This document shows positions 1 to 64,000 of a DNA stretch of 64,000 nucleotides, piece after piece (the stretch's first letter is position 1; the number at the start of each line of letters is the position of its first letter). Source of the DNA: Candidatus Peregrinibacteria bacterium (lineage in GTDB: Bacteria; Patescibacteriota; Gracilibacteria; UBA1369; LOWO2-01-FULL-3); NCBI GenBank assembly GCA_026395515.1, contig JAPLYN010000005.1, forward strand, positions 423,521 to 487,520. Direction: 5' to 3'. The notes beneath the pieces were generated by a model. It was not told the DNA's origin and made no database searches. It worked only from the letters and a program-made list of their open reading frames with translations. The position numbers and the translations under genes are program-made.

Positions 1-1
1 C

Positions 2-1138
2 TTCGCGGAATTAATTACTGTTCTTGGTAAAGATAAGTTAGTTGAACGCAACCTAGATACCGCTATTTTTGATCTGAAAATTCCTAATTATCAGGGACTA
101 CAGGACAAGCTCGGTGGAACTGTAAAAATTATTAAACTTTGGAACAAAATTCCTCTTGAAGATACTCGTGCCGACAAGCTAGAAAAGCACATCAAGCCTC
201 ATCTGGAGGAGATCTTCACTGACCACAAAGGCAAAATAAATTTCGCCGTTTCCACCCTAAGTTTCAATAATCCTAAAGAGATTAATATCAAACAAATCTT
301 AAATTTTTCTAAATTAATTCTAAAATCTTTAGGATTGAACAGTCGTTTCGTAAATAAAAACTTCGAAAACACTAAGCCGTCGACTATTTACGCAGCTCAT
401 GTACTAGAAAAAGGTATCGATATTAATATCATCAAAGGAAACGAAGACATTTTCATCGGTGAAACTGTTGCTATCCAAGATATAGACAAGTACAGCAAAC
501 GCGATTACGACAAGCCTTGGCGCGACGCTAAAGTAGGAATGCTTCCACCAAAGGTAGCTCAGATTATGGTGAATCTTGCTGGAGCAAATACTAAATCTAT
601 TTATGATCCATTCTGCGGTACTGGTAGTACTTTGGTAGAAGGATTATTGATGGGCAAAGACGTCGTCGGTTCCGACATCGATCAGAGAATGATTGATTAC
701 TCTGAAGGAAATGCTAGATGGACTGAACAAGAATTCCAAACTAAAAACGTTTATAGAGTTTTCACTAAAGACGCACGCTTCCTTACAAAAGAAGATTTGC
801 CAGAAAAAGTGGACGCAATTATCACTGAAGGATACCTTAGCGAACCTGTAAGCCGCTTACCTGCTCCAGAAATTAGACAAAAAGTTTTCCGTGAATTGGC
901 TAATTTACATTTGAATTGGCTCACCGCTATCCACCGAATCACCCCAAAGAACTGCAAGGTGGTGATGTGTGTGGCCGGTTTCAGGAAGAATAACGACAAA
1001 TACCACCCAGAATACGAATTCCTACCTAGGTTCAACGATTTAGTCCAAGAAACAGGCTACAGAGTCGTTGCCAGCTACATCTACGATAGACCAGACCAAA
1101 TCGTAGTAAGAGAAATTAAGGTTTTGGAGAAGCTATAG
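2..1138 (+). CDS. TRM11/THUMP-like RNA (guanine-N2) methyltransferase family protein, 5'-truncated at window edge
   Basis: The frame is open from base 2 through the listed TTG start at 335; SAM motif DPFCGTGSTLVEGLLMG; THUMP-type N-terminal region read upstream of 335. The 335 start is an artefact of the window edge. Confidence 0.75.
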   Translation, partial: FAELITVLGKDKLVERNLDTAIFDLKIPNYQGLQDKLGGTVKIIKLWNKIPLEDTRADKLEKHIKPHLEEIFTDHKGKINFAVSTLSFNNPKEINIKQILNFSKLILKSLGLNSRFVNKNFENTKPSTIYAAHVLEKGIDINIIKGNEDIFIGETVAIQDIDKYSKRDYDKPWRDAKVGMLPPKVAQIMVNLAGANTKSIYDPFCGTGSTLVEGLLMGKDVVGSDIDQRMIDYSEGNARWTEQEFQTKNVYRVFTKDARFLTKEDLPEKVDAIITEGYLSEPVSRLPAPEIRQKVFRELANLHLNWLTAIHRITPKNCKVVMCVAGFRKNNDKYHPEYEFLPRFNDLVQETGYRVVASYIYDRPDQIVVREIKVLEKL

Positions 1139-1532
1139 ATTTAAGAGCGCGTTTTCCAATCTTTGTCCCTATTAAGGCTCCAGCAGTCCAAAGAGTTGGC
1201 GACGCTGCTAATAAACTAGCTCCAGCACCCATGGCCGCCAAAGCTTTTACTTCTGTATCTCCCGGACAGATTATGTAAGCCCCAGCACCAACTGCAATAG
1301 CCTTTCCTCCATTGTAAATTAGTAGTCCTGGAATTCCCAATTTGCTAACCAAATCACGCACTTTACCAGCAATTCTTAAGGATTTTGGAGAGCTTTTCAA
1401 GGCATTCTCCATCGCCACATCGAGCTCCTCCTCTGTCACACCTTCATAGGCAGAAAAACGTCGTTCCAAAAGCTCCAAAGCCTCCTCATCCGGCTGAGTC
1501 TCCCAATCTATTTTATGCTCACTCAAATCCAT
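1116..1532 (-). CDS. hypothetical protein with hydrophobic C-terminal half
   Basis: 138-aa ORF with ATG; acidic N-terminus, Gly/Ala-rich hydrophobic segments; 23-nt convergent overlap with the preceding CDS. Confidence 0.6.
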   Translation of the reverse strand: MDLSEHKIDWETQPDEEALELLERRFSAYEGVTEEELDVAMENALKSSPKSLRIAGKVRDLVSKLGIPGLLIYNGGKAIAVGAGAYIICPGDTEVKALAAMGAGASLLAASPTLWTAGALIGTKIGKRALKSIASPKP

Positions 1533-1580
1533 TTCAATGGGTCAGTTTCTAAAAATTGTTACATAAATATCAAAATAACA

Positions 1581-1609
1581 TTGAAATATCAATACTCCTT
1601 ACGTATATT
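1581..1609 (+). promoter_or_regulatory. sigma70-like promoter for tRNA-Asn (TTGAAA-N17-TATATT)
   Basis: -35 at 1581-1586, -10 at 1604-1609, 17-nt spacer, 40 nt upstream of the tRNA. Confidence 0.6.
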
Positions 1610-1648
1610 GTCCCTGTTCGAAGGGCCCAGAAGGCCCAAATCTAACAC

Positions 1649-1723
1649 TCCCGAGTAGCGCAGCGGTAGCGCAGCTCGCTGTTAACGAGTTGGTCGACAG
1701 TTCGAATCTGTCCTCGGGAGCCA
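1649..1723 (+). tRNA. tRNA-Asn (anticodon GTT), CCA encoded
   Basis: Acceptor TCCCGAG/CTCGGGA, anticodon loop CTGTTAA, T-loop TTCGAAT, terminal G-CCA. Confidence 0.95.
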
Positions 1724-1906
1724 GTTTTCATTTCAGTACTATCTATACCCTGGCTGACTTTTCACTATTTGAAGATCCAATTTCCCTTGTAACTCTGGAG
1801 AAACTTTCTTTTTAAGCTCCATCGCTTTCTCATATATAGCTTCACCACCATAAGATCTAGCAAGATTTATCGACAAACTCACAAGCAGAGGCATATGAGT
1901 TTCAAT

Positions 1907-2362
1907 TTACTGAGAATTAAGATCACCACGCGCTAACTCAGCCTCTACCAAATTCATTCTAGTAACACACTCAGTAGAGATAAGATATCCAGCAAAAGCC
2001 TCAATTTCTGCAGGAGCCTCTTCTCCTTGCATGTAATAACCAGAAGCCACCTCCAAAATACGCTGAGACTGTCTTTTGCTATCCGCTAAACTTATCTCAG
2101 GCTTTGAAGCAATCTCGACGGCAGCATTAATTGTATTTAGATCAGTAGGATCAACAGGTCCACGCTCAAGAAACGAAGCAACCCCACCTAAAACAACTGC
2201 CTTAGAAAAATTTCCACTTTCCAATAAAGTTGCATATTTTGTCTCAGCAGCAATCACAGGAGTTTCAGCATATTGCGCTTGAGGCTTCGCCTCTACACTA
2301 GCCACAACTTCACCTTCCTGCTTAGCTTCTACACTACCCTTAGGATCTTTTGATAAAATCAT
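1907..2362 (-). CDS. hypothetical protein
   Basis: 151-aa ORF, ATG start, isolated by intergenic gaps. Confidence 0.6.
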   Translation of the reverse strand: MILSKDPKGSVEAKQEGEVVASVEAKPQAQYAETPVIAAETKYATLLESGNFSKAVVLGGVASFLERGPVDPTDLNTINAAVEIASKPEISLADSKRQSQRILEVASGYYMQGEEAPAEIEAFAGYLISTECVTRMNLVEAELARGDLNSQ

Positions 2363-2444
2363 AAATATTGTTTAAATTATCCTAAATTATACACTATTTT
2401 ACCAAAAACGGCTATTCTATAATCAAGAAAATCACCCACTCCCA

Positions 2445-2747
2445 ATGCAAGATTGCGAATACAAAATAACGGCTAAAGTATGGCTATATCCCGGCCTGGC
2501 CGCTTGGCACTTTATCACCATCCCACCAAAAGAATCCAAAGAGATAACCTCTCATTTTAGCGCATTAAAAAGAGGCTGGGGATCGCTTCGTGTCAGCATA
2601 ACAATAGGCGAAACTAGCTGGGACACCTCGATTTTTCCAGATAAAAAACGTGGCGGCTACCTTTTGCCACTCAAAAAAGAAGTTCGCAAAAAAGAAAAAA
2701 TCAGCAATGGAGACACTCTCACTTTTTTACTTAAAATTAAGCTTTAA
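2445..2747 (+). CDS. DUF1905 domain protein
   Basis: YKITAKVWLYPGLAAWHFITIPPKESKEI...GWGSLRVSITIGETSWDTSIFPDKKRGGYLLPLKKEVRKKEKI pattern. Confidence 0.8.
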   Translation: MQDCEYKITAKVWLYPGLAAWHFITIPPKESKEITSHFSALKRGWGSLRVSITIGETSWDTSIFPDKKRGGYLLPLKKEVRKKEKISNGDTLTFLLKIKL

Positions 2748-2803
2748 AGCCCTCAACCAAGAATAAGTACCCAAAGTGAAGAGAAAATGCTATACTCCTG
2801 CCC

Positions 2804-4120
2804 ATGAATGAAATATTTCCCGAAATTGGCATAATAGTACTTCTTATCCTTATGAACGCCTTCTTTTCCGGCACGGAAATGGCGCTTATTTCTCTAAGAA
2901 AAACTAGGATCAAAGAATTAGTAAAAAAAGGTAATAGAAAAGCCATTCTAGCCGAAAAAATTCTCAGCAATCCTGAAAAATTTTTAGCAACAATACAGGT
3001 TGGAATTACCTTAATTAGCACTATCGCTTCAGCATATGCCGGAGCCAGTATTTCCAAAATAATTAGTCCATTATTAGAAGCATCTTCTTGGTCATTTATT
3101 TCAGAAAATGCTTCAACCATTAGCTTCACTATAATTGTTATCGGAATCACCTACTTGAGCATCGTCTTGGGTGAATTGGTTCCAAAATCTCTTGGAATTA
3201 AATACTCAGAAAAATTCTCACTTTTCTCAGCTTATCCAATATATTTTCTTTCCAGAATATTCTCCCCAATTACAAAATTTTTAACTATATCCAGCAACGC
3301 AATTTTGAAAATCTTCGGAGATCAAACAAGCTTCAGCGAAGCAAAAATAACCGAAGAAGAATTGCGCACAATTCTCTACGAAAGCCACAAAGCCGGAACT
3401 ATCAAAAAACACGAACACGAAATTCTAGATAACATCTTCGATTTTTCAGATATTGCAGTAGAACAAATCATGACACCATTCTCCAAGATTTTCGCTGTCG
3501 ACATCAATGAACCAAATGAAAAAAACATCGAAGCCATCATTGAATCCGGCTATACCAGAATCCCAGTTTACAAAGATAAAATAGACAATATTCTTGGTGT
3601 CTTAAACATCAAAGATTTACTTAGAGAACTACGCAAAAATCCAGACTTTCATAAAATAGAAGATCTCATCACTAAAACCCGTTTCGTCCCTAACACTCAA
3701 CGTATCAGTGACCTTTTAAAGAAATTCCAAAAGGAGAAAAAAGCCATTGCCATCGTAACAGATGAGCACGGCGACGTTGACGGATTAATTACAATTGAAG
3801 ATATTTTAGAAGAAATTGTTGGGGATATCGACGACGAAAATGACGAAAAAAATAAATTCATCATCTCTCAAAAAGACGGCATTTATGAAGTCGAAGGAAG
3901 CTCAAGTATCGTAGACTTCAATCGCTACTTCAATACTAATTTACCTGAAGATGAAGCCTATACTACCATTTCAGGCATTATATTGGAGAAGCTTGAAAGC
4001 ATTCCGGAAGTAGGAACAAAAACGACTATCGATAATTTAGAATTCACTATAAAAGAAAAAACTGAACGCGCCATAAAAGTAGTAACAGTCAAAAAACTCT
4101 CTCCGGAGACTGTTGCCTAA
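2804..4120 (+). CDS. HlyC/CorC family protein (DUF21 + CBS pair + CorC_HlyC)
   Basis: MNAFFSGTEMALIS, GELVPKSLGI, IMTPFSKIFAV, DEHGDVDGLITIEDILEEIVGDIDDE. Confidence 0.93.
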   Translation: MNEIFPEIGIIVLLILMNAFFSGTEMALISLRKTRIKELVKKGNRKAILAEKILSNPEKFLATIQVGITLISTIASAYAGASISKIISPLLEASSWSFISENASTISFTIIVIGITYLSIVLGELVPKSLGIKYSEKFSLFSAYPIYFLSRIFSPITKFLTISSNAILKIFGDQTSFSEAKITEEELRTILYESHKAGTIKKHEHEILDNIFDFSDIAVEQIMTPFSKIFAVDINEPNEKNIEAIIESGYTRIPVYKDKIDNILGVLNIKDLLRELRKNPDFHKIEDLITKTRFVPNTQRISDLLKKFQKEKKAIAIVTDEHGDVDGLITIEDILEEIVGDIDDENDEKNKFIISQKDGIYEVEGSSSIVDFNRYFNTNLPEDEAYTTISGIILEKLESIPEVGTKTTIDNLEFTIKEKTERAIKVVTVKKLSPETVA

Positions 4121-4160
4121 ACGTAAACTAGTCTGCTAAAATCGAGGCCATTAAGCGCCT

Positions 4161-5030
4161 ATGCAAAATAAATTCCACCTAACCAAGACAGATATCGCCA
4201 TCTTTTCTCTGGCAACTTTAGTCATTATTATTGGCATCATTTTTTGCATAACACCTACAGCCTACACAAAAGCATCAGTAACCCAATTACCAGAAAGCGC
4301 CGATCCAGTACCTCCCACCATAGCACCAACCCCAGCCACTTCAGACAATTTCTACGCTCCAATTCTGATGTATCATCACATCAGCGACACTCTTCCAATG
4401 GGACCATACGTCATCAGGACAGCCGTATTTGACAATCAAATGAATTGGTTAAAAAACAACAACTACCACGTCATCCCATATTCTCAATTCTACGAAGCCC
4501 TAACCACTAAGACTACTCTTCCAGAAAAACCAGTCGTGCTCACTTTTGATGATAATGACAAAGACCAATATGAAAATGCCCTACCAATACTCAAAAAATA
4601 TGATTACAAAGCTATATTTTTCATTCCAACAGCTTACGTAAACAAAAGAGGAGGAGTAATGACCTGGGACATGCTCAAGGAATTGCTAAACGAAGGAATG
4701 GAAATCGGCGCCCATTCATCCACTCACCCCGACCTAAGAGTAATTCCTAGAAAACAACTTTACGACGAAGAACTAATTGGAAGTAAAAAAATTCTAGAAG
4801 AAAAACTCGGTATCTCAATTAAATATTTTGCCTATCCAGGCGGAGCAAAATCAAAAAAAGTCGTACAAGCAGTAAAGGACACAGGATTTTTATCTGCAGT
4901 TACAACTATCTACGATCCAAACCATACCTACAAAGATAACCCACTGCTAATTTCTCGTATATACGTAGGAAACAGTATGGAAAATTTCGTAGATTTCATA
5001 AATGGCAGAAATCTCTACAAATCTCACTGA
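4161..5030 (+). CDS. polysaccharide deacetylase (NodB-like), membrane-anchored
   Basis: N-terminal TM, MYHHIS, LTFDDN, GAHSSTHPDL, FAYPGG. Confidence 0.9.
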   Translation: MQNKFHLTKTDIAIFSLATLVIIIGIIFCITPTAYTKASVTQLPESADPVPPTIAPTPATSDNFYAPILMYHHISDTLPMGPYVIRTAVFDNQMNWLKNNNYHVIPYSQFYEALTTKTTLPEKPVVLTFDDNDKDQYENALPILKKYDYKAIFFIPTAYVNKRGGVMTWDMLKELLNEGMEIGAHSSTHPDLRVIPRKQLYDEELIGSKKILEEKLGISIKYFAYPGGAKSKKVVQAVKDTGFLSAVTTIYDPNHTYKDNPLLISRIYVGNSMENFVDFINGRNLYKSH

Positions 5031-5032
5031 TA

Positions 5033-5971
5033 TTAAGATTCATTAAAGCAAACTCTAAAGGTAGTTCCCCTACCCTCTTCACTTTTCACTGAAATAATAG
5101 CTTTATGTAAATAAGCAATTTCCTTAACTATAGACAAACCTAAACCAACACCGCCACGAGCTTCTGAAGACTTGCCAGCAACTCCCTGATAGAAAGGCTC
5201 GAAAATATGAGCCAAATCCTCATCACTAATTCCAGGACCATTATCTATTACTAATAAACACACCTTCTTTAATTCATTTTTAATCTGAATTTTCACCAAT
5301 CCACCTTCACTCATATAGGAAATGGAATTTTTCAAAAGATTCACCACCAATTCATGTAAAGCTACAGCATTACCACTTATCTTTTCTTCGGTTTCATTTT
5401 CAATGACAACTTTTATATTTTTCTTCTCAGCAAATGAACTTAACAAATCCTTCGCTTCATTTGCAATTTCAGACAAAGAAATTTTAGACATCATCAATGA
5501 CTTTCTACGATTGCTAATCTTAGAAAAATCCAAAAGAAAATTTATTATATCTGACAAACGCTTAGTTTCCTCCAAATTATCTTGAAGAATTTCCTCAACT
5601 CTTTCAGTAGTTAAGCTCTCTTTTTTACGTAAAGCTACCTCCAATCCATTTTGCATTACTGCTAAAGGTGTGCGCAATTGATGAGAAACTGTAGACGCAA
5701 AATTTTTCTGTAATTCACTTGATCGACGAAGAGATCTCATTAAATAGGAAACGATAAAATAAGCAGAAAGAACAGATAGCAAAAGCCTTATCACACGTCC
5801 TACAAAAAGGGTATTTTGGACATCTTTAAAATCTTCAGCAATAGTTTCAATTTTTCCATGCAAAGCCACCTCATAAAAATCAATCTTAATCAAATTATCT
5901 ATATATCCACCAACAATTATAAAAACAAAAAGACTAACGACAAAAAATGAAATAGTAAGTTTCACTTTCAT
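5033..5971 (-). CDS. sensor histidine kinase (two TM, HisKA + HATPase)
   Basis: STVSHQLRTPLAVM H-box; VVNLLKNSISY N-box; DNGPGISDED; GVGLGLSIV. Start placed at MKVKLTISFF (5971) rather than 6061 to avoid a 65-nt overlap with the regulator. Confidence 0.92.
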   Translation of the reverse strand: MKVKLTISFFVVSLFVFIIVGGYIDNLIKIDFYEVALHGKIETIAEDFKDVQNTLFVGRVIRLLLSVLSAYFIVSYLMRSLRRSSELQKNFASTVSHQLRTPLAVMQNGLEVALRKKESLTTERVEEILQDNLEETKRLSDIINFLLDFSKISNRRKSLMMSKISLSEIANEAKDLLSSFAEKKNIKVVIENETEEKISGNAVALHELVVNLLKNSISYMSEGGLVKIQIKNELKKVCLLVIDNGPGISDEDLAHIFEPFYQGVAGKSSEARGGVGLGLSIVKEIAYLHKAIISVKSEEGRGTTFRVCFNES

Positions 5972-5996
5972 ATCCAAAAACTGATCCCTATGCAAT

Positions 5997-6671
5997 TTAT
6001 CTCTGAATCGAGTAACCAAATCCGCGCACAGTCCGTACAATTTTTTTGGAATATTTATCATCTATTTTACTTCTTAAATTACGAATATGAACATCTACTA
6101 CATTACTAAATCCAATATCTTCTTTAGGCCACAAATGCGCAAACAACTCTTCACGCGTCACAACTTTGCCATCACTCTCCATCAAATACTGCAAAATATC
6201 AAATTCTCTCATCGTCAGAGAAATCGCTTTATTTCCTCTATATACCAATCTTGAAGAAGGATCTAAACGCACATCGGCAACCACCATTTTCATATCCTTG
6301 ATTCCGGGAGAACGTCTATGTAAAGCCCTCACTCTCGCCACAAGCTCATCAAAAGAAAATGGTTTTGAAACAAAATCATCCACCCCACTATCCAAAGCCT
6401 TGATTACATCTTCCACAGTATCTAAAGCAGTAAGAGCTATAATTGGAACATTCACATTCTTTGAACGTAAATCTCTACAAAGCTCTAAACCACCCTTTCC
6501 AGGCAACATCAAATCCAATAAGAGCAAAGAACAATCTGATGACTTAGCAGACAATTTTCCTTCTGCACTTTCAGCCTCATAAAAAACACTTACTCCGTAT
6601 CCTTCAGATTCAAAACCCTCTTTCAAGGAATTTGCCAACTTTTTCTCATCCTCAACAATTGTAATATTCAT
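5997..6671 (-). CDS. OmpR/PhoB-family response regulator
   Basis: Receiver (DLMLPGKGG, KPFSFDEL) and winged-helix C-terminus (VVDVHIRNLRSKID...VRGFGYSI). Confidence 0.95.
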   Translation of the reverse strand: MNITIVEDEKKLANSLKEGFESEGYGVSVFYEAESAEGKLSAKSSDCSLLLLDLMLPGKGGLELCRDLRSKNVNVPIIALTALDTVEDVIKALDSGVDDFVSKPFSFDELVARVRALHRRSPGIKDMKMVVADVRLDPSSRLVYRGNKAISLTMREFDILQYLMESDGKVVTREELFAHLWPKEDIGFSNVVDVHIRNLRSKIDDKYSKKIVRTVRGFGYSIQR

Positions 6672-6693
6672 AAAAATAATATTAAAAATATTT

Positions 6694-7056
6694 CTAAACT
6701 TTTTTCAAAAATTCAGTTCTCAAAACAATAGCGGAACCTCCAAGCTTACAATCCACTTCTTCAACATTCCCGGTTAAACGAATACCAGTAACTTTTGTAC
6801 CTCTCTTAAATGTAGTCGAAGTTCCTCTCAAAGTAAGATCCTTTATCAAAACTACATCATCTCCATCACTTAATTGAGTGCCATTACTATCTTTCACCAC
6901 CAAAACATCCTCAGTCTCCTCTTTTTTCCCATGTTTCCCATCTGTACAATCACATTCCTCCAAAAGTTCATATTGATTCACGCAAGAATCAGTTTCACAA
7001 ATACCAGCTTCTTCAGAAACTCCACCACAACCTCCCAAACAAATATAATGCTTCAT
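6694..7056 (-). CDS. PhnA-domain zinc-ribbon protein
   Basis: Cys-rich N-terminus, then VVKDSNGTQLSDGDDVVLIKDLTLRGTSTTFKRGTKVTGIRL typical of PhnA. Confidence 0.85.
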   Translation of the reverse strand: MKHYICLGGCGGVSEEAGICETDSCVNQYELLEECDCTDGKHGKKEETEDVLVVKDSNGTQLSDGDDVVLIKDLTLRGTSTTFKRGTKVTGIRLTGNVEEVDCKLGGSAIVLRTEFLKKV

Positions 7057-7127
7057 TTTTTATGATTATAATACGCAACGAATATACACCTAGGACATCC
7101 CCTCGACAACTGAAGGAAAAAGCATAA

Positions 7128-7133
7128 TATAAT
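7128..7133 (+). promoter_or_regulatory. -10 element TATAAT; predicted leaderless ung transcript
   Basis: TATAAT ends 6 nt before the ATG at 7140. Confidence 0.5.
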
Positions 7134-7139
7134 TTGCAT

Positions 7140-7814
7140 ATGGCAGACGTAAAAATTCATCCATCCTGGAAGAAAGTTGTCGGCGAAGAATTCGACAAAG
7201 AATATTTCAAAAAACTCACTCAATTCGTTAAAAACGAATATTCCACAAAGACCACTTACCCTGAAGGAAAAAATATTTTCCGCGCTTTTGAATTATGTCC
7301 TTTTGAAGAAGTAAAAGTAGTAATAATTGGCCAAGATCCATATCACGGACCTAAACAAGCAAATGGACTTTGCTTTTCCGTAAATGATAAAATTCCACTT
7401 CCACCTTCTCTCCAAAACATTTACAAAGAAATCGAGACCGACCTCGTGGTAAAAAGACCTACAAAAGGAAATCTCGACAACTGGGCCCGCCAAGGAGTTT
7501 TACTTTTGAATGCCACCCTCACCGTCCGCGCCAACACACCGGGATCACATCAGAAACAAGGCTGGGAACAATTCACCGACGCCGTAATCAAAGCCATTTC
7601 CGACAAAAAAGAAAATATAGTTTTCTTACTTTGGGGAAAATATGCTCAAGATAAAGGAGTAATAATCGACCGCAAAAAACACCAGGTCCTCAGCGCACCA
7701 CACCCCTCACCATTCTCAGCGCACAGCGGATTCTTCGGCTGCAAACATTTCAGCAAAACAAATAAATATCTAGAATCAATCGGCGAAAAAGTAATTAATT
7801 GGACTATGTTATAA
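7140..7814 (+). CDS. ung: uracil-DNA glycosylase
   Basis: VVIIGQDPYHGPKQANGLCFSV; GVLLLNATLTV; APHPSPFSAHSGFFGC. ATG at 7140 preferred over TTG 7134. Confidence 0.97.
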   Translation: MADVKIHPSWKKVVGEEFDKEYFKKLTQFVKNEYSTKTTYPEGKNIFRAFELCPFEEVKVVIIGQDPYHGPKQANGLCFSVNDKIPLPPSLQNIYKEIETDLVVKRPTKGNLDNWARQGVLLLNATLTVRANTPGSHQKQGWEQFTDAVIKAISDKKENIVFLLWGKYAQDKGVIIDRKKHQVLSAPHPSPFSAHSGFFGCKHFSKTNKYLESIGEKVINWTML

Positions 7815-7839
7815 TCAAATCACCCTCTAAAAATTTTCT

Positions 7840-8316
7840 ATGAAACTTTCCAACCCTCTCAAAGCTGCAATCTGCATTATTGGCTGTGAAGCCGCCGGCA
7901 TGGTCGGTACGTTTTTCACTATAGCTGCCATTTCTACCTGGTATGTCACTCTCACAAAACCAGCTCTCAATCCACCAAATTGGATTTTCGGACCAGTATG
8001 GACCACTCTTTACGCACTGATGGGAATCGCTGCATTTTTAATTTGGAAAAAAGGAATTGAAAAAAAAGAAGTAAAAAGCGCTTTAGGAATATTTGGACTT
8101 CAGCTCATCTTAAATATGATTTGGACACCAATTTTCTTTGGTCTAAAAAACACTGGAGCAGCCTATGCAATTATAGTAGCAATGTGGTTCGCAATTATCT
8201 GCACCATGATTAAATTCTACAAAATTAATCGCACAGCAACTTACTTACTCATTCCATACATTCTCTGGGTAAGTTTCGCTGCATATTTGAATCTTTCAAT
8301 TTGGTTGTTGAATTAA
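7840..8316 (+). CDS. TspO/MBR family protein
   Basis: Five TM; WYVTLTKPALNPPNWIFGPVWTTLYALMGIAAFLIW. Confidence 0.93.
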   Translation: MKLSNPLKAAICIIGCEAAGMVGTFFTIAAISTWYVTLTKPALNPPNWIFGPVWTTLYALMGIAAFLIWKKGIEKKEVKSALGIFGLQLILNMIWTPIFFGLKNTGAAYAIIVAMWFAIICTMIKFYKINRTATYLLIPYILWVSFAAYLNLSIWLLN

Positions 8317-8382
8317 AAAAAATTCGCCATCGAGCTTGACAATTGCTAATTTTATACGTAAATTAGTCTTTTAAATAAAACC

Positions 8383-9987
8383 ATGTCCACATTTAGTGAA
8401 TTAGGATTAAATCCAGAAATTTTAAAAGCGCTTGAAGAGCTAGGATTTACTACGCCTACACCTATCCAAGAAAAAGCTATTCCCCGCCTTTTAAGTTCTC
8501 AAAAAGATTTAATCGCTCTAGCTCAAACCGGAACCGGAAAAACAGCTGCCTACAGCCTTCCAGTTCTTCAACAAATCGACGCTACGTCTCGTGAAACTCA
8601 AGCATTAATTCTTTGTCCTACACGTGAACTTTGCATCCAAATTACTAAAGACATCAGAAATTTCATCAAACACTCCAAAGGACTAGCTGTTGCTTCCATC
8701 TACGGAGGTGAAAGTGCCTACACTCAAATTCTCGCTTTAAGACAAGGCGCGCAAATTGTAGTAGGAACTCCAGGACGTGTTCTCGATCTTATTAAAAGAA
8801 AAAAACTCCTAATCGGAAATATCAAATGGCTCATCATCGATGAAGCTGATGAAATTCTCGATATGGGATTCAAGGAAGATTTAGATGCAATTCTATCTGG
8901 AACACCAGAAGAAAAACAAACCATGCTTTTCTCAGCTACTATGCCACGAAGCATTAGTATGATTGCTCATAAATACATGAAGGACGCCGACGAAATCCGT
9001 ATCGATAAAGACACTAAAGGTGCAGAAAAAGTTGAGCATAAATTTTATGTCGTGCAGAGCAAAGACAGATACGAAGCACTACGCCGTATTGCAGATATGA
9101 ATCCATCAATTTACGGAATCATTTTCTGTCGTACCAGAATAGAAACACAACAAGTTGCCGATCAGTTAATCCAAGATAATTATTCCGCTGAAGCAATTCA
9201 CGGTGATATTTCTCAGCAACAGCGTACAAATATCATGGAGAGATTCAGAAAGAGACAAATTCAATTACTTATCGCTACTGACGTTGCCGCTCGTGGTATC
9301 GATGTAGACGATTTGACGCATATTATTAACTATCAGCTACCTGACAGCATTGAAACCTACGTACACCGCAGCGGACGTACGGGAAGAGCAGGCAAAAGCG
9401 GAGAATCTCTTTCTATCGTACATGCTAGAGAGTTAAGAAAAATCAGCGCTTTGGAACACAAAGTTGGAAAAAAATTCACAAAAGCAACAGTTCCATCAGT
9501 TCAAGATATCTGCCAGAATCAAATTCTACATTTCGTAGAAGGATTCATTAATACTGAAGTAAACGAAGAAAAAATTGGTAAATTCTTACCAGCAATTAGT
9601 GAAAAATTAGCAGACTTTGATCGTGAAAAATTGATCAAACATTTTGTTTCTATGAACTTTAATAGCTTCTTAGATTCATACGAAAAAGCTGCAGATATCA
9701 ATGCTGCCGGTCGTACAAATGATCGTCCTTTGAGAGAGAAGAATCCGAATATGAAATTCAGCAAATTCAGAATAGAAGTAGGCCGCAAAGACGGATTTGG
9801 AATCAAAGAAATGTTCTCTTTAATCAATAGCGATCGTCGCACCAAAGGCGCAGAGATCGGCCAAATCAATATCTTCGACATTTACACAGAATTCGAATTA
9901 GATCAAAGCTACGAACAAGCAGCACTTTCCGGCTTCAGAAACATCACATTCAGAAGACAGCCGCTTGATATAATCATAATTAAATAA
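8383..9987 (+). CDS. DEAD-box ATP-dependent RNA helicase with DbpA-like C-terminal RNA-binding domain
   Basis: AQTGTGKT, PTRELC, DEAD, SAT, ARGIDVDDL, HRSGRTGRAG. Confidence 0.96.
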   Translation: MSTFSELGLNPEILKALEELGFTTPTPIQEKAIPRLLSSQKDLIALAQTGTGKTAAYSLPVLQQIDATSRETQALILCPTRELCIQITKDIRNFIKHSKGLAVASIYGGESAYTQILALRQGAQIVVGTPGRVLDLIKRKKLLIGNIKWLIIDEADEILDMGFKEDLDAILSGTPEEKQTMLFSATMPRSISMIAHKYMKDADEIRIDKDTKGAEKVEHKFYVVQSKDRYEALRRIADMNPSIYGIIFCRTRIETQQVADQLIQDNYSAEAIHGDISQQQRTNIMERFRKRQIQLLIATDVAARGIDVDDLTHIINYQLPDSIETYVHRSGRTGRAGKSGESLSIVHARELRKISALEHKVGKKFTKATVPSVQDICQNQILHFVEGFINTEVNEEKIGKFLPAISEKLADFDREKLIKHFVSMNFNSFLDSYEKAADINAAGRTNDRPLREKNPNMKFSKFRIEVGRKDGFGIKEMFSLINSDRRTKGAEIGQINIFDIYTEFELDQSYEQAALSGFRNITFRRQPLDIIIIK

Positions 9988-10029
9988 TCACCCACAGATA
10001 TTATCGGTGGATGATCATTTGATTTTTTT
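9987..10029 (+). terminator. probable intrinsic terminator between convergent genes
   Basis: ATCA(C)CCAC ... GTGG(A)TGAT stem followed by a T-rich tract. Confidence 0.45.
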
Positions 10030-10035
10030 ATATAC

Positions 10036-11835
10036 TTAGTCTCTGCTTTGTCTCTTTCTAGCATTTTCATCCAAGAATTTCTTTCTTAGACGAATGCTCT
10101 TTGGAGTAATTTCTACGTATTCATCTTCCTTAATGTATTCAATAGCCTTCTCCAAAGTCATTTCTACGATTGGAATCAAAGTCAAAGCTTCATCAGCTCC
10201 GGAAGAACGCATATTTGTAAGTTTCTTATTCTTCAAAGCATTTACCACTAAGTCTGATCCCTGGTTATGTTCACCAATAATCATTCCAGTATAAATTTCA
10301 GTAGCAGGTTTCACAAACAAACCTCCACGTTCCTGCAATTTCCATAGAGAGTAAGCCATAGTAGGACCTGTCTCACCAGAAATCATTGAACCAACTGTAC
10401 GCTTAGAAATCGTACCTTTATAAGGAGCAAAACGCTCAAAAGCATGATAAAAAACACCTTCACCACGAGTCATAATCATAAACATCGATCTAAATCCAAG
10501 CAGTCCACGAGTAGGAATTTCAAACTCCATAAAAGTAGTACCATTTTCAGACTTCATATTCTTCAATTCTCCTTTACGAGTAGAAAGAATTTCAATAACT
10601 TTACCAGCCATATCATCTGGCACATTAATAATTGCCATTTCCAACGGCTCTTCTTTCACTCCATCAACAGTTCTCATCAAAACTTCCGGCTGAGAAATCT
10701 GTAATTCAAATCCTTCACGACGCATACCTTCAATCAAAACCGCGATGTGCATTTCGCCTCTTCCTGACACTTTAATAGCATCACTGCCTGGAACATCTTC
10801 AATTTTCAAACCAACGTTTGTTTCAAGCTCTCTATTCAACCTATCGCGTATATGTCTGCTAGTAACAAATTTTCCTTCTCTACCAGCAAATGGTGAATCA
10901 TTAACCATAAATTCAATAGCCAAAGCAGGTGGATCAACCTTGATCGCCGCTAAAGGCTCAGCCTTATCATCAGTAGTAATTGTCTCACCTACATAAATAT
11001 CTGGCATACCAGCCAAAGCTACGATATCACCGGCACACACTTCCTCCGCTTCCACTCTTTGCACACCACGGTAAGTAAAAACTTTAGAAAGTCTTCCCTG
11101 CCTTCTTTCACCTTTAGCATTAATTATAGTCACAGTTTTATTCACAGAAATTTTACCTTCATTTACTCTACCGATAGCTAAACGACCGATAAAATTATCA
11201 TAAGCCAAAGTAACCGGCTGCATTCTAAAAGGTTTCTCCGTATCAGCATCAGCTTTTTTCACATTTTCCAAAACCCAATCCAATAAAGGAGTAATATCTT
11301 TTTTCTCATCAGTTAAATTTCTGATAGCTACACCATCTCTAGCAATTGTATAAATGTATGGGAAATCCAACTGTTCTGGAGTTGCCCCAAGCTTTGAGAA
11401 TAGATCAAAAGTAAGGTCAAGAACCTCATCTGGACGAGCCATTGGCTTATCAATTTTATTAATAACTACCAATACCTTAAGTCCAAGCTCCAAAGACTTT
11501 CTCAAAACGAATTTTGTCTGAGGCATAGGACCTTCGTAAGCATCAATCAAAAGCAAAGTAGCATCTACAGTTCGTAAAATACGTTCTACTTCAGATCCGA
11601 AATCGGCATGTCCAGGAGTATCAACGATATTGATTTTAGTATCCTTATAGAAGATAGCCGCATTTTTAGCGTAAATAGTAATACCTCTCTCCTTTTCTTG
11701 ATCATTACTATCCATCATACGCTCTTCTGTATGCTGATATGATTCAAAAATTCCACCTGCCTTCAACAAGGCATCCACCAAAGTAGTTTTTCCGTGATCT
11801 ACGTGCGCAATAATTGCAATGTTTCTGATATCCAT
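10036..11835 (-). CDS. typA: translational GTPase TypA/BipA
   Basis: AHVDHGKTTL, DTPGHADFGSEVERIL, NKIDKP; full-length TypA architecture. Confidence 0.96.
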   Translation of the reverse strand: MDIRNIAIIAHVDHGKTTLVDALLKAGGIFESYQHTEERMMDSNDQEKERGITIYAKNAAIFYKDTKINIVDTPGHADFGSEVERILRTVDATLLLIDAYEGPMPQTKFVLRKSLELGLKVLVVINKIDKPMARPDEVLDLTFDLFSKLGATPEQLDFPYIYTIARDGVAIRNLTDEKKDITPLLDWVLENVKKADADTEKPFRMQPVTLAYDNFIGRLAIGRVNEGKISVNKTVTIINAKGERRQGRLSKVFTYRGVQRVEAEEVCAGDIVALAGMPDIYVGETITTDDKAEPLAAIKVDPPALAIEFMVNDSPFAGREGKFVTSRHIRDRLNRELETNVGLKIEDVPGSDAIKVSGRGEMHIAVLIEGMRREGFELQISQPEVLMRTVDGVKEEPLEMAIINVPDDMAGKVIEILSTRKGELKNMKSENGTTFMEFEIPTRGLLGFRSMFMIMTRGEGVFYHAFERFAPYKGTISKRTVGSMISGETGPTMAYSLWKLQERGGLFVKPATEIYTGMIIGEHNQGSDLVVNALKNKKLTNMRSSGADEALTLIPIVEMTLEKAIEYIKEDEYVEITPKSIRLRKKFLDENARKRQSRD

Positions 11836-11985
11836 TTTTTGATTTAATTATGTCCCGAAGATTCTATACTAAAAAACCGATTTGGCAAATGTAAAATTTT
11901 AGATCTCCTTTTCTTTAAGACCTAAACCGGCTCTTGACAAAAAATGGCTTATGTTATAACCTGACACTCTTGTATTTTTAAACCA

Positions 11986-12612
11986 ATGCTTATGCGTAGC
12001 AAATGTTGGCTTGTAGCAAGCGTTATGACTATATTCATATATGCAGCCCCTGTAACTCACTCACAAGAGCTAAATACTACCAACACCTCTTCAGCGACTA
12101 CACCTGCTATAAACATGGAAAACTACTCTCCATGGCAAAGAGTTGAAATAAGCGACTACATCTCTCAAGAAGGCGATTATTTAACTGTTTATATCCCTAC
12201 TGGAACGGCTTATTTAGCTAACGATACTACTAAAATCTACGCCCAATTCCCCATTCTTTCAGGCCAACCAAGAAACGTTCACTATATCGGCCGTTACTAC
12301 TTTGCTGCGACTCCAGAACAAGAATGGGAAGTAAAGAGTATGGATACTAAAAAAGACCGTGTCACTTTCGGCAAAACTGGTAGATTCTTCCGTCTTTATG
12401 AAGATGGCAACTCTACTCCATATGGAATTCATGGCTATAAATACGCCGCAAAGCTCATAGAAGGAGGTAAAATTTATGCTAGCATGGGCTGCGTAATCGT
12501 TCCTGAAGAAGTGTTGGACATTATCGACGCCAGCTTCAAGGCCGACGTTAAAGACATGAAAGTAATCACAACAAGCGATATTCAGAAAATATCAAACTTC
12601 ATCGTAATCTAA
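11986..12612 (+). CDS. L,D-transpeptidase (YkuD domain), secreted
   Basis: Signal peptide; YGIHGYK...YASMGCVIVPEEVLDII catalytic pattern. Confidence 0.88.
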   Translation: MLMRSKCWLVASVMTIFIYAAPVTHSQELNTTNTSSATTPAINMENYSPWQRVEISDYISQEGDYLTVYIPTGTAYLANDTTKIYAQFPILSGQPRNVHYIGRYYFAATPEQEWEVKSMDTKKDRVTFGKTGRFFRLYEDGNSTPYGIHGYKYAAKLIEGGKIYASMGCVIVPEEVLDIIDASFKADVKDMKVITTSDIQKISNFIVI

Positions 12613-12615
12613 GGA

Positions 12616-13992
12616 TTACCAACCAAAAATCTTACCGACGTCTTCAGGATTCTCACGTTTACGTGCAATCTTGATTTCGCCATTCTGGGCAATCAATTTA
12701 GCAGGAGAAGAAAGCAAACAGTGATGTGAAGCCAAGGCATCTTGGTAAGCACCAGTGTCATAAACTGCTATATAAAGATCATCACAATCTTCAAAACAAG
12801 GCAAAGAAATATATCCTCCACCAGAAGTATACCTATCATCACTATCACAAGAAGAACCAGCCAACCAAACTTGCTGTAGTCTCTTAGCTCTTAAATGATT
12901 CACTGGAGTAACATGCCATTTCTGATGAATAGCCCAAGTATCCAATAGGTCATTCATGAAACTTCCATCAATCACATACCATTTCTTCTTATTTTTTTCG
13001 CTCACATCTTTCTGCGCCAATATCTTATATATAGTAATCTGAGCCGGTGCAGCCACATAGCTACCCCATTCCACAATAAGATTAGGATGTTTAAGTCCCA
13101 ACTTATCACATTCAGTCTTTGCTGTATTAACAATCTGACGAATTAAACTCTTACCAGTATAAAAATGCTTCTTTTTCTCAAAAGGAACTCCCGCACCGCC
13201 ACCAATATCTAAAGTATCAAGATTAGGATTCTTTTCTTTCATTTGTTGGAATAAAGCCAAAGCCCTTTCCAAAGGTTTCACAAATCCATCAATAGTCTCA
13301 ATCTGCTTTGAAATATGATAATGCAAAGTAGAAAGATTTCTGATTTTTCCAATCTTTAATAATTCAGATTCAGAAAATCCAAAACGATTGTATCTTTTAT
13401 CCCAGTGAGCTTTTACTTTAATTTCCAAATCCACTCTTATTCCAACTTCACCCTTAAATTTTTTCAATCTTTCTAATTCTAAATAATCTTCAATAATAGG
13501 AACAACAATCAAACCTTTTCCCCTCAACTCTTCAATCAAACTAATATACTTTTCAGTTTTAGGACCATTACAAATTACTCTGATCTTCGCATTGAATTTA
13601 TCTTGCTCAATCATTCTCTTCACCAAAAATAATTCATTCGCACTCGCTACATCCAAATTCGCACCCTCCGCAACTGCAGGCAACACAAACTCTTTTGTTT
13701 GATTAGCCTTCATTGCATAGTGATAATAAAAACGGCCTTTATAGCCAGAAATCTTTATATACGCATTAAATGTATCAATTAAGTCTCTTACACGGTTTTC
13801 CATCACAGTTGGGAAAACTATTTCTGTCGGAGTTCCATACTTCTTTATAATATCGTAAACATTGTATTGATAATTTCCTTCACGAACAATTAATTCATCA
13901 TCCACACCAATATCAAAATTCTGAGTGTTAAAATCCTCTAGCCCTAAACGCCAAAACTTTTTAAACCCATTCTTCTTACTTGTTTTTTTCAA
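12616..13992 (-). CDS. fold-III PLP-dependent Orn/DAP/Arg decarboxylase family protein
   Basis: FYYHYAMKANQTKE (PLP lysine region), NLDVASANEL, DIGGGAG, Cys-containing C-terminal domain. Confidence 0.85.
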   Translation of the reverse strand: MKKTSKKNGFKKFWRLGLEDFNTQNFDIGVDDELIVREGNYQYNVYDIIKKYGTPTEIVFPTVMENRVRDLIDTFNAYIKISGYKGRFYYHYAMKANQTKEFVLPAVAEGANLDVASANELFLVKRMIEQDKFNAKIRVICNGPKTEKYISLIEELRGKGLIVVPIIEDYLELERLKKFKGEVGIRVDLEIKVKAHWDKRYNRFGFSESELLKIGKIRNLSTLHYHISKQIETIDGFVKPLERALALFQQMKEKNPNLDTLDIGGGAGVPFEKKKHFYTGKSLIRQIVNTAKTECDKLGLKHPNLIVEWGSYVAAPAQITIYKILAQKDVSEKNKKKWYVIDGSFMNDLLDTWAIHQKWHVTPVNHLRAKRLQQVWLAGSSCDSDDRYTSGGGYISLPCFEDCDDLYIAVYDTGAYQDALASHHCLLSSPAKLIAQNGEIKIARKRENPEDVGKIFGW

Positions 13993-14134
13993 TGATGAAA
14001 GTGAGAAAATATTTTATACGAACATAATTTTTATACTCTATTTTCACATGCAATAAAGCCCATTTCTTGTAAAGCCCTTGCAATATTTCGGAAATATTTT
14101 CACAATACCGATCACATACTACTAAAAATAATTT

Positions 14135-14764
14135 ATGTGTTTCTCCGCAGCAGCAAGTTTTTCTTCAGGGATTGCCTTAAGTGGCGTCGGTACAGCAGCG
14201 CTAATTAAAAATAAAGAAAAGAGATCCATTCCTCTCGCAAGTATTCCATTATTTTTTGGAATTCAACAACTTTTCGAAGGATTTGTTTGGAGCAGTTTAG
14301 CAACATCACAATGTCACCAAGTTGCAGTGTATGGATTTTTAGCATTCGCTTTAGTATTTTGGCCATTCTATTCTCCACTCGCATTTTTTCTCGCTGAAAA
14401 AAATATTGTTCGCAAAAAAATTCTTTTGGGATTATTTGCATTAGGAACAATCGTTTCAATTTATTTTCTTGGAATAATGCTCACTCAACCAATATCTTCA
14501 GAAGTCACAAAGAACAGCATCCAGTACATATTAGATGCACCTCTAGTAGTTTTCTTCACCTTAATATACTTCATCGCTACTTGTGCCTCAGCAATTTTGT
14601 CTTCACATAAAAGATTAACTGTTTTCGGAATTTTTCTTACAATATCTCTAGCAATAGCTTTGTATTTTTATTTTATTACATTTACATCAGTCTGGTGTTT
14701 CTTCGCAGCAATTTTAAGTTTAATAATATTTTCACACATTAATGAAAGCTCTAAAAAAATATAG
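14135..14764 (+). CDS. polytopic membrane protein, DUF6629-like
   Basis: MCFSAAASFSSGIALSGVGTAAL...GIQQLFEGFVW; about six TM segments. Confidence 0.75.
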   Translation: MCFSAAASFSSGIALSGVGTAALIKNKEKRSIPLASIPLFFGIQQLFEGFVWSSLATSQCHQVAVYGFLAFALVFWPFYSPLAFFLAEKNIVRKKILLGLFALGTIVSIYFLGIMLTQPISSEVTKNSIQYILDAPLVVFFTLIYFIATCASAILSSHKRLTVFGIFLTISLAIALYFYFITFTSVWCFFAAILSLIIFSHINESSKKI

Positions 14765-15599
14765 AGGAATAAAATCTTTTACATCAACAGTTCTATTCGT
14801 TTCAATAATTATTTCAGGCTGTGGAAACATTGTTAATACAGAAAAAAACAAACCAACTGACAAAACTGCAACAACTCAAATTACAGATCAAAAACCTGTA
14901 ATAAAAGAAGTGCCAGCAGTAAAAACAGAACAACTTATAGTAGAACACGGACCACGCGACAAAAAAAATATTGCACTTACTTTTGATGCGGACATGACAC
15001 CCTCAATGCTAAAAAAACTTCAAACTAAAAAAGTTAAAACACTTTACGATAAAAGAATCACCGACACGTTGGAAGAAACTTCTACTCCAGCTACAATTTT
15101 CATCACAGGATTGTGGGCAGAAACTTATCCAGAAGAAACAAAAAACCTAAGCAAAAATCCACTTTTTGAAATTGCCAATCACTCTTTAACTCATGGAAGT
15201 TTCACAAAGGAATGCTACGGTTTAGGGCTAGTTCCAGATAAAAACAAAGAACTATCTGAAACACAAAAAATTCTCAAAGAACTTACAAATCTCACGCCAA
15301 AATATTTTCGCTTTCCTGGAGGTTGTTACAGAAAAGAAGATTTAAAAATAGTAGCGAATGAAGGACTTATTCCAGTTCAATGGGACGTAATTTCCGGCGA
15401 CGCATTTCAAAAAGACAGCAGCAAAATATCCAGCACAGTAATAAATAAAACTACAAACGGATCTATCATAGTAATGCATCTAAACGGTGCTCCAAACGCT
15501 CCAGGAACAGCAGAAGCTCTACCTTCAATCATCAAAGAACTAAAGAAAAAAGGTTATACTTTCGTCAAGATGTCCGAGCTATTAAGCGGTAATCGTTAA
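14742..15599 (+). CDS. polysaccharide deacetylase lipoprotein
   Basis: Lipobox ISGCGN; ALTFDADMT; ANHSLTHGSF; FRFPGGC; overlaps upstream CDS by 23 nt. Confidence 0.88.
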   Translation: MKALKKYRGIKSFTSTVLFVSIIISGCGNIVNTEKNKPTDKTATTQITDQKPVIKEVPAVKTEQLIVEHGPRDKKNIALTFDADMTPSMLKKLQTKKVKTLYDKRITDTLEETSTPATIFITGLWAETYPEETKNLSKNPLFEIANHSLTHGSFTKECYGLGLVPDKNKELSETQKILKELTNLTPKYFRFPGGCYRKEDLKIVANEGLIPVQWDVISGDAFQKDSSKISSTVINKTTNGSIIVMHLNGAPNAPGTAEALPSIIKELKKKGYTFVKMSELLSGNR

Positions 15600-16496
15600 G
15601 GCTTTTTTAGATTTCAAAAAGAAATAACCAATTGTTACAAATGTAGCTACAGGAGATGCCCATTGTGGAACTGCAACTCCAAAAGCATCAGTTAACATAA
15701 TCACACCCAAAAATAAAATGGAATACATCGCTCCATTTTTTAAATAAATATATTTTTTAACTCTATCAATATTACCAACAGTTAATTGTCTAACAACCAA
15801 AGCTCCCAAACCATTACCCAATAAAATCAATGGTACAGACAAGGTAAAAGCGAAAGCACCTAACACTCCATCAATAGAAAAAGTTGCATCGATAACTTCC
15901 AAATAAAGAATTTTACTAATGTCTGATAAATGTTTTTTTGTTAAACTTTTTTCACTCTCTTCAGCATTTTGTTTAAATCCATGTGTAATAAAAAATGCAG
16001 ATGATCCAACCACCGCGCCGAATGCCATCATTGGATTTTGCTTCAATGCAAACCAAACTATAACGGCCAAAACCACTGATACTGTAGCGAAAAACCACAC
16101 TCCGTTTTTAACAAAAAATTTTTCAAAACGTGGCAAACCAAAATGTTTTTCTTCCAAAAATAACCAATGCAAAAATAAAAATACTAAAAATATTCCACCA
16201 CCTGCCATTAAAATTGGTGCTGCCATTTCAATAGATTCTTTCACATGAGGATCATTACTAAACGTTGCAGTGAGTGCTTCGATAGGACCAAGTGAAGGAT
16301 TTACAGCCCAAATAATTAACCAAGGCAAAAGACCTCGTATCAAAAAAACGGCTATTAGAAGCCCCCAAACAAGAAACCATTTTCTAGCTTTTGGTTTCAT
16401 CGTAGAAAGTACTTCAGCATTTATCACTGCATTATCAATGCTAGAAATAACTTCAAAAACACAGAGGCCTAAAACAATTAAAATCATCGTCAACAT
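15582..16496 (-). CDS. DUF475/TerC-like integral membrane protein
   Basis: EVISSIDNAVINAEVL...EVIDATFSIDGVLGAFAFT. Confidence 0.88.
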   Translation of the reverse strand: MLTMILIVLGLCVFEVISSIDNAVINAEVLSTMKPKARKWFLVWGLLIAVFLIRGLLPWLIIWAVNPSLGPIEALTATFSNDPHVKESIEMAAPILMAGGGIFLVFLFLHWLFLEEKHFGLPRFEKFFVKNGVWFFATVSVVLAVIVWFALKQNPMMAFGAVVGSSAFFITHGFKQNAEESEKSLTKKHLSDISKILYLEVIDATFSIDGVLGAFAFTLSVPLILLGNGLGALVVRQLTVGNIDRVKKYIYLKNGAMYSILFLGVIMLTDAFGVAVPQWASPVATFVTIGYFFLKSKKALTITA

Positions 16497-16665
16497 ATTT
16501 TTTTTAAATAAAAAAATTTTCTAAATATTAATCCTAAAAAAAATAAAAATAAACCAAATAGAAATAATGGCTTAGGCAAAAGGAAATAATCATGTCGTAA
16601 ATTTTAAATAAAAAAATAAATAAAAAATTAAACTTCGAAATCATGCTTTGCACTGCGAGAAACAC

Positions 16666-16693
16666 TTGCAATTTAATTTAAAAAAATCATAAT
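16666..16693 (+). promoter_or_regulatory. putative promoter TTGCAA-N16-CATAAT for the Lys-rich sORF
   Basis: -35 16666-16671, -10 16688-16693, predicted TSS ~16700. Confidence 0.5.
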
Positions 16694-16719
16694 GAAAACA
16701 CTCATTAACCTCACTCCTA

Positions 16720-16806
16720 ATGGCTCCTAAAAAAGGAAAGAAAGTAGTAAAGAAAGCTAAGAAAGTACTTAAGAAAGTTAAGAAAGCAAAAAAAGGAAAG
16801 AAATAA
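16720..16806 (+). CDS. 28-aa lysine-rich small protein MAPKKGKKVVKKAKKVLKKVKKAKKGKK
   Basis: Short ATG-TAA ORF between a promoter-like element and a strong terminator; 16 of 28 residues are Lys, no acidic residues. Confidence 0.6.
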   Translation: MAPKKGKKVVKKAKKVLKKVKKAKKGKK

Positions 16807-16831
16807 ATTCCTTCTTCTTAGTTTTAAAAAG

Positions 16832-16856
16832 ACACTCGTAATTCGAGTGTTTTTTT
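16832..16856 (+). terminator. intrinsic terminator
   Basis: ACACTCG-taatt-CGAGTGT followed by TTTTTT. Confidence 0.85.
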
Positions 16857-16968
16857 GTGTCCAAATTAAAACCCGGCAACAAGTAAAATTAATCACCATT
16901 TTTTACATCTTGACTTAATCTGTTAAAAGTCCTAGATTTAAACCAATCTATTCATAACCAACAAAACC

Positions 16969-17187
16969 ATGGCAGTCGCAGCTTATGCACACAAAAACAG
17001 CAAAGGTCAGACTTATTACCTCCACTCAAAGAACGTAACACTTCGTGGTGGTCGTAAACAGGTTATTTACTACTTCGCTCGTGAAGTAAAACCAGGAGCA
17101 CTTGAGGCTCTTCCAGAGGGTAAGTCAGTTGTAGAAAACAAGAGAACTGGTCTTCCACTAGTAAAAGGTTCTGCAAAAAAGAAATAG
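16969..17187 (+). CDS. small conserved hypothetical protein (72 aa)
   Basis: MAVAAYAHKNSKGQTYYLHSKNVTLRGGRKQVIYYFAREVK...; own terminator downstream. Confidence 0.8.
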   Translation: MAVAAYAHKNSKGQTYYLHSKNVTLRGGRKQVIYYFAREVKPGALEALPEGKSVVENKRTGLPLVKGSAKKK

Positions 17188-17215
17188 TAATCAGAACAAA
17201 ATCTCAAATCAAAAG

Positions 17216-17243
17216 CACCTCGCCAAAAGCGGGGTGTTTTTTT
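17216..17243 (+). terminator. intrinsic terminator
   Basis: CACCTCGC-caaaa-GCGGGGTG + T7. Confidence 0.88.
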
Positions 17244-17286
17244 GTAAAAAATTAAGCTAAGATAAAAGCATCCTCACCCAAATTCT

Positions 17287-18498
17287 ATGAAAAAAAATAA
17301 TTTTCTCATAATTGGAACAAGTACTTTTTTGCTATTCTCAAATTTATCTTCAGCAAAAATTTTTACAGACATAAAAGAGAATGATAATCATTATATAGCT
17401 TCAAGATATCTTTCTGAGAAAGGCATCATTAACGGATATGGCGATGGTACTTTTAAACCGACCCAAGACATTACTCGCGCCGAATTATTAAAAATAATTT
17501 TTGAAGGAAATAAAACTCAAACATCCAATCCAAATACAAATTGTTTTCCAGATGTTGGATATCAAGAGTGGTACAGCAAATATATTTGCACAGCAAAAGA
17601 TTTAAAAATTATAAAAGGATACGATGACGGCAATTTCGAACCAAACAAAACATTAAACAAAGCAGAAGCTTTAAAAATTCTAGGAGAATTCTACAAATGG
17701 AATACCTCAGACAAAGAAAATCAGGCTTGGTACAGCAAATATATAGACTTCGGTAAAAATAAAAATCTATTGGAAAATAGTGATGTATTTGATCCTTCAG
17801 CAAACATGAGCCGTGGTGAAATATCAGAAACTCTTTATAGATTTTTAGCCAACACAGAATATAAATCAGAAAAATTTTCTGATGACATTGAAAATAAAAT
17901 TGCAATAAAAATAAATGCAGAAGATATTGCAAATGAAGACTCACCAAATACTGACAAAACTATTTCTCGTAACTTGCCTACTCCAGAAATAGTTCAACTA
18001 ACTCCTGGAGAGATAAAGGTAGTTTTCAGCTGGGAGATGCCAATAATTCCACCAGAACAAGAAAAAACAGAATTCAATTCCTACCTATTGGAACCAACTG
18101 ACGAAGAAATTTCCTATCAACATAAAATAGATAGCAAAGTTGATACTATTTTAGAAACCACAAATAATTCCGAAACGTATACTATTCGAAATATAAAATC
18201 TGACGCAACTGTAGACGGACAAATAAAAAATTACGTTTTCTTCGCCCAAGCTTTCAATGGAACAACAACTTTTGCCGATGCAAAAGTAAAAATAGATATT
18301 TTCGACAAAAACGGCTTAGTGAAGACAATTATTGCATATCAAAAAGACGAAAACACAATGCCGATTGGAAACAGAATTTGGAAAATATTCACACTAGATG
18401 AAAATTATGAATTGAAAATTTTTAATTCAATCGGATCCTGCGACCTCATGAATCAAAGTAGAAATTCTGGTGTCTGCCCTTATGGACTAATAGATTAA
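17287..18498 (+). CDS. S-layer homology (SLH) domain surface protein
   Basis: Signal peptide and three SLH-like repeats (FTDIKENDNHYIASRYLSEKGIINGYGDGTFKPTQDITRAELLKII, etc.). Confidence 0.9.
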   Translation: MKKNNFLIIGTSTFLLFSNLSSAKIFTDIKENDNHYIASRYLSEKGIINGYGDGTFKPTQDITRAELLKIIFEGNKTQTSNPNTNCFPDVGYQEWYSKYICTAKDLKIIKGYDDGNFEPNKTLNKAEALKILGEFYKWNTSDKENQAWYSKYIDFGKNKNLLENSDVFDPSANMSRGEISETLYRFLANTEYKSEKFSDDIENKIAIKINAEDIANEDSPNTDKTISRNLPTPEIVQLTPGEIKVVFSWEMPIIPPEQEKTEFNSYLLEPTDEEISYQHKIDSKVDTILETTNNSETYTIRNIKSDATVDGQIKNYVFFAQAFNGTTTFADAKVKIDIFDKNGLVKTIIAYQKDENTMPIGNRIWKIFTLDENYELKIFNSIGSCDLMNQSRNSGVCPYGLID

Positions 18499-18500
18499 AT

Positions 18501-19055
18501 CTATTCCACCCATTTAATAGAACATCCCATTGAGGGATGTTGAGGTTCAGAAACTTTTTCGCATTTTAAAATTGTATCAATAGCCTCTGAAAGTTCTTGT
18601 TTTGTGACTTTAGATTCATCCTTCCAGCTATCATCAATTCGGCCATGGTAAGCCAATTTCCGTTCATTATCATAAACAAAAATATCAGGTGTGCATTGAG
18701 CTTCATATTCACGAGAAACTTTTTGATCAATATCAATTAGATAAGGGAAATTCATCTTTCTTTCCGCAAATTCTTTTTGCATATTTTCAAAACTATCTTC
18801 TCCGTAATTAGAATTTGCAGCATTAGCATTAATTCCCACAAACTGAACTCCCAATGTTTTAAATTTTTCCTGCAAATTAATTAATCTCTGCCAAACAGCT
18901 TTCACATAAGGACAATGATTGCACATGAAAACAATCACTAAAACCCTAGCCTCTTTAAATCGATCTAAGGTGTAAATTTCATTATCTACACCTTTAAGTT
19001 CGAAGGTCTTAGCTGGCTCCCCCATGCTGATTTTTAACGATTCTAGCAGTGTCAT
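18501..19055 (-). CDS. thioredoxin/peroxiredoxin-like (AhpC/TSA-type) protein
   Basis: VLVIVFMCNHCPYVKAVWQRL...FPYLIDIDQKVSREYEAQCTPDIFVYD. Confidence 0.88.
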   Translation of the reverse strand: MTLLESLKISMGEPAKTFELKGVDNEIYTLDRFKEARVLVIVFMCNHCPYVKAVWQRLINLQEKFKTLGVQFVGINANAANSNYGEDSFENMQKEFAERKMNFPYLIDIDQKVSREYEAQCTPDIFVYDNERKLAYHGRIDDSWKDESKVTKQELSEAIDTILKCEKVSEPQHPSMGCSIKWVE

Positions 19056-19065
19056 ATTGTTTTAT

Positions 19066-20586
19066 TTAACGACCAATCTTCTCATCATGCATTCTACGAA
19101 TTTCAATGCGATTCAAAACATCAATCAACGCTTTACCTGATGCAATTGTAATGTCTGTATCAGAACCATGTCCATACCAAATTTTTTCGTACTGATCCTG
19201 CCATTCAATTTTCACGAAACCAACCGCCTCTTTATCCGGAGTAAGTGCATTGATATTAAAAGAAGTTAATTTCCCTTTCAAACCAGTAGCTTTAATAATC
19301 GCAGCATAAAGAGCAGAAACCGGACCATCACTCTCACAAACCATATTTATTTTTTCATCACCTATTCTAATAACTGCGTCAGCTTTCGCAGATTTATCTT
19401 TTTCAGAATAAATTTTAGCATCAACCAATTCATATTTTTTCTCAATATCATAATCCATCGCCACCATAATTAAATCCTCATCATAAATATTTTTCTTCTT
19501 GTCTGCCAAAGCTTTAAATTTAGCAAAAATAATTTCCATTCTCTCTTTAGAAACCTGAATTCCCAACTGAATCAAACGGCTTCCCAAAGCGCTTTTACCA
19601 GAATGTTTGCCCAAAACTAATTGATTTGTAGATCTACCAACATCCTCAGCTTTCATAATTTCGTAAGTCAAACGATTGGATAAAATTCCATGCTGATGAA
19701 TTCCAGCTTCATGAGCAAAAGCATTTTTACCAACAATAGATTTATTTGCTTGAACCTTCTGTCCGGTAATTTGCGACAACAATTTACTAGTCGCATAAAG
19801 TTGTTTCGTATCGATATTTATTTTTTCTTTAAACAAATCTGGACGCGTCTTCATAGCCATCACCACTTCTTCCAAAGCTGCATTTCCAGCTCGTTCGCCA
19901 ATACCATTTATAGTACATTCAATCTGACGTGCACCATTCATCACGCCAGCTAAACTATTGGCTACTGCAAGCCCTAAATCATCATGACAATGAGTTGAAA
20001 AAATCACTTTATCTGCCCCAATAACTTTCTCTTTCAAATATTTTATCAAAGCTCCATATTCCTCCGGCGTGCTGTATCCCACAGTATCCGGAATATTTAA
20101 AGTATCAGCGCCAGCCTTCACAGCTTCATTCAAAATTTCCACCAAAAAATTCCAATCAGACCTTGTCGCATCTTCCGGAGAAAAATCCACCATGTCCGTA
20201 AAAGACTTTGCCATTTTCACACCCATAATTGCTTTTTTAATTGCCTCGTCACGAGAAATTTTCAATTTATGCTCCAAATGTATATCGCTAGTGGCAATGA
20301 ACACGTGAATACGAGGCTTTGCAGCAGTTTTCAAAGCTTTGATAGTAGATTCTATGTCCATTTCGTTACAACGCGCTAAACCGCATATTTCAGCCTTCTG
20401 GCAGACTTCGCCAATTTGCTTCACAGACTCAAAATCCTCAGGCGAAGCAGCAGAAAAACCAGCTTCAATTACATCAACTCCTAAATTTTCCAACTGCTGC
20501 GCCATCATTAATTTTTCTCTCAAATTCATAGAAAAACCAGGCGACTGCTCTCCATCTCTCAAAGTTGTATCAAATATTTTAATCAT
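19066..20586 (-). CDS. leuA: 2-isopropylmalate synthase
   Basis: FDTTLRDGEQSPG, HCHDDLGLAVANSLAG, GERAGNAALEEVVMAM, LeuA C-terminal dimer domain. Confidence 0.96.
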   Translation of the reverse strand: MIKIFDTTLRDGEQSPGFSMNLREKLMMAQQLENLGVDVIEAGFSAASPEDFESVKQIGEVCQKAEICGLARCNEMDIESTIKALKTAAKPRIHVFIATSDIHLEHKLKISRDEAIKKAIMGVKMAKSFTDMVDFSPEDATRSDWNFLVEILNEAVKAGADTLNIPDTVGYSTPEEYGALIKYLKEKVIGADKVIFSTHCHDDLGLAVANSLAGVMNGARQIECTINGIGERAGNAALEEVVMAMKTRPDLFKEKINIDTKQLYATSKLLSQITGQKVQANKSIVGKNAFAHEAGIHQHGILSNRLTYEIMKAEDVGRSTNQLVLGKHSGKSALGSRLIQLGIQVSKERMEIIFAKFKALADKKKNIYDEDLIMVAMDYDIEKKYELVDAKIYSEKDKSAKADAVIRIGDEKINMVCESDGPVSALYAAIIKATGLKGKLTSFNINALTPDKEAVGFVKIEWQDQYEKIWYGHGSDTDITIASGKALIDVLNRIEIRRMHDEKIGR

Positions 20587-20625
20587 AATTTTTTAGTTTA
20601 ATTGTTTTAATAATAATTTTAAAAT

Positions 20626-21714
20626 TTATATTTTCCCGCCACGGAGATTTTCTACTATTTTATTTCCCATTTCAGATGTAGAAACAGCTTTTCCACCATC
20701 CGCTATATCTCCGGTCCTCAAACCTTCAGCTAAAGTTTTTTCAACTGCATTTAAAATTGCATCGTGTTCTTCAGTCATACCAAAAGAAAATTTCAACATC
20801 ATCGCTGCGGATAAAATTTGCCCAATTGGATTTGCAATTCCCTTGCCGGCAATATCCGGCGCACTACCGGATGACGGCTCATATAAGCCAAATCCTCGTT
20901 CATTCAAAGACGCAGAAGGAAGCATCCCTAACGATCCAGCAAACACACTTACTTCATCAGAAATAATATCTCCAAACATATTTGGCATTAAAATTACATC
21001 AAAATCTCCAGGCCTTTTAAGCACCTGCATACTCATATTATCCACAAGCACATGTTCTAAAACACAATCAGGATAATTTTTCGCCACATTCGTCACTGCT
21101 TCTCTCCACAATTTACTACAGTTCAAAACATTGGCTTTATCGACCGAAGTCACCTTTTTCTTGCGTACTTGAGCCGCCTTAAAAGCCGCATGTGCAATAG
21201 CCTCAATCACCTTTTCATCATAAGACATTTCATCAAAGGCATGACGCATACCGACTTCCCCACTCATCTCATGTTTTCCGAAATAAACATCCTGAGAAAG
21301 TTCACGCACACAAAGCATATCAATTCCTTTATCCACAATATCCGATCTCAAAACACAAGCATCTTTCAATGCAGAATATAATTTCACCGGTCTTAAATTC
21401 ACATTGAAATTAAAATGCTTACGAATTGCCAAAATAGAATTAGTCTCACAATTTTTCCATTTTGGTTCCATCTGCTTATCTACGGGGCCACCGACAGAAC
21501 CAAATAAAATAGCATCAGTATTTTCTGAAACACTTACTGTTTCCTCAGGAAAGTGTTCGCCGTATTTTTCCCATGCAGATCCACCAATTAGCCCTTCTAC
21601 ATATTCAAATTTATGCCCAAAAATTTCCTCAATTTTTCGTAGAACTTTCAAAGCCTCCGCCATAATTTCTGTACCAATTCCATCACCAGCCAAAACTGCT
21701 ATTTTTTTATTCAT
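20626..21714 (-). CDS. leuB: 3-isopropylmalate dehydrogenase
   Basis: AVLAGDGIGTEIM, FGSVGGP, NMFGDIISDE, GSAPDIAGKGIANPIG. Confidence 0.97.
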   Translation of the reverse strand: MNKKIAVLAGDGIGTEIMAEALKVLRKIEEIFGHKFEYVEGLIGGSAWEKYGEHFPEETVSVSENTDAILFGSVGGPVDKQMEPKWKNCETNSILAIRKHFNFNVNLRPVKLYSALKDACVLRSDIVDKGIDMLCVRELSQDVYFGKHEMSGEVGMRHAFDEMSYDEKVIEAIAHAAFKAAQVRKKKVTSVDKANVLNCSKLWREAVTNVAKNYPDCVLEHVLVDNMSMQVLKRPGDFDVILMPNMFGDIISDEVSVFAGSLGMLPSASLNERGFGLYEPSSGSAPDIAGKGIANPIGQILSAAMMLKFSFGMTEEHDAILNAVEKTLAEGLRTGDIADGGKAVSTSEMGNKIVENLRGGKI

Positions 21715-22295
21715 AAAACTTTTGTATCAAAAAATATATTTTTAGAATGCCTCTTATCAAAACTTTTAATTTCAGACATTTGAGAAACTAAATAAGCCAA
21801 GTCATCCATATCTTTCAAAAGACATTCTTTTCTATATGAATCAATTTCAAAATTAAACACTTCGCCATTCGGCAAAATCACTTTTTGAGCAGCAACATTT
21901 ACTTCAATTTCACAATCTTCTTTAGCAAAAATTTCGCTCACAATTTTTTCATCCAAAATAATCGGCAAAATTCCATTTTTCATTGCATTATTAAAGAAAA
22001 TATCCGCAAAAGACGGAGCAATCACAACCTCAATTCCCCAGTCTCTAAGCGCCCAAGCGGCATGTTCGCGCGAACTGCCACAACCAAAATTCTTCCCAGC
22101 AACTAAAATCTTCGCTTCCCTATATTTCGCCAAATTAAATGGAAAATTTGACTCCATCATTCTTAATCTCGCAAAAACATGTTCACCTAATCCCTTCTTA
22201 CTTGTCGTGGTTAAAAAATCAGCAGGAATAATAAGATCAGTATCAATATCCTCTCGAGGCAATGGAATAATTTTAGATTTAATAATTTCCCTCAT
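21711..22295 (-). CDS. leuD: 3-isopropylmalate dehydratase small subunit
   Basis: DTDLIIPADFL, GKNFGCGSSREHAAWAL; 4-nt ATGA overlap with leuB. Confidence 0.96.
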   Translation of the reverse strand: MREIIKSKIIPLPREDIDTDLIIPADFLTTTSKKGLGEHVFARLRMMESNFPFNLAKYREAKILVAGKNFGCGSSREHAAWALRDWGIEVVIAPSFADIFFNNAMKNGILPIILDEKIVSEIFAKEDCEIEVNVAAQKVILPNGEVFNFEIDSYRKECLLKDMDDLAYLVSQMSEIKSFDKRHSKNIFFDTKVL

Positions 22296-22301
22296 AAGTT
22301 T

Positions 22302-23672
22302 TTAGATTAATTTTCTTACATCTGTAATTTTTCCAGTCACAGCTGCAGCAGCCGCCATAATCGGACTCATTAAATGAGTGATAGCACCCTTTCCCTGACG
22401 ACCCACAAAATTTCTGTTACTGGTGGAGGCACATCGTTTTCCTTCCGGAACTTTATCCTCATTCATTGCCAAACACATACTGCATCCAGGATTGCGGAAA
22501 TCCGCACCAGCATCAGTAAAAACCTTATCTAAACCTTCCTTAATAGCCGCCTCACGCACAGATTCAGAACCCGGCACTACATACACAATCACACCATCCG
22601 CCACTTTTCTTCCCTTAAAAATCCTCGCAGCTTCTCTCAAATCAGACAATCTCGCATTCGTACAGGAACCAATAAAAACATAATTCACCGGCACACCTTC
22701 AATTTTCTGACCTGCTTCCAGCCGCACGTAATCCAAAGCCTGCACATCTGCATTCTCAGGAATAACTTCACTCACTTCAATTCCTTGCCCGGGATTAAAA
22801 CCCCAAGTCACCATCGGCGCCATTTCATCAACATTAACTTCAACAACATTGTCATATTCCGCATCCACATCACTAACTAAGGAACTCCAATATTGAAGAG
22901 CCTGAGCCCATTTCTCTCCTTTCGGTGCACATTCCCTACCTTTCAAATATTCAAAAGTAACCTCATCCGGTGCAATCAATCCAGCACGTGCTCCACATTC
23001 AATACTCATATTACAAATCGTCATGCGCTCATCCATCGACATCTTCCTCACGACCTCGCCAGTATATTCAATGACATGCCCTCGCGCGCCCGCCACACCA
23101 ATTTGAGAAATTAATTTTAAAATTAAATCTTTTGCCGTCACACATTCACCAATCTTCCCAATAAAATTCACTTTCATCGTCTTCGGTTTTTCTTGCAACA
23201 AACAACCTGTCGCCATCACATGCCCCACTTCCGTCGTCCCAATTCCAAAAGCCAAAGCTCCAAAAGCACCATGAGTCGAAGTATGACTATCTCCACATAC
23301 AACAGTAATTCCTGGCTGAGTTAAGCCTAATTCAGGTCCGATCACATGCACAATTCCTTGCCTGCCACTATCCATATCTATCAACTTCACACCAAATTCC
23401 TCACAGTTTTTTCTCAAAGTCATAATTTGTTTTTGAGAACCAGCATCAGTCGCAATTTTTCTATTCACGGCTGTAGAAACATTATGATCCACTGTCGCCA
23501 CAGCACGATCGCTCGCATGAAATTTCAAACCTTTTTCCCTCAACATTTCAAAAGCCTGCGGCGAAGTCACCTCATGTATCAAATGCAAATCTATTGCAAA
23601 CACATCAGGAAAACCTTCCTTACTCACCACTACATGTTCATCCCAAATTTTCTGAATTATATTTCTTGCCAT
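22302..23672 (-). CDS. leuC: 3-isopropylmalate dehydratase large subunit
   Basis: VVCGDSHTSTHGAFGALAFGIGTTEVGHVMATGC, FIGSCTNARLSDL, NPGCSMCLAMN. Confidence 0.97.
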   Translation of the reverse strand: MARNIIQKIWDEHVVVSKEGFPDVFAIDLHLIHEVTSPQAFEMLREKGLKFHASDRAVATVDHNVSTAVNRKIATDAGSQKQIMTLRKNCEEFGVKLIDMDSGRQGIVHVIGPELGLTQPGITVVCGDSHTSTHGAFGALAFGIGTTEVGHVMATGCLLQEKPKTMKVNFIGKIGECVTAKDLILKLISQIGVAGARGHVIEYTGEVVRKMSMDERMTICNMSIECGARAGLIAPDEVTFEYLKGRECAPKGEKWAQALQYWSSLVSDVDAEYDNVVEVNVDEMAPMVTWGFNPGQGIEVSEVIPENADVQALDYVRLEAGQKIEGVPVNYVFIGSCTNARLSDLREAARIFKGRKVADGVIVYVVPGSESVREAAIKEGLDKVFTDAGADFRNPGCSMCLAMNEDKVPEGKRCASTSNRNFVGRQGKGAITHLMSPIMAAAAAVTGKITDVRKLI

Positions 23673-23697
23673 CGCTATAAAATTTTAAGAATACAAA

Positions 23698-23726
23698 TAA
23701 AAAACACCGACCATATGCGTCAGTGT
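23698..23726 (-). terminator. leu operon attenuator terminator
   Basis: Minus strand ACACTGAC-gcatatg-GTCGGTGT (8 bp with one G:U) followed by TTTTTT, between leader ORF and leuC. Confidence 0.85.
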
Positions 23727-23739
23727 GTAAGTTCTATAG

Positions 23740-23813
23740 TTATTACAAACACTAACGCAAAATTAGTCTCCCTAGAAGAAGGAGTCCTAAATTCTGTACG
23801 TCGTTTGTAATAA
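23740..23813 (-). promoter_or_regulatory. attenuator pairing regions 1 and 2: perfect 11-bp inverted repeat TTATTACAAAC/GTTTGTAATAA
   Basis: + strand 23803-23813 and 23740-23750 are exact reverse complements; region 2 can also pair with the 5' flank of the terminator. Confidence 0.75.
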
Positions 23814-23826
23814 TTCTATTTTTCAT
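23752..23826 (-). CDS. leuL-type leader peptide MKNRIITNDVQNLGLLLLGRLILR
   Basis: ATG...TAG, 24 codons, 7 Leu codons including four consecutive (CTC CTT CTT CTA), just upstream of terminator and leuCDBA. Confidence 0.85.
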   Translation of the reverse strand: MKNRIITNDVQNLGLLLLGRLILR

Positions 23827-23840
23827 AATTGTGCCCTCAG

Positions 23841-23867
23841 ATTATTCGTGAAGCACAAAAGTGTCAA
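23841..23867 (-). promoter_or_regulatory. leu operon promoter (TTGACA-N15-AATAAT)
   Basis: Consensus -35 TTGACA (23862-23867), -10-like AATAAT (23841-23846); implies a leader of under 15 nt before the leader peptide ATG. Confidence 0.6.
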
Positions 23868-25012
23868 GAAAAGAATTTTCCAAGAGCCGCTTTCACCTGA
23901 TCTCTTTGAGCATCTCTCAACCTAAAAGGAATTGAATGAGAAAGATCCGGCAATTCATTAACATCAACCTTATTCTTTAAACCTTTTCTACCAACAAATT
24001 CAGGCAAATCCATAATCGCATTATCTGGAATCAATTTGTCTTTACCACCTTTCCAAACAGTAAGATCCACACCATCACCAGTCCCATCTTTACTAAAAAC
24101 ATCTTTGAATTTTCTAGTTGGATTTAAAGTTAATTGTAAAAACCTTCTCGCAGAATCCGGCACACTACGAGCATATTGCTCAGCATCTCTAAAACTTTCA
24201 TCTCCAAACATAATACGATGGTAATCTTGTTCATTTAAAGAAAGAGCACCCTTACCAGGAATAGCTTGTTTCAAAGACTCCATTACCTGTTTTCTCACAG
24301 CCCATAAAAATCTCGCCCTCACCATCGCAAAAGGTCCATCCACAGCCGGCATCATGCTTAAAAATTTTCTAACACGCAAATCCTCATCCCTATTTCTTCT
24401 TCCAGGCCCTTCTCCATAATTCAAACTATCCAAAAAAGATATTGCATCCAAAGACCCCATGGAATGACCCATTACAGCCACATTGGGCACATATCTTTTA
24501 TCCCCAAAATATCCTCTCATCATAAGTACATTCGCAATATTAGAAGAATCTTTAACTTCATCCATCATCCCAATAGCGGAAATACGACCTCTACTTTCAT
24601 CCTGGATATAATCTGGTGTACCTCTACCAGAAGGATTTATTCCAAGAACTTTAGGATTTTCAAAACCAGCTTCCTGTAATACTTCTAATACCAAATTTAG
24701 AAAATCTCCTTCAAACTGTGCAGAAGTTTCCCCCCAACCAGGCAAAATCGGTACAATCACATCATGCCTAGCATTTGCGCCCAACTGCGGAGCAACCTCT
24801 GTAATTGCTCTCTTTTGAGTTGAAAAAGAAGTCCCCATCTCATCACCTCTCAAATTAAGAAAAGAAACCTTGAATTGATATTGTCTTCCACTAACTTCAA
24901 TTACTCCATTTTTTTCTTCATAATGTTTATCTTTTTCATTCCAAGCAGACTGAAAATCATTCAATCTGTGTTCAGGTTGAAGATCTAATTGGGCTTCAGA
25001 ATTTGATTCCAT
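23864..25012 (-). CDS. alpha/beta hydrolase-like protein
   Basis: VAVMGHSMGSLDAISFL nucleophile-elbow motif (GHSMG); late His in ELPDLSHSIPF. Confidence 0.7.
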   Translation of the reverse strand: MESNSEAQLDLQPEHRLNDFQSAWNEKDKHYEEKNGVIEVSGRQYQFKVSFLNLRGDEMGTSFSTQKRAITEVAPQLGANARHDVIVPILPGWGETSAQFEGDFLNLVLEVLQEAGFENPKVLGINPSGRGTPDYIQDESRGRISAIGMMDEVKDSSNIANVLMMRGYFGDKRYVPNVAVMGHSMGSLDAISFLDSLNYGEGPGRRNRDEDLRVRKFLSMMPAVDGPFAMVRARFLWAVRKQVMESLKQAIPGKGALSLNEQDYHRIMFGDESFRDAEQYARSVPDSARRFLQLTLNPTRKFKDVFSKDGTGDGVDLTVWKGGKDKLIPDNAIMDLPEFVGRKGLKNKVDVNELPDLSHSIPFRLRDAQRDQVKAALGKFFS

Positions 25013-25092
25013 AAATTTTAAATATTATTACAAAAAAAGAGGCGAAAGCATAACATCTTCCGCCTCATCTGTCAATCGTCTACTGAAAACCT

Positions 25093-26631
25093 TTAGAACT
25101 GGTTCCAAATCCACTGATTTGCCACTTCATGGTGATAAAGTACTTCACCAGTCTTTACCTTTGTTCCCAAAGATTTCGGAGAACGTTCAGCTGCCATATA
25201 TTTCAATGCAGCATATTTTTGTTGATTTTCTTCACCGATAATATCTTTCACGAAATCACTAGCTTCAAAGTGTTCCAAAGCTTCATAGATATTTCCAGGA
25301 AGCTTCTTCACTTTTCCTCCATAAACTTTCTTCTCCATCTTTGCTAATTCCTCCGCACTAGCTCTCATGCCCACCAAACCAGCCTTAATAATGCCGTAGA
25401 AAGCCAAATATGGATTTGCATCTGGAGCTACAGTACGTACTTCAATTCTTGAGCTCTTTTCGTTTCCAATAGGAATACGCACCATTGAACCACGATCTAC
25501 CGCAGAAACTTTAATTTCATTTGGTGCTTCAAAGTGTGGATCCAAACGACGATAAGCATTCACACTGGAGTTAATCAAAAGACAACAATCATTCGCGAAA
25601 TACAAAATTCCAGTAGTAACTTTACGAGCAGTTTCAGAAAGAGACCATTCACCTGCTTTATCGTAGAACATATTTACGCCATCTTTTGAGAATGACATAT
25701 TTGTATGCATACCACTTCCATTCAAACCTTGAATTGGCTTAGGCAAGAAACAAGCTGTGAATCCCATAGAAGCAGCTACCTGACGAGCTAATAATTTATA
25801 AATTTGAATCTGATCAGCTGCATCTAAAGCTACAGAATACCTGAAGTTCAACTCAAACTGTGCAGGTGCAACTTCCGGATGATCTTTTTCATTTTGGAAA
25901 CCTAGAGCCCTTTGTACTTCCGCAAACTTATCAATAAAAAGTCTAAGAGTATCCTGTGGCAATGAGCTAAAATAACCACTCATTGTAGCTAATTCAAAAC
26001 CAACTTTCTCACTAAATTCCTGTTCCACTTTTTCACCTTTGAATAAAAATCCTTCAATTTCTGGAGCAATATTTACAGTAACTCCTTCTTTTGTACGAAG
26101 TTCATCGCATAAAGCAGCAAGATTTGAACGGAAATCAGATTTATACAAAGTACCATCCTTGTCACAAACATTTCCAAATACTAAAACTTTTCCCGCACCA
26201 AAAAGATCTGACGGAAGCCATCTAAAAGTAGACCAATCAGCCTTTAAACGAAGATCAGACTGAGACTGAGCAGTAAAACCACGAATAGAAGATCCATCAA
26301 AAGTAAGATTATCTTCAGAACTCAAAATAAATTTCTTATCATAATCCAACATATGCAAACGTCCTTCTAAATCAGAAAAACACACCACCACAGCTTTAAT
26401 TCCAGCTTCATTCTTCAAATAATCCAAAAACTTTCCTTTCAACGCATCACTTGGAGTTCCTTTCAAACGTTCCATTTTTACTTCTAAGTTTTTTTCTTCC
26501 AACTCTGAATAAGAAAGATCTAACAAATTTGGCTGCTTCCATAACACCGCACCATACTCACGCTCTCTTCCCTTAATTCCTACCCTTTCAGTTGTCTTAG
26601 TCCCAACTGCTCCTAGAACGTTGTCTGACAT
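25093..26631 (-). CDS. glnA: glutamine synthetase (type I-like)
   Basis: DGSSIRGF, PEIEGFLF, HPEVAPAQFELNFR, GSGMHTNMSF, NEIKVSAVDRGSMVRIP, RIEVRTVAPDANPYLAF. Confidence 0.95.
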   Translation of the reverse strand: MSDNVLGAVGTKTTERVGIKGREREYGAVLWKQPNLLDLSYSELEEKNLEVKMERLKGTPSDALKGKFLDYLKNEAGIKAVVVCFSDLEGRLHMLDYDKKFILSSEDNLTFDGSSIRGFTAQSQSDLRLKADWSTFRWLPSDLFGAGKVLVFGNVCDKDGTLYKSDFRSNLAALCDELRTKEGVTVNIAPEIEGFLFKGEKVEQEFSEKVGFELATMSGYFSSLPQDTLRLFIDKFAEVQRALGFQNEKDHPEVAPAQFELNFRYSVALDAADQIQIYKLLARQVAASMGFTACFLPKPIQGLNGSGMHTNMSFSKDGVNMFYDKAGEWSLSETARKVTTGILYFANDCCLLINSSVNAYRRLDPHFEAPNEIKVSAVDRGSMVRIPIGNEKSSRIEVRTVAPDANPYLAFYGIIKAGLVGMRASAEELAKMEKKVYGGKVKKLPGNIYEALEHFEASDFVKDIIGEENQQKYAALKYMAAERSPKSLGTKVKTGEVLYHHEVANQWIWNQF

Positions 26632-26870
26632 AATATTGTGGTTAAAAAATTAAATATTATGTAATTCTAATACTAAGAGTCCGAACTATTGGCAATATCA
26701 ATAAAATTAAGACAAAAACACTGTCGAAAACTCCAGAAACATCAAAATAGACTGAGACAGTCGCAATTAACATATTCCTCCAAGCTGGGCTTGTCGGAAA
26801 AAGCTACAACAATAAAAGAATTGCATCATTTTCGTAAACATTGTGAAATCAAAATTTCACAACCAACACC

Positions 26871-28139
26871 TTAAATGAAAAATAACGACACAGCACCCAC
26901 AAAAGAAATCAAAATTGCTACCAAACTAACCTTTTTTGCCAATTCTTTATCGGCAAAGATGAAAAATATACCAATTTTCAACAAAGTATTCACTATACCA
27001 CCAAGCACAATAGCTATCGCCGCTGCATCTGGAGTTACCTCAGTTTTTGCTAAACTAGACATCGACACCGTAACCGCATCCACATTAAAGAATCCAAAAA
27101 TCGTACTTACCAAATAGACACTGTTGTTACCAACACTTGCCATCGCAACTTTGAAAACCAAAAGAAAAAGTGCAAATAAAGCTCCGAATTTCAAAGCCGG
27201 CATCAGACTAAAAGGACTTTGCATTCCCATAACATGCTTATCCAAAACATTGCCTTCTTTTTCACTTCTCTTCATCATCAATAACGAAATCAAACATCCT
27301 GTAAAAGACATAGCCAACAATGGAATCAAAACATGAATTAAAAGTTCCTGATTCAAAACAGCAACCTCAAAAATCATTTTCAAAAACATCGCCGAAATAG
27401 CTATCGTAATAGCAGTAAGATAGGAAGAATTAGCCTTTGAATTCACTCGACTCTGGTTAGATACACTAACAGACAAAGCAGTAGTTGAAATAAAACCAGT
27501 CAAAAAACCAGTCAAATTAAGTCCTCTCTTTGGACCCAACAGTTTAATTCCGACATAACTTACAAAAGAGATTCCTGAAATAAAAACCACTAAAAGCCAG
27601 ATTACATAAGGATTAAAAAAATCATAGGGACCAAAATTGCTATTAGGCAAAAGTGGTAAAACTATGAAGGCAATAAGAATAAATTCCATAGTAGAAAAAA
27701 GTTCCTGAAATTTAATTTTTTTAGCCCATCTATGCAAAGGCTTCTTCAACATCAACAACATCAAAACGATGAATGCCACCGTTGTTGCATCAAAGAAAAG
27801 TGCCATTCCGCACAAAATTCCAATAATATAAACCAAAATTGAAGCTACTTCAGAAGTAATCCCTAAACTACCATATTTTTCTCCACTGATAACGTAACTA
27901 GCAATAATTAATGCCAACAAAGCTACGGCAACGACCACAAAGAAAATAATAGAATAAGTAGACAAAATATAAGACAAAGCTCCAGCAAGACTGATCAAAG
28001 CAAAAGTTCTTACTCCACCAAAGCTATCATTATCCTTATTTGTTGAATGCTCCAACTGATGTTTACGCTCACGCTCCAAACCAATTAAGGCTCCGAGAGC
28101 TGTAGCCAAACCCAATTGCTGCAATATCATTAAATTCAC
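26871..28139 (-). CDS. MgtC/SapB-DUF4010 family membrane protein
   Basis: LGLATALGALIGLERERKH... and C-terminal DUF4010-type TM domain. Confidence 0.88.
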   Translation of the reverse strand: MNLMILQQLGLATALGALIGLERERKHQLEHSTNKDNDSFGGVRTFALISLAGALSYILSTYSIIFFVVVAVALLALIIASYVISGEKYGSLGITSEVASILVYIIGILCGMALFFDATTVAFIVLMLLMLKKPLHRWAKKIKFQELFSTMEFILIAFIVLPLLPNSNFGPYDFFNPYVIWLLVVFISGISFVSYVGIKLLGPKRGLNLTGFLTGFISTTALSVSVSNQSRVNSKANSSYLTAITIAISAMFLKMIFEVAVLNQELLIHVLIPLLAMSFTGCLISLLMMKRSEKEGNVLDKHVMGMQSPFSLMPALKFGALFALFLLVFKVAMASVGNNSVYLVSTIFGFFNVDAVTVSMSSLAKTEVTPDAAAIAIVLGGIVNTLLKIGIFFIFADKELAKKVSLVAILISFVGAVSLFFI

Positions 28140-28195
28140 AAAAAATTCTTAGAAAAATATCTAAGAATTATAGCACAAAATGAGGAAATATCCTA

Positions 28196-28387
28196 CTATT
28201 TTGCTTTACAGAAAGTCTTTAAACCACGAGCTGAAAGTCTCAACTGTACCTTTTTGCCTGTTCTCGGATCGATGAGAGTTCTCTTCATCATGTTTGGCAA
28301 ATACTTACGGTTTGAAGCATTCATAGCATGGCTACGAGTGTTACCTGTACCTGTTTTTCTACCTGAAATTTCGCAGATTCTTGACAT
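28196..28387 (-). CDS. rpmB: 50S ribosomal protein bL28
   Basis: MSRICEISGRKTGTGNTRSHAMNASNRKYLPNM...VQLRLSARGLKTF. Confidence 0.96.
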   Translation of the reverse strand: MSRICEISGRKTGTGNTRSHAMNASNRKYLPNMMKRTLIDPRTGKKVQLRLSARGLKTFCKAK

Positions 28388-28500
28388 AAATTTCTTTAAA
28401 AAAGCAGTGGCATTCTAACAACTTTATATCAAATAGCAACTGAATTTTGGGTATTTTAAGGAAATATGTTAATTTTAGAACATAAAATAAACTTTGAATC

Positions 28501-29865
28501 ATGAAAAATATACGTCTAGAAGAAGATTCCATGGGTAAGGTAGAAGTTCCTGCCGAAGCCTATTCCGGCGGCCAAACCGCCCGTGCTCAACACAACTTTC
28601 AGATCAGCGGACACATTGCACCAGCAATTTTCAGACAAGCCTTGGGAATGGTAAAGCTCGCTGCAGCACAAACAAACACTTCTCTCGGGCTCATAGACAA
28701 AAAACATTCCAAAGCAATTATTCAAGCCTGTGAAGAGTTTATTGCTGGTAAATTCGATGCTGACTTCATTTTAGACGTATTTCAAGCCGGCGCCGGTACT
28801 AGCTACAATATGAATGCCAACGAAATCATTGCCAATCGCGCTAATGAAATTCTCGGAGGTAAAAAAGGCGAATATAAGTTTGTTCATCCAAACAATCACG
28901 TCAATATGGCTCAATCCACTAATGACGTAATTCCTACAGCCACTAGAATTGCCACACTCCTTTCAATTCCTGGACTTCTCCAATCTCTAAACAATTGCGA
29001 AGAAACTTTCGAAAAAATCGCTAAAAAACACGCAAAATTGATAAAAGTAGGACGCACACACCTAGAAGACGCTGTACCAATCACTCTAGGCCAAGAATTT
29101 GACTCCTACAAAGAGGCTCTACACAAAGCCGGTGAATTCATCGCAAATCAAAGCGGAGACCTCCAAACGCTCGGAATTGGCGGTACAGCAGTAGGTACAG
29201 GTATCAATACTCACGCAAAATATCGCGAAACAATGGTGAAGAATCTTACTAAACTCATTGGTCTTCATTTTGAATCAGGCAAAAATCTCACAGAAATGGC
29301 CAACAATATGAATGGCTTTTTAAATTTTTCTGCAACACTAAGATCATTAGCTGTAAACACTCTAAACATCTGCAGCGATCTCAAACTAATGAATATGGGT
29401 CCAAAGGCCGGAATTGCCGAAATCACTCTTCCAGGAGTACAACCGGGTTCATCCATCATGCCGGGAAAAGTAAATCCTTCCATTCCAGAATGTCTCGAAA
29501 TGATTTGTATGCAAGTTCTCGGCAACGACAAAACTATTGAGATTGCCTGCCAGAAAAGCAATTTCGAACTCAATGTCTTCTGCCCTATCATTATGTGGAA
29601 TCTTCTTCAATCCATGGAAATTCTCAGCAACGGATTAAAGATGCTCAATGAATTCGCACTGAAAGATCTTCAAATCAACGAAAAACAAATCAAGAAACTT
29701 TTTGAAGAAAGTCTCTGCACTGCCACTTCCCTCTCTCCAAAACTCGGCTACGCATTAACAGCAGAGATAGTAAAAGAAGCATTGAAAAAAGGTACTACCA
29801 TACGAGATGAAGTACTTTCCAGAAAACTCTTGAGCAGCAAAGAAGTAGATGAATTAATTGGCTAA
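28501..29865 (+). CDS. fumC: class II fumarate hydratase/aspartase family (probably fumarase)
   Basis: GSSIMPGKVNPSIPE signature, NMNANEIIANRA, VHPNNHVNMAQSTNDVIPTA. Confidence 0.85.
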   Translation: MKNIRLEEDSMGKVEVPAEAYSGGQTARAQHNFQISGHIAPAIFRQALGMVKLAAAQTNTSLGLIDKKHSKAIIQACEEFIAGKFDADFILDVFQAGAGTSYNMNANEIIANRANEILGGKKGEYKFVHPNNHVNMAQSTNDVIPTATRIATLLSIPGLLQSLNNCEETFEKIAKKHAKLIKVGRTHLEDAVPITLGQEFDSYKEALHKAGEFIANQSGDLQTLGIGGTAVGTGINTHAKYRETMVKNLTKLIGLHFESGKNLTEMANNMNGFLNFSATLRSLAVNTLNICSDLKLMNMGPKAGIAEITLPGVQPGSSIMPGKVNPSIPECLEMICMQVLGNDKTIEIACQKSNFELNVFCPIIMWNLLQSMEILSNGLKMLNEFALKDLQINEKQIKKLFEESLCTATSLSPKLGYALTAEIVKEALKKGTTIRDEVLSRKLLSSKEVDELIG

Positions 29866-30455
29866 AGCAAAACCATATTCTTGATCATATTTTCAAACAC
29901 ATCCTTTTCTAAAAGGTAATATTTGCTAGGCAACTTCATATAAACATCGTAAATGATGCTTTTATCTTTGCTCATAGCAAAAAAGTGTATGGTCGCATCT
30001 ATATAAATTCCATCATTCACATAAAAACCACTGATTGTCCCATAATCAGCGAACTGAAAAGTATAACCTTTATATTTTCTAGAAATAAAATCATTTAAAT
30101 CCTTATAATCTTCGATATTTTCAAAAGGCGTAATATAAATTTGAACCATATAATTCTCATATGGATCCTTCTTATTCGGATTCTTAGGAGGAACTGTATA
30201 TTTCTCAAAAACCACACCAACATCATCACTTAAATATTTTACTTTGTATCCTTTCGGAAAAGCTCGAAGACCAAAATTATATTTTTTACTTTCATAAACA
30301 AAATCAGATTTCGTCTGAGTATCAGTTTTTTGCTGCAAAGAAGTAGTAGCCGCAATATTACTAGTCGCCAAAGTATCAACTTTTACCGGTTTCACTTCCG
30401 GTCCACAACCGACAATAAAAAGTGCTAAGAGAGGAATAAGAGAAAACTTTTTCAT
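29862..30455 (-). CDS. lipoprotein, hypothetical
   Basis: Lipobox LFIVGCG at N-terminus. Confidence 0.7.
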   Translation of the reverse strand: MKKFSLIPLLALFIVGCGPEVKPVKVDTLATSNIAATTSLQQKTDTQTKSDFVYESKKYNFGLRAFPKGYKVKYLSDDVGVVFEKYTVPPKNPNKKDPYENYMVQIYITPFENIEDYKDLNDFISRKYKGYTFQFADYGTISGFYVNDGIYIDATIHFFAMSKDKSIIYDVYMKLPSKYYLLEKDVFENMIKNMVLL

Positions 30456-30552
30456 GAGAAAACTTTAATCAAAAAACAGCTTTAATGCAAACTTCTCTAC
30501 AATAAGCCATTCTCTCACTTGCCAATTCTTTAAATTATTGTAAATTGATCTC

Positions 30553-31185
30553 ATGCGTATTTCAGAAATTTTTTATAGCATTCAAGGCGAAGGGACAAAC
30601 ATCGGTACACCAGCCATTTTTATCAGGCTTGCTGGTTGTCATTTACGTTGTGTTTGGTGCGATAGCAAATTCACTTGGGATATGAAATCAGGAAAAGAAA
30701 TGAGTACAGCTTCAATCATCAAAATTATCAAAAAATATCCCTGCAAACATTTAGTTATTACAGGAGGAGAGCCATTAATTCAACAATCTGGAATTAAAGA
30801 ATTATTATCAAAACTACCAGATTATTACGTGGAAATTGAAACCAGTGGCACTATCGTTTCTTTCATCAACGAATTCATCAACCAGTACAATTGCTCACCT
30901 AAATTAAAAAATTCCAAGAATAGACCAATGGCATTGCAAAAATTTCCCGCAGAAAAAAGTTGGTACAAATTTGTGGTAGATAAAAAATCTGACGTAAAAG
31001 AAATTAAAGAAATGATAAAAAAATATTCTCTACCAAAAGAAAAAATAATTCTCATGCCCCAAGGAATTACTCGAGAAGAAATGACTAAAAAATCGCCATG
31101 GATAGCGGAAATTTGCAAGAAAGAAAACTGGCATTTTTCTACCCGTCTTCATATAGAAATATGGGGAAATAAGAGAGGAGTATAA
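30553..31185 (+). CDS. queE: 7-carboxy-7-deazaguanine synthase (radical SAM)
   Basis: FYSIQGEGTNIGTPAIFIRLAGCHLRCVWCDSKFTWD; TGGEPLIQ. Confidence 0.93.
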   Translation: MRISEIFYSIQGEGTNIGTPAIFIRLAGCHLRCVWCDSKFTWDMKSGKEMSTASIIKIIKKYPCKHLVITGGEPLIQQSGIKELLSKLPDYYVEIETSGTIVSFINEFINQYNCSPKLKNSKNRPMALQKFPAEKSWYKFVVDKKSDVKEIKEMIKKYSLPKEKIILMPQGITREEMTKKSPWIAEICKKENWHFSTRLHIEIWGNKRGV

Positions 31186-31227
31186 CAGGCACCGAAGGTG
31201 CCAAATATAAAATAAGAAAATCCAACA

Positions 31228-31893
31228 GTGAAAATAACTAAATCAACCTCAGCCATCATCCTTCTCTCTGGAGGACAAGACTCCACCACCTGCCTCGCTT
31301 GGGCAAAGACAAAATTCGACAAAGTATATGCCCTCACTTTGCACTACGGACAGCTCCACAAAATAGAATTAGAATCAGCAAAAAAAATTGCCAAATTAAA
31401 CAAAGTTCCTCTTAAAATCTATAAAACAGATCTTTTCAAAGAATTCACAAAAAGCGCTTTAACCAACAAAGAGATAGCCATCAAAGTTCACAAAAATAAA
31501 CTTCCAAGCACTTTCGTTCCAGGAAGAAACTTAATTTTCCTTTCCATCGCTGCCATCTATGCAAAACAACTTGGCGTCACAAATATCATCACCGGTGTCT
31601 GCCAAACAGATTACAGCGGCTATCCAGATTGTCGTGATGATTTCGTAAAATCTTTAGAGACAACTATCAGTCTCGCCATGGAAACTCCTTTCAAAATTCA
31701 CACTCCACTCATGTGGCTTACCAAGGCTGAGACAGTGAAATTAATGCAGCAGTTAGGCAAAATTGAGCTTCTCAAACACAGCCACACCTGCTATAAAGGA
31801 AGCCGACCAGCCTGCGGCAAATGCCCAGCCTGCCTACTCCGACTCAAAGGTTTCAAAGAAGCCGGAATAAAAGATCCAATACCATACAAATAA
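31228..31893 (+). CDS. queC: 7-cyano-7-deazaguanine synthase
   Basis: LLSGGQDSTTCL PP-loop; four Cys near C-terminus (CYKGSRPACGKCPACLLR). Confidence 0.94.
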   Translation: MKITKSTSAIILLSGGQDSTTCLAWAKTKFDKVYALTLHYGQLHKIELESAKKIAKLNKVPLKIYKTDLFKEFTKSALTNKEIAIKVHKNKLPSTFVPGRNLIFLSIAAIYAKQLGVTNIITGVCQTDYSGYPDCRDDFVKSLETTISLAMETPFKIHTPLMWLTKAETVKLMQQLGKIELLKHSHTCYKGSRPACGKCPACLLRLKGFKEAGIKDPIPYK

Positions 31894-32312
31894 TGACAAA
31901 ACTTTACAAAGAAAATCAGGACTATAAAGAACAAGATGCCAAGAAAATTCGTGAATCAATCAAAAAAATCGCGCCTTTAGAGACTTTTGCCTTCCAATCT
32001 CAAGGACCAGGCGAACACTGGATTAGCATCAGCAGCCCAGAATTCACCGCTATCTGCCCTTTTTCTGATTGGCCAGATTTTGGTTCTGTAACTATTGAAT
32101 ATATTCCTAGCAAATACTGCCTAGAACTCAAATCTTTCAAACTCTACATTAACGCCTTCAGAAGCGTGAAAATCTTTCACGAGACTGTCACTGAAGTCAT
32201 TTTTCAAGACTTTCTTGAAGCCGTTAAACCGTTAAAGGCTAAAATTGTTGTAGATATGAACGTTCGCGGTAATGTAAAAACGATCTGTAAAAAGTTCTAC
32301 AAGTGCAATTAA
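31893..32312 (+). CDS. queF: NADPH-dependent 7-cyano-7-deazaguanine reductase
   Basis: CPFSDWPDFGSVTIEY and LELKSFKLYINAFR motifs; ATG at 31893 overlaps the queC stop (TAATG); the listed 31821 start is too early. Confidence 0.92.
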   Translation: MTKLYKENQDYKEQDAKKIRESIKKIAPLETFAFQSQGPGEHWISISSPEFTAICPFSDWPDFGSVTIEYIPSKYCLELKSFKLYINAFRSVKIFHETVTEVIFQDFLEAVKPLKAKIVVDMNVRGNVKTICKKFYKCN

Positions 32313-32323
32313 TCGCTCTTTCA

Positions 32324-32352
32324 TTGACGAAAAGTGATAAAACCCCTAGAAT
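32324..32352 (+). promoter_or_regulatory. sigma70 promoter TTGACG-N17-TAGAAT
   Basis: -35 32324-32329, -10 32347-32352, about 30 nt before the sORF ATG. Confidence 0.7.
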
Positions 32353-32381
32353 ACCGGCCGATTTAGAAATAATTTACCACT

Positions 32382-32537
32382 ATGACAAACGCACACGCGA
32401 GTAAACAGCACTGTCTTATCGGCAGACCGTTTCCTCACAGCAAAATGAGAAAGCGCCGCAATAAGGCAAAAGCTAAAGTAAGAAAAGCTGAACAATTAGC
32501 TACAAGAATGGCTGCAAGAGAAGCTGCTATGGCTTAG
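32382..32537 (+). CDS. 51-aa basic small protein MTNAHASKQHCLIGRPFPHSKMRKRRNKAKAKVRKAEQLATRMAAREAAMA
   Basis: ATG-TAG ORF with its own promoter and terminator; absent from the supplied track because it is short. Confidence 0.7.
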   Translation: MTNAHASKQHCLIGRPFPHSKMRKRRNKAKAKVRKAEQLATRMAAREAAMA

Positions 32538-32538
32538 T

Positions 32539-33768
32539 CTAAAGCTTTTTCTTAAGTAGTTTTCCAACTAAAAAATGTGAACCGGTTACCACAAGTAACT
32601 GGTTCTTTTTTGTCAGAATATCAAAAGCCTTCATACAATCACCTATTACCTCAAGTTCACACTTCGCTCCAACCTTCTCTGCAATGGACTTCAATTCTTC
32701 AGGTTGAATCCCGCGCACTTCATGGGCTGAGGTAAAAACAATTTTCTCCGCAATCGAAGATATCTTTTTCAAAATCGCCTCAACATTCTTTCCCTTCATC
32801 AACGCGAATAAAAATACGAAATTTTTCTTTGGAAATTTTTCTTTCAAACCATTTACCAAATTATCTATACTATTTTCAGTATGAGCCATATCGAAAACAA
32901 CAGTTCCCTTAGAGCTTTTTCTCGCATCAAACCTTCCAGGTAATTTCACTCCATCAGCAATTTTTAGAAATTTCTTCTCTGCCGGAAATTTCTTCGAAAA
33001 TAATTTCAAAGCAGCAAAAGCGACGTGAGCATTTTTAAAACGCGCTTCATCAGAAAAATCTTTTCCAGAAAATTTCACTTCAAAATCATTCACAGAATAA
33101 ACATCTTTTCTTCCTTTCAACTTCTTTCCAATGATCTTCATTGTTGCCTTACTTTGATATCCAATTAGAACCGGCACTCCATCTTTCACAATTCCCAATT
33201 TTTCATTCAAAATTTTCTCAATCGTATCTCCCAAAACATCAGTGTGTTCCAACTCCACAGTAGTTAAAATACTTAAAATAGGCTTAACCACATTTGTCGC
33301 ATCCAGACGCCCACCAAGCCCCACTTCAAACACAGCATAATCCACTTTTTCATCCACAAAATATTTCAAGGCCAAGACCGTCAAAATTTCAAAATATGTA
33401 AGCTTAGGACACTCAGTTTTTTCTATAAACTTTTTTAAACCTTCCACCATCTTCGCAAATTTCACTTTTTCAATATCCTTCCCATTCATCCAAATTCTTT
33501 CCGTCACCTCAAAAATATGCGGCGAAGTATAAAGTCCCACCTTGTATCCATCTTTCCATAAATAGTTAGCAATAAAAGCACAAGTCGTGCCTTTTCCCTT
33601 AGATCCAGCCACATGTATGCACTTCAGATTTTCATATTCCACTCCATATAAATGCAAAAAATCCTTCACTTTTTGTAAATCAAAAGTTTTATCACTATAT
33701 GGAATTTTCGCTACACCTTCGTAAGAAACGAATGATTGTAAAAACTCTTTGGCTTTTTCAAAATTCAT
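32539..33768 (-). CDS. folC: folylpolyglutamate/dihydrofolate synthase
   Basis: HVAGSKGKGTTCAFIANYL, GLYTSPHIFEVTERI, FEVGLGGRLDATNV; start at MNFEKAKEF (33768), which removes overlap with the divergent gene. Confidence 0.93.
   Translation of the reverse strand: MNFEKAKEFLQSFVSYEGVAKIPYSDKTFDLQKVKDFLHLYGVEYENLKCIHVAGSKGKGTTCAFIANYLWKDGYKVGLYTSPHIFEVTERIWMNGKDIEKVKFAKMVEGLKKFIEKTECPKLTYFEILTVLALKYFVDEKVDYAVFEVGLGGRLDATNVVKPILSILTTVELEHTDVLGDTIEKILNEKLGIVKDGVPVLIGYQSKATMKIIGKKLKGRKDVYSVNDFEVKFSGKDFSDEARFKNAHVAFAALKLFSKKFPAEKKFLKIADGVKLPGRFDARKSSKGTVVFDMAHTENSIDNLVNGLKEKFPKKNFVFLFALMKGKNVEAILKKISSIAEKIVFTSAHEVRGIQPEELKSIAEKVGAKCELEVIGDCMKAFDILTKKNQLLVVTGSHFLVGKLLKKKL
32579..32611 (+). terminator. 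intrinsic terminator embedded in the 3' end of convergent folC
   Basis: GAACCGGTTAC-cacaa-GTAACTGGTTC (11 bp, one G:U) + T6. Confidence 0.85.
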
Positions 33769-33807
33769 AGCTTCTGATATAACATACCATGCACATATAT
33801 AGCAAAA

Positions 33808-34695
33808 ATGTTCGGAAAAAAAAGACGCATACCTACATACAATCTCAAACCAAGACCGGTTACACGTGTACGAGTACAAGGCTCTGTAATAAGCAATACA
33901 CGAAGCAGGCATTTTGAAATGTCTAAAAGACGCAACACTTCAATCTTCGGAAAACTAAAAAAAATAATAACATTAATTGTAGCCGTTGGATTCATATCTT
34001 TCTGCGTTTACGCCTTCTTTTTCTCTAGCTTATTCAATGTAAAAGAGATCGCCGTCAGTAACAAAAACTTCGAGAACCAAGCCATTTCCGACCAAATTCA
34101 AGAAAATCTAAAAGCCAATATTGGCCGCAACATTTTCATGGTTAATACTGTCGAATTAGAAAGCAAAGTTCTAAATGTTTTTCCTGAACTAGAAAGAATA
34201 AAAATTTCCAAAAGTTTTCCTCACGGTCTCACTATCGAATTTTCCGAATTCCCTCTTGTTGCAAATGTAGTAAATGAAAGCAATGTCGTTAAAAAAAGTT
34301 ACATTATCAATTCAATTGGATTCTCTATTAAAGAAAACTTAGAAGACCCAAAACTTCCCTATATCAAGATCAAAACAGACGAACCTATCAATCCAAAAGA
34401 AGCCGTAATCGAAAGAAATAAACTCAATTATATTCTAGATGCAAAAAATTATTTCGAAGATAAATTTGGCATGAAAATTATTGCCAGCCAGTATAAACCA
34501 ATTGCTCGTGAAGTTCGTTTTTATACAGAAAAAGGTTTTTACATCTGGCTCGATATCCAAAAACCTTTCGAAGAACAATTCAAAAAACTTAAAAAAGCCA
34601 TAGTTAAATTAGACATCTACAAAGAAAATCTCGAATATATTGATCTTAGGATTGCCGGAAGCAGCGGTGATAAGATAATATACAAGAGACGTTAA
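33808..34695 (+). CDS. FtsQ/POTRA-like cell division membrane protein
   Basis: Basic N-terminus, single TM, VKEIAVSNKNF...POTRA-like domain. Confidence 0.7.
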   Translation: MFGKKRRIPTYNLKPRPVTRVRVQGSVISNTRSRHFEMSKRRNTSIFGKLKKIITLIVAVGFISFCVYAFFFSSLFNVKEIAVSNKNFENQAISDQIQENLKANIGRNIFMVNTVELESKVLNVFPELERIKISKSFPHGLTIEFSEFPLVANVVNESNVVKKSYIINSIGFSIKENLEDPKLPYIKIKTDEPINPKEAVIERNKLNYILDAKNYFEDKFGMKIIASQYKPIAREVRFYTEKGFYIWLDIQKPFEEQFKKLKKAIVKLDIYKENLEYIDLRIAGSSGDKIIYKRR

Positions 34696-34705
34696 CCACA
34701 TCCCC

Positions 34706-35056
34706 ATGCTCTGGGCATTAATAGGAATTTTATTAGGAATTATCTTCGGTCTTCTTTCTCATTTCACAATTCCTGTAGAATTCATCAAATACACTGCAGT
34801 AATAATTATTGGAATTTTAGATTCACTTTTTGGTGGTATCAAAGGCGAGCTCACCAAAGAAGATTATGATCCAGTTATCTTTATTACAGGTCTATTTTTC
34901 AATATTATCCTTGCTTTAGGTATTACTCTTCTCGGTGAAAAACTAGGTCTCGACCTATACTTAGCTGTTACCGTTGTTTTCATTTTCAGAATCTTCTCCA
35001 ATCTTGCTATTTCCCGTCGTTCTTTATTGGAAATACTCAAGAAAAGAAAAAAATAA
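34706..35056 (+). CDS. small basic protein Sbp (DUF1290)
   Basis: Three TM; DSLFGGIKGELTKEDYDPVIFITGLFFNIILAL. Confidence 0.85.
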   Translation: MLWALIGILLGIIFGLLSHFTIPVEFIKYTAVIIIGILDSLFGGIKGELTKEDYDPVIFITGLFFNIILALGITLLGEKLGLDLYLAVTVVFIFRIFSNLAISRRSLLEILKKRKK

Positions 35057-35136
35057 AACTGTCAATATTCCCTTTTTGCTGAAAAGCCATTTTTCTGGTA
35101 TAATTCAGTAGTAATAAAAATATAAACAAAAAATAA

Positions 35137-35703
35137 ATGTCCCAAGCTTCCAAACTCGCTCTTATTAAAGAAATGATCGAATCTGCCGAATCTAATTTAC
35201 GTTCTGTAAAACAGATCTTAACTGAGATGTTGGGCACGACTAGCAAAAGTGTTTACACTAAACTAGCTCAAGAACTTTCAGCCAATCATATTGAAGAAGA
35301 TGATGGTGAGACTAAAGTTGTTGAAGGTGTCTTCAACGGCGAAACAATGATGTCTAAAGACAAAAAAGAATATCCAGTACCTGCAAACTACGCTAGTAAA
35401 TCAAAACTTGTACCTGGAGATGTTCTCAAACTTACAATTAAAGAAGATGGTTCATTCTTATACAAACAAATTGGACCAACAGAAAGAAAACGCGTAATTG
35501 GTACTTTGACCTACGAAGACGGCCAATATAAAGTAATTGCTGCTGCAAAAGCCTACAAGGTTCTTTTGGCTTCTGTAACATACTTTAAGGCTGAAGTTGG
35601 CGATAAAATCACTTTGGTAATCCCATCTATCGAAGACAGCGAATGGGGTTCAATTGAAAATGTCTTACCAAAAGACGCAGAAGAATTATCTATAGATGAA
35701 TAG
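35137..35703 (+). CDS. conserved hypothetical protein
   Basis: 188 aa with coiled N-terminus and beta-rich C-terminus; TATAAT upstream (TGGTATAAT). Confidence 0.7.
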   Translation: MSQASKLALIKEMIESAESNLRSVKQILTEMLGTTSKSVYTKLAQELSANHIEEDDGETKVVEGVFNGETMMSKDKKEYPVPANYASKSKLVPGDVLKLTIKEDGSFLYKQIGPTERKRVIGTLTYEDGQYKVIAAAKAYKVLLASVTYFKAEVGDKITLVIPSIEDSEWGSIENVLPKDAEELSIDE

Positions 35704-35726
35704 TAGTTTATATAAACAATAAAAAT

Positions 35727-36299
35727 ATGGAAAATACTCCAATGAATCCTCTCAATACTGGCAATGGCGCTCCTTCAACGAGTCCAGTGGCCCCTGTTGC
35801 ACCTCAAAATGTACCAGCTGCTCCTACTCCCACTGTACCAACACCAATCATGCCAACGCCTGTTTCAGCTACTCCAGCACCACAAGCTCCAGCATCTCAA
35901 GCAGCAATGATTGAGAAAATAATGATTTACAAAAAATATATCATCGCCGGAGTTGCAGTAGTTGCTCTTTTAGTCACAATTTACACAGCATATTCATATT
36001 TTACTGGAATTAGCAGTGCAGTGAATGATGTACAGACTGGCGCAATTGATCTAAATAATAAATTATCTGCACCTTCAACAACTACAGACACTACATCTGA
36101 TAAAACAAAACTAAACAACGTTGTTAATGAATTAAAAGATCAATATAAGACTGATAATTCAGCAACAACTCCAACGACTGACACTAAGACTAGCACTCCT
36201 CCAGGAATGAACATCGAAATTACTCCTCCAACAGATACAACTACACCAACCGACACCACTCCAGCTACAACTACTGACACAAGCGGAGTAAAGAGATAA
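35727..36299 (+). CDS. single-TM protein with Pro/Thr/Ala low-complexity arms
   Basis: 190 aa; TM YIIAGVAVVALLVTIYTAYSYF between low-complexity regions. Confidence 0.7.
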   Translation: MENTPMNPLNTGNGAPSTSPVAPVAPQNVPAAPTPTVPTPIMPTPVSATPAPQAPASQAAMIEKIMIYKKYIIAGVAVVALLVTIYTAYSYFTGISSAVNDVQTGAIDLNNKLSAPSTTTDTTSDKTKLNNVVNELKDQYKTDNSATTPTTDTKTSTPPGMNIEITPPTDTTTPTDTTPATTTDTSGVKR

Positions 36300-36311
36300 A
36301 AAAATCATCTG

Positions 36312-36340
36312 AAAGCGCCCTCATCCGAGAGCGCTTTTTT
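36312..36340 (+). terminator. intrinsic terminator
   Basis: AAAGCGC-c-CTC-atcc-GAG-a-GCGCTTTTTT. Confidence 0.85.
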
Positions 36341-36353
36341 CTTGCCCGAGGTC

Positions 36354-36382
36354 TTGTTTAGAAACTAAAAATATGATATAAT
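36354..36382 (+). promoter_or_regulatory. promoter TTGTTT-N17-TATAAT upstream of pilT
   Basis: -35 36354-36359, -10 36377-36382. Confidence 0.65.
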
Positions 36383-36407
36383 ATCTAGAAAACAAAAAAC
36401 AAAACCT

Positions 36408-37451
36408 ATGTTTAAATTAGAAAAAATATTTCGTACCGCAGTTCAATATCATGCTTCTGATATTTTTATTTCAACAGGCGTTAAACCAGCTTTGCGTATT
36501 AACGGCGACATTATAAAAATTGAAGATCACCCGCCTCTTACAAAAAAGATGGCAGAAGAATATCTTTTAGAAATTCTCTCGCCAGAACAAAAAAAGAAAT
36601 TCGAACAAAGTCTCGATATGGATTTCTCGCTTGATATAGAGACAATCGCCCGCTTCAGAGTGAACATGTTCGTACAGAGAAAAGGTATCTCTGCAGCTTT
36701 CCGTCTCATTCCAGAAAAAGTAATGACTATGGATGAACTCGGATTACCTATTCAAATGAAACGCGCAACATCTTTCAAAAACGGTCTCGTAATTGTTACA
36801 GGTCCTACAGGTTCTGGAAAAACCAGCACCTTAGCTTCAATGATTAATGAAATCAATCGCAATCAAAAAAAACATATTATTACAATTGAAGATCCTATTG
36901 AGTTCGTTCACCAGGATAATCAATCAATTATCGAACAACGTGAAGTTGGTACACATACTCACACTTTCCAAAAAGCTCTACGCGCCTCTGTACGTGAAAA
37001 CCCAGATGTAATCATGGTCGGAGAAATGCGTGATTTGGAAACTATTCAGATGGCAATTACCGCAGCTGAAACAGGACATTTGGTATTCGCTACTTTGCAT
37101 ACAATGGGTTGTGCAGATTCTATTAACCGTATTATCGATTCCTTCCCTTCAAACCAGCAAAATCAGGTTCGTTCTCAGTTAGCTGAGAGCTTGAAAGCAG
37201 TTTTCTGGCAAACTTTGATTAAAACAAAAGATGAGAAAGGTCGTGTGGCAGGTCTAGAAATGATGTTCTGCAATAATGCGATCGCCAATATGATTCGTAA
37301 AGGAACTACTCATCAAATTAATTCAGTTATTGAAACCTCTACAAAAGAAGGCATGCAAACTATGAAAAAATCTCTTACTGATTTATTGCAGGCAGGGCTT
37401 ATTACAGAGGAAAATGCTCTATTAAACATGCCGAAAGAATTCGAAGGTTAA
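36408..37451 (+). CDS. pilT: type IV pilus retraction ATPase PilT
   Basis: GPTGSGKTSTLASMINEIN, EDPIEFVH, VIMVGEMRDLETI, ATLHTMGCADSINRIID. Confidence 0.96.
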   Translation: MFKLEKIFRTAVQYHASDIFISTGVKPALRINGDIIKIEDHPPLTKKMAEEYLLEILSPEQKKKFEQSLDMDFSLDIETIARFRVNMFVQRKGISAAFRLIPEKVMTMDELGLPIQMKRATSFKNGLVIVTGPTGSGKTSTLASMINEINRNQKKHIITIEDPIEFVHQDNQSIIEQREVGTHTHTFQKALRASVRENPDVIMVGEMRDLETIQMAITAAETGHLVFATLHTMGCADSINRIIDSFPSNQQNQVRSQLAESLKAVFWQTLIKTKDEKGRVAGLEMMFCNNAIANMIRKGTTHQINSVIETSTKEGMQTMKKSLTDLLQAGLITEENALLNMPKEFEG

Positions 37452-37469
37452 TAGCTCTTTAAAAACGAT

Positions 37470-37916
37470 ATGAAAAACTTTAAATCTACAATCAGAACGC
37501 TATTCATCAGCACCATACTTGCCACATTTTTCGCAACAAGTTTTGCGTATGCGGGAATCAATGATAAAACTACTCCTCCCAATCCAAAAAACGATTTAAC
37601 AGAAGGAACTTTCAACGTAAAAGAAAATTTAAAATTAGATAGCGGAGAACAACCTAAAAAATATTTTGCAGACAGTACACAGAGTCCTATTGTTTCTTTG
37701 ATAATTACAGTAATTGACTTTGCAATTACCATTATGGGATCAATCGCTGTGATTCTTTTCATCGTTGCCGGCTTTATGTTCATGGCCTCTCAAGGAAATT
37801 CACAAAAACTCGACGAAGCAAAAGATATTATAAAATACGCCGCAATAGGATTAATAGTAGCCCTATTGTCATACGTAATCACAATTTTCGTCCAATCAAT
37901 TTTCTCAAATGGTTAA
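37470..37916 (+). CDS. T4SS-pilin/TrbC-VirB2-like two-TM protein (paralog A)
   Basis: Signal peptide; TM-ASQGNSQKLDEAKDIIKYAAIGLIVALLSYVIT-TM. Confidence 0.75.
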   Translation: MKNFKSTIRTLFISTILATFFATSFAYAGINDKTTPPNPKNDLTEGTFNVKENLKLDSGEQPKKYFADSTQSPIVSLIITVIDFAITIMGSIAVILFIVAGFMFMASQGNSQKLDEAKDIIKYAAIGLIVALLSYVITIFVQSIFSNG

Positions 37917-38649
37917 AAAATTACTCGCGAAATTAGCTTTAGCAATCATGATTGGAGTAATGACTACCCCAATAGTTTTTGCCGGACCTGCTGGAAGCAT
38001 AGAGGATCTCGGCGCAGCACTTGACGACATTAAAGATAAACCATGTATTGAAGAAGTTATCCCAAACGCTACTGATCCAAGTAAGCCGACACCAGGACCA
38101 GACGATGGTTATGTAATTTCTATCATTGAAGAACCCCTAAATGTAGATGCTGACGAAACTAATCCAGATTACAAAATACGTCGTTGCTTCCGCAACACCT
38201 TCCAGTATAGAAAAAATGAAAAAGTTGCAGACAAAGTTGTTAATGGAAAAGTAACAACAAAAGATAGCTGGGTACCAAAAACTTCAGCCATGCTTGCAAA
38301 AACTTGCTCAAACAATGCTCAAGAATTAATGAAAACCAACAAAGATAATGTTGACCTAAAAGTCTCTTACACATGTAAAGAAGTTCAGGCCATCCTTACA
38401 AAAGGAGGCACAAGTGCAATCTATGGCTACATCAACATGATTTATCGTTGGGGTGCCAGTCTTGTAGGTATTATTGCGGTAACAATTATTATTATCAGTG
38501 GAATCCAGATTTCCGCTTCCGGTGGTGATTCTGAAGCAGTCAATTCTGCAAAAAAACGTATTTTACAATCAGTTGTTGGTATCATCGTTCTATTCCTTTC
38601 AAGCTTGATACTTTACACAGTCAATCCTACATTCTTCACAAACGGATAA
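37909..38649 (+). CDS. T4SS-pilin/TrbC-VirB2-like two-TM protein (paralog B)
   Basis: Signal peptide, insert with several Cys, C-terminal TM-ASGGDSEAVNSAKKRILQSVVGIIVLFLSSLIL. Confidence 0.7.
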   Translation: MVKKLLAKLALAIMIGVMTTPIVFAGPAGSIEDLGAALDDIKDKPCIEEVIPNATDPSKPTPGPDDGYVISIIEEPLNVDADETNPDYKIRRCFRNTFQYRKNEKVADKVVNGKVTTKDSWVPKTSAMLAKTCSNNAQELMKTNKDNVDLKVSYTCKEVQAILTKGGTSAIYGYINMIYRWGASLVGIIAVTIIIISGIQISASGGDSEAVNSAKKRILQSVVGIIVLFLSSLILYTVNPTFFTNG

Positions 38650-39143
38650 TGAAAAAAAATATTCTTAAAATTTTAGCACTTATACTTATCACCTTAAACT
38701 TAGGTGCCACAGTAGTGTTTGCCGAAACTCAAGGTGCAGCACAAGATTTCAAGCAAAGTGTAATTCCTAGACCAAGCACTTTACCTGGACCAAACGGAGA
38801 TAATTCCACAAATGATGCCCTAAGAAAAACTTTGGTTAGCAATGTACTTCCAAAAATTGCCGTAATTTTAATTGGATCAATTGCTTCATTATCACTAGTT
38901 TTCCTCATCATCGCCGGTGTCAGATTCGCCACAGCCTACGGCAATGACGAGACTGTTCAGAAAGCAAAAAAACAGGCTATTTATGCCATCGTAGGTCTCA
39001 TTATTTCACTAATGTCTTACACAATTGTAACTATCGTTTCGAATTTTAAGTATAATGAATTTAGTCCTGCATCGACGACAAATGGACCAATACACAATGA
39101 AACACCTGGTGCAGATTTACCTCAAAAAGATCCAAATCAATAA
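38649..39143 (+). CDS. T4SS-pilin/TrbC-VirB2-like two-TM protein (paralog C)
   Basis: Signal peptide; ATAYGNDETVQKAKKQAIYAIVGLIISLMSYTIVTIV. Confidence 0.75.
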   Translation: MKKNILKILALILITLNLGATVVFAETQGAAQDFKQSVIPRPSTLPGPNGDNSTNDALRKTLVSNVLPKIAVILIGSIASLSLVFLIIAGVRFATAYGNDETVQKAKKQAIYAIVGLIISLMSYTIVTIVSNFKYNEFSPASTTNGPIHNETPGADLPQKDPNQ

Positions 39144-39165
39144 AATTCACAAGCAGCTTAAAACT

Positions 39166-39669
39166 ATGAAAAAAAAATTACTATTAACAATTTGCTTCGC
39201 AATAATTTGGACAATCTCGTTCAACAATTTAGCTTTAGCAGATTTGAAAAAGGGAGAAGGGGCAGTATGTAATTCAGAGGCAGATTGCGGATCAGGACTA
39301 TCTTGCATTCCAGATCCATCAAAATTAGATAAAAGCGGAGGAGCTCTAAAAGTTTGCCGCGACTTAGTTAATGTCCTTACACAACGCCCAACCACTACCA
39401 ATACCGATGCACAACAACTTACAAAACTTCCAGACGTAAGTCTCGAAGGAGGTATGACCTTGGCCATTAAAGCGATCCTACGTTCAGCTATGTATCTCAC
39501 TATCATTGCCATCGTAGTCGCTGCAATCTACTACATCATCTCAAGAGGTAAAGACGAAGACATGACCAAAGCTAAAGATATCATTCTTTATCTCGTAATT
39601 GGTATGGCAATCATCGCTGCTGCTTATGGTATCGTAGCCGGTGTAACTCAATTCAATGTATTCAGCTAA
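39166..39669 (+). CDS. T4SS-pilin/TrbC-VirB2-like two-TM protein (paralog D)
   Basis: Start MKKKLLLTICFA (39166); Cys-rich segment CNSEADCGSGLSC; IISRGKDEDMTKAKDIILYLVIGMAIIAAAYGIV. Confidence 0.7.
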   Translation: MKKKLLLTICFAIIWTISFNNLALADLKKGEGAVCNSEADCGSGLSCIPDPSKLDKSGGALKVCRDLVNVLTQRPTTTNTDAQQLTKLPDVSLEGGMTLAIKAILRSAMYLTIIAIVVAAIYYIISRGKDEDMTKAKDIILYLVIGMAIIAAAYGIVAGVTQFNVFS

Positions 39670-39670
39670 A

Positions 39671-40078
39671 ATGATCAAGAAAATTTTTACAACTATACTC
39701 CTAGCAACTTCACTGCTCATCGCAGGAACTGCTGCAGCACAGGCTTACCAAATCGATCCATCTTATAGACCTTCAAACGAACCTTTTGCTTTAGATAAAA
39801 CTATCAAGGACCAAGGTGCCTCAGGAGCTACCATAGTCGTTCTACAAATCATCGCTGGTGCCCTACTATACTTCGCCGCTCCAATAGGCATAATTATGAT
39901 TGCCTGGTCAGGTGGAAGCATGGTGATTTTCGGCGCAGAGCAAGAAAAATTAGATGCTGCAAAAAAGCATCTTATTTGGTCAATTGTTGGCTTAGTAGTG
40001 ATCATCCTTTCATACTCATTAGTGAAAGTTATCATCACCGCAATCGTCGGCGCAGCCTCAATAGCCACAACTAATTAA
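39671..40078 (+). CDS. T4SS-pilin/TrbC-VirB2-like two-TM protein (paralog E)
   Basis: Start MIKKIFTTILLATS (39671); IFGAEQEKLDAAKKHLIWSIVGLVVIILSYSLVKVI. Confidence 0.75.
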   Translation: MIKKIFTTILLATSLLIAGTAAAQAYQIDPSYRPSNEPFALDKTIKDQGASGATIVVLQIIAGALLYFAAPIGIIMIAWSGGSMVIFGAEQEKLDAAKKHLIWSIVGLVVIILSYSLVKVIITAIVGAASIATTN

Positions 40079-41616
40079 ACTTCGATTCTTGGGAAAAGAG
40101 GTTGAGTAACCTTGATGGCACTACCTTCTTTCAACATGCCCCACTTCGTATCAAGCTTCATGTCAGCGGTACTGATGCCCAATTGATCAGCAATCGCCTC
40201 AGCGGCACTTGGCAAAATTGGCAAAAGCAAAGTGGCAATATACCTCAATAGCTCAAGTAGGTCGTAAAGTATCGGTGGCAAATCTGCCGGATTATTTTTA
40301 GCTACAGACCAAGGCTTTTTATCATCAATATATTTATTGGCAAAATTTGTTAATTCCACCAAAGTTTCACAAGCTTCTTTCAAATTAAAAGCTTCAAAAG
40401 AGTCGCAATATTTCTGCATGAAATCAGCAACCTGACTAGATACTTCATCATTTGCAGTCTCCGCAGGAACCTTTCCTCCTACGTATCTATCCACCATCAT
40501 CGTCACACGATTCACAAGATTACCAAGTGAATTAGCAAGATCACTATTAAATAATTCAATAAATTTTTTATTGCTGAAATCTCCATCATCAGTTGTAGAA
40601 ATTTCTTTCAAAAGATAATAACGCAAAGCATTAGTTCCAAATTTATCGATGTATTCTAAAGGATTCACTACGTTTCCAATGCTCTTGCTCATCTTCTGAC
40701 CTTCACTAGTCACAAAGCCATGAACATAAATCGCTTTTGGCACTTTTTCACCTGCAGAAAGCAACATTCCAATCCAAATTCCCGCATGAAAACGCAAAAT
40801 ATCTTTACCAATTAAATGCACATCACATGGCCAATATTTCTTAAAATTCGGCTCATCTTTTTCATAACCAAGAGCTGTAATATAGTTTGAAAGCGCATCG
40901 CACCACACGTACATCACCTGATCTGGATCATTTGGAACATCAACACCCCAAGGTAAAAGATCTTTAGGACGAGAGAAACTCACATCACGCAAACCTTCCT
41001 CACCAATAATATTCAACATTTCATTCTTACGACTTTCTGGAAGAATAAGTAGCTCATCTGACTGAATTAATTTCTTAATTTTGTCAGAATATTTTGAAAG
41101 CTTGAAAAAGTAATTTTCTTCTTCTAGAAGTTTTGGTCTCTTTTTGTGAATCAAACAATTTCCTTCTGAATCCAAATCTTTTTCTCCGACATAGGCCTCA
41201 CAACCCACGCAATAATTTCCCTTATAAGTATCTTTATAAATGTCACCCGCTTCAAACATTTTAGTCCAAATTTTCTGAGCACCAGCTTTATGGTGAGCTG
41301 AAGTAGTACGCACAAAATCGTCATTTGAAAGCTGCAAAGTATATTTCAAAGCCATGAATTGTTCTGCATTCTTATCTACAAATTCTTGAGTGCTCATCTT
41401 TGCTGCCTGAGCTGCTTCATAAATTTTCACACCGTGTTCATCAGTACCTGTAAGAAAAAAAGTATCATCCCCTTTCAATCTATGATAACGACAAAGTGCA
41501 TCAGCCTGAATAAACTCAAGTGCGTGACCAATATGCGGCGCGGCATTCACGTAAGCGATAGCCGTAGTAAGATAAAATTTCGATGATTTTTCAGATTTTT
41601 TTGCAGTTTTTTTCAT
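40075..41616 (-). CDS. metG: methionyl-tRNA synthetase
   Basis: YVNAAPHIGHALE, GTDEHGVKI, CVGCEAYVGEKDL, KMSKSIGNV. Confidence 0.97.
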   Translation of the reverse strand: MKKTAKKSEKSSKFYLTTAIAYVNAAPHIGHALEFIQADALCRYHRLKGDDTFFLTGTDEHGVKIYEAAQAAKMSTQEFVDKNAEQFMALKYTLQLSNDDFVRTTSAHHKAGAQKIWTKMFEAGDIYKDTYKGNYCVGCEAYVGEKDLDSEGNCLIHKKRPKLLEEENYFFKLSKYSDKIKKLIQSDELLILPESRKNEMLNIIGEEGLRDVSFSRPKDLLPWGVDVPNDPDQVMYVWCDALSNYITALGYEKDEPNFKKYWPCDVHLIGKDILRFHAGIWIGMLLSAGEKVPKAIYVHGFVTSEGQKMSKSIGNVVNPLEYIDKFGTNALRYYLLKEISTTDDGDFSNKKFIELFNSDLANSLGNLVNRVTMMVDRYVGGKVPAETANDEVSSQVADFMQKYCDSFEAFNLKEACETLVELTNFANKYIDDKKPWSVAKNNPADLPPILYDLLELLRYIATLLLPILPSAAEAIADQLGISTADMKLDTKWGMLKEGSAIKVTQPLFPRIEV

Positions 41617-41684
41617 GAACCAAGGCTATCAATAAGAAGCCTGCAAGTCAATCTACAGATGGAAAAACACTATTGAGCCAACTT

Positions 41685-42914
41685 TTACTTATCTTTACCG
41701 CCATACCAGTACTTCTCGCCATGCGCATCACCAGCACCTCCATCTGCACCAGTATGTTCCCCCTTTGTATCCATATAAGTGCTATACAAAGAGAAATTAA
41801 ACACCGGCATAAATGAATCACGTTTAATTTTCACATTCACACTCTGCTTACTCTTTCCACTGTACCCATCAGCCGTAATATCAGCATAATCACGCACTGC
41901 TTCTGTAGCCTTACCATCAGTGAAAAGCTCAACACGATAGTTGATTTTACTTTGCTGATCACTAAGTTTTGGATCATTAAATATAGAAGGATTAATTAAA
42001 TTAGTTAAAGTCAGATAATTTAATTTATGATCGTTAATGAATCTTGATAAAGGCCAACAATGCTTAACCTCATTTGATCTCTCTCCCTCAATAAAACTAT
42101 ATAAATAAAATTCTCGTGCTTCCGTTTGAGTACAATTTAAAGACTCAGAATAAACCTGATAAAGCTGGCACTTAATTAAATCAGTATAACGCCCAGATCC
42201 TTCACATGGCTTTGTACCAAACCATGAAGGCTGACTAGCACTGGTAAACGTTCCATCTAAAGTAGATGTTACAGCAGTAAAATCGCTTATACTCTCTGTC
42301 ACCGGAGCCTTGCCTTTTATTGAATCATTTAACCCTACTATCTTCCACCTCAAAACATCCCAATCAGACACTGAAGATCCTTTTTGAGTAATCTTTATAT
42401 CCTTTGGATTAAAATTAGCATAAAATTCCACATCAAAATCTGTAATTGGAGTAGGCATACCACCATCACCCAATACAAACAAAGGTATGGTAGCAGATTC
42501 ATTTAAACCAAGTGTCGCATAGAAAGCTGAAATATCGGGAGCTGTACTCAATTTTCCCTCAACATCATAATCCTTATCAAAACAAGGATAAGCCTTACAT
42601 TTATTACTGATTTTCAATTCCGCTACTGCTTTAGAAGCCTCAATCTTATCCTTAGCGCCATCAATAATAATTGGCACTACGCCGCCTTTTGGCTCCCATC
42701 CTGGCAAACTATTTTTCACACCATACAAACCAATTTCAGAAGCCGATTCAGCCGCATAAAAAGACTGTCCAGCATCCAAGAATTCACGTGTCACAATTGA
42801 TTCACGCAAAACCAAAGTAGATAAAGCCAAAGAAATAGCCATCAACACTCCCATGACCAGCAAGGCCACAATGAGGGCAGTTCCTTTCCTATTTTTAAGC
42901 AGTTTGGCTTTCAT
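41685..42914 (-). CDS. PilX-like pilus assembly protein
   Basis: KNRKGTALIVALLVMGVLMAISLALSTLVLRE N-terminus; last gene of pilus operon. Confidence 0.7.
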   Translation of the reverse strand: MKAKLLKNRKGTALIVALLVMGVLMAISLALSTLVLRESIVTREFLDAGQSFYAAESASEIGLYGVKNSLPGWEPKGGVVPIIIDGAKDKIEASKAVAELKISNKCKAYPCFDKDYDVEGKLSTAPDISAFYATLGLNESATIPLFVLGDGGMPTPITDFDVEFYANFNPKDIKITQKGSSVSDWDVLRWKIVGLNDSIKGKAPVTESISDFTAVTSTLDGTFTSASQPSWFGTKPCEGSGRYTDLIKCQLYQVYSESLNCTQTEAREFYLYSFIEGERSNEVKHCWPLSRFINDHKLNYLTLTNLINPSIFNDPKLSDQQSKINYRVELFTDGKATEAVRDYADITADGYSGKSKQSVNVKIKRDSFMPVFNFSLYSTYMDTKGEHTGADGGAGDAHGEKYWYGGKDK

Positions 42915-43579
42915 TACTTAATATTAATATTACTGTATAGATAATTTGTCGGATAAACCTGACTATAAACTCTCGAAGATACTGTCGTCTGCAAATCCAT
43001 TTTGTAATTTTTCCCATTGCCAATATCCTTTGTAAACTCCGCATAAACAGTAACACGCGGCTGAAATTGACTAGTACTAAAATTAACACTCTTTGGATCA
43101 AACGGATCAATTTTTGGAGAATAATAAACTTTAAATTTAGTAACCCTCACACTCTTAGAATCATTCATAGGCACAAAATCTTGATCGCCACATATTTTAT
43201 CTACAAAATTCTTCATATCTACATCTGCTGATAATTTTACAACGTCAATACTCACCACTTCTTTAGCTTGATCATAACAAACGTGAGTACGCGTCATAGC
43301 ATCCCTAGAAATTATAAACATCTCCCCCTCCTTCAAATCATTTTTGGCAATTGTAGGATATCCGTAATCCACCATCCCATCTCTTAATTCCTGAACCAAT
43401 GTTTCCATCACCTGACGCGCCTGCACATACATTTCACGATAAGAATTAGCATCGCGTTGTGCACGAATAATTCCAGTATAAGAACTAATTAAAATTCCTG
43501 TAAAAGTCATGAATATAGCCATGGAAATGAGCATTTCCACCAGCGTAAATCCTTTTTGTAATTTTATTTTTTTAAACAT
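42914..43579 (-). CDS. type IV prepilin-like protein (PilW-like)
   Basis: KLQKGFTLVEMLISMAIFMTFTGILIS class III signal. Confidence 0.85.
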   Translation of the reverse strand: MFKKIKLQKGFTLVEMLISMAIFMTFTGILISSYTGIIRAQRDANSYREMYVQARQVMETLVQELRDGMVDYGYPTIAKNDLKEGEMFIISRDAMTRTHVCYDQAKEVVSIDVVKLSADVDMKNFVDKICGDQDFVPMNDSKSVRVTKFKVYYSPKIDPFDPKSVNFSTSQFQPRVTVYAEFTKDIGNGKNYKMDLQTTVSSRVYSQVYPTNYLYSNINIK

Positions 43580-43585
43580 AATTTT

Positions 43586-44287
43586 TTATAAAGCTCCACC
43601 TTTCCAGTTAGTTAGCACTTCAGATAGAACAAGGCTGCGAGGCTTCGCACCAATATTCCAATCGATCTTCGACTGCACCAAAATAAACTTACCAGTAACG
43701 CATAAATTGACTGAATATTTGCTTAAATATGAGCAATCATATTGGCTAATACCAATTGTTCTTTTAAATCCGGTATCTCCATCAATAACCACATTTGAAT
43801 CTAAGAAAGGCTTATCTACACTCAACATTCCGTGACGATAAATTTTTCCCGCTCCACTACTAATTTCCCAAGGACTTTCAGCTCTAACCTCGCCAGAAGT
43901 AGGAGCCTTTGCGAAATCTGGAGAATCCTGTTTAACAAAACTTTTTGTTCCAGCCGCATCCACTACATTCACAATATTATCATTCTTACCAACAATCAAT
44001 TTTCCTCCCCATATCTGCATTGAATCCTTATCGTTTCCCAACCAATCCTTATTGTGCAACCAATTTGTATCACGAATATTACGCACAATTTCGAGACCTT
44101 CTTGAGAAAGATAATAAGCTTGAAGAGTTGTAAGATTATTTCTATTTGAATCAATAATTCCCGTCAAAAGGTTACTCGCTGAAACAATTGCCACAGTCAA
44201 AATCATCATACCAATCATGACTTCCGTCAGAGTAAAGGCTTTCACATCCTTACTGATTTTTTTAATTTGTTTTAACATTTGTATCAA
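43586..44287 (-). CDS. type IV prepilin-like protein (PilV-like)
   Basis: KAFTLTEVMIGMMILTVAIVSASNLL class III signal. Confidence 0.82.
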   Translation of the reverse strand: MIQMLKQIKKISKDVKAFTLTEVMIGMMILTVAIVSASNLLTGIIDSNRNNLTTLQAYYLSQEGLEIVRNIRDTNWLHNKDWLGNDKDSMQIWGGKLIVGKNDNIVNVVDAAGTKSFVKQDSPDFAKAPTSGEVRAESPWEISSGAGKIYRHGMLSVDKPFLDSNVVIDGDTGFKRTIGISQYDCSYLSKYSVNLCVTGKFILVQSKIDWNIGAKPRSLVLSEVLTNWKGGAL

Positions 44288-44993
44288 TTGGTTTTACAAC
44301 AGCCTTAGCATTAGAAAGATTTAATTCAATTTGACGTTCATAATTTGGATCTAAAGTATCTCCGCTAGAGACAATTATTTTTACAATTTTTGGTTCAAGA
44401 ATTTTATCAGGACCTTCAAGATTTCCAACCGCCTCAAGCTTTCCACTTGGAGGCAAAAATCTAAAAACTAATTTATCATAAGTAGTATTTCCATCATAAG
44501 AAACACTCAAAATTTTCATTTGAGCATCCAAATTCAAAGACTGCTTAGGACTATTATCTTTCAAATCATCACATCCCTTATATCCCCAACTCTGACTTAC
44601 ATGTTTCCACACCTTAGTATTCACAAAAGGTACTTCAAAACTTTTCACAGTAAAATTACCGACATTTTTATCATTACTTTTTTCAAAAACAATTCCAAAA
44701 CATTTAGATGTACCACCGGCAGAATCTTCAATTTTCACAGGATTAGCTGGAGTCTCTGCCCCCAATTCCTTCTTTATATCCTGAAATTTCTTATCTGTAC
44801 TCGTTCCATACGTCGCCTTTGCCTTCATAGCATTCAGCTGCGAAACCAAATTATCCGCACCTAAATCAAGCAAAGCACTACGTCTATAAGTGATATAACC
44901 ATTCACAGCCAAAGTACTAAGCATAGCGATGATTCCCATCACCACTAAAATCTCCACCAGAGTAAATCCTTTTTGTGATTTTAGAATTTTCAT
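44262..44993 (-). CDS. type IV prepilin / GspH-like protein
   Basis: KSQKGFTLVEILVVMGIIAMLSTLAVNGY class III signal. Confidence 0.85.
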   Translation of the reverse strand: MKILKSQKGFTLVEILVVMGIIAMLSTLAVNGYITYRRSALLDLGADNLVSQLNAMKAKATYGTSTDKKFQDIKKELGAETPANPVKIEDSAGGTSKCFGIVFEKSNDKNVGNFTVKSFEVPFVNTKVWKHVSQSWGYKGCDDLKDNSPKQSLNLDAQMKILSVSYDGNTTYDKLVFRFLPPSGKLEAVGNLEGPDKILEPKIVKIIVSSGDTLDPNYERQIELNLSNAKAVVKPIDTNVKTN

Positions 44994-45007
44994 CTCTTCG
45001 GATTATT

Positions 45008-46333
45008 TTAATTACCTACTGTGCTTCCTAGATTGAAGATCGGCGCCATAATAGCCAAAGCCAAAAGCGCTACAAAAAGACCAACCACTAGAATCATTAC
45101 TGGTTCAAAAATTGAAGTTAGCTTTTTCAATGAATTATCAATCTCGCGCTGATATTGCTCAGAGATCTTTTCGCATACCTTCGCCACACTAGCTGATGCT
45201 TCACCCACCGCAAACATTTCCACAATTTCTCCAGGAAATAAATATGAACTATCCTTTAAACTCTCTGAAATCTTTGAACCTTTCTTCACCTGATTCAAAA
45301 CTTCCTGAACTTTTAATTTATAAATTCTATTACTAAGAGAATTTCCGGTAATTTTCAATGAAGTAATAATAGGCAATCCTGAATCAATCAAAATTCCCAA
45401 CATACTAATAAAATTAAATACCTGAACTCTCTTTATCATCTGTCCAACGATAGGAAATCTCAATTTTGTATAATCCCAACTCACAGCACCATCAGCACTA
45501 TGAACGTACATATTAAACAATCCGTAAATTCCAAAAACTACCAAACCAATCACCCACCAATAGCCAGTAATTGCCGTCTGTAAGCCCATCAAAACACGAG
45601 TAGCTAAAGGCAATTTATCACCAGCAATACCACCATCTTTAAGTAAAGAAAGTAGACTAGGGAAAATCCAAACCAACATACCAGTAGCCACAAGAACGAG
45701 CACTACGAGTACCGCAATCGGATACACTGCCGCTCCCCAAAGCTTCATAGAAAGATCATGTTTCTTATCTAATTGATCTGCAAGCTTGAAAAGCATGGTA
45801 TTCAAATTACCAGTAGCTTCACCAGACTTGATAATACCAATTTCCAATTCATCAAAAATATCTTCAAAACGAGTCATAGCATCAGATAAATTAGCACCTG
45901 AATCACAACTATAACCGATAGTATCCAAAACACGTTTAAAGTGTTTGTTCTCTGCACGATCAGCAAGTGATTTCACAGCTTGTACTACAGGAATTCCCGC
46001 ATCAACCATCACCGCCAACATATGAAAAAAATAAGACTTATCCTTAAGTGTAATCTTTGAATGATCAATCAAAAAATCATCAAATTGCACAAAAATTCCT
46101 TTATCAGAATTATTGTACACGCCATAAATTACCTTTGCGGTAGGGTCACTATTGAAGTGCTTAATTTTATCAAGAATTTCATCACCAGCTTCAAGACCAG
46201 AAACTACATCTGACTGATCACTCGCCATTTCGTGATTCACCGCTTCATGCTTCATCTCAACAGGTTTAACTGGAGGATTGGCAGGAGCCGGAGTATTTAC
46301 CGGAGTATTAATTTTTAAACCATCAAATTCCAT
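45008..46333 (-). CDS. pilC: type II secretion/type IV pilus inner-membrane platform protein (GspF/PilC)
   Basis: Two GspF domains; FFHMLAVMVDAGIPVVQAVKSLADR; MLGILIDSGLPIITSLKITG. Confidence 0.92.
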   Translation of the reverse strand: MEFDGLKINTPVNTPAPANPPVKPVEMKHEAVNHEMASDQSDVVSGLEAGDEILDKIKHFNSDPTAKVIYGVYNNSDKGIFVQFDDFLIDHSKITLKDKSYFFHMLAVMVDAGIPVVQAVKSLADRAENKHFKRVLDTIGYSCDSGANLSDAMTRFEDIFDELEIGIIKSGEATGNLNTMLFKLADQLDKKHDLSMKLWGAAVYPIAVLVVLVLVATGMLVWIFPSLLSLLKDGGIAGDKLPLATRVLMGLQTAITGYWWVIGLVVFGIYGLFNMYVHSADGAVSWDYTKLRFPIVGQMIKRVQVFNFISMLGILIDSGLPIITSLKITGNSLSNRIYKLKVQEVLNQVKKGSKISESLKDSSYLFPGEIVEMFAVGEASASVAKVCEKISEQYQREIDNSLKKLTSIFEPVMILVVGLFVALLALAIMAPIFNLGSTVGN

Positions 46334-46335
46334 AT

Positions 46336-46905
46336 TTATTTTTGTTGAAAGTAAGTATCAATTGAAAGAGAGAAACTAGCTCTTTCCACATCAGAAATTT
46401 CTAATTTATTTACCTGAACATTCACAGAATCAACTCTAAAAATACGTCCATTCTGTTCAAGTCCCATCAAGAAATTCGTCAAATCCTGATAGTTTCCTTC
46501 AAAAGTAGAAGAAATACGAAGACTACCAATGCCATCTTTAGCACCAGCACCTTTCGCAAAACTAATTGAATGCAAAGCCACATTATTCTGCTTCGCAATC
46601 TGAATAATATCCTTGATTACAGAATCTTCATTCACACCAACCGGAACAGCCTTAATGCTTTCCTGTCTCTGTACTTCACTTGTTAATTGCAACTCCTGCT
46701 CAGCCTTATTCAAAGTCTCAAGCTGAGTCTTCATACCATCAAGAGTAGTAGTTTTTGTTGAAACATCAGCTTTTACCACATCCAAGTTAGTAGAAACTGG
46801 TCTAATAATAAAAGTGTACCCAGCGATAGCGCATACAATCAACAAAACACCAATTAAAGTAGTTTTATTAGAATTGTCTGCAAAGCGTATTTCTTGTTCG
46901 TTCAT
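46336..46905 (-). CDS. pilO: PilO-like protein
   Basis: One TM, coiled coil, LTNFLMGLEQNGRIFRVDSVNV; position between pilC and pilN. Confidence 0.78.
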   Translation of the reverse strand: MNEQEIRFADNSNKTTLIGVLLIVCAIAGYTFIIRPVSTNLDVVKADVSTKTTTLDGMKTQLETLNKAEQELQLTSEVQRQESIKAVPVGVNEDSVIKDIIQIAKQNNVALHSISFAKGAGAKDGIGSLRISSTFEGNYQDLTNFLMGLEQNGRIFRVDSVNVQVNKLEISDVERASFSLSIDTYFQQK

Positions 46906-46931
46906 ATATTTATTTTTATTTTTTATTAAAA

Positions 46932-47573
46932 TTAACGAGCTATTGGAGAAGCCGCTTCCACAGGAGCAACTGGTTTCTCATCTGTTTTCACAGTTTTATC
47001 TTCAAGTCCCTTATCTAAAACTGTAGAAAGAGTGTCATTCAAATTTGGTTCATCAGTTTGAGGAACATATTTTGCACTAAGCATAAAACTCAAGACATCT
47101 TTACCAGACGCATCCGCTCCAGAAGAAATTGATGGAACAAAAACATCCACAAACATCTTTGAATCTGTAAAACTCTTAATCACAGCAGCTACATCCAAAT
47201 ATGGACTTTCACTACTAGAATAAGTTTTCATATTAAGAGAAATTTCATTAGAAGAAGAACCAGAATAAGAAAGAATCTCCGCAATCGGAGAAACTCCACT
47301 CTTTGGAACTGTCGCACGAATATAAGTAATCACTTTAGACCACTCAACAGTGCCTTTCTTCAGATCATTTACCGTCTGTTTAGCATTAATAGCCTGAGTA
47401 ATTTGAGCATTTTCTTTTTCATTTATTTTCGCCTGATACTCAGAAATAGATTTATCCAAAACGGCCACCTGATCAGCAGTAGATGATCTCTGCCAAAAAG
47501 CATAACCTGTATAAATCACTACCACTAGCAGCACAGCAGCGCCCAAATAGAGAAGAAAGGAAACTCGTTTCAT
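46932..47573 (-). CDS. PilN-like protein
   Basis: N-terminal TM plus coiled coil, WSKVITYIRATVPKSGV; operon position. Confidence 0.7.
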   Translation of the reverse strand: MKRVSFLLYLGAAVLLVVVIYTGYAFWQRSSTADQVAVLDKSISEYQAKINEKENAQITQAINAKQTVNDLKKGTVEWSKVITYIRATVPKSGVSPIAEILSYSGSSSNEISLNMKTYSSSESPYLDVAAVIKSFTDSKMFVDVFVPSISSGADASGKDVLSFMLSAKYVPQTDEPNLNDTLSTVLDKGLEDKTVKTDEKPVAPVEAASPIAR

Positions 47574-47696
47574 ATATTTTTTGTTTTAGTTTTTACTGAA
47601 CTTTATCTGATAATTATACCAAATTTTACTAAAAAAATCAACCCATCAGTCCTCAGTATCGTTGATGTAATGCCAAAATCCTTCTATAGTCCTCAC

Positions 47697-48023
47697 ATGA
47701 GCTTTAAAGTAATCAACGAAGAATTCGACTGCAAAAACTGCGGCACCCATAATGGCAAGCTGCCTGGGAGTTGCCGCAACCACTGCACCAAGTGTCTTTT
47801 TTCGCTTCATGTAGACGAAAGTAGCCCTGGTGATCGTCTCAGTCCTTGTCATGGACCAATGACTCCAGAGTCAGTTTATCAAGATGGCAAAAAGGGTTGG
47901 ATGATTTCTCACAAGTGCAGCAAATGTAAGAAAATCATGGTAAACAAAGCCGCTCCGGATGATAATTTCGATGAAATCATTAGATTAAGCAGCGAAACTA
48001 ATCCACCAAAAATACTTAATTGA
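47697..48023 (+). CDS. RNHCP domain protein
   Basis: FDCKNCG...GSCRNHCTKCLFSLHVDESSPGDR, second CxxC pair; internal ATG at 47697 preferred. Confidence 0.88.
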   Translation: MSFKVINEEFDCKNCGTHNGKLPGSCRNHCTKCLFSLHVDESSPGDRLSPCHGPMTPESVYQDGKKGWMISHKCSKCKKIMVNKAAPDDNFDEIIRLSSETNPPKILN

Positions 48024-48122
48024 CACAACTCTAGAAAACCACATAATTCCCCGGCGCCGGTCCTCTCGGACACTCGCTGCTGCTCAGGACTTTCTGATCT
48101 GTAAAAAACTACAAACTGAAAA

Positions 48123-48140
48123 CTTGCGCCCGGGCGCAAG
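48123..48140. repeat. 18-bp perfect GC palindrome CTTGCGCCCGGGCGCAAG (copy 1)
   Basis: Direct reading; core TGCGCCCGGGCGCA shared with 52448-52461. Confidence 0.85.
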
Positions 48141-48174
48141 ATACAAAACCTTAGGAAATTATGTCAAATCGCTC

Positions 48175-49200
48175 ATGAACCCACAAGAATCAAAAAAATT
48201 AGAGACTAAAATTCTCACAATTCTGAAACAACACATCCAAAATGGAGACACGGTTGTAGCTGGAATTTCCGGCGGCCCAGATTCCATTTTCCTTTTAGAA
48301 TTGCTAAAGAAACTTTCAATCAAAATCATCGCTGCCCACGTAAATCATCAATTAAGAAAAGAGGCCGATGGCGATGAAGAATTCGTTTCCAAAATTTGTG
48401 TGCACAATTGGCACACAGATTCCAAGACTAATCCAGCACGAGAAAACACCACTATCATCTTTTCACCCCTCACCTCCGACATCAAAGCCCTAAGCCAAAA
48501 ATCCAAACAAGGACTAGAAGAAACCGGACGCAAAGTTCGCTATGATTTTTTCAATAAATTAGCAAAAAAATATAAAGCAAAATTTATCATCACTGCACAC
48601 CACGCCGACGACAATTTAGAAACAATTATTTTAAATTTCGCTCGCGGCGCCAGCCTACAAGGACTCGCCGGAATGCAAGAAATTGAAACAACAAACATTT
48701 CCACTGCTTCCCTTCTTCGTCCTCTTCTTACAATTTCGAAAAAAGAAATTATCGATTTTCTGCACTTTAATAAAGTCAAATTTCGTGTCGACAAAAGCAA
48801 CAACTCTCTCGTCTACAAACGGAACTTTATTCGCCACAAAATCATTCCACTACTCAAAGAAATTAATCCAAGCATCTCTTCAACACTCTCAAAAAACACT
48901 GAAAACCTTCGAGAGATAAATGAATTTCTAAAATCTTCGGCAAAAGATTGGCTCAAAAAAAATGCCCAAGAGTCTACCTTTAAAAAATTTGACGCAAAAA
49001 ACTTTCGCACACTTTCACCAGCTCTTCAAAAAAACATTCTCCTCCAACTTCACACACACCACGTGGGCAACACTCAAAACATCCAAAGCTCAAACATCGA
49101 AGAAACCCTCATTCTAATCAATAAAAACATCGGCAACAAAAAGAAAAAATTCGGCAAACTAACAATCTTCTTAAAAAATAACATCATAACTATAGTTTAA
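48175..49200 (+). CDS. tilS: tRNA(Ile)-lysidine synthase
   Basis: VVAGISGGPDSIFLL PP-loop; AAHVNHQLR; TAHHADDNLETIILNFARG; start at MNPQESKKL (48175). Confidence 0.92.
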   Translation: MNPQESKKLETKILTILKQHIQNGDTVVAGISGGPDSIFLLELLKKLSIKIIAAHVNHQLRKEADGDEEFVSKICVHNWHTDSKTNPARENTTIIFSPLTSDIKALSQKSKQGLEETGRKVRYDFFNKLAKKYKAKFIITAHHADDNLETIILNFARGASLQGLAGMQEIETTNISTASLLRPLLTISKKEIIDFLHFNKVKFRVDKSNNSLVYKRNFIRHKIIPLLKEINPSISSTLSKNTENLREINEFLKSSAKDWLKKNAQESTFKKFDAKNFRTLSPALQKNILLQLHTHHVGNTQNIQSSNIEETLILINKNIGNKKKKFGKLTIFLKNNIITIV

Positions 49201-49292
49201 GACCAGCTCTAAGCTCGTCAAAACTTTGACCACCCGCCCCTTTAAACCTATAATACCCGAGCTCATTCAAAAAAATTTTAAAATATATTTTC

Positions 49293-51173
49293 ATGCCTAC
49301 ATTACCTAATGCGCCTCGAAGAAAAGGTGGATTACTGACTTTACTTGTTATCGCACTTTTAATAGCAGCAGTCGTATTGATCAGCAGTGCTGGAGATTCT
49401 GGAATTAAAGAAATTACTCTCAATACATTAGTAGAAAGAGTTCAAGCTGGAAACATTCAACAATTAAGCGTTTCTGACAATAAAGTTAATATCCAATTAG
49501 TGGATGGCAGCAAATTTTTCACTTATAAAGAACCTAGTTCTAGTGTTTATCAATTATTAGAACAAGCTGGAGTAGAAAAAGCCACAATCGCAAAACTTCC
49601 AATCACAGTTCAAAACACTGAGGGAGGAAAATTTTGGACAGACTTACTAATAGGACTAGTACCTTTCTTACTTATCATCGGATTCTTTGTATTCATGATG
49701 CGCTCAGCTCAATCCAGCAACAACCAAGCAATGTCTTTCGGCAAGAGCAAAGCCAAGCTTTATGACAAAGGTAAGCAAAAAACTACTTTCGAAGATGTAG
49801 CAGGATGCAACGAAGCCAAAGAAGAATTAGTGGAAATCGTAGACTTTTTAAAGAACCCAGAAAAATATCGCGTAATGGGAGCAAAAATTCCTAAAGGTGT
49901 AATGCTCGTAGGTTCACCAGGTACAGGTAAAACTCTTCTCGCTCGTGCAGTTGCCGGCGAAGCGGACGTACCATTCTTCAATATCTCCGGTTCAGAATTC
50001 GTTGAGATGTTCGTGGGTGTGGGTGCTTCACGTGTACGTGATCTTTTCACTAAAGCAAAGCGCAATGCTCCTTGTATCATTTTTATCGATGAAATTGATG
50101 CCGTAGGTCGTCATAGAGGTGCCGGTATGGGCGGTGGACACGACGAACGTGAACAAACTTTAAATCAGATTCTTACTGAAATGGATGGTTTTGAAACAGG
50201 CACAAACGTAATAGTAATTGCCGCTACAAATAGACCAGACATTCTCGATCCAGCTCTTCTACGTCCAGGTCGTTTCGATCGTAAAGTAGTAGTAGATTCT
50301 CCAGATCTAAAAGCACGTGAAGAAATCTTAAAAGTTCACAGCCGTAATAAACCAATCGCTAAGAATGTTGATTTCAAAAAAGTGGCCAAAGGAACTATTG
50401 GCTTCAGTGGTGCTGATCTTGAGAATTTAATGAATGAAGCCGCAATTCTCGCTGCAAAAAATAATAAGAAAACTATTTCTTCTCACGAAGTAGAACAGTC
50501 TATTGAAAAGGTTCTTCTCGGCCCAGAAAAGAAATCTCGCATCATGAGCGACAAAGAAAAGAAACTCACTGCTTATCACGAAGTTGGTCACGCCTTAATT
50601 GGTCACTTACTTCCTGGTTGTGATCCAATTCATAAAGTATCAATCATTTCTCGTGGTAATGCCGGTGGTGTCACTTGGTCTCGTCCAGACGAGGAAAAGA
50701 GTTATATATCCAAGAGCCATTTTGAAGATGATTTAGCGATGATGCTTGGTGGTTACGTAGCTGAAGAAACTTTCTTTGGAGAAACTTCCACAGGCCCTTC
50801 CAGCGACCTTCAGCGCGCTTCAAAAATTGCTCGCGCAATGATTACTAAATACGGAATGAGCAGTCTTGGACCAATTGTGTTCGGAGACAGCAATGATGAA
50901 ATTTTCCTTGGCCGCGACTTTGGTCACACAAAAAATTATTCAGAAGAGAGCGCTGCAAAAATTGATGAGCTAGCAAAGAAGATTCTTGAAAAAGCTTATG
51001 ACAAAGCCAAAGATTTGATTACAAAGCACAAGAAAATTATGATTGAAATTTCCGAAGATTTAATCAAAGAAGAAAATATAAGTGGCGATGAATTAAAGAA
51101 ATATTTCAAAGGCGTAGCAGTTCCTGCAAAAGATTCAGCAGTTAAGGTTGATGCCCAAGCAGATGAGGAATAA
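49293..51173 (+). CDS. ftsH: ATP-dependent zinc metalloprotease FtsH
   Basis: [21 protein letters not shown] region, [10 protein letters not shown]. Confidence 0.97.
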
Positions 51174-51182
51174 TATCTAAAC

Positions 51183-51578
51183 ATGAAACCAACAAGTATT
51201 AAAATTCATCCACTTCCGAGCAACGACATGGAACCTCTAAAAAAAGAGGTGGGTCAGCTTTCAGTAGATATCTACCGCACCGATAAAGAGCTAGTAATCA
51301 TCGCTCCTATCGCCGGCGTAGGCAAAGACGACGTGAAGCTTTCCATCACTGACGACGTACTTGTAATCAAAGGAGAAAGACCTTCACACGAAAATATTCC
51401 TGAAGAAAATTACTATACCCAAGAATGTTTTTGGGGAAATTTTTCTCGCGCTATTGTTCTTCCACAAGAAGCCGACACAAAAAATATTTCTGCCTCTTTT
51501 GAAAATAATGTCTTAGAAATTCGCATCCCTAAACAAGATGTAGAACAAACAAAGATCATCAAAATTCAAGCTCCATGA
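51183..51578 (+). CDS. Hsp20/alpha-crystallin small heat shock protein
   Basis: IIAPIAGVGKDDVKLSITDDVLVIKGER...FSRAIVLPQEADTKNISASFENNVLEIRIPK. Confidence 0.93.
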   Translation: MKPTSIKIHPLPSNDMEPLKKEVGQLSVDIYRTDKELVIIAPIAGVGKDDVKLSITDDVLVIKGERPSHENIPEENYYTQECFWGNFSRAIVLPQEADTKNISASFENNVLEIRIPKQDVEQTKIIKIQAP

Positions 51579-52441
51579 AGATAAAAAAAGCAATAATTCC
51601 AGCAGCCGGACTTGGAACCAGATTTCTTCCTGCAACCAAATCTCAGCCTAAAGAAATGCTTCCAATTGTCGATAAGCCTTGTATTCAATATCTCGTAGAA
51701 GAGGCTGTAGCTAGCGGAATTGAAGAGATTATTATAATCACTGCCGAAGGCAAACAATCCATCGAAGACTACTTTGATATATCTTCTAAATTAAATTCTC
51801 ATCTCGCAAAAAGTGGTAAACATAAAGCCATTCGCGAGTTAGAAAAAATTGAAAAGATGGCGAAGTTTAGATTTGTCAGACAGCCAGCACCACGCGGAGA
51901 TGGTCACGCTATTCTTTGCGCTAAAGAATTTGTAAAAGATGAACCATTTGCCGTACTCTTCGGTGATGATATCTACGACAGCAAAACACCGGCAATCAAA
52001 CAGCTCATTAAAGAATATGAAAGACTAGGCACACCAATCATCGGTCTCCATAAAATAGACAAAAAAGATTCCGAAAAATACGGCATGGTCGACACTAAAG
52101 GCAAAGATGGAAAAAGCCACAAAATAAAAAGTTTAGTAGAAAAACCAAAGCCATCAAAAGCTCCATCAAATCTCGCCATCATCGGCAAATATATTGTTAT
52201 TCCAGAGCTTCTGAAAGACCTAGCAGCAGCAGAATCAGCCACAAAAGACTCCGAAATACGCCTCATCGACGGCATGCGTGAATTCATCAAACATTCCCCT
52301 ATTCACGGCTTCGAAATCGACGGTGAACGATTCGACACTGGTGACAAACTCGGCTACCTCAAGGCCGTCACCCACTTCGCCCTCAAACACAAAGAACTCA
52401 GCGGCGAATATTTGAAGTTTCTGAAGAGTATAAAGAAGTAA
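51575..52441 (+). CDS. galU: UTP-glucose-1-phosphate uridylyltransferase
   Basis: AIIPAAGLGTRFLPATKSQPKEMLPIVDKPCIQYLVEEAV; 4-nt overlap with hsp20. Confidence 0.95.
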   Translation: MKIKKAIIPAAGLGTRFLPATKSQPKEMLPIVDKPCIQYLVEEAVASGIEEIIIITAEGKQSIEDYFDISSKLNSHLAKSGKHKAIRELEKIEKMAKFRFVRQPAPRGDGHAILCAKEFVKDEPFAVLFGDDIYDSKTPAIKQLIKEYERLGTPIIGLHKIDKKDSEKYGMVDTKGKDGKSHKIKSLVEKPKPSKAPSNLAIIGKYIVIPELLKDLAAAESATKDSEIRLIDGMREFIKHSPIHGFEIDGERFDTGDKLGYLKAVTHFALKHKELSGEYLKFLKSIKK

Positions 52442-52447
52442 AAAATC

Positions 52448-52461
52448 TGCGCCCGGGCGCA
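52448..52461. repeat. GC palindrome TGCGCCCGGGCGCA (copy 2)
   Basis: Direct reading, immediately downstream of galU. Confidence 0.85.
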
Positions 52462-52602
52462 CTTTAATCTAACGATTCAAACTTCTGTCAACAAGGTTAG
52501 TCCAAAAACACTTCCTCCTACATTGATTTGGAAGGCATTTTTTGGTATACTACCTAGATACGAAAAGTAGAAAACAAAAAAACAAAAATAAAAACAAACC
52601 AT

Positions 52603-53211
52603 ATGCAAGACCAGAAAATCTCCCACCCTCTAATCGAAGAGGCGGACAAAAAGAAGAATGAAGGAAAACACGTAGAAGCTATCGCCTTATGCGAAAGAGT
52701 TCTTTCTAGTGACCTTGATTGCGTAGAAGCTTATGAAGAAATTGGTGACAATTATCTCAGTCTTCGCAAATACGACAGAGCTGAAAAGGCTCTAAAGCAA
52801 GCACTAAAATTCAATAAAAATAGTGCTAACGCTAACTATCTTCTTGGATTTGTTTATTCTTGCACAGGAAATTGGCCTGGTTCAGTAGAACTTTTAGAAA
52901 AAGCTGACCTAGCATATCCTAATCATCCAGAAATTCTTCGCTGCTTAGGATGGAGTATGTACCATTCAGGACAACAGAAAAGAGGTATCATTCTTTTAGA
53001 AAGAGCTCTTTATCTTGCTCCAAATGATCCTTTAATTTTGAACGACCTTGGAGTTTGCCATTTGAATGACAAACAATTCGACAGAGCTGCTCTTTTATTC
53101 AAGAAAACTCTCCAAATTGAACCTGATAATCAGAAAGCTAAGGAATGCCTTAACGCTGTCAGATTCTTCCAAAGAGAATACGAGAAATTGAGAAACAGCA
53201 AAAATGCTTAG
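52603..53211 (+). CDS. TPR repeat protein
   Basis: Five tandem TPR-like repeats (DCVEAYEEIGDNYLSLRKYDRAEKALKQALKF...). Confidence 0.9.
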   Translation: MQDQKISHPLIEEADKKKNEGKHVEAIALCERVLSSDLDCVEAYEEIGDNYLSLRKYDRAEKALKQALKFNKNSANANYLLGFVYSCTGNWPGSVELLEKADLAYPNHPEILRCLGWSMYHSGQQKRGIILLERALYLAPNDPLILNDLGVCHLNDKQFDRAALLFKKTLQIEPDNQKAKECLNAVRFFQREYEKLRNSKNA

Positions 53212-53227
53212 AGTTAAATAATATTTC

Positions 53228-53298
53228 AATAAAAGGTCTCCCCAAACGGAGGCCTTGGCTAAGGCATAGTGCCGCTGGGAGTCAGCGACCTTTTTATT
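53228..53298 (+). ncRNA. structured RNA/complex terminator of unknown class (four-way cloverleaf with T-tract)
   Basis: Outer stem AAAAGGTC/GACCTTTT encloses TCC/GGA, GCCTT-ggct-AAGGC and GCTG-ggagt-CAGC hairpins; alternative stems GGTCTCC/GGAGGCC and GGCA-tag-TGCC. Confidence 0.55.
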
Positions 53299-53332
53299 TG
53301 AATAAATTCAGGAAAAGCGCCACAATACAACC

Positions 53333-53713
53333 ATGGACAAAAAAGTAATTATCGGAGGTTTGACCGTCTTAGGAATTATTATTTTAATTCTTCTTGGCCT
53401 CAAAAGCTGCAACCCTCGCACCAAAGTAATCAGCTCCGACGCCGAAGAATATTCTGCTTTTATTAATGCAAATATTGAGTTCACTTGCATGGTGATGAAA
53501 GATACTACTTTAGCTGCAAATACTCCTGAAAACCACAAAAAACTCGACGACATTTATGCTAAATATAAGCTTCCAGTAGCTAATAATGAGCAAATGCTCG
53601 GCATTCTCAATAAATACTCCGACGATGCTGGCGTTGCCACTATCATTCAACAAAATACCGAGAACTGCCTAAAAGGCGGCAGTCCAATTTTCTATCAAGC
53701 AGCAGCGAAATAA
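53333..53713 (+). CDS. hypothetical single-TM protein
   Basis: 126 aa; N-terminal TM VIIGGLTVLGIIILILLGL. Confidence 0.65.
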   Translation: MDKKVIIGGLTVLGIIILILLGLKSCNPRTKVISSDAEEYSAFINANIEFTCMVMKDTTLAANTPENHKKLDDIYAKYKLPVANNEQMLGILNKYSDDAGVATIIQQNTENCLKGGSPIFYQAAAK

Positions 53714-53792
53714 AACCGCCAATTCACTTTTTTAACACAAAAAACACTCCCCGCAATTGCAAGTTAAAAAATTTCGACTATAAAGTAAAACT

Positions 53793-54719
53793 ATGCAGAA
53801 GAAACTTATCGAATGTATTCCAAATTTCAGTGAAGGTCGCGACCCGAAAAAAATTAAAAAAATTCAGGACGCAATCAGTCATGTAAAAGGAATCCACATC
53901 TTGAATTATACTAGCGATACAGATCACAATCGTACTGTCATCACTTTTGTCGGCGAACCGAAAGAAGTCTACAAAGCTGCTTACGAAGCCGTAAAAACTG
54001 CAGCTAAAATCATCAATCTCAACGATCATATTGGCGTACATCCACGCATTGGAGCTACCGATGTTCTTCCCTTTGTACCACTACAAAACACAAACGTTAA
54101 AGAATGTGTAGAACTAGCCAAAAAACTTAGCGCCCAAATCGGTAAAGAATTAAAAATCCCAGTCTATCTTTACGAAAAAGCTGCTACTCGCCCAGAACGT
54201 GAAAACCTCAGCGACATCCGCAATGTTGGTTACGAAAAACTCAAAGAAGAAATTGGCACCAATCCAGAAAGAAAACCTGACTATGGACCTGAAAAACTCA
54301 CTACTGCTGGAGCTATAGCCATCGGTGTTCGAGAAATTCTCATCGCCTACAATGTAAATCTCAACACAAACGACATCTTCCTCGCTCGCGATATAGCTAG
54401 AACAATTCGTCAAAGCAATGGCGGACTCTCATACGTAAAAGCGCTAGGACTTGAGCTCGCAGACCGCGGAATTGTTCAAGTTTCCATGAATCTCACAAAC
54501 TACAAAGAAACTAGCGTCAAAACTGTCTACGATCTAATTAAAAAAGAAGCTAAAAAAGAAGGCGTAGAAATTCTCGAAAGTGAAGTCATCGGCCTAATTC
54601 CACAAAAACCTCTCACTGAATGTGGTAGTGACTACAAAAAATACCTCAAACTAAACTCCCAATTCAAAGAAAGCCAAATCCTAGAAGTCGCCCTCAAGCA
54701 AGCCTCCACTAAAAAATAA
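53793..54719 (+). CDS. ftcD: glutamate formimidoyltransferase
   Basis: IECIPNFSEGRD, DTDHNRTVITFVG, HIGVHPRIGATDVLPFVPL, GAIAIGVREILIAYNVNL. Confidence 0.93.
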   Translation: MQKKLIECIPNFSEGRDPKKIKKIQDAISHVKGIHILNYTSDTDHNRTVITFVGEPKEVYKAAYEAVKTAAKIINLNDHIGVHPRIGATDVLPFVPLQNTNVKECVELAKKLSAQIGKELKIPVYLYEKAATRPERENLSDIRNVGYEKLKEEIGTNPERKPDYGPEKLTTAGAIAIGVREILIAYNVNLNTNDIFLARDIARTIRQSNGGLSYVKALGLELADRGIVQVSMNLTNYKETSVKTVYDLIKKEAKKEGVEILESEVIGLIPQKPLTECGSDYKKYLKLNSQFKESQILEVALKQASTKK

Positions 54720-54744
54720 GCTCCAGATTGCATTTTTCCGCATA
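54718..54744 (+). repeat. 27-bp direct repeat copy 1, AAGCTCCAGATTGCATTTTTCCGCATA
   Basis: Identical to 56510-56536. Confidence 0.95.
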
Positions 54745-54750
54745 AAGCCA

Positions 54751-54779
54751 TTCAAAACCGCCATTAAATATGGTATAAT
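54751..54779 (+). promoter_or_regulatory. promoter TTCAAA-N17-TATAAT (extended TGG-TATAAT), predicted leaderless start
   Basis: -10 at 54774-54779; ATG at 54786. Confidence 0.55.
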
Positions 54780-54785
54780 TTACCA

Positions 54786-56507
54786 ATGGCAAAAGAACCT
54801 ACAAAAACAAAAAAAGAACCAGGAGAAATAGACGAATTAGAACTAAAATCTCCCCTTCCACCAGAATCAGCACCTCAAGCTGTTGATGCTTCAGCAGCGC
54901 CAATCGCAGACATAATTTCCACTACAACTGCCGAAGCCACAAAAGAAGAATTAGATCTCAAAGCAGTCAGGGATTCAGTAGAAAATTACAGTGGTGAAGG
55001 TTTCTCCGAAAGAGCCCAAGAAAAAGCAGAATTAACAGAATATCTCCAAAGACTAGGCAAAGACAAAGGTCGCTATTTTGGCAATATAGTACATCAAGGA
55101 GTAAGAGATCATTTCGGTAAAGATGATCATATGAGCGGACTAGGACAATATGCAGCAGAAATAAACGCGCTAATAAATGATGATGCCATAAAAAGCAGAT
55201 TATGTCGCCAAAAAAACGACCCGGAATACATAGCAACAGTGAAATTAGCCGTACAAAAATTAATGGAAGAAAAAAATCTTTCAGAAGAAGAAGCTTTTCA
55301 ATATTTTGCCGAGACACAATTATCCCTCAATGAAGATGGCCATCAAGGAATTACAGATGGTTTAGCGGTACATTTTAGTTCAAATAGTATTTTGAATGTA
55401 TTTTATGGAGCCGAAACGGACAATGAAGCCTTTTTAATTGTTCCAGAAAACATTGCCCTCACAGGAAGACAATACTGGTCTAGAGCCGTTGATACAGCCT
55501 ATAGCAGAGATACTATGTACAATGATGTTTATATTTGGCCGGAACACGGCGAAGAAAACGGAATTTCTCTTAATGGAAGTCTTATTTTTGTACCAAGAGA
55601 TAACGAAATAGATGAACAAAATGGCTCCCAATACGAAATTGAAAATGGAAAAGTAGTAGTAGATATAGATAAAATTGAAAAATTCTATAAAGCAATCAGT
55701 AAATTAGACAAAAGCGACTATCAAAATTACCGTAAAGAAGTAATAAAAGTCGGTAAAGCTCTAGGGTTTGATGAAAAAAAAGTAGATGAACTATCTACTC
55801 AATATTATGGAAGCCCTGAGGTAGCAGAAGAAAAAGAAAAATTAGAATCAATATTCGAAGGAGAAGAGTTGGAAGAAATTAAAAAGTATATCAAAGCTGT
55901 GCTGCTAGTAGATTCTAAATATTCAGATATCGGAATAGCCTTAACATACTTTTCAGAACTAGAAGAGCTAAAAGAAAGCTATAGACCTTTGCAAAAAGAA
56001 AGACTAATTAGAGCCGGATTCAATACTGATATTCTTGATGAAATATTTGCTGATCCAGTAAAAAAATCCGCAATACAAAAATTCGTAGATAAATACGCAG
56101 AAAATTATTCATACTTAGCAAAAAACAGTCATGGATTTTTCTACAAATCAGCCACCAAATCAGTTGCAGCAAAAAAATATTATGAAAAATTAATTCTTGC
56201 CGAATTCAAAGACGTCAAAATAAGAGAAATAAAATCAGCCACTCAAGACATTGTGGAATATAGAGGCCATGATCAGAATGGAAAAGAAAAAGTGCTAAGA
56301 GTAGTCTATTATACAAACACAGATCCAAACCGGGCCGTTAGAAAATTTTATCAAGATTTAGGAATACAATTTGATGATAGAGTTATAGACGACACATCTG
56401 ACGAAGCCGACAAAGCTACGCGAGACACAAAGCGCACAACTTTCGAAGATGTTAAGTACAGATATGACTACAAACAACTTCGAACCAATGTTCTCAACCA
56501 ATTTTAA
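54786..56507 (+). CDS. hypothetical protein, 573 aa, no recognised domain
   Basis: Long ORF with own promoter; Lys/Glu-rich, soluble-looking. Confidence 0.8.
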   Translation: MAKEPTKTKKEPGEIDELELKSPLPPESAPQAVDASAAPIADIISTTTAEATKEELDLKAVRDSVENYSGEGFSERAQEKAELTEYLQRLGKDKGRYFGNIVHQGVRDHFGKDDHMSGLGQYAAEINALINDDAIKSRLCRQKNDPEYIATVKLAVQKLMEEKNLSEEEAFQYFAETQLSLNEDGHQGITDGLAVHFSSNSILNVFYGAETDNEAFLIVPENIALTGRQYWSRAVDTAYSRDTMYNDVYIWPEHGEENGISLNGSLIFVPRDNEIDEQNGSQYEIENGKVVVDIDKIEKFYKAISKLDKSDYQNYRKEVIKVGKALGFDEKKVDELSTQYYGSPEVAEEKEKLESIFEGEELEEIKKYIKAVLLVDSKYSDIGIALTYFSELEELKESYRPLQKERLIRAGFNTDILDEIFADPVKKSAIQKFVDKYAENYSYLAKNSHGFFYKSATKSVAAKKYYEKLILAEFKDVKIREIKSATQDIVEYRGHDQNGKEKVLRVVYYTNTDPNRAVRKFYQDLGIQFDDRVIDDTSDEADKATRDTKRTTFEDVKYRYDYKQLRTNVLNQF

Positions 56508-56509
56508 TC

Positions 56510-56536
56510 AAGCTCCAGATTGCATTTTTCCGCATA
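56510..56536 (+). repeat. 27-bp direct repeat copy 2, contains rnpB -35
   Basis: Identical to 54718-54744. Confidence 0.95.
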
Positions 56537-56547
56537 TGTATTATAAT
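56520..56547 (+). promoter_or_regulatory. rnpB promoter TTGCAT-N16-TATAAT
   Basis: -35 56520-56525, -10 56542-56547; predicted TSS ~56554 coincides with P1 5' end. Confidence 0.75.
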
Positions 56548-56553
56548 AACTCC

Positions 56554-57021
56554 GCTCTTAAATGAGTTGGAGTGATCACTTTGATTCGGCAAAATTCGGC
56601 GCAAGCCAGACAAGTCATTATCAGAGAGGAAAGTCCGAACACCAAGGGAAATCGTAGCCGCTAACAGCGCGCCACAAAGGCCATAATTCGCAAGAATAAA
56701 ACCTTTGAGGGAAAGTGCCACAGAGACAATACTAACCCAACCGCAAGGAAGGGCAAAAGGTGAAAAGTCCGTTTAAGGCGGAAGGCTACAAGGAATTGCT
56801 AGCAGTTGGTAAACCCTACGAGGTGCAAGGTAAGATGGAAAAGTCTTCGTTCTCCCAAATGAATGAAACTTTCTCACCGCAACGAGTTGTAAACGTGGTT
56901 CCAAAGTCTGAAAGGACGATAAAGAATCTCCAAACAGCCAACAGATAGATGATCACATCCGCTCCGGCCTCACGGCCTGATCGTGAAACAAAATTCGGCT
57001 TATGAAGATTCATTTAAGAGC
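56554..57021 (+). ncRNA. rnpB: RNase P RNA
   Basis: GAGAGGAAAGTCCGAACACC, GAGGGAAAGTGCCACAGAGACAA, ACAGATAGATGATCAC, AACAAAATTCGGCTTAT; P1 closed by perfect 12-bp GCTCTTAAATGA/TCATTTAAGAGC. Confidence 0.95.
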
Positions 57022-57042
57022 TTCAAAAACATAAATAGCCTC

Positions 57043-58482
57043 ATGAAGCGTTTCGAAATATCCTTCGGTCTCCTAAAAATCCCAACAGATTTTCTGATGA
57101 CCGTGCTCGCCTTCATGGTTGCCTACAAACTTCGTCTTATCACTGAACCAATCGAGGGTTTTTCTAAAGCCATCGATTTTTCCGTATTACCTACTCTCGC
57201 TCAATACTTTCTTTTCAGCTTAAAAGCCGCTGTAGCCCTCATCATAGTCTTCGGTCTCGGCCACATGTACACTTTGAAAACCACTTCTAAATTTACTACA
57301 GAAATCAGAAAAAATATTATCCTCTGTATAATCTGGGCCACATTAATTATCTCCTATTTTTTCTTTGCCAGAATGTTCCCATTCTCCAGATTAGCCATGG
57401 CTTACAGCTGGGGCCTCACACTACTTTTTACAATATTTGGTCGCGCCATTATCCGCTTCATTCAAAAAGGTTTTCTCCATATGGGAGTAGGTCAATGCCG
57501 TCTAATTTTTATTGGAAACAACAGCATCACTCAAGAGATTGCAATGAGTCTCAGCAAAAATCCAAGCTATAAAATAATGGGTCTTATTGGAAATAAAACC
57601 CCAGAAGGAAATATAAAGTGTCTTGGCAATATGTCCGATCTCGAAACTATTCTCAAAAGAAATAAAGTCGACGAAATTATTCAAACTAAATCAGATATCA
57701 ATGAAGCTCAGGATCAAAAAATCCTAGAATTTTGCGAACTAAACCAAATCGATTATCGCTTTATTCCTGATCTACTAGAGGTTCGTCGCACAAATATTAA
57801 CGTAGAAACTATCAGCGGAATTCCTATCATCAGCTTAAAACCAACACCACTAGACGGTTGGGGTAAAGTCGCAAAAAGACTTCTCGATATTATTGGTGCC
57901 ACTTTCGGCCTCATCATTCTTTCTCCAATTTTTCTTATTACAGCAATTGCCATCAAGCTAGATTCAAAAGGACCAATCATCTTCAGAAAACTCGAAGATG
58001 GCTCCCCTGCGCGTCGCGTAGGACAAAAGGAAAGGCTTTTCACCTGCTACAAATTCCGCTCAATGTTTAAAGATACTCATCACTTGCGCTATGGAGAATT
58101 GGCAAAAAAGAATCTCCGCAAAGATGGACCTCTAATGAAAATCGCTGATGACCCTCGCGTCACCAAAGTAGGAAAATTTATTCGCCGTTATTCTATCGAT
58201 GAATTACCACAGCTTTGGAATGTCTTAATCGGCAACATGAGTCTCGTCGGTCCTAGACCTCACCTTCCTGAAGAAGTAGCCAAATATCAAAAACAACACC
58301 ACTTCGTTTTCAACATCAAACCAGGCTTAACCGGTATTTCCCAAATAAGTGGCCGTTCCGATCTCAGCTTTGATGAAGAAGCCAAGCTCGACCGTTTCTA
58401 CATTGAGAACTGGTCTATCTTGAGCGACCTCAAAATCATCCTAGGAACACTAGGCGTGATTGCGAAGGGATATAAAGAATAA
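57043..58482 (+). CDS. polyprenyl glycosylphosphotransferase / exopolysaccharide sugar transferase
   Basis: N-terminal TMs, CoA-binding-like domain, C-terminal sugar transferase (KRLLDIIGATFGLIILSPIFL; YKFRSMF; RRYSIDELPQLWNVLIGNMSLVGPRPHLPEEV). Start moved from 56983 (inside rnpB) to ATG 57043. Confidence 0.92.
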   Translation: MKRFEISFGLLKIPTDFLMTVLAFMVAYKLRLITEPIEGFSKAIDFSVLPTLAQYFLFSLKAAVALIIVFGLGHMYTLKTTSKFTTEIRKNIILCIIWATLIISYFFFARMFPFSRLAMAYSWGLTLLFTIFGRAIIRFIQKGFLHMGVGQCRLIFIGNNSITQEIAMSLSKNPSYKIMGLIGNKTPEGNIKCLGNMSDLETILKRNKVDEIIQTKSDINEAQDQKILEFCELNQIDYRFIPDLLEVRRTNINVETISGIPIISLKPTPLDGWGKVAKRLLDIIGATFGLIILSPIFLITAIAIKLDSKGPIIFRKLEDGSPARRVGQKERLFTCYKFRSMFKDTHHLRYGELAKKNLRKDGPLMKIADDPRVTKVGKFIRRYSIDELPQLWNVLIGNMSLVGPRPHLPEEVAKYQKQHHFVFNIKPGLTGISQISGRSDLSFDEEAKLDRFYIENWSILSDLKIILGTLGVIAKGYKE

Positions 58483-59133
58483 TTATCTTCCTCTCCAGGC
58501 AGTATAACCTCCAACATCAACAAATTCAACAGCCCCAACGTCTGGCTGTTGTTCCTGATAATCAGGTCTTACGACTCTAGCAGCAGCAGCTGTAGCTCTT
58601 CTATCAAGAATAACCTCCAATCCATCTACAGGCTTCTTAGTTCTTCTAGCCTCACGTTCTTGAAAATCAGCAAAAGTTTTAACTGTTTTTGGAATATGTA
58701 GAGAATTTTTAGTTTGTCTAAAGTGATCTTTACCAACAACATGAAAAGTATCTGGAATTCTAAGACCAGCATCAGCAACACTTGTATCAACAAGCATATC
58801 TGCACCTTTCACAAAACCCTGCTCTCTCAACTGCAATGCATCAACATCTAATAAATCATTAGAAACACCAAAAACTCTAGTTCTCACTCCTTCATGACAC
58901 AAATGCTGTTCATCAAAATCAGTTGGTGAAACATAACCTAAATCAGATAAATGATCAGCAGCACTAGCCGCTTCTAATTGAACATCATCTTCAACTAAAT
59001 CACTCACTTCATCCATATCATCTAAATCCGCATCAACACCATAATTTTTTGTACTTCTAAAGCTTGGATGAACATAAACACCCTTGTGCAATCCAGGCGC
59101 TTGTATCCTTTCTCCTTTGTTTCCATTTTCCAT
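58483..59133 (-). CDS. hypothetical protein
   Basis: Start placed at MENGNKGERIQ (59133) rather than 59295, which overlaps secA. Confidence 0.6.
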   Translation of the reverse strand: MENGNKGERIQAPGLHKGVYVHPSFRSTKNYGVDADLDDMDEVSDLVEDDVQLEAASAADHLSDLGYVSPTDFDEQHLCHEGVRTRVFGVSNDLLDVDALQLREQGFVKGADMLVDTSVADAGLRIPDTFHVVGKDHFRQTKNSLHIPKTVKTFADFQEREARRTKKPVDGLEVILDRRATAAAARVVRPDYQEQQPDVGAVEFVDVGGYTAWRGR

Positions 59134-59266
59134 ACAAATTTTTTTTATAAAACTACGGTCGCTGATTCTAACAACTTTTGAACATATGTCAATGCTAAAC
59201 CTCCTCTTCTTCTCTAAAAAGTGATAAAATCTCACCACGATAAAAAATTTCCGAACAACCCCAAAA

Positions 59267-61921
59267 ATGATCTTAAATTTCTTAAATAAAATCATCGGCG
59301 ATCACAACTCAAAAGTGCTCAAAAAGATTTATCCAATTGTCACTAAAGTTAATAAATTCTACGCTGAATACGAGACTACAATTACAGATCAAAATGCCGT
59401 TCTTGCAAAAACTAGTGAATTCAAAGAAAGATTAAAAAAAGGTGAAACTGTTGATGACATTCTGCCAGAAGCTTTTGCCCTCGTAAAAATCGCCTGCGTC
59501 CAACTCCAAGGTAAGTCCTGGACCGTTCGCGACAAAGAAGTTACTTGGGATATGGTTCCTTACGACGTACAGCTCATCGGAGGTATAGTTCTCCATCAAG
59601 GAAATATCGCCGAAATGAAAACCGGTGAAGGTAAAACTCTCGTTTGTACCCTACCTATTTATCTCAACGCCCTGACCGAAAAAGGAGTTTTCCTCGTAAC
59701 TGTAAATGATTACCTCGCTCATCGTGATTCTGAATGGATGGCAGGTCTTTATAACTATCTCGGCCTTTCAGTAGGTTGTGTAGTTCACGGACAAAGTCCT
59801 CAAGAGAAAAAACAAGCTTACGACTGCGACATCACTTACGGTACAAATAACGAATTTGGTTTCGATTATCTTCGCGACAATATGGTCACTAGAGCCGAAG
59901 ATGCTGTTCAAAGAAATCTATTTTATGCCATCGTGGATGAGGTGGATTCCATCTTGATTGATGAAGCACGTACTCCTCTGATCATTTCCGCTCCAGCAGA
60001 AGAATCTACTAGCAAATATCAACAATATGCTCGTTTGATTCCACAACTTCAGGTCAATACTCACTACGTAATCGATGAGAAATTAAAAACTGCAAATCTT
60101 ACCGAAGAAGGAATTACCAAAATGGAACAACTCCTCGGTATTGAAAATATTTATACTGAAGCTGGCTTCTCCGAAGTTCACCACATCGAACAAGCTCTCC
60201 GCGCTCAAGCCTGCTACAAAGCAGACGTGGATTATATGGTTACAAATGGCGAAATTATCATCATTGATGAATTTACCGGACGTCTCATGCAAGGTCGTCG
60301 CTACTCCAGCGGTTTGCACCAAGCTATCGAAGCTAAGGAAAACGTAGAAGTAAATCGCGAATCAAAAACTCTCGCGACAGTTTCTTTCCAGAATTACTTC
60401 CGCTTGTTTGATAAACTTGCCGGTATGACTGGTACAGCCGCGACAGAATCCGAAGAGTTTTACAGAATTTATGGCTTAGACACAATCATAATCCCTACTC
60501 ACAGACCAATTCAACGTAAAGATAATACTGACGTAATTTACAAAACACACAAAGGAAAATTCTTAAGCATCGTTCAAAAAGTAAAAGAACTTCACGAAAA
60601 AGGTCAGCCAGTTTTGGTTGGTACAATTTCCGTAGAAAAATCTGAAATGCTCAGCCAATTATTGAAACTTGAAGGAGTAAAACATAATGTTTTGAATGCT
60701 AAATATCATGAGCGTGAAGCCGAAATTGTTGCTGGAGCCGGACAAAAAGGCGCCGTGACTATTGCTACAAATATGGCTGGTCGTGGAACTGATATTAAGC
60801 TCGGAGAAGGAGTTGTAGACCTTGGTGGTCTATTTATCCTCGGCAGCGAACGTCATGAAGCTCGTCGTATCGACAATCAGCTTCGCGGTCGTTCTGGACG
60901 TCAGGGAGATCCAGGTGCCAGCGAATTCTTCATTTCCATGGAAGATGATTTGATGCGCCTTTTCGGAGCCGATCGCATCAAGAAAATGATGGACGTTTTG
61001 AAGGTGCCAGAAGATATGCCAATTACAAACGGAATTATTTCTCGTTCAATTGAAAGCGCTCAGAAAAAAGTGGAAGGACATCATTTCGACATCAGAAAAC
61101 ATCTCGTTGAATACGATGATGTAATGAACATTCACCGTAATGTTGTTTACAAGAAGCGCCAAAGATTCCTCAAAACTGAAGATTTGAAATCTGAAATTTT
61201 GGAAATGATCACCGAACTTGCAGAAAATATTGTACGCAATCATTCTGAGGCTCGCGATCACCGCGAATGGAATTTTAAGGAAATTTGCGACAATTTAAAT
61301 GCAATTCATAAAGACGAAAAGAATCTATTAACAGAAGATAATTTAAGAGAACCACGTTCTCAGGATGAGCTAATTGCTTTCGCTCAAAAATATTTACTAG
61401 ACGCCTACGAAGCAAAAGAAAAAACTCTACCTACTCCACAAATTCTTCGCCAAATTGAGAGAAATATTTTCCTTCGCAACAATGACAATCTTTGGATGGA
61501 TCATATCGATGCCATGACTCAGCTTAGAGAAAATGTGGCTTTCGCTGGTTACGCGCAAAAAGACCCACTAGTTGAATACAAATCTCTGTCTTATGAAATG
61601 TTCATGGAAATGCTCGCTATGGTGCGCGCAAATACAGTAAACGCTCTATTCAAAATCGACGTTGAAAGAATAATGCCTCAACAAATAGTGATTCAGCCTC
61701 AAATCAAAAATATGCAGACTAATGAGGCTCAAATTGAAGCAGCTGTTACAAAAGAAGATATTTCTACCGACAATAGCAATCCTGCAATCGTAAAAGTAAG
61801 CGCCAATGATTCTAGCAGACCTTCTTTTGCCAAAGGACCAGACTACAGCAATGTTGGACGCAACGATCCATGCCCATGTGGCAGCGGCAAGAAGTTTAAG
61901 AAATGTCACGACCAAGGTTAA
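59267..61921 (+). CDS. secA: preprotein translocase subunit SecA
   Basis: MKTGEGKTLV, DEVDSILIDEARTPLIIS, ATNMAGRGTDIKLG, C-terminal SEC-C NDPCPCGSGKKFKKCH. Confidence 0.98.
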   Translation: MILNFLNKIIGDHNSKVLKKIYPIVTKVNKFYAEYETTITDQNAVLAKTSEFKERLKKGETVDDILPEAFALVKIACVQLQGKSWTVRDKEVTWDMVPYDVQLIGGIVLHQGNIAEMKTGEGKTLVCTLPIYLNALTEKGVFLVTVNDYLAHRDSEWMAGLYNYLGLSVGCVVHGQSPQEKKQAYDCDITYGTNNEFGFDYLRDNMVTRAEDAVQRNLFYAIVDEVDSILIDEARTPLIISAPAEESTSKYQQYARLIPQLQVNTHYVIDEKLKTANLTEEGITKMEQLLGIENIYTEAGFSEVHHIEQALRAQACYKADVDYMVTNGEIIIIDEFTGRLMQGRRYSSGLHQAIEAKENVEVNRESKTLATVSFQNYFRLFDKLAGMTGTAATESEEFYRIYGLDTIIIPTHRPIQRKDNTDVIYKTHKGKFLSIVQKVKELHEKGQPVLVGTISVEKSEMLSQLLKLEGVKHNVLNAKYHEREAEIVAGAGQKGAVTIATNMAGRGTDIKLGEGVVDLGGLFILGSERHEARRIDNQLRGRSGRQGDPGASEFFISMEDDLMRLFGADRIKKMMDVLKVPEDMPITNGIISRSIESAQKKVEGHHFDIRKHLVEYDDVMNIHRNVVYKKRQRFLKTEDLKSEILEMITELAENIVRNHSEARDHREWNFKEICDNLNAIHKDEKNLLTEDNLREPRSQDELIAFAQKYLLDAYEAKEKTLPTPQILRQIERNIFLRNNDNLWMDHIDAMTQLRENVAFAGYAQKDPLVEYKSLSYEMFMEMLAMVRANTVNALFKIDVERIMPQQIVIQPQIKNMQTNEAQIEAAVTKEDISTDNSNPAIVKVSANDSSRPSFAKGPDYSNVGRNDPCPCGSGKKFKKCHDQG

Positions 61922-61930
61922 TCTAAAACC

Positions 61931-62809
61931 ATGAAAAATCACTCAAAAATTCTGCAGCTTTTGCTCCTATCTTTTTTGTTAATTTCTTCCGGCTGTAATA
62001 ATTCCACCCCAGATATGAAAAAAATAGATCCATCAACGCTAAAACCAGCACAAGCAAACATCCAATTGGATCAAATCTTATTAACCAGCGTAAACAGTAC
62101 AAACACTCAATTTTTTCAAGGTAACACCTTGGAATTCGACGTTTACTTAGAAAGGACCGACCTCAATTTAAAAGAAAATAAAAAATATGACATTGAAATG
62201 CCTTTAACCTCAGACCTTCCTTTGGCACTTCAACCTAAACTTATGTACCTCAGCGACGTAAATGACACCAACCCTGAAAGTGGTTCAATGTGCGATAGGC
62301 CCCGCTTCCCACACCGTTGCAACGAGACTCTCAGCGCAGCTGATATGAAACTCGGCTCAAAAGATTATCTATTAAAAATAACTTTCGAAGACGACAGCTA
62401 CGTTGCTAAAAAAATTAGTGTAAAAATTCCGACTCCCCTATCTCAACCTGAGATAACTTTTCCATTAGAAAATACTAAAGTTCAAAACACTAAATTCAAT
62501 GTGAGCTTCAAGGACGTTGGAGCAGATACCTATGATGTTTCCGCTACAATGTGTGAAGAGTATAAAAACGACGGTATCAATCCTTGTCTCAACGAAGTAA
62601 CATACAATTTAAAACGTAGCGGTAACACTTTCACTGCAGAGAACGCCACCGTTGAAGTCAAAAACGGACAAATTACGGTAAAATCAAACCTACCAATCTC
62701 CTTCGCTTTAGATATGTCCTACACCATCATTGCCACAACAAGCGGCAAAAATTCCGATAGCGTAAAGACTTTGCTCAGAACAAGCGCTACCAAACAATTC
62801 AAGAAATAG
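61931..62809 (+). CDS. lipoprotein, hypothetical
   Basis: Lipobox LISSGCN; beta-rich sequence. Confidence 0.7.
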   Translation: MKNHSKILQLLLLSFLLISSGCNNSTPDMKKIDPSTLKPAQANIQLDQILLTSVNSTNTQFFQGNTLEFDVYLERTDLNLKENKKYDIEMPLTSDLPLALQPKLMYLSDVNDTNPESGSMCDRPRFPHRCNETLSAADMKLGSKDYLLKITFEDDSYVAKKISVKIPTPLSQPEITFPLENTKVQNTKFNVSFKDVGADTYDVSATMCEEYKNDGINPCLNEVTYNLKRSGNTFTAENATVEVKNGQITVKSNLPISFALDMSYTIIATTSGKNSDSVKTLLRTSATKQFKK

Positions 62810-62828
62810 GCAAAATCACAACTAAGGC

Positions 62829-63032
62829 TTAGCCCCTCGAGTCATCTTTTTGTTCCAAGACATCTGGATTAGATCCTGGCACGACGACTGGTTCTTTCAG
62901 CATACCTGTAGGAGCATTATACTCAGCACCTGGAATAACATTAGTAGGATGGAGCTGTAAATTATCATTAGAAGATTGATCACAAGCACTGAATAACACC
63001 ACCGATAACAAAAATAAGAGAATTTTTTTCAT
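62829..63032 (-). CDS. small lipoprotein, hypothetical
   Basis: MKKILLFLLSVVLFSACDQ lipobox. Confidence 0.65.
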   Translation of the reverse strand: MKKILLFLLSVVLFSACDQSSNDNLQLHPTNVIPGAEYNAPTGMLKEPVVVPGSNPDVLEQKDDSRG

Positions 63033-63172
63033 AAAACTTTGAGATCAATCATTAATTTCCCTGCAGAAACTCTATCATACCTGTAAATAGAGAAAAAGTC
63101 GCCCAACACTGCAAAAAATAAATATTTAAGATTATATTTGCCCCTCAATCTGAAAAATGTTATCTTTCAGGC

Positions 63173-64000
63173 ATGACACATCGCATCGAAGTTTTCACCA
63201 AGGTAAATGACAGCAAATCTGAATTAATGGCCAAAAAGCTGCAGTCTTGGGGATTTAAAGTATCCGCCACTGCTGTTGTCGAAGCCTACATCATCAACAA
63301 AGACTTCAATAAAAACGAACTCAAAGACATAGCCGAAATGCTTTCCAATCCAGTGAGCCAAAGATATGGCATCGACGAAGCCCAGAAAGAAATTCCTTTT
63401 GATTTTGCTTTAGAAATTGGCTTCCTGCCAGGTGTTACTGACAATATCGCCACAACTGCCCGCGAAAGTATCGAAGACTTCTTTAAAACTAAATTTGGAC
63501 CAGATGAAAGCGTTCACAGCTCCACTCTGCTTTTCATCAAAGGTGAACTTTCCGAAAAAGATGTTGAAACCATTGGAAACTCCATGGCCAACAGTCTCAT
63601 TCAAAGAATCACAGTCAAAACTCACGATAAATTCGCTGCTGATAACGGTATGGACGAAATTGTGCCAACTGTTCACCTCAAGAGTCACCCAGAAACAGAC
63701 AAAGTTAATTTAAATATTCCAGAAGAAGAATTACTAAAACTCGGCAAAGAAGGAATCACAGATAAGGATGGAACACGCCGCGGACCGCTAGCTCTTGAGA
63801 AAGATCAGCTCGATGTAATCAAAGATTATTTCACCAAAGAAAATCGCGAACCAAACGATATTGAAATCGAATCTCTCGCTCAAACTTGGTCTGAACACTG
63901 CAAACACACTATCTTCGCCGCTAAAATTGATGACAACGAAGACGGCTTATACAAGGGCTATATCAAACGTGCCACGAACGATATCCGCAAAGCAAAAGGA
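63173..64000 (+). CDS. purL: phosphoribosylformylglycinamidine synthase, 3'-truncated at window edge
   Basis: ATG 63173, frame open to window end: MTHRIEVFTKVNDSKSELMAKKLQSWGFK...TRRGPLALEKDQLDVIKDYFTKENREPNDIEIESLAQTWSEHCKHTIFAAKI. Missing from the track because there is no stop in the window. Confidence 0.85.
   Translation, partial: MTHRIEVFTKVNDSKSELMAKKLQSWGFKVSATAVVEAYIINKDFNKNELKDIAEMLSNPVSQRYGIDEAQKEIPFDFALEIGFLPGVTDNIATTARESIEDFFKTKFGPDESVHSSTLLFIKGELSEKDVETIGNSMANSLIQRITVKTHDKFAADNGMDEIVPTVHLKSHPETDKVNLNIPEEELLKLGKEGITDKDGTRRGPLALEKDQLDVIKDYFTKENREPNDIEIESLAQTWSEHCKHTIFAAKIDDNEDGLYKGYIKRATNDIRKAKG

Follow-up and report, generated by a model that had tools for sequence, protein, structure and literature searches.

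A predicted leucine attenuator with a near-leaderless leader peptide upstream of leuCDBA in a Peribacteria-lineage genome

CPR bacteria are reduced and mostly uncultivated, and are usually described as being without amino-acid synthesis. Proteobacteria provide documented or predicted cases of leader-peptide attenuation, and enterobacterial leuL combines a promoter, a short ORF with four consecutive Leu codons and competing antiterminator and terminator helices before the leu operon. Further cases, documented or predicted, come from Actinobacteria (PMC1262725) and Firmicutes (PMC2965389; PMC5794164). In Corynebacterium glutamicum, transcription of ilvBNC begins a single nucleotide ahead of the leader AUG, which has no ribosome binding site (PMC11857589); this near-leaderless, branched-chain amino acid (BCAA) leader peptide resembles the one described here, but belongs to an actinobacterium and an ilv operon and has another sequence and other hairpins. 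For Staphylococcus aureus ilv-leu, a leader with Ile and Leu codons and a terminator 52 nt after its stop codon has been predicted, with support from suppressor mutations (PMC5794164), but that leader has a ribosome binding site, and the proposed pairing partner of its antiterminator is the poly-U tail. The actinobacterial LEU element upstream of leuA also includes an upstream ORF in which Leu codons form a run (PMC1262725); it differs in forming a pseudoknot, the base stem of which pairs this run with the Shine-Dalgarno box of leuA, and is no classical terminator attenuator. A search of the open-access literature, with subscription journals and preprints outside its scope, returned no report of leader-peptide or transcription attenuation in CPR, Patescibacteria or Peregrinibacteria. 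The locus described here thus combines a known mechanism with an apparently new lineage.

The window, by which we mean the whole 64,000-nt stretch of DNA analysed, belongs to a genome of 1.30 Mb that is 99.93% complete. Its CPR-like character, suspected in the first-pass annotation, is borne out by LeuC, the closest named relatives of which are from Candidatus Peribacteria MAGs (86-88% identity), the next named match being at 63%; Peribacteria sit within Candidatus Peregrinibacteriota (NCBI taxonomy). The 63% match (L017, PEQL01000010.1) is from a MAG labelled Parachlamydia sp. BC.030, which is possibly misnamed or a mixed bin. On the minus strand from 23867 to 23672, TTGACA, 17 nt, TAATCT, 12 nt, ATG, the leader ORF, an antiterminator/terminator module and leuC follow one another. 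Below, L001 denotes the leader of this window, L002-L004 those of the other genomes of its genus, and L005 that of G011, a genome from another genus of the same family. The features are as follows.

23862-23867, minus strand: -35 box TTGACA, read from the sequence and identical in L002-L005
23839-23844, minus strand: -10 box TAATCT with a 17-nt spacer, read from the sequence
23752-23826, minus strand: leader ORF MKNRIITNDVQNLGLLLLGRLILR, 24 codons, stop TAG at 23754-23752, read from the sequence, kept in L002-L004 and analogous in L005
23773-23790, minus strand: control codons Leu13 (TTA), Gly14 and Leu15-18 (CTC CTT CTT CTA), read from the sequence
23803-23813, minus strand: region 1, the 5' arm of the protector helix, TTATTACAAAC, from sequence and folding
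23740-23750, minus strand: 3' arm of the protector helix, GTTTGTAATAA, overlapping region 2, from sequence and folding
23743-23759, minus strand: region 2, the 5' arm of the antiterminator, TGCGTTAGTGTttGTAA, holding the leader stop codon, from duplex calculation
23716-23730, minus strand: region 3, the 3' arm of the antiterminator, TTACACACTGACGCA, including the terminator 5' arm, from duplex calculation
23704-23726, minus strand: terminator hairpin 3:4, ACACTGAC-gcatatg-GTCGGTGT, -10.5 kcal/mol, from terminator pattern scan and folding
23699-23704, minus strand: U-tract TTTTTT, its first T shared with the stem, read from the sequence
22302-23672, minus strand: leuC, isopropylmalate isomerase large subunit (Pfam Aconitase, 7.6e-167)
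21711-22295, minus strand: leuD, isopropylmalate isomerase small subunit (Pfam Aconitase_C)
20626-21714, minus strand: leuB, isopropylmalate dehydrogenase (Pfam Iso_dh)
19066-20586, minus strand: leuA, isopropylmalate synthase with a LeuA_dimer domain (Pfam HMGL-like and LeuA_dimer)

The promoter upstream of leuCDBA is of the sigma-70 type. It had been annotated as TTGACA/AATAAT, of which TTGACA stands; AATAAT, with a spacer of 15 nt, is replaced by TAATCT because only the latter yields the 17-nt spacer shared by the five leu leaders, TTGACA and the 17 nt to the -10 box recurring in all four genus promoters and in the divergent L005 promoter. Leucine accounts for 7 of the 24 leader codons, four of them consecutive, and the protector arms TTATTACAAAC / GTTTGTAATAA form an exact 11-bp inverted repeat at 23813-23803 / 23750-23740; both had been pointed out in the first-pass annotation and are read directly in the DNA. 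The antiterminator that it proposed is also present, but is larger than described: TGCGTTAGTGT..GTAA and TTACACACTGACGCA form 15 pairs with one G:U and one 2-nt bulge, and none of 2,000 shuffles matched the strength of this 2:3 duplex (-18.0 kcal/mol). Helices 2:3 and 3:4 are mutually exclusive. The terminator with its T-run before leuC, likewise annotated earlier, was recovered by the pattern scan, and an intrinsic terminator sits between the leader ORF and leuC in L001 (U6) and L005 (-11.1 kcal/mol, U7) alike. Folding of 23690-23834 (minus strand) gave -37.9 kcal/mol, with z = -4.7 against dinucleotide shuffles. Elsewhere in the window, a strong intrinsic terminator (10 pairs, U7) directly follows the glutamine synthetase gene (25066-25039, minus strand), which suggests that this genome uses hairpin-plus-U-tract terminators. 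Taken with the modelling below, leuCDBA is very probably controlled by a leucine-responsive, ribosome-mediated transcription attenuator.

The leader also appeared nearly leaderless in the first-pass annotation, in agreement with a predicted 5' UTR of 5-6 nt. By prediction, the 5' UTR measures about 3-6 nt in the leu leaders, about 0-1 nt in several ilv leaders (see below) and 14-18 nt in two. None of the 15 genes at 14742-31893 of the window has a match of at least 3 nt to AGGAGG before its start, and the Peribacteria lineage may largely initiate without Shine-Dalgarno pairing. Among 13 leaders, only L001 and L136 have a Shine-Dalgarno match, and that of L001, the four nucleotides GAGG, lies upstream of the predicted start site and is absent in relatives. 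A leader 5' end at or near the AUG would mean that a ribosome could load once the 5' end exits the polymerase. Alternatively to transcription attenuation, the 3:4 hairpin could act mainly by impeding ribosomes at the start of leuC. Lying 11-31 nt ahead of the leuC start codon, the hairpin is close enough to hinder initiation, especially in L005; however, no part of the leuC start lies within it, leuC lacks a Shine-Dalgarno sequence that it could mask, its distance from leuC varies (19-31 nt in the genus) and the six to seven U directly after the hairpin are the mark of an intrinsic terminator. We therefore regard a translational effect as improbable and transcription attenuation as the better reading.

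Transcription attenuation is further supported by comparison among relatives. At this level, LeuC was present in 10 of the 90 genomes of the order and 25 of the 359 of the class, as well as in 8 of 384 genomes sampled across the phylum. A near-identical leader precedes leuC in all four genus genomes, which makes contamination unlikely. Within the genus, the leader ORF is 85-100% identical and the stretch from its stop to the U-tract 91-100%, compared with 55-65% at leuC third positions and 45-72% in the DNA further upstream. The leuC leader of G011, MIKFFIKSSAQKLMLLLGS, has its own three helices and U7. The L001 and L005 modules are only about 50% identical and thus not alignable, but both have the Leu run and three helices: 2:3 is formed by GCGTTAGTGT:ACACTGACGC in L001 and TTTGGTGC:GCGCCAAA in L005, and 3:4 by ACACTGAC:GTCGGTGT and GCGCCA:TGGCGC, respectively. 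Since region 3 serves both helices, their joint retention despite sequence replacement is strong comparative evidence. An antiterminator as strong as that of L005 occurred in 6 of 2000 shuffles. Conservation had been proposed as a check on the annotation, and the Leu run (of 3-4 in five genomes), helices and terminator are indeed kept in the four genus genomes and rebuilt with another sequence in the fifth. An AhpC/TSA-type gene follows leuA both in this genus (window 18501-19055, minus strand) and in G011 (L115:7574-8248, plus strand), so that synteny is partly retained around the leu genes even though the leaders cannot be aligned. LeuC relatives from elsewhere in the order, class and phylum (L006-L010, L013, L095-L109, L156-L159) had no leader combining a Leu run with a terminator.

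Chance was addressed with a scan for an ATG ORF of 8-40 codons with a run of control residues, followed 10-90 nt from its stop by a terminator of at most -8 kcal/mol with at least five T, plus a switch. Five of 24 class leuC upstream regions were positive, against 0 of 4,800 dinucleotide shuffles, and no leader was found at the other 19 class leuC genes scanned. The same scan before the first gene of the ilv operon, with I/L/V runs, returned 1 positive in 5,800 shuffles. Across 124 upstream regions (from the window and from sampled stretches around named loci) and six residue classes, only leuC and ilv-operon leaders scored. The weight lies on the shuffle counts and not on the thresholds, because these were set after the first cases were known. 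Combined over nine leaders, the antiterminator test gave p = 7e-11 (2.5e-5 for the two leu leaders alone), a value that assumes independent leaders, which is only partly true within a family. An argument from rare Leu codons was dropped: an apparent rarity relative to seven neighbouring minus-strand genes faded against the 15 window genes (P = 0.11 in this genome, not significant; P = 0.009 in G011, suggestive). It is highly unlikely that the hairpin is the ordinary terminator of an upstream gene and the Leu-rich ORF a product of chance. An alpha/beta-hydrolase-like gene does end at 23864, adjoining the promoter, yet in L003 the upstream sequence is different while leader and helices remain; against a chance ORF stand its conservation, the shuffle counts for the full combination and the recurrence of the same design with other sequences in L005 and the ilv leaders.

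The likeness to enterobacterial leuL claimed in the first-pass annotation holds for function and not for membership of its sequence family. Rfam searches at the gathering threshold and at E up to 10 gave no match at the leuC leader to Leu_leader (presumably RF00512), which makes the locus an analogue of leuL rather than a demonstrated homologue. Nor was a T-box (RF00230) or riboswitch match found there at gathering or relaxed thresholds, the relaxed-threshold matches being only noise (snoRNA models, anti-hemB). Direct sensing of leucine or tRNA by the leader RNA, or binding of a protein to it, with the ORF playing no part, would fit the high nucleotide-level conservation within the genus but is very hard to reconcile with the lack of a riboswitch or T-box match in Rfam, with the lack of alignable sequence between L005 and the genus leaders, unlike an expected aptamer, and with common features that consist of Leu codons and competing helices. 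Compared with leuL, the ribosome-mediated attenuator proposed here has a shorter leader, a region 2 that spans the leader stop codon and a near-leaderless 5' end without a Shine-Dalgarno sequence, and the gene order is leuCDBA rather than leuABCD.

We modelled the switch by masking the ribosome footprint and computing pair probabilities. With the stretch behind the ribosome excluded, placing the A site at Leu13, 15, 16, 17 or 18 gave P(2:3) of 0.89-0.95 and P(3:4) of at most 0.07, while a ribosome on the stop codon gave P(3:4) of 0.98. These models agree with the earlier proposals that stalling on the Leu run would free region 2 and that a ribosome finishing the leader would mask it and allow termination. 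Before region 4 is made, region 2 is predicted to capture the terminator 5' arm with a probability of 0.98-1.00 when the ribosome is stalled and no more than about 0.2 when it is on the stop codon, and the result for Leu13-18 is unchanged for an assumed leading edge of 8 to 18 nt. Leu23 comes too late in the leader to act, and Leu21 is a marginal case that varies with the assumed leading edge, so the run of four Leu falls within the effective stretch. The G011 leader behaved in the same way under masking, with a stop-codon state that depends on the footprint assumed, at 0.86 for 8 nt and 0.17 for 14 nt. E. coli K-12 leuL (MTHIVRFIGLLLLNASSLRGRRVSGIQH), passed through the same pipeline, behaves alike (stall 0.60, stop 0.01). 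At equilibrium with the RNA behind the ribosome free to pair ahead, the Leu16-18 stalls revert to 1:2 plus 3:4, which is a real limit of equilibrium models and means that switching requires either a ribosome that prevents such pairing or the order of folding during transcription. Without a ribosome, the L004 leader prefers 2:3 over 1:2 plus 3:4, so the translation-off default is not conserved.

Based on the promoter, we infer that the transcript begins about 5-6 nt before the leader AUG and that a ribosome loads onto this almost leaderless RNA in the absence of a Shine-Dalgarno sequence. When charged tRNA-Leu is sufficient, the ribosome would reach the stop codon and cover region 2, the 3:4 terminator would form and leuC would not be transcribed. 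When charged tRNA-Leu is scarce, a ribosome stalled on Leu13-18 would leave region 2 free to pair with the emerging region 3, which would block the terminator and permit transcription of leuCDBA. An untranslated leader would form 1:2 plus 3:4 and lead to termination.

In addition, a second attenuator is predicted in the same genome on another contig (L113, G000:C4:63000-82000), where the Ile/Val-rich leader MKKLALSLLIIVIIIL lies upstream of 13770 on the minus strand, before an ilv operon ordered PLP enzyme-LeuA_dimer fusion, ilvE, ilvD, ilvC, ilvB (ilvD named by PF00920; ilvE, ilvC and ilvB by sequence reading). The first gene (L113:11917-13770, minus strand) encodes a threonine synthase/dehydratase-like PLP enzyme (PF00291) with a C-terminal LeuA_dimer allosteric domain (PF08502); the fusion has near full-length matches in some 30 class genomes and is perhaps a feedback-controlled threonine deaminase. 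The leader is followed by CCCtgGAGAGA, which pairs with TCTCTCTGGG, and then by TCTCTGG-gtaaca-CCGGAGA-T8. Related leaders precede the PLP orthologue in G002, G011 (MKRLILIISVLIIIL), G013 (MHKFATIISIVVIIIF), G018 (MKYFAQAIIAIIIIL) and G010 (MNKSFSIISFVIIDL). Other families of the class have ilv leaders in G339 (MASTRLVVGLLIIPL, with perfect TTCCTAGAGA:TCTCTAGGAA) and G241 (MNKNIIIISP, with CGCGAGG:CCTCGCG), that of G239 (MKNTIIIIDL) being less clear. Two ilv leaders are weaker (L123 and L133, with antiterminators equalled by about 11-15% of shuffles), and the terminator of L134 was missed by the automatic finder. No ilv-type leader was found at three orthologues in the phylum outside the class. 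Upstream of the PLP gene in L125, L126 and L131, a T-box-like motif, AGGTGGTACC/ATC, replaces the leader peptide; L125 scores 30.3 bits against RF00230 (E 0.0015), short of the gathering score, and L126 and L131 have no Rfam match. Attenuators of trp and his were also sought, but small TrpR-family-like genes were found before trpE in this genome and before hisG in G003, and these operons seem to be repressor-controlled rather than attenuated. The gene directly before trpE (L154:462-822) matches Pfam Trp_repressor at 2e-22, and that directly before hisG (L148:894-1350) was assigned by eye.

Overall, the leuC leader is a well-supported predicted leucine attenuator, strengthened by its ilv sister; its transcription start, translation, termination and leucine response in the cell are the parts that we infer. 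More tentatively, and with slightly less than an even chance of being right, leu and ilv attenuators may have been invented or repeatedly rebuilt in Peregrinibacteria-type CPR using leaderless, Shine-Dalgarno-free initiation, with 5' ends that coincide with the AUG or lie a few nucleotides from it, and attenuators and T-box-like leaders may interchange before the ilv operon across the class. If the leucine attenuator is real, ribosome-mediated attenuation would extend to a deep branch without reports in the open-access literature searched, and coupled transcription-translation could be inferred from sequence in the Peribacteria branch. Sequence-unrelated leaders within one family would then show that switches are rebuilt while their logic is retained. 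In the Peribacteria lineage, the pathways for leucine and for isoleucine/valine have been retained, apparently under control by transcription-translation coupling.
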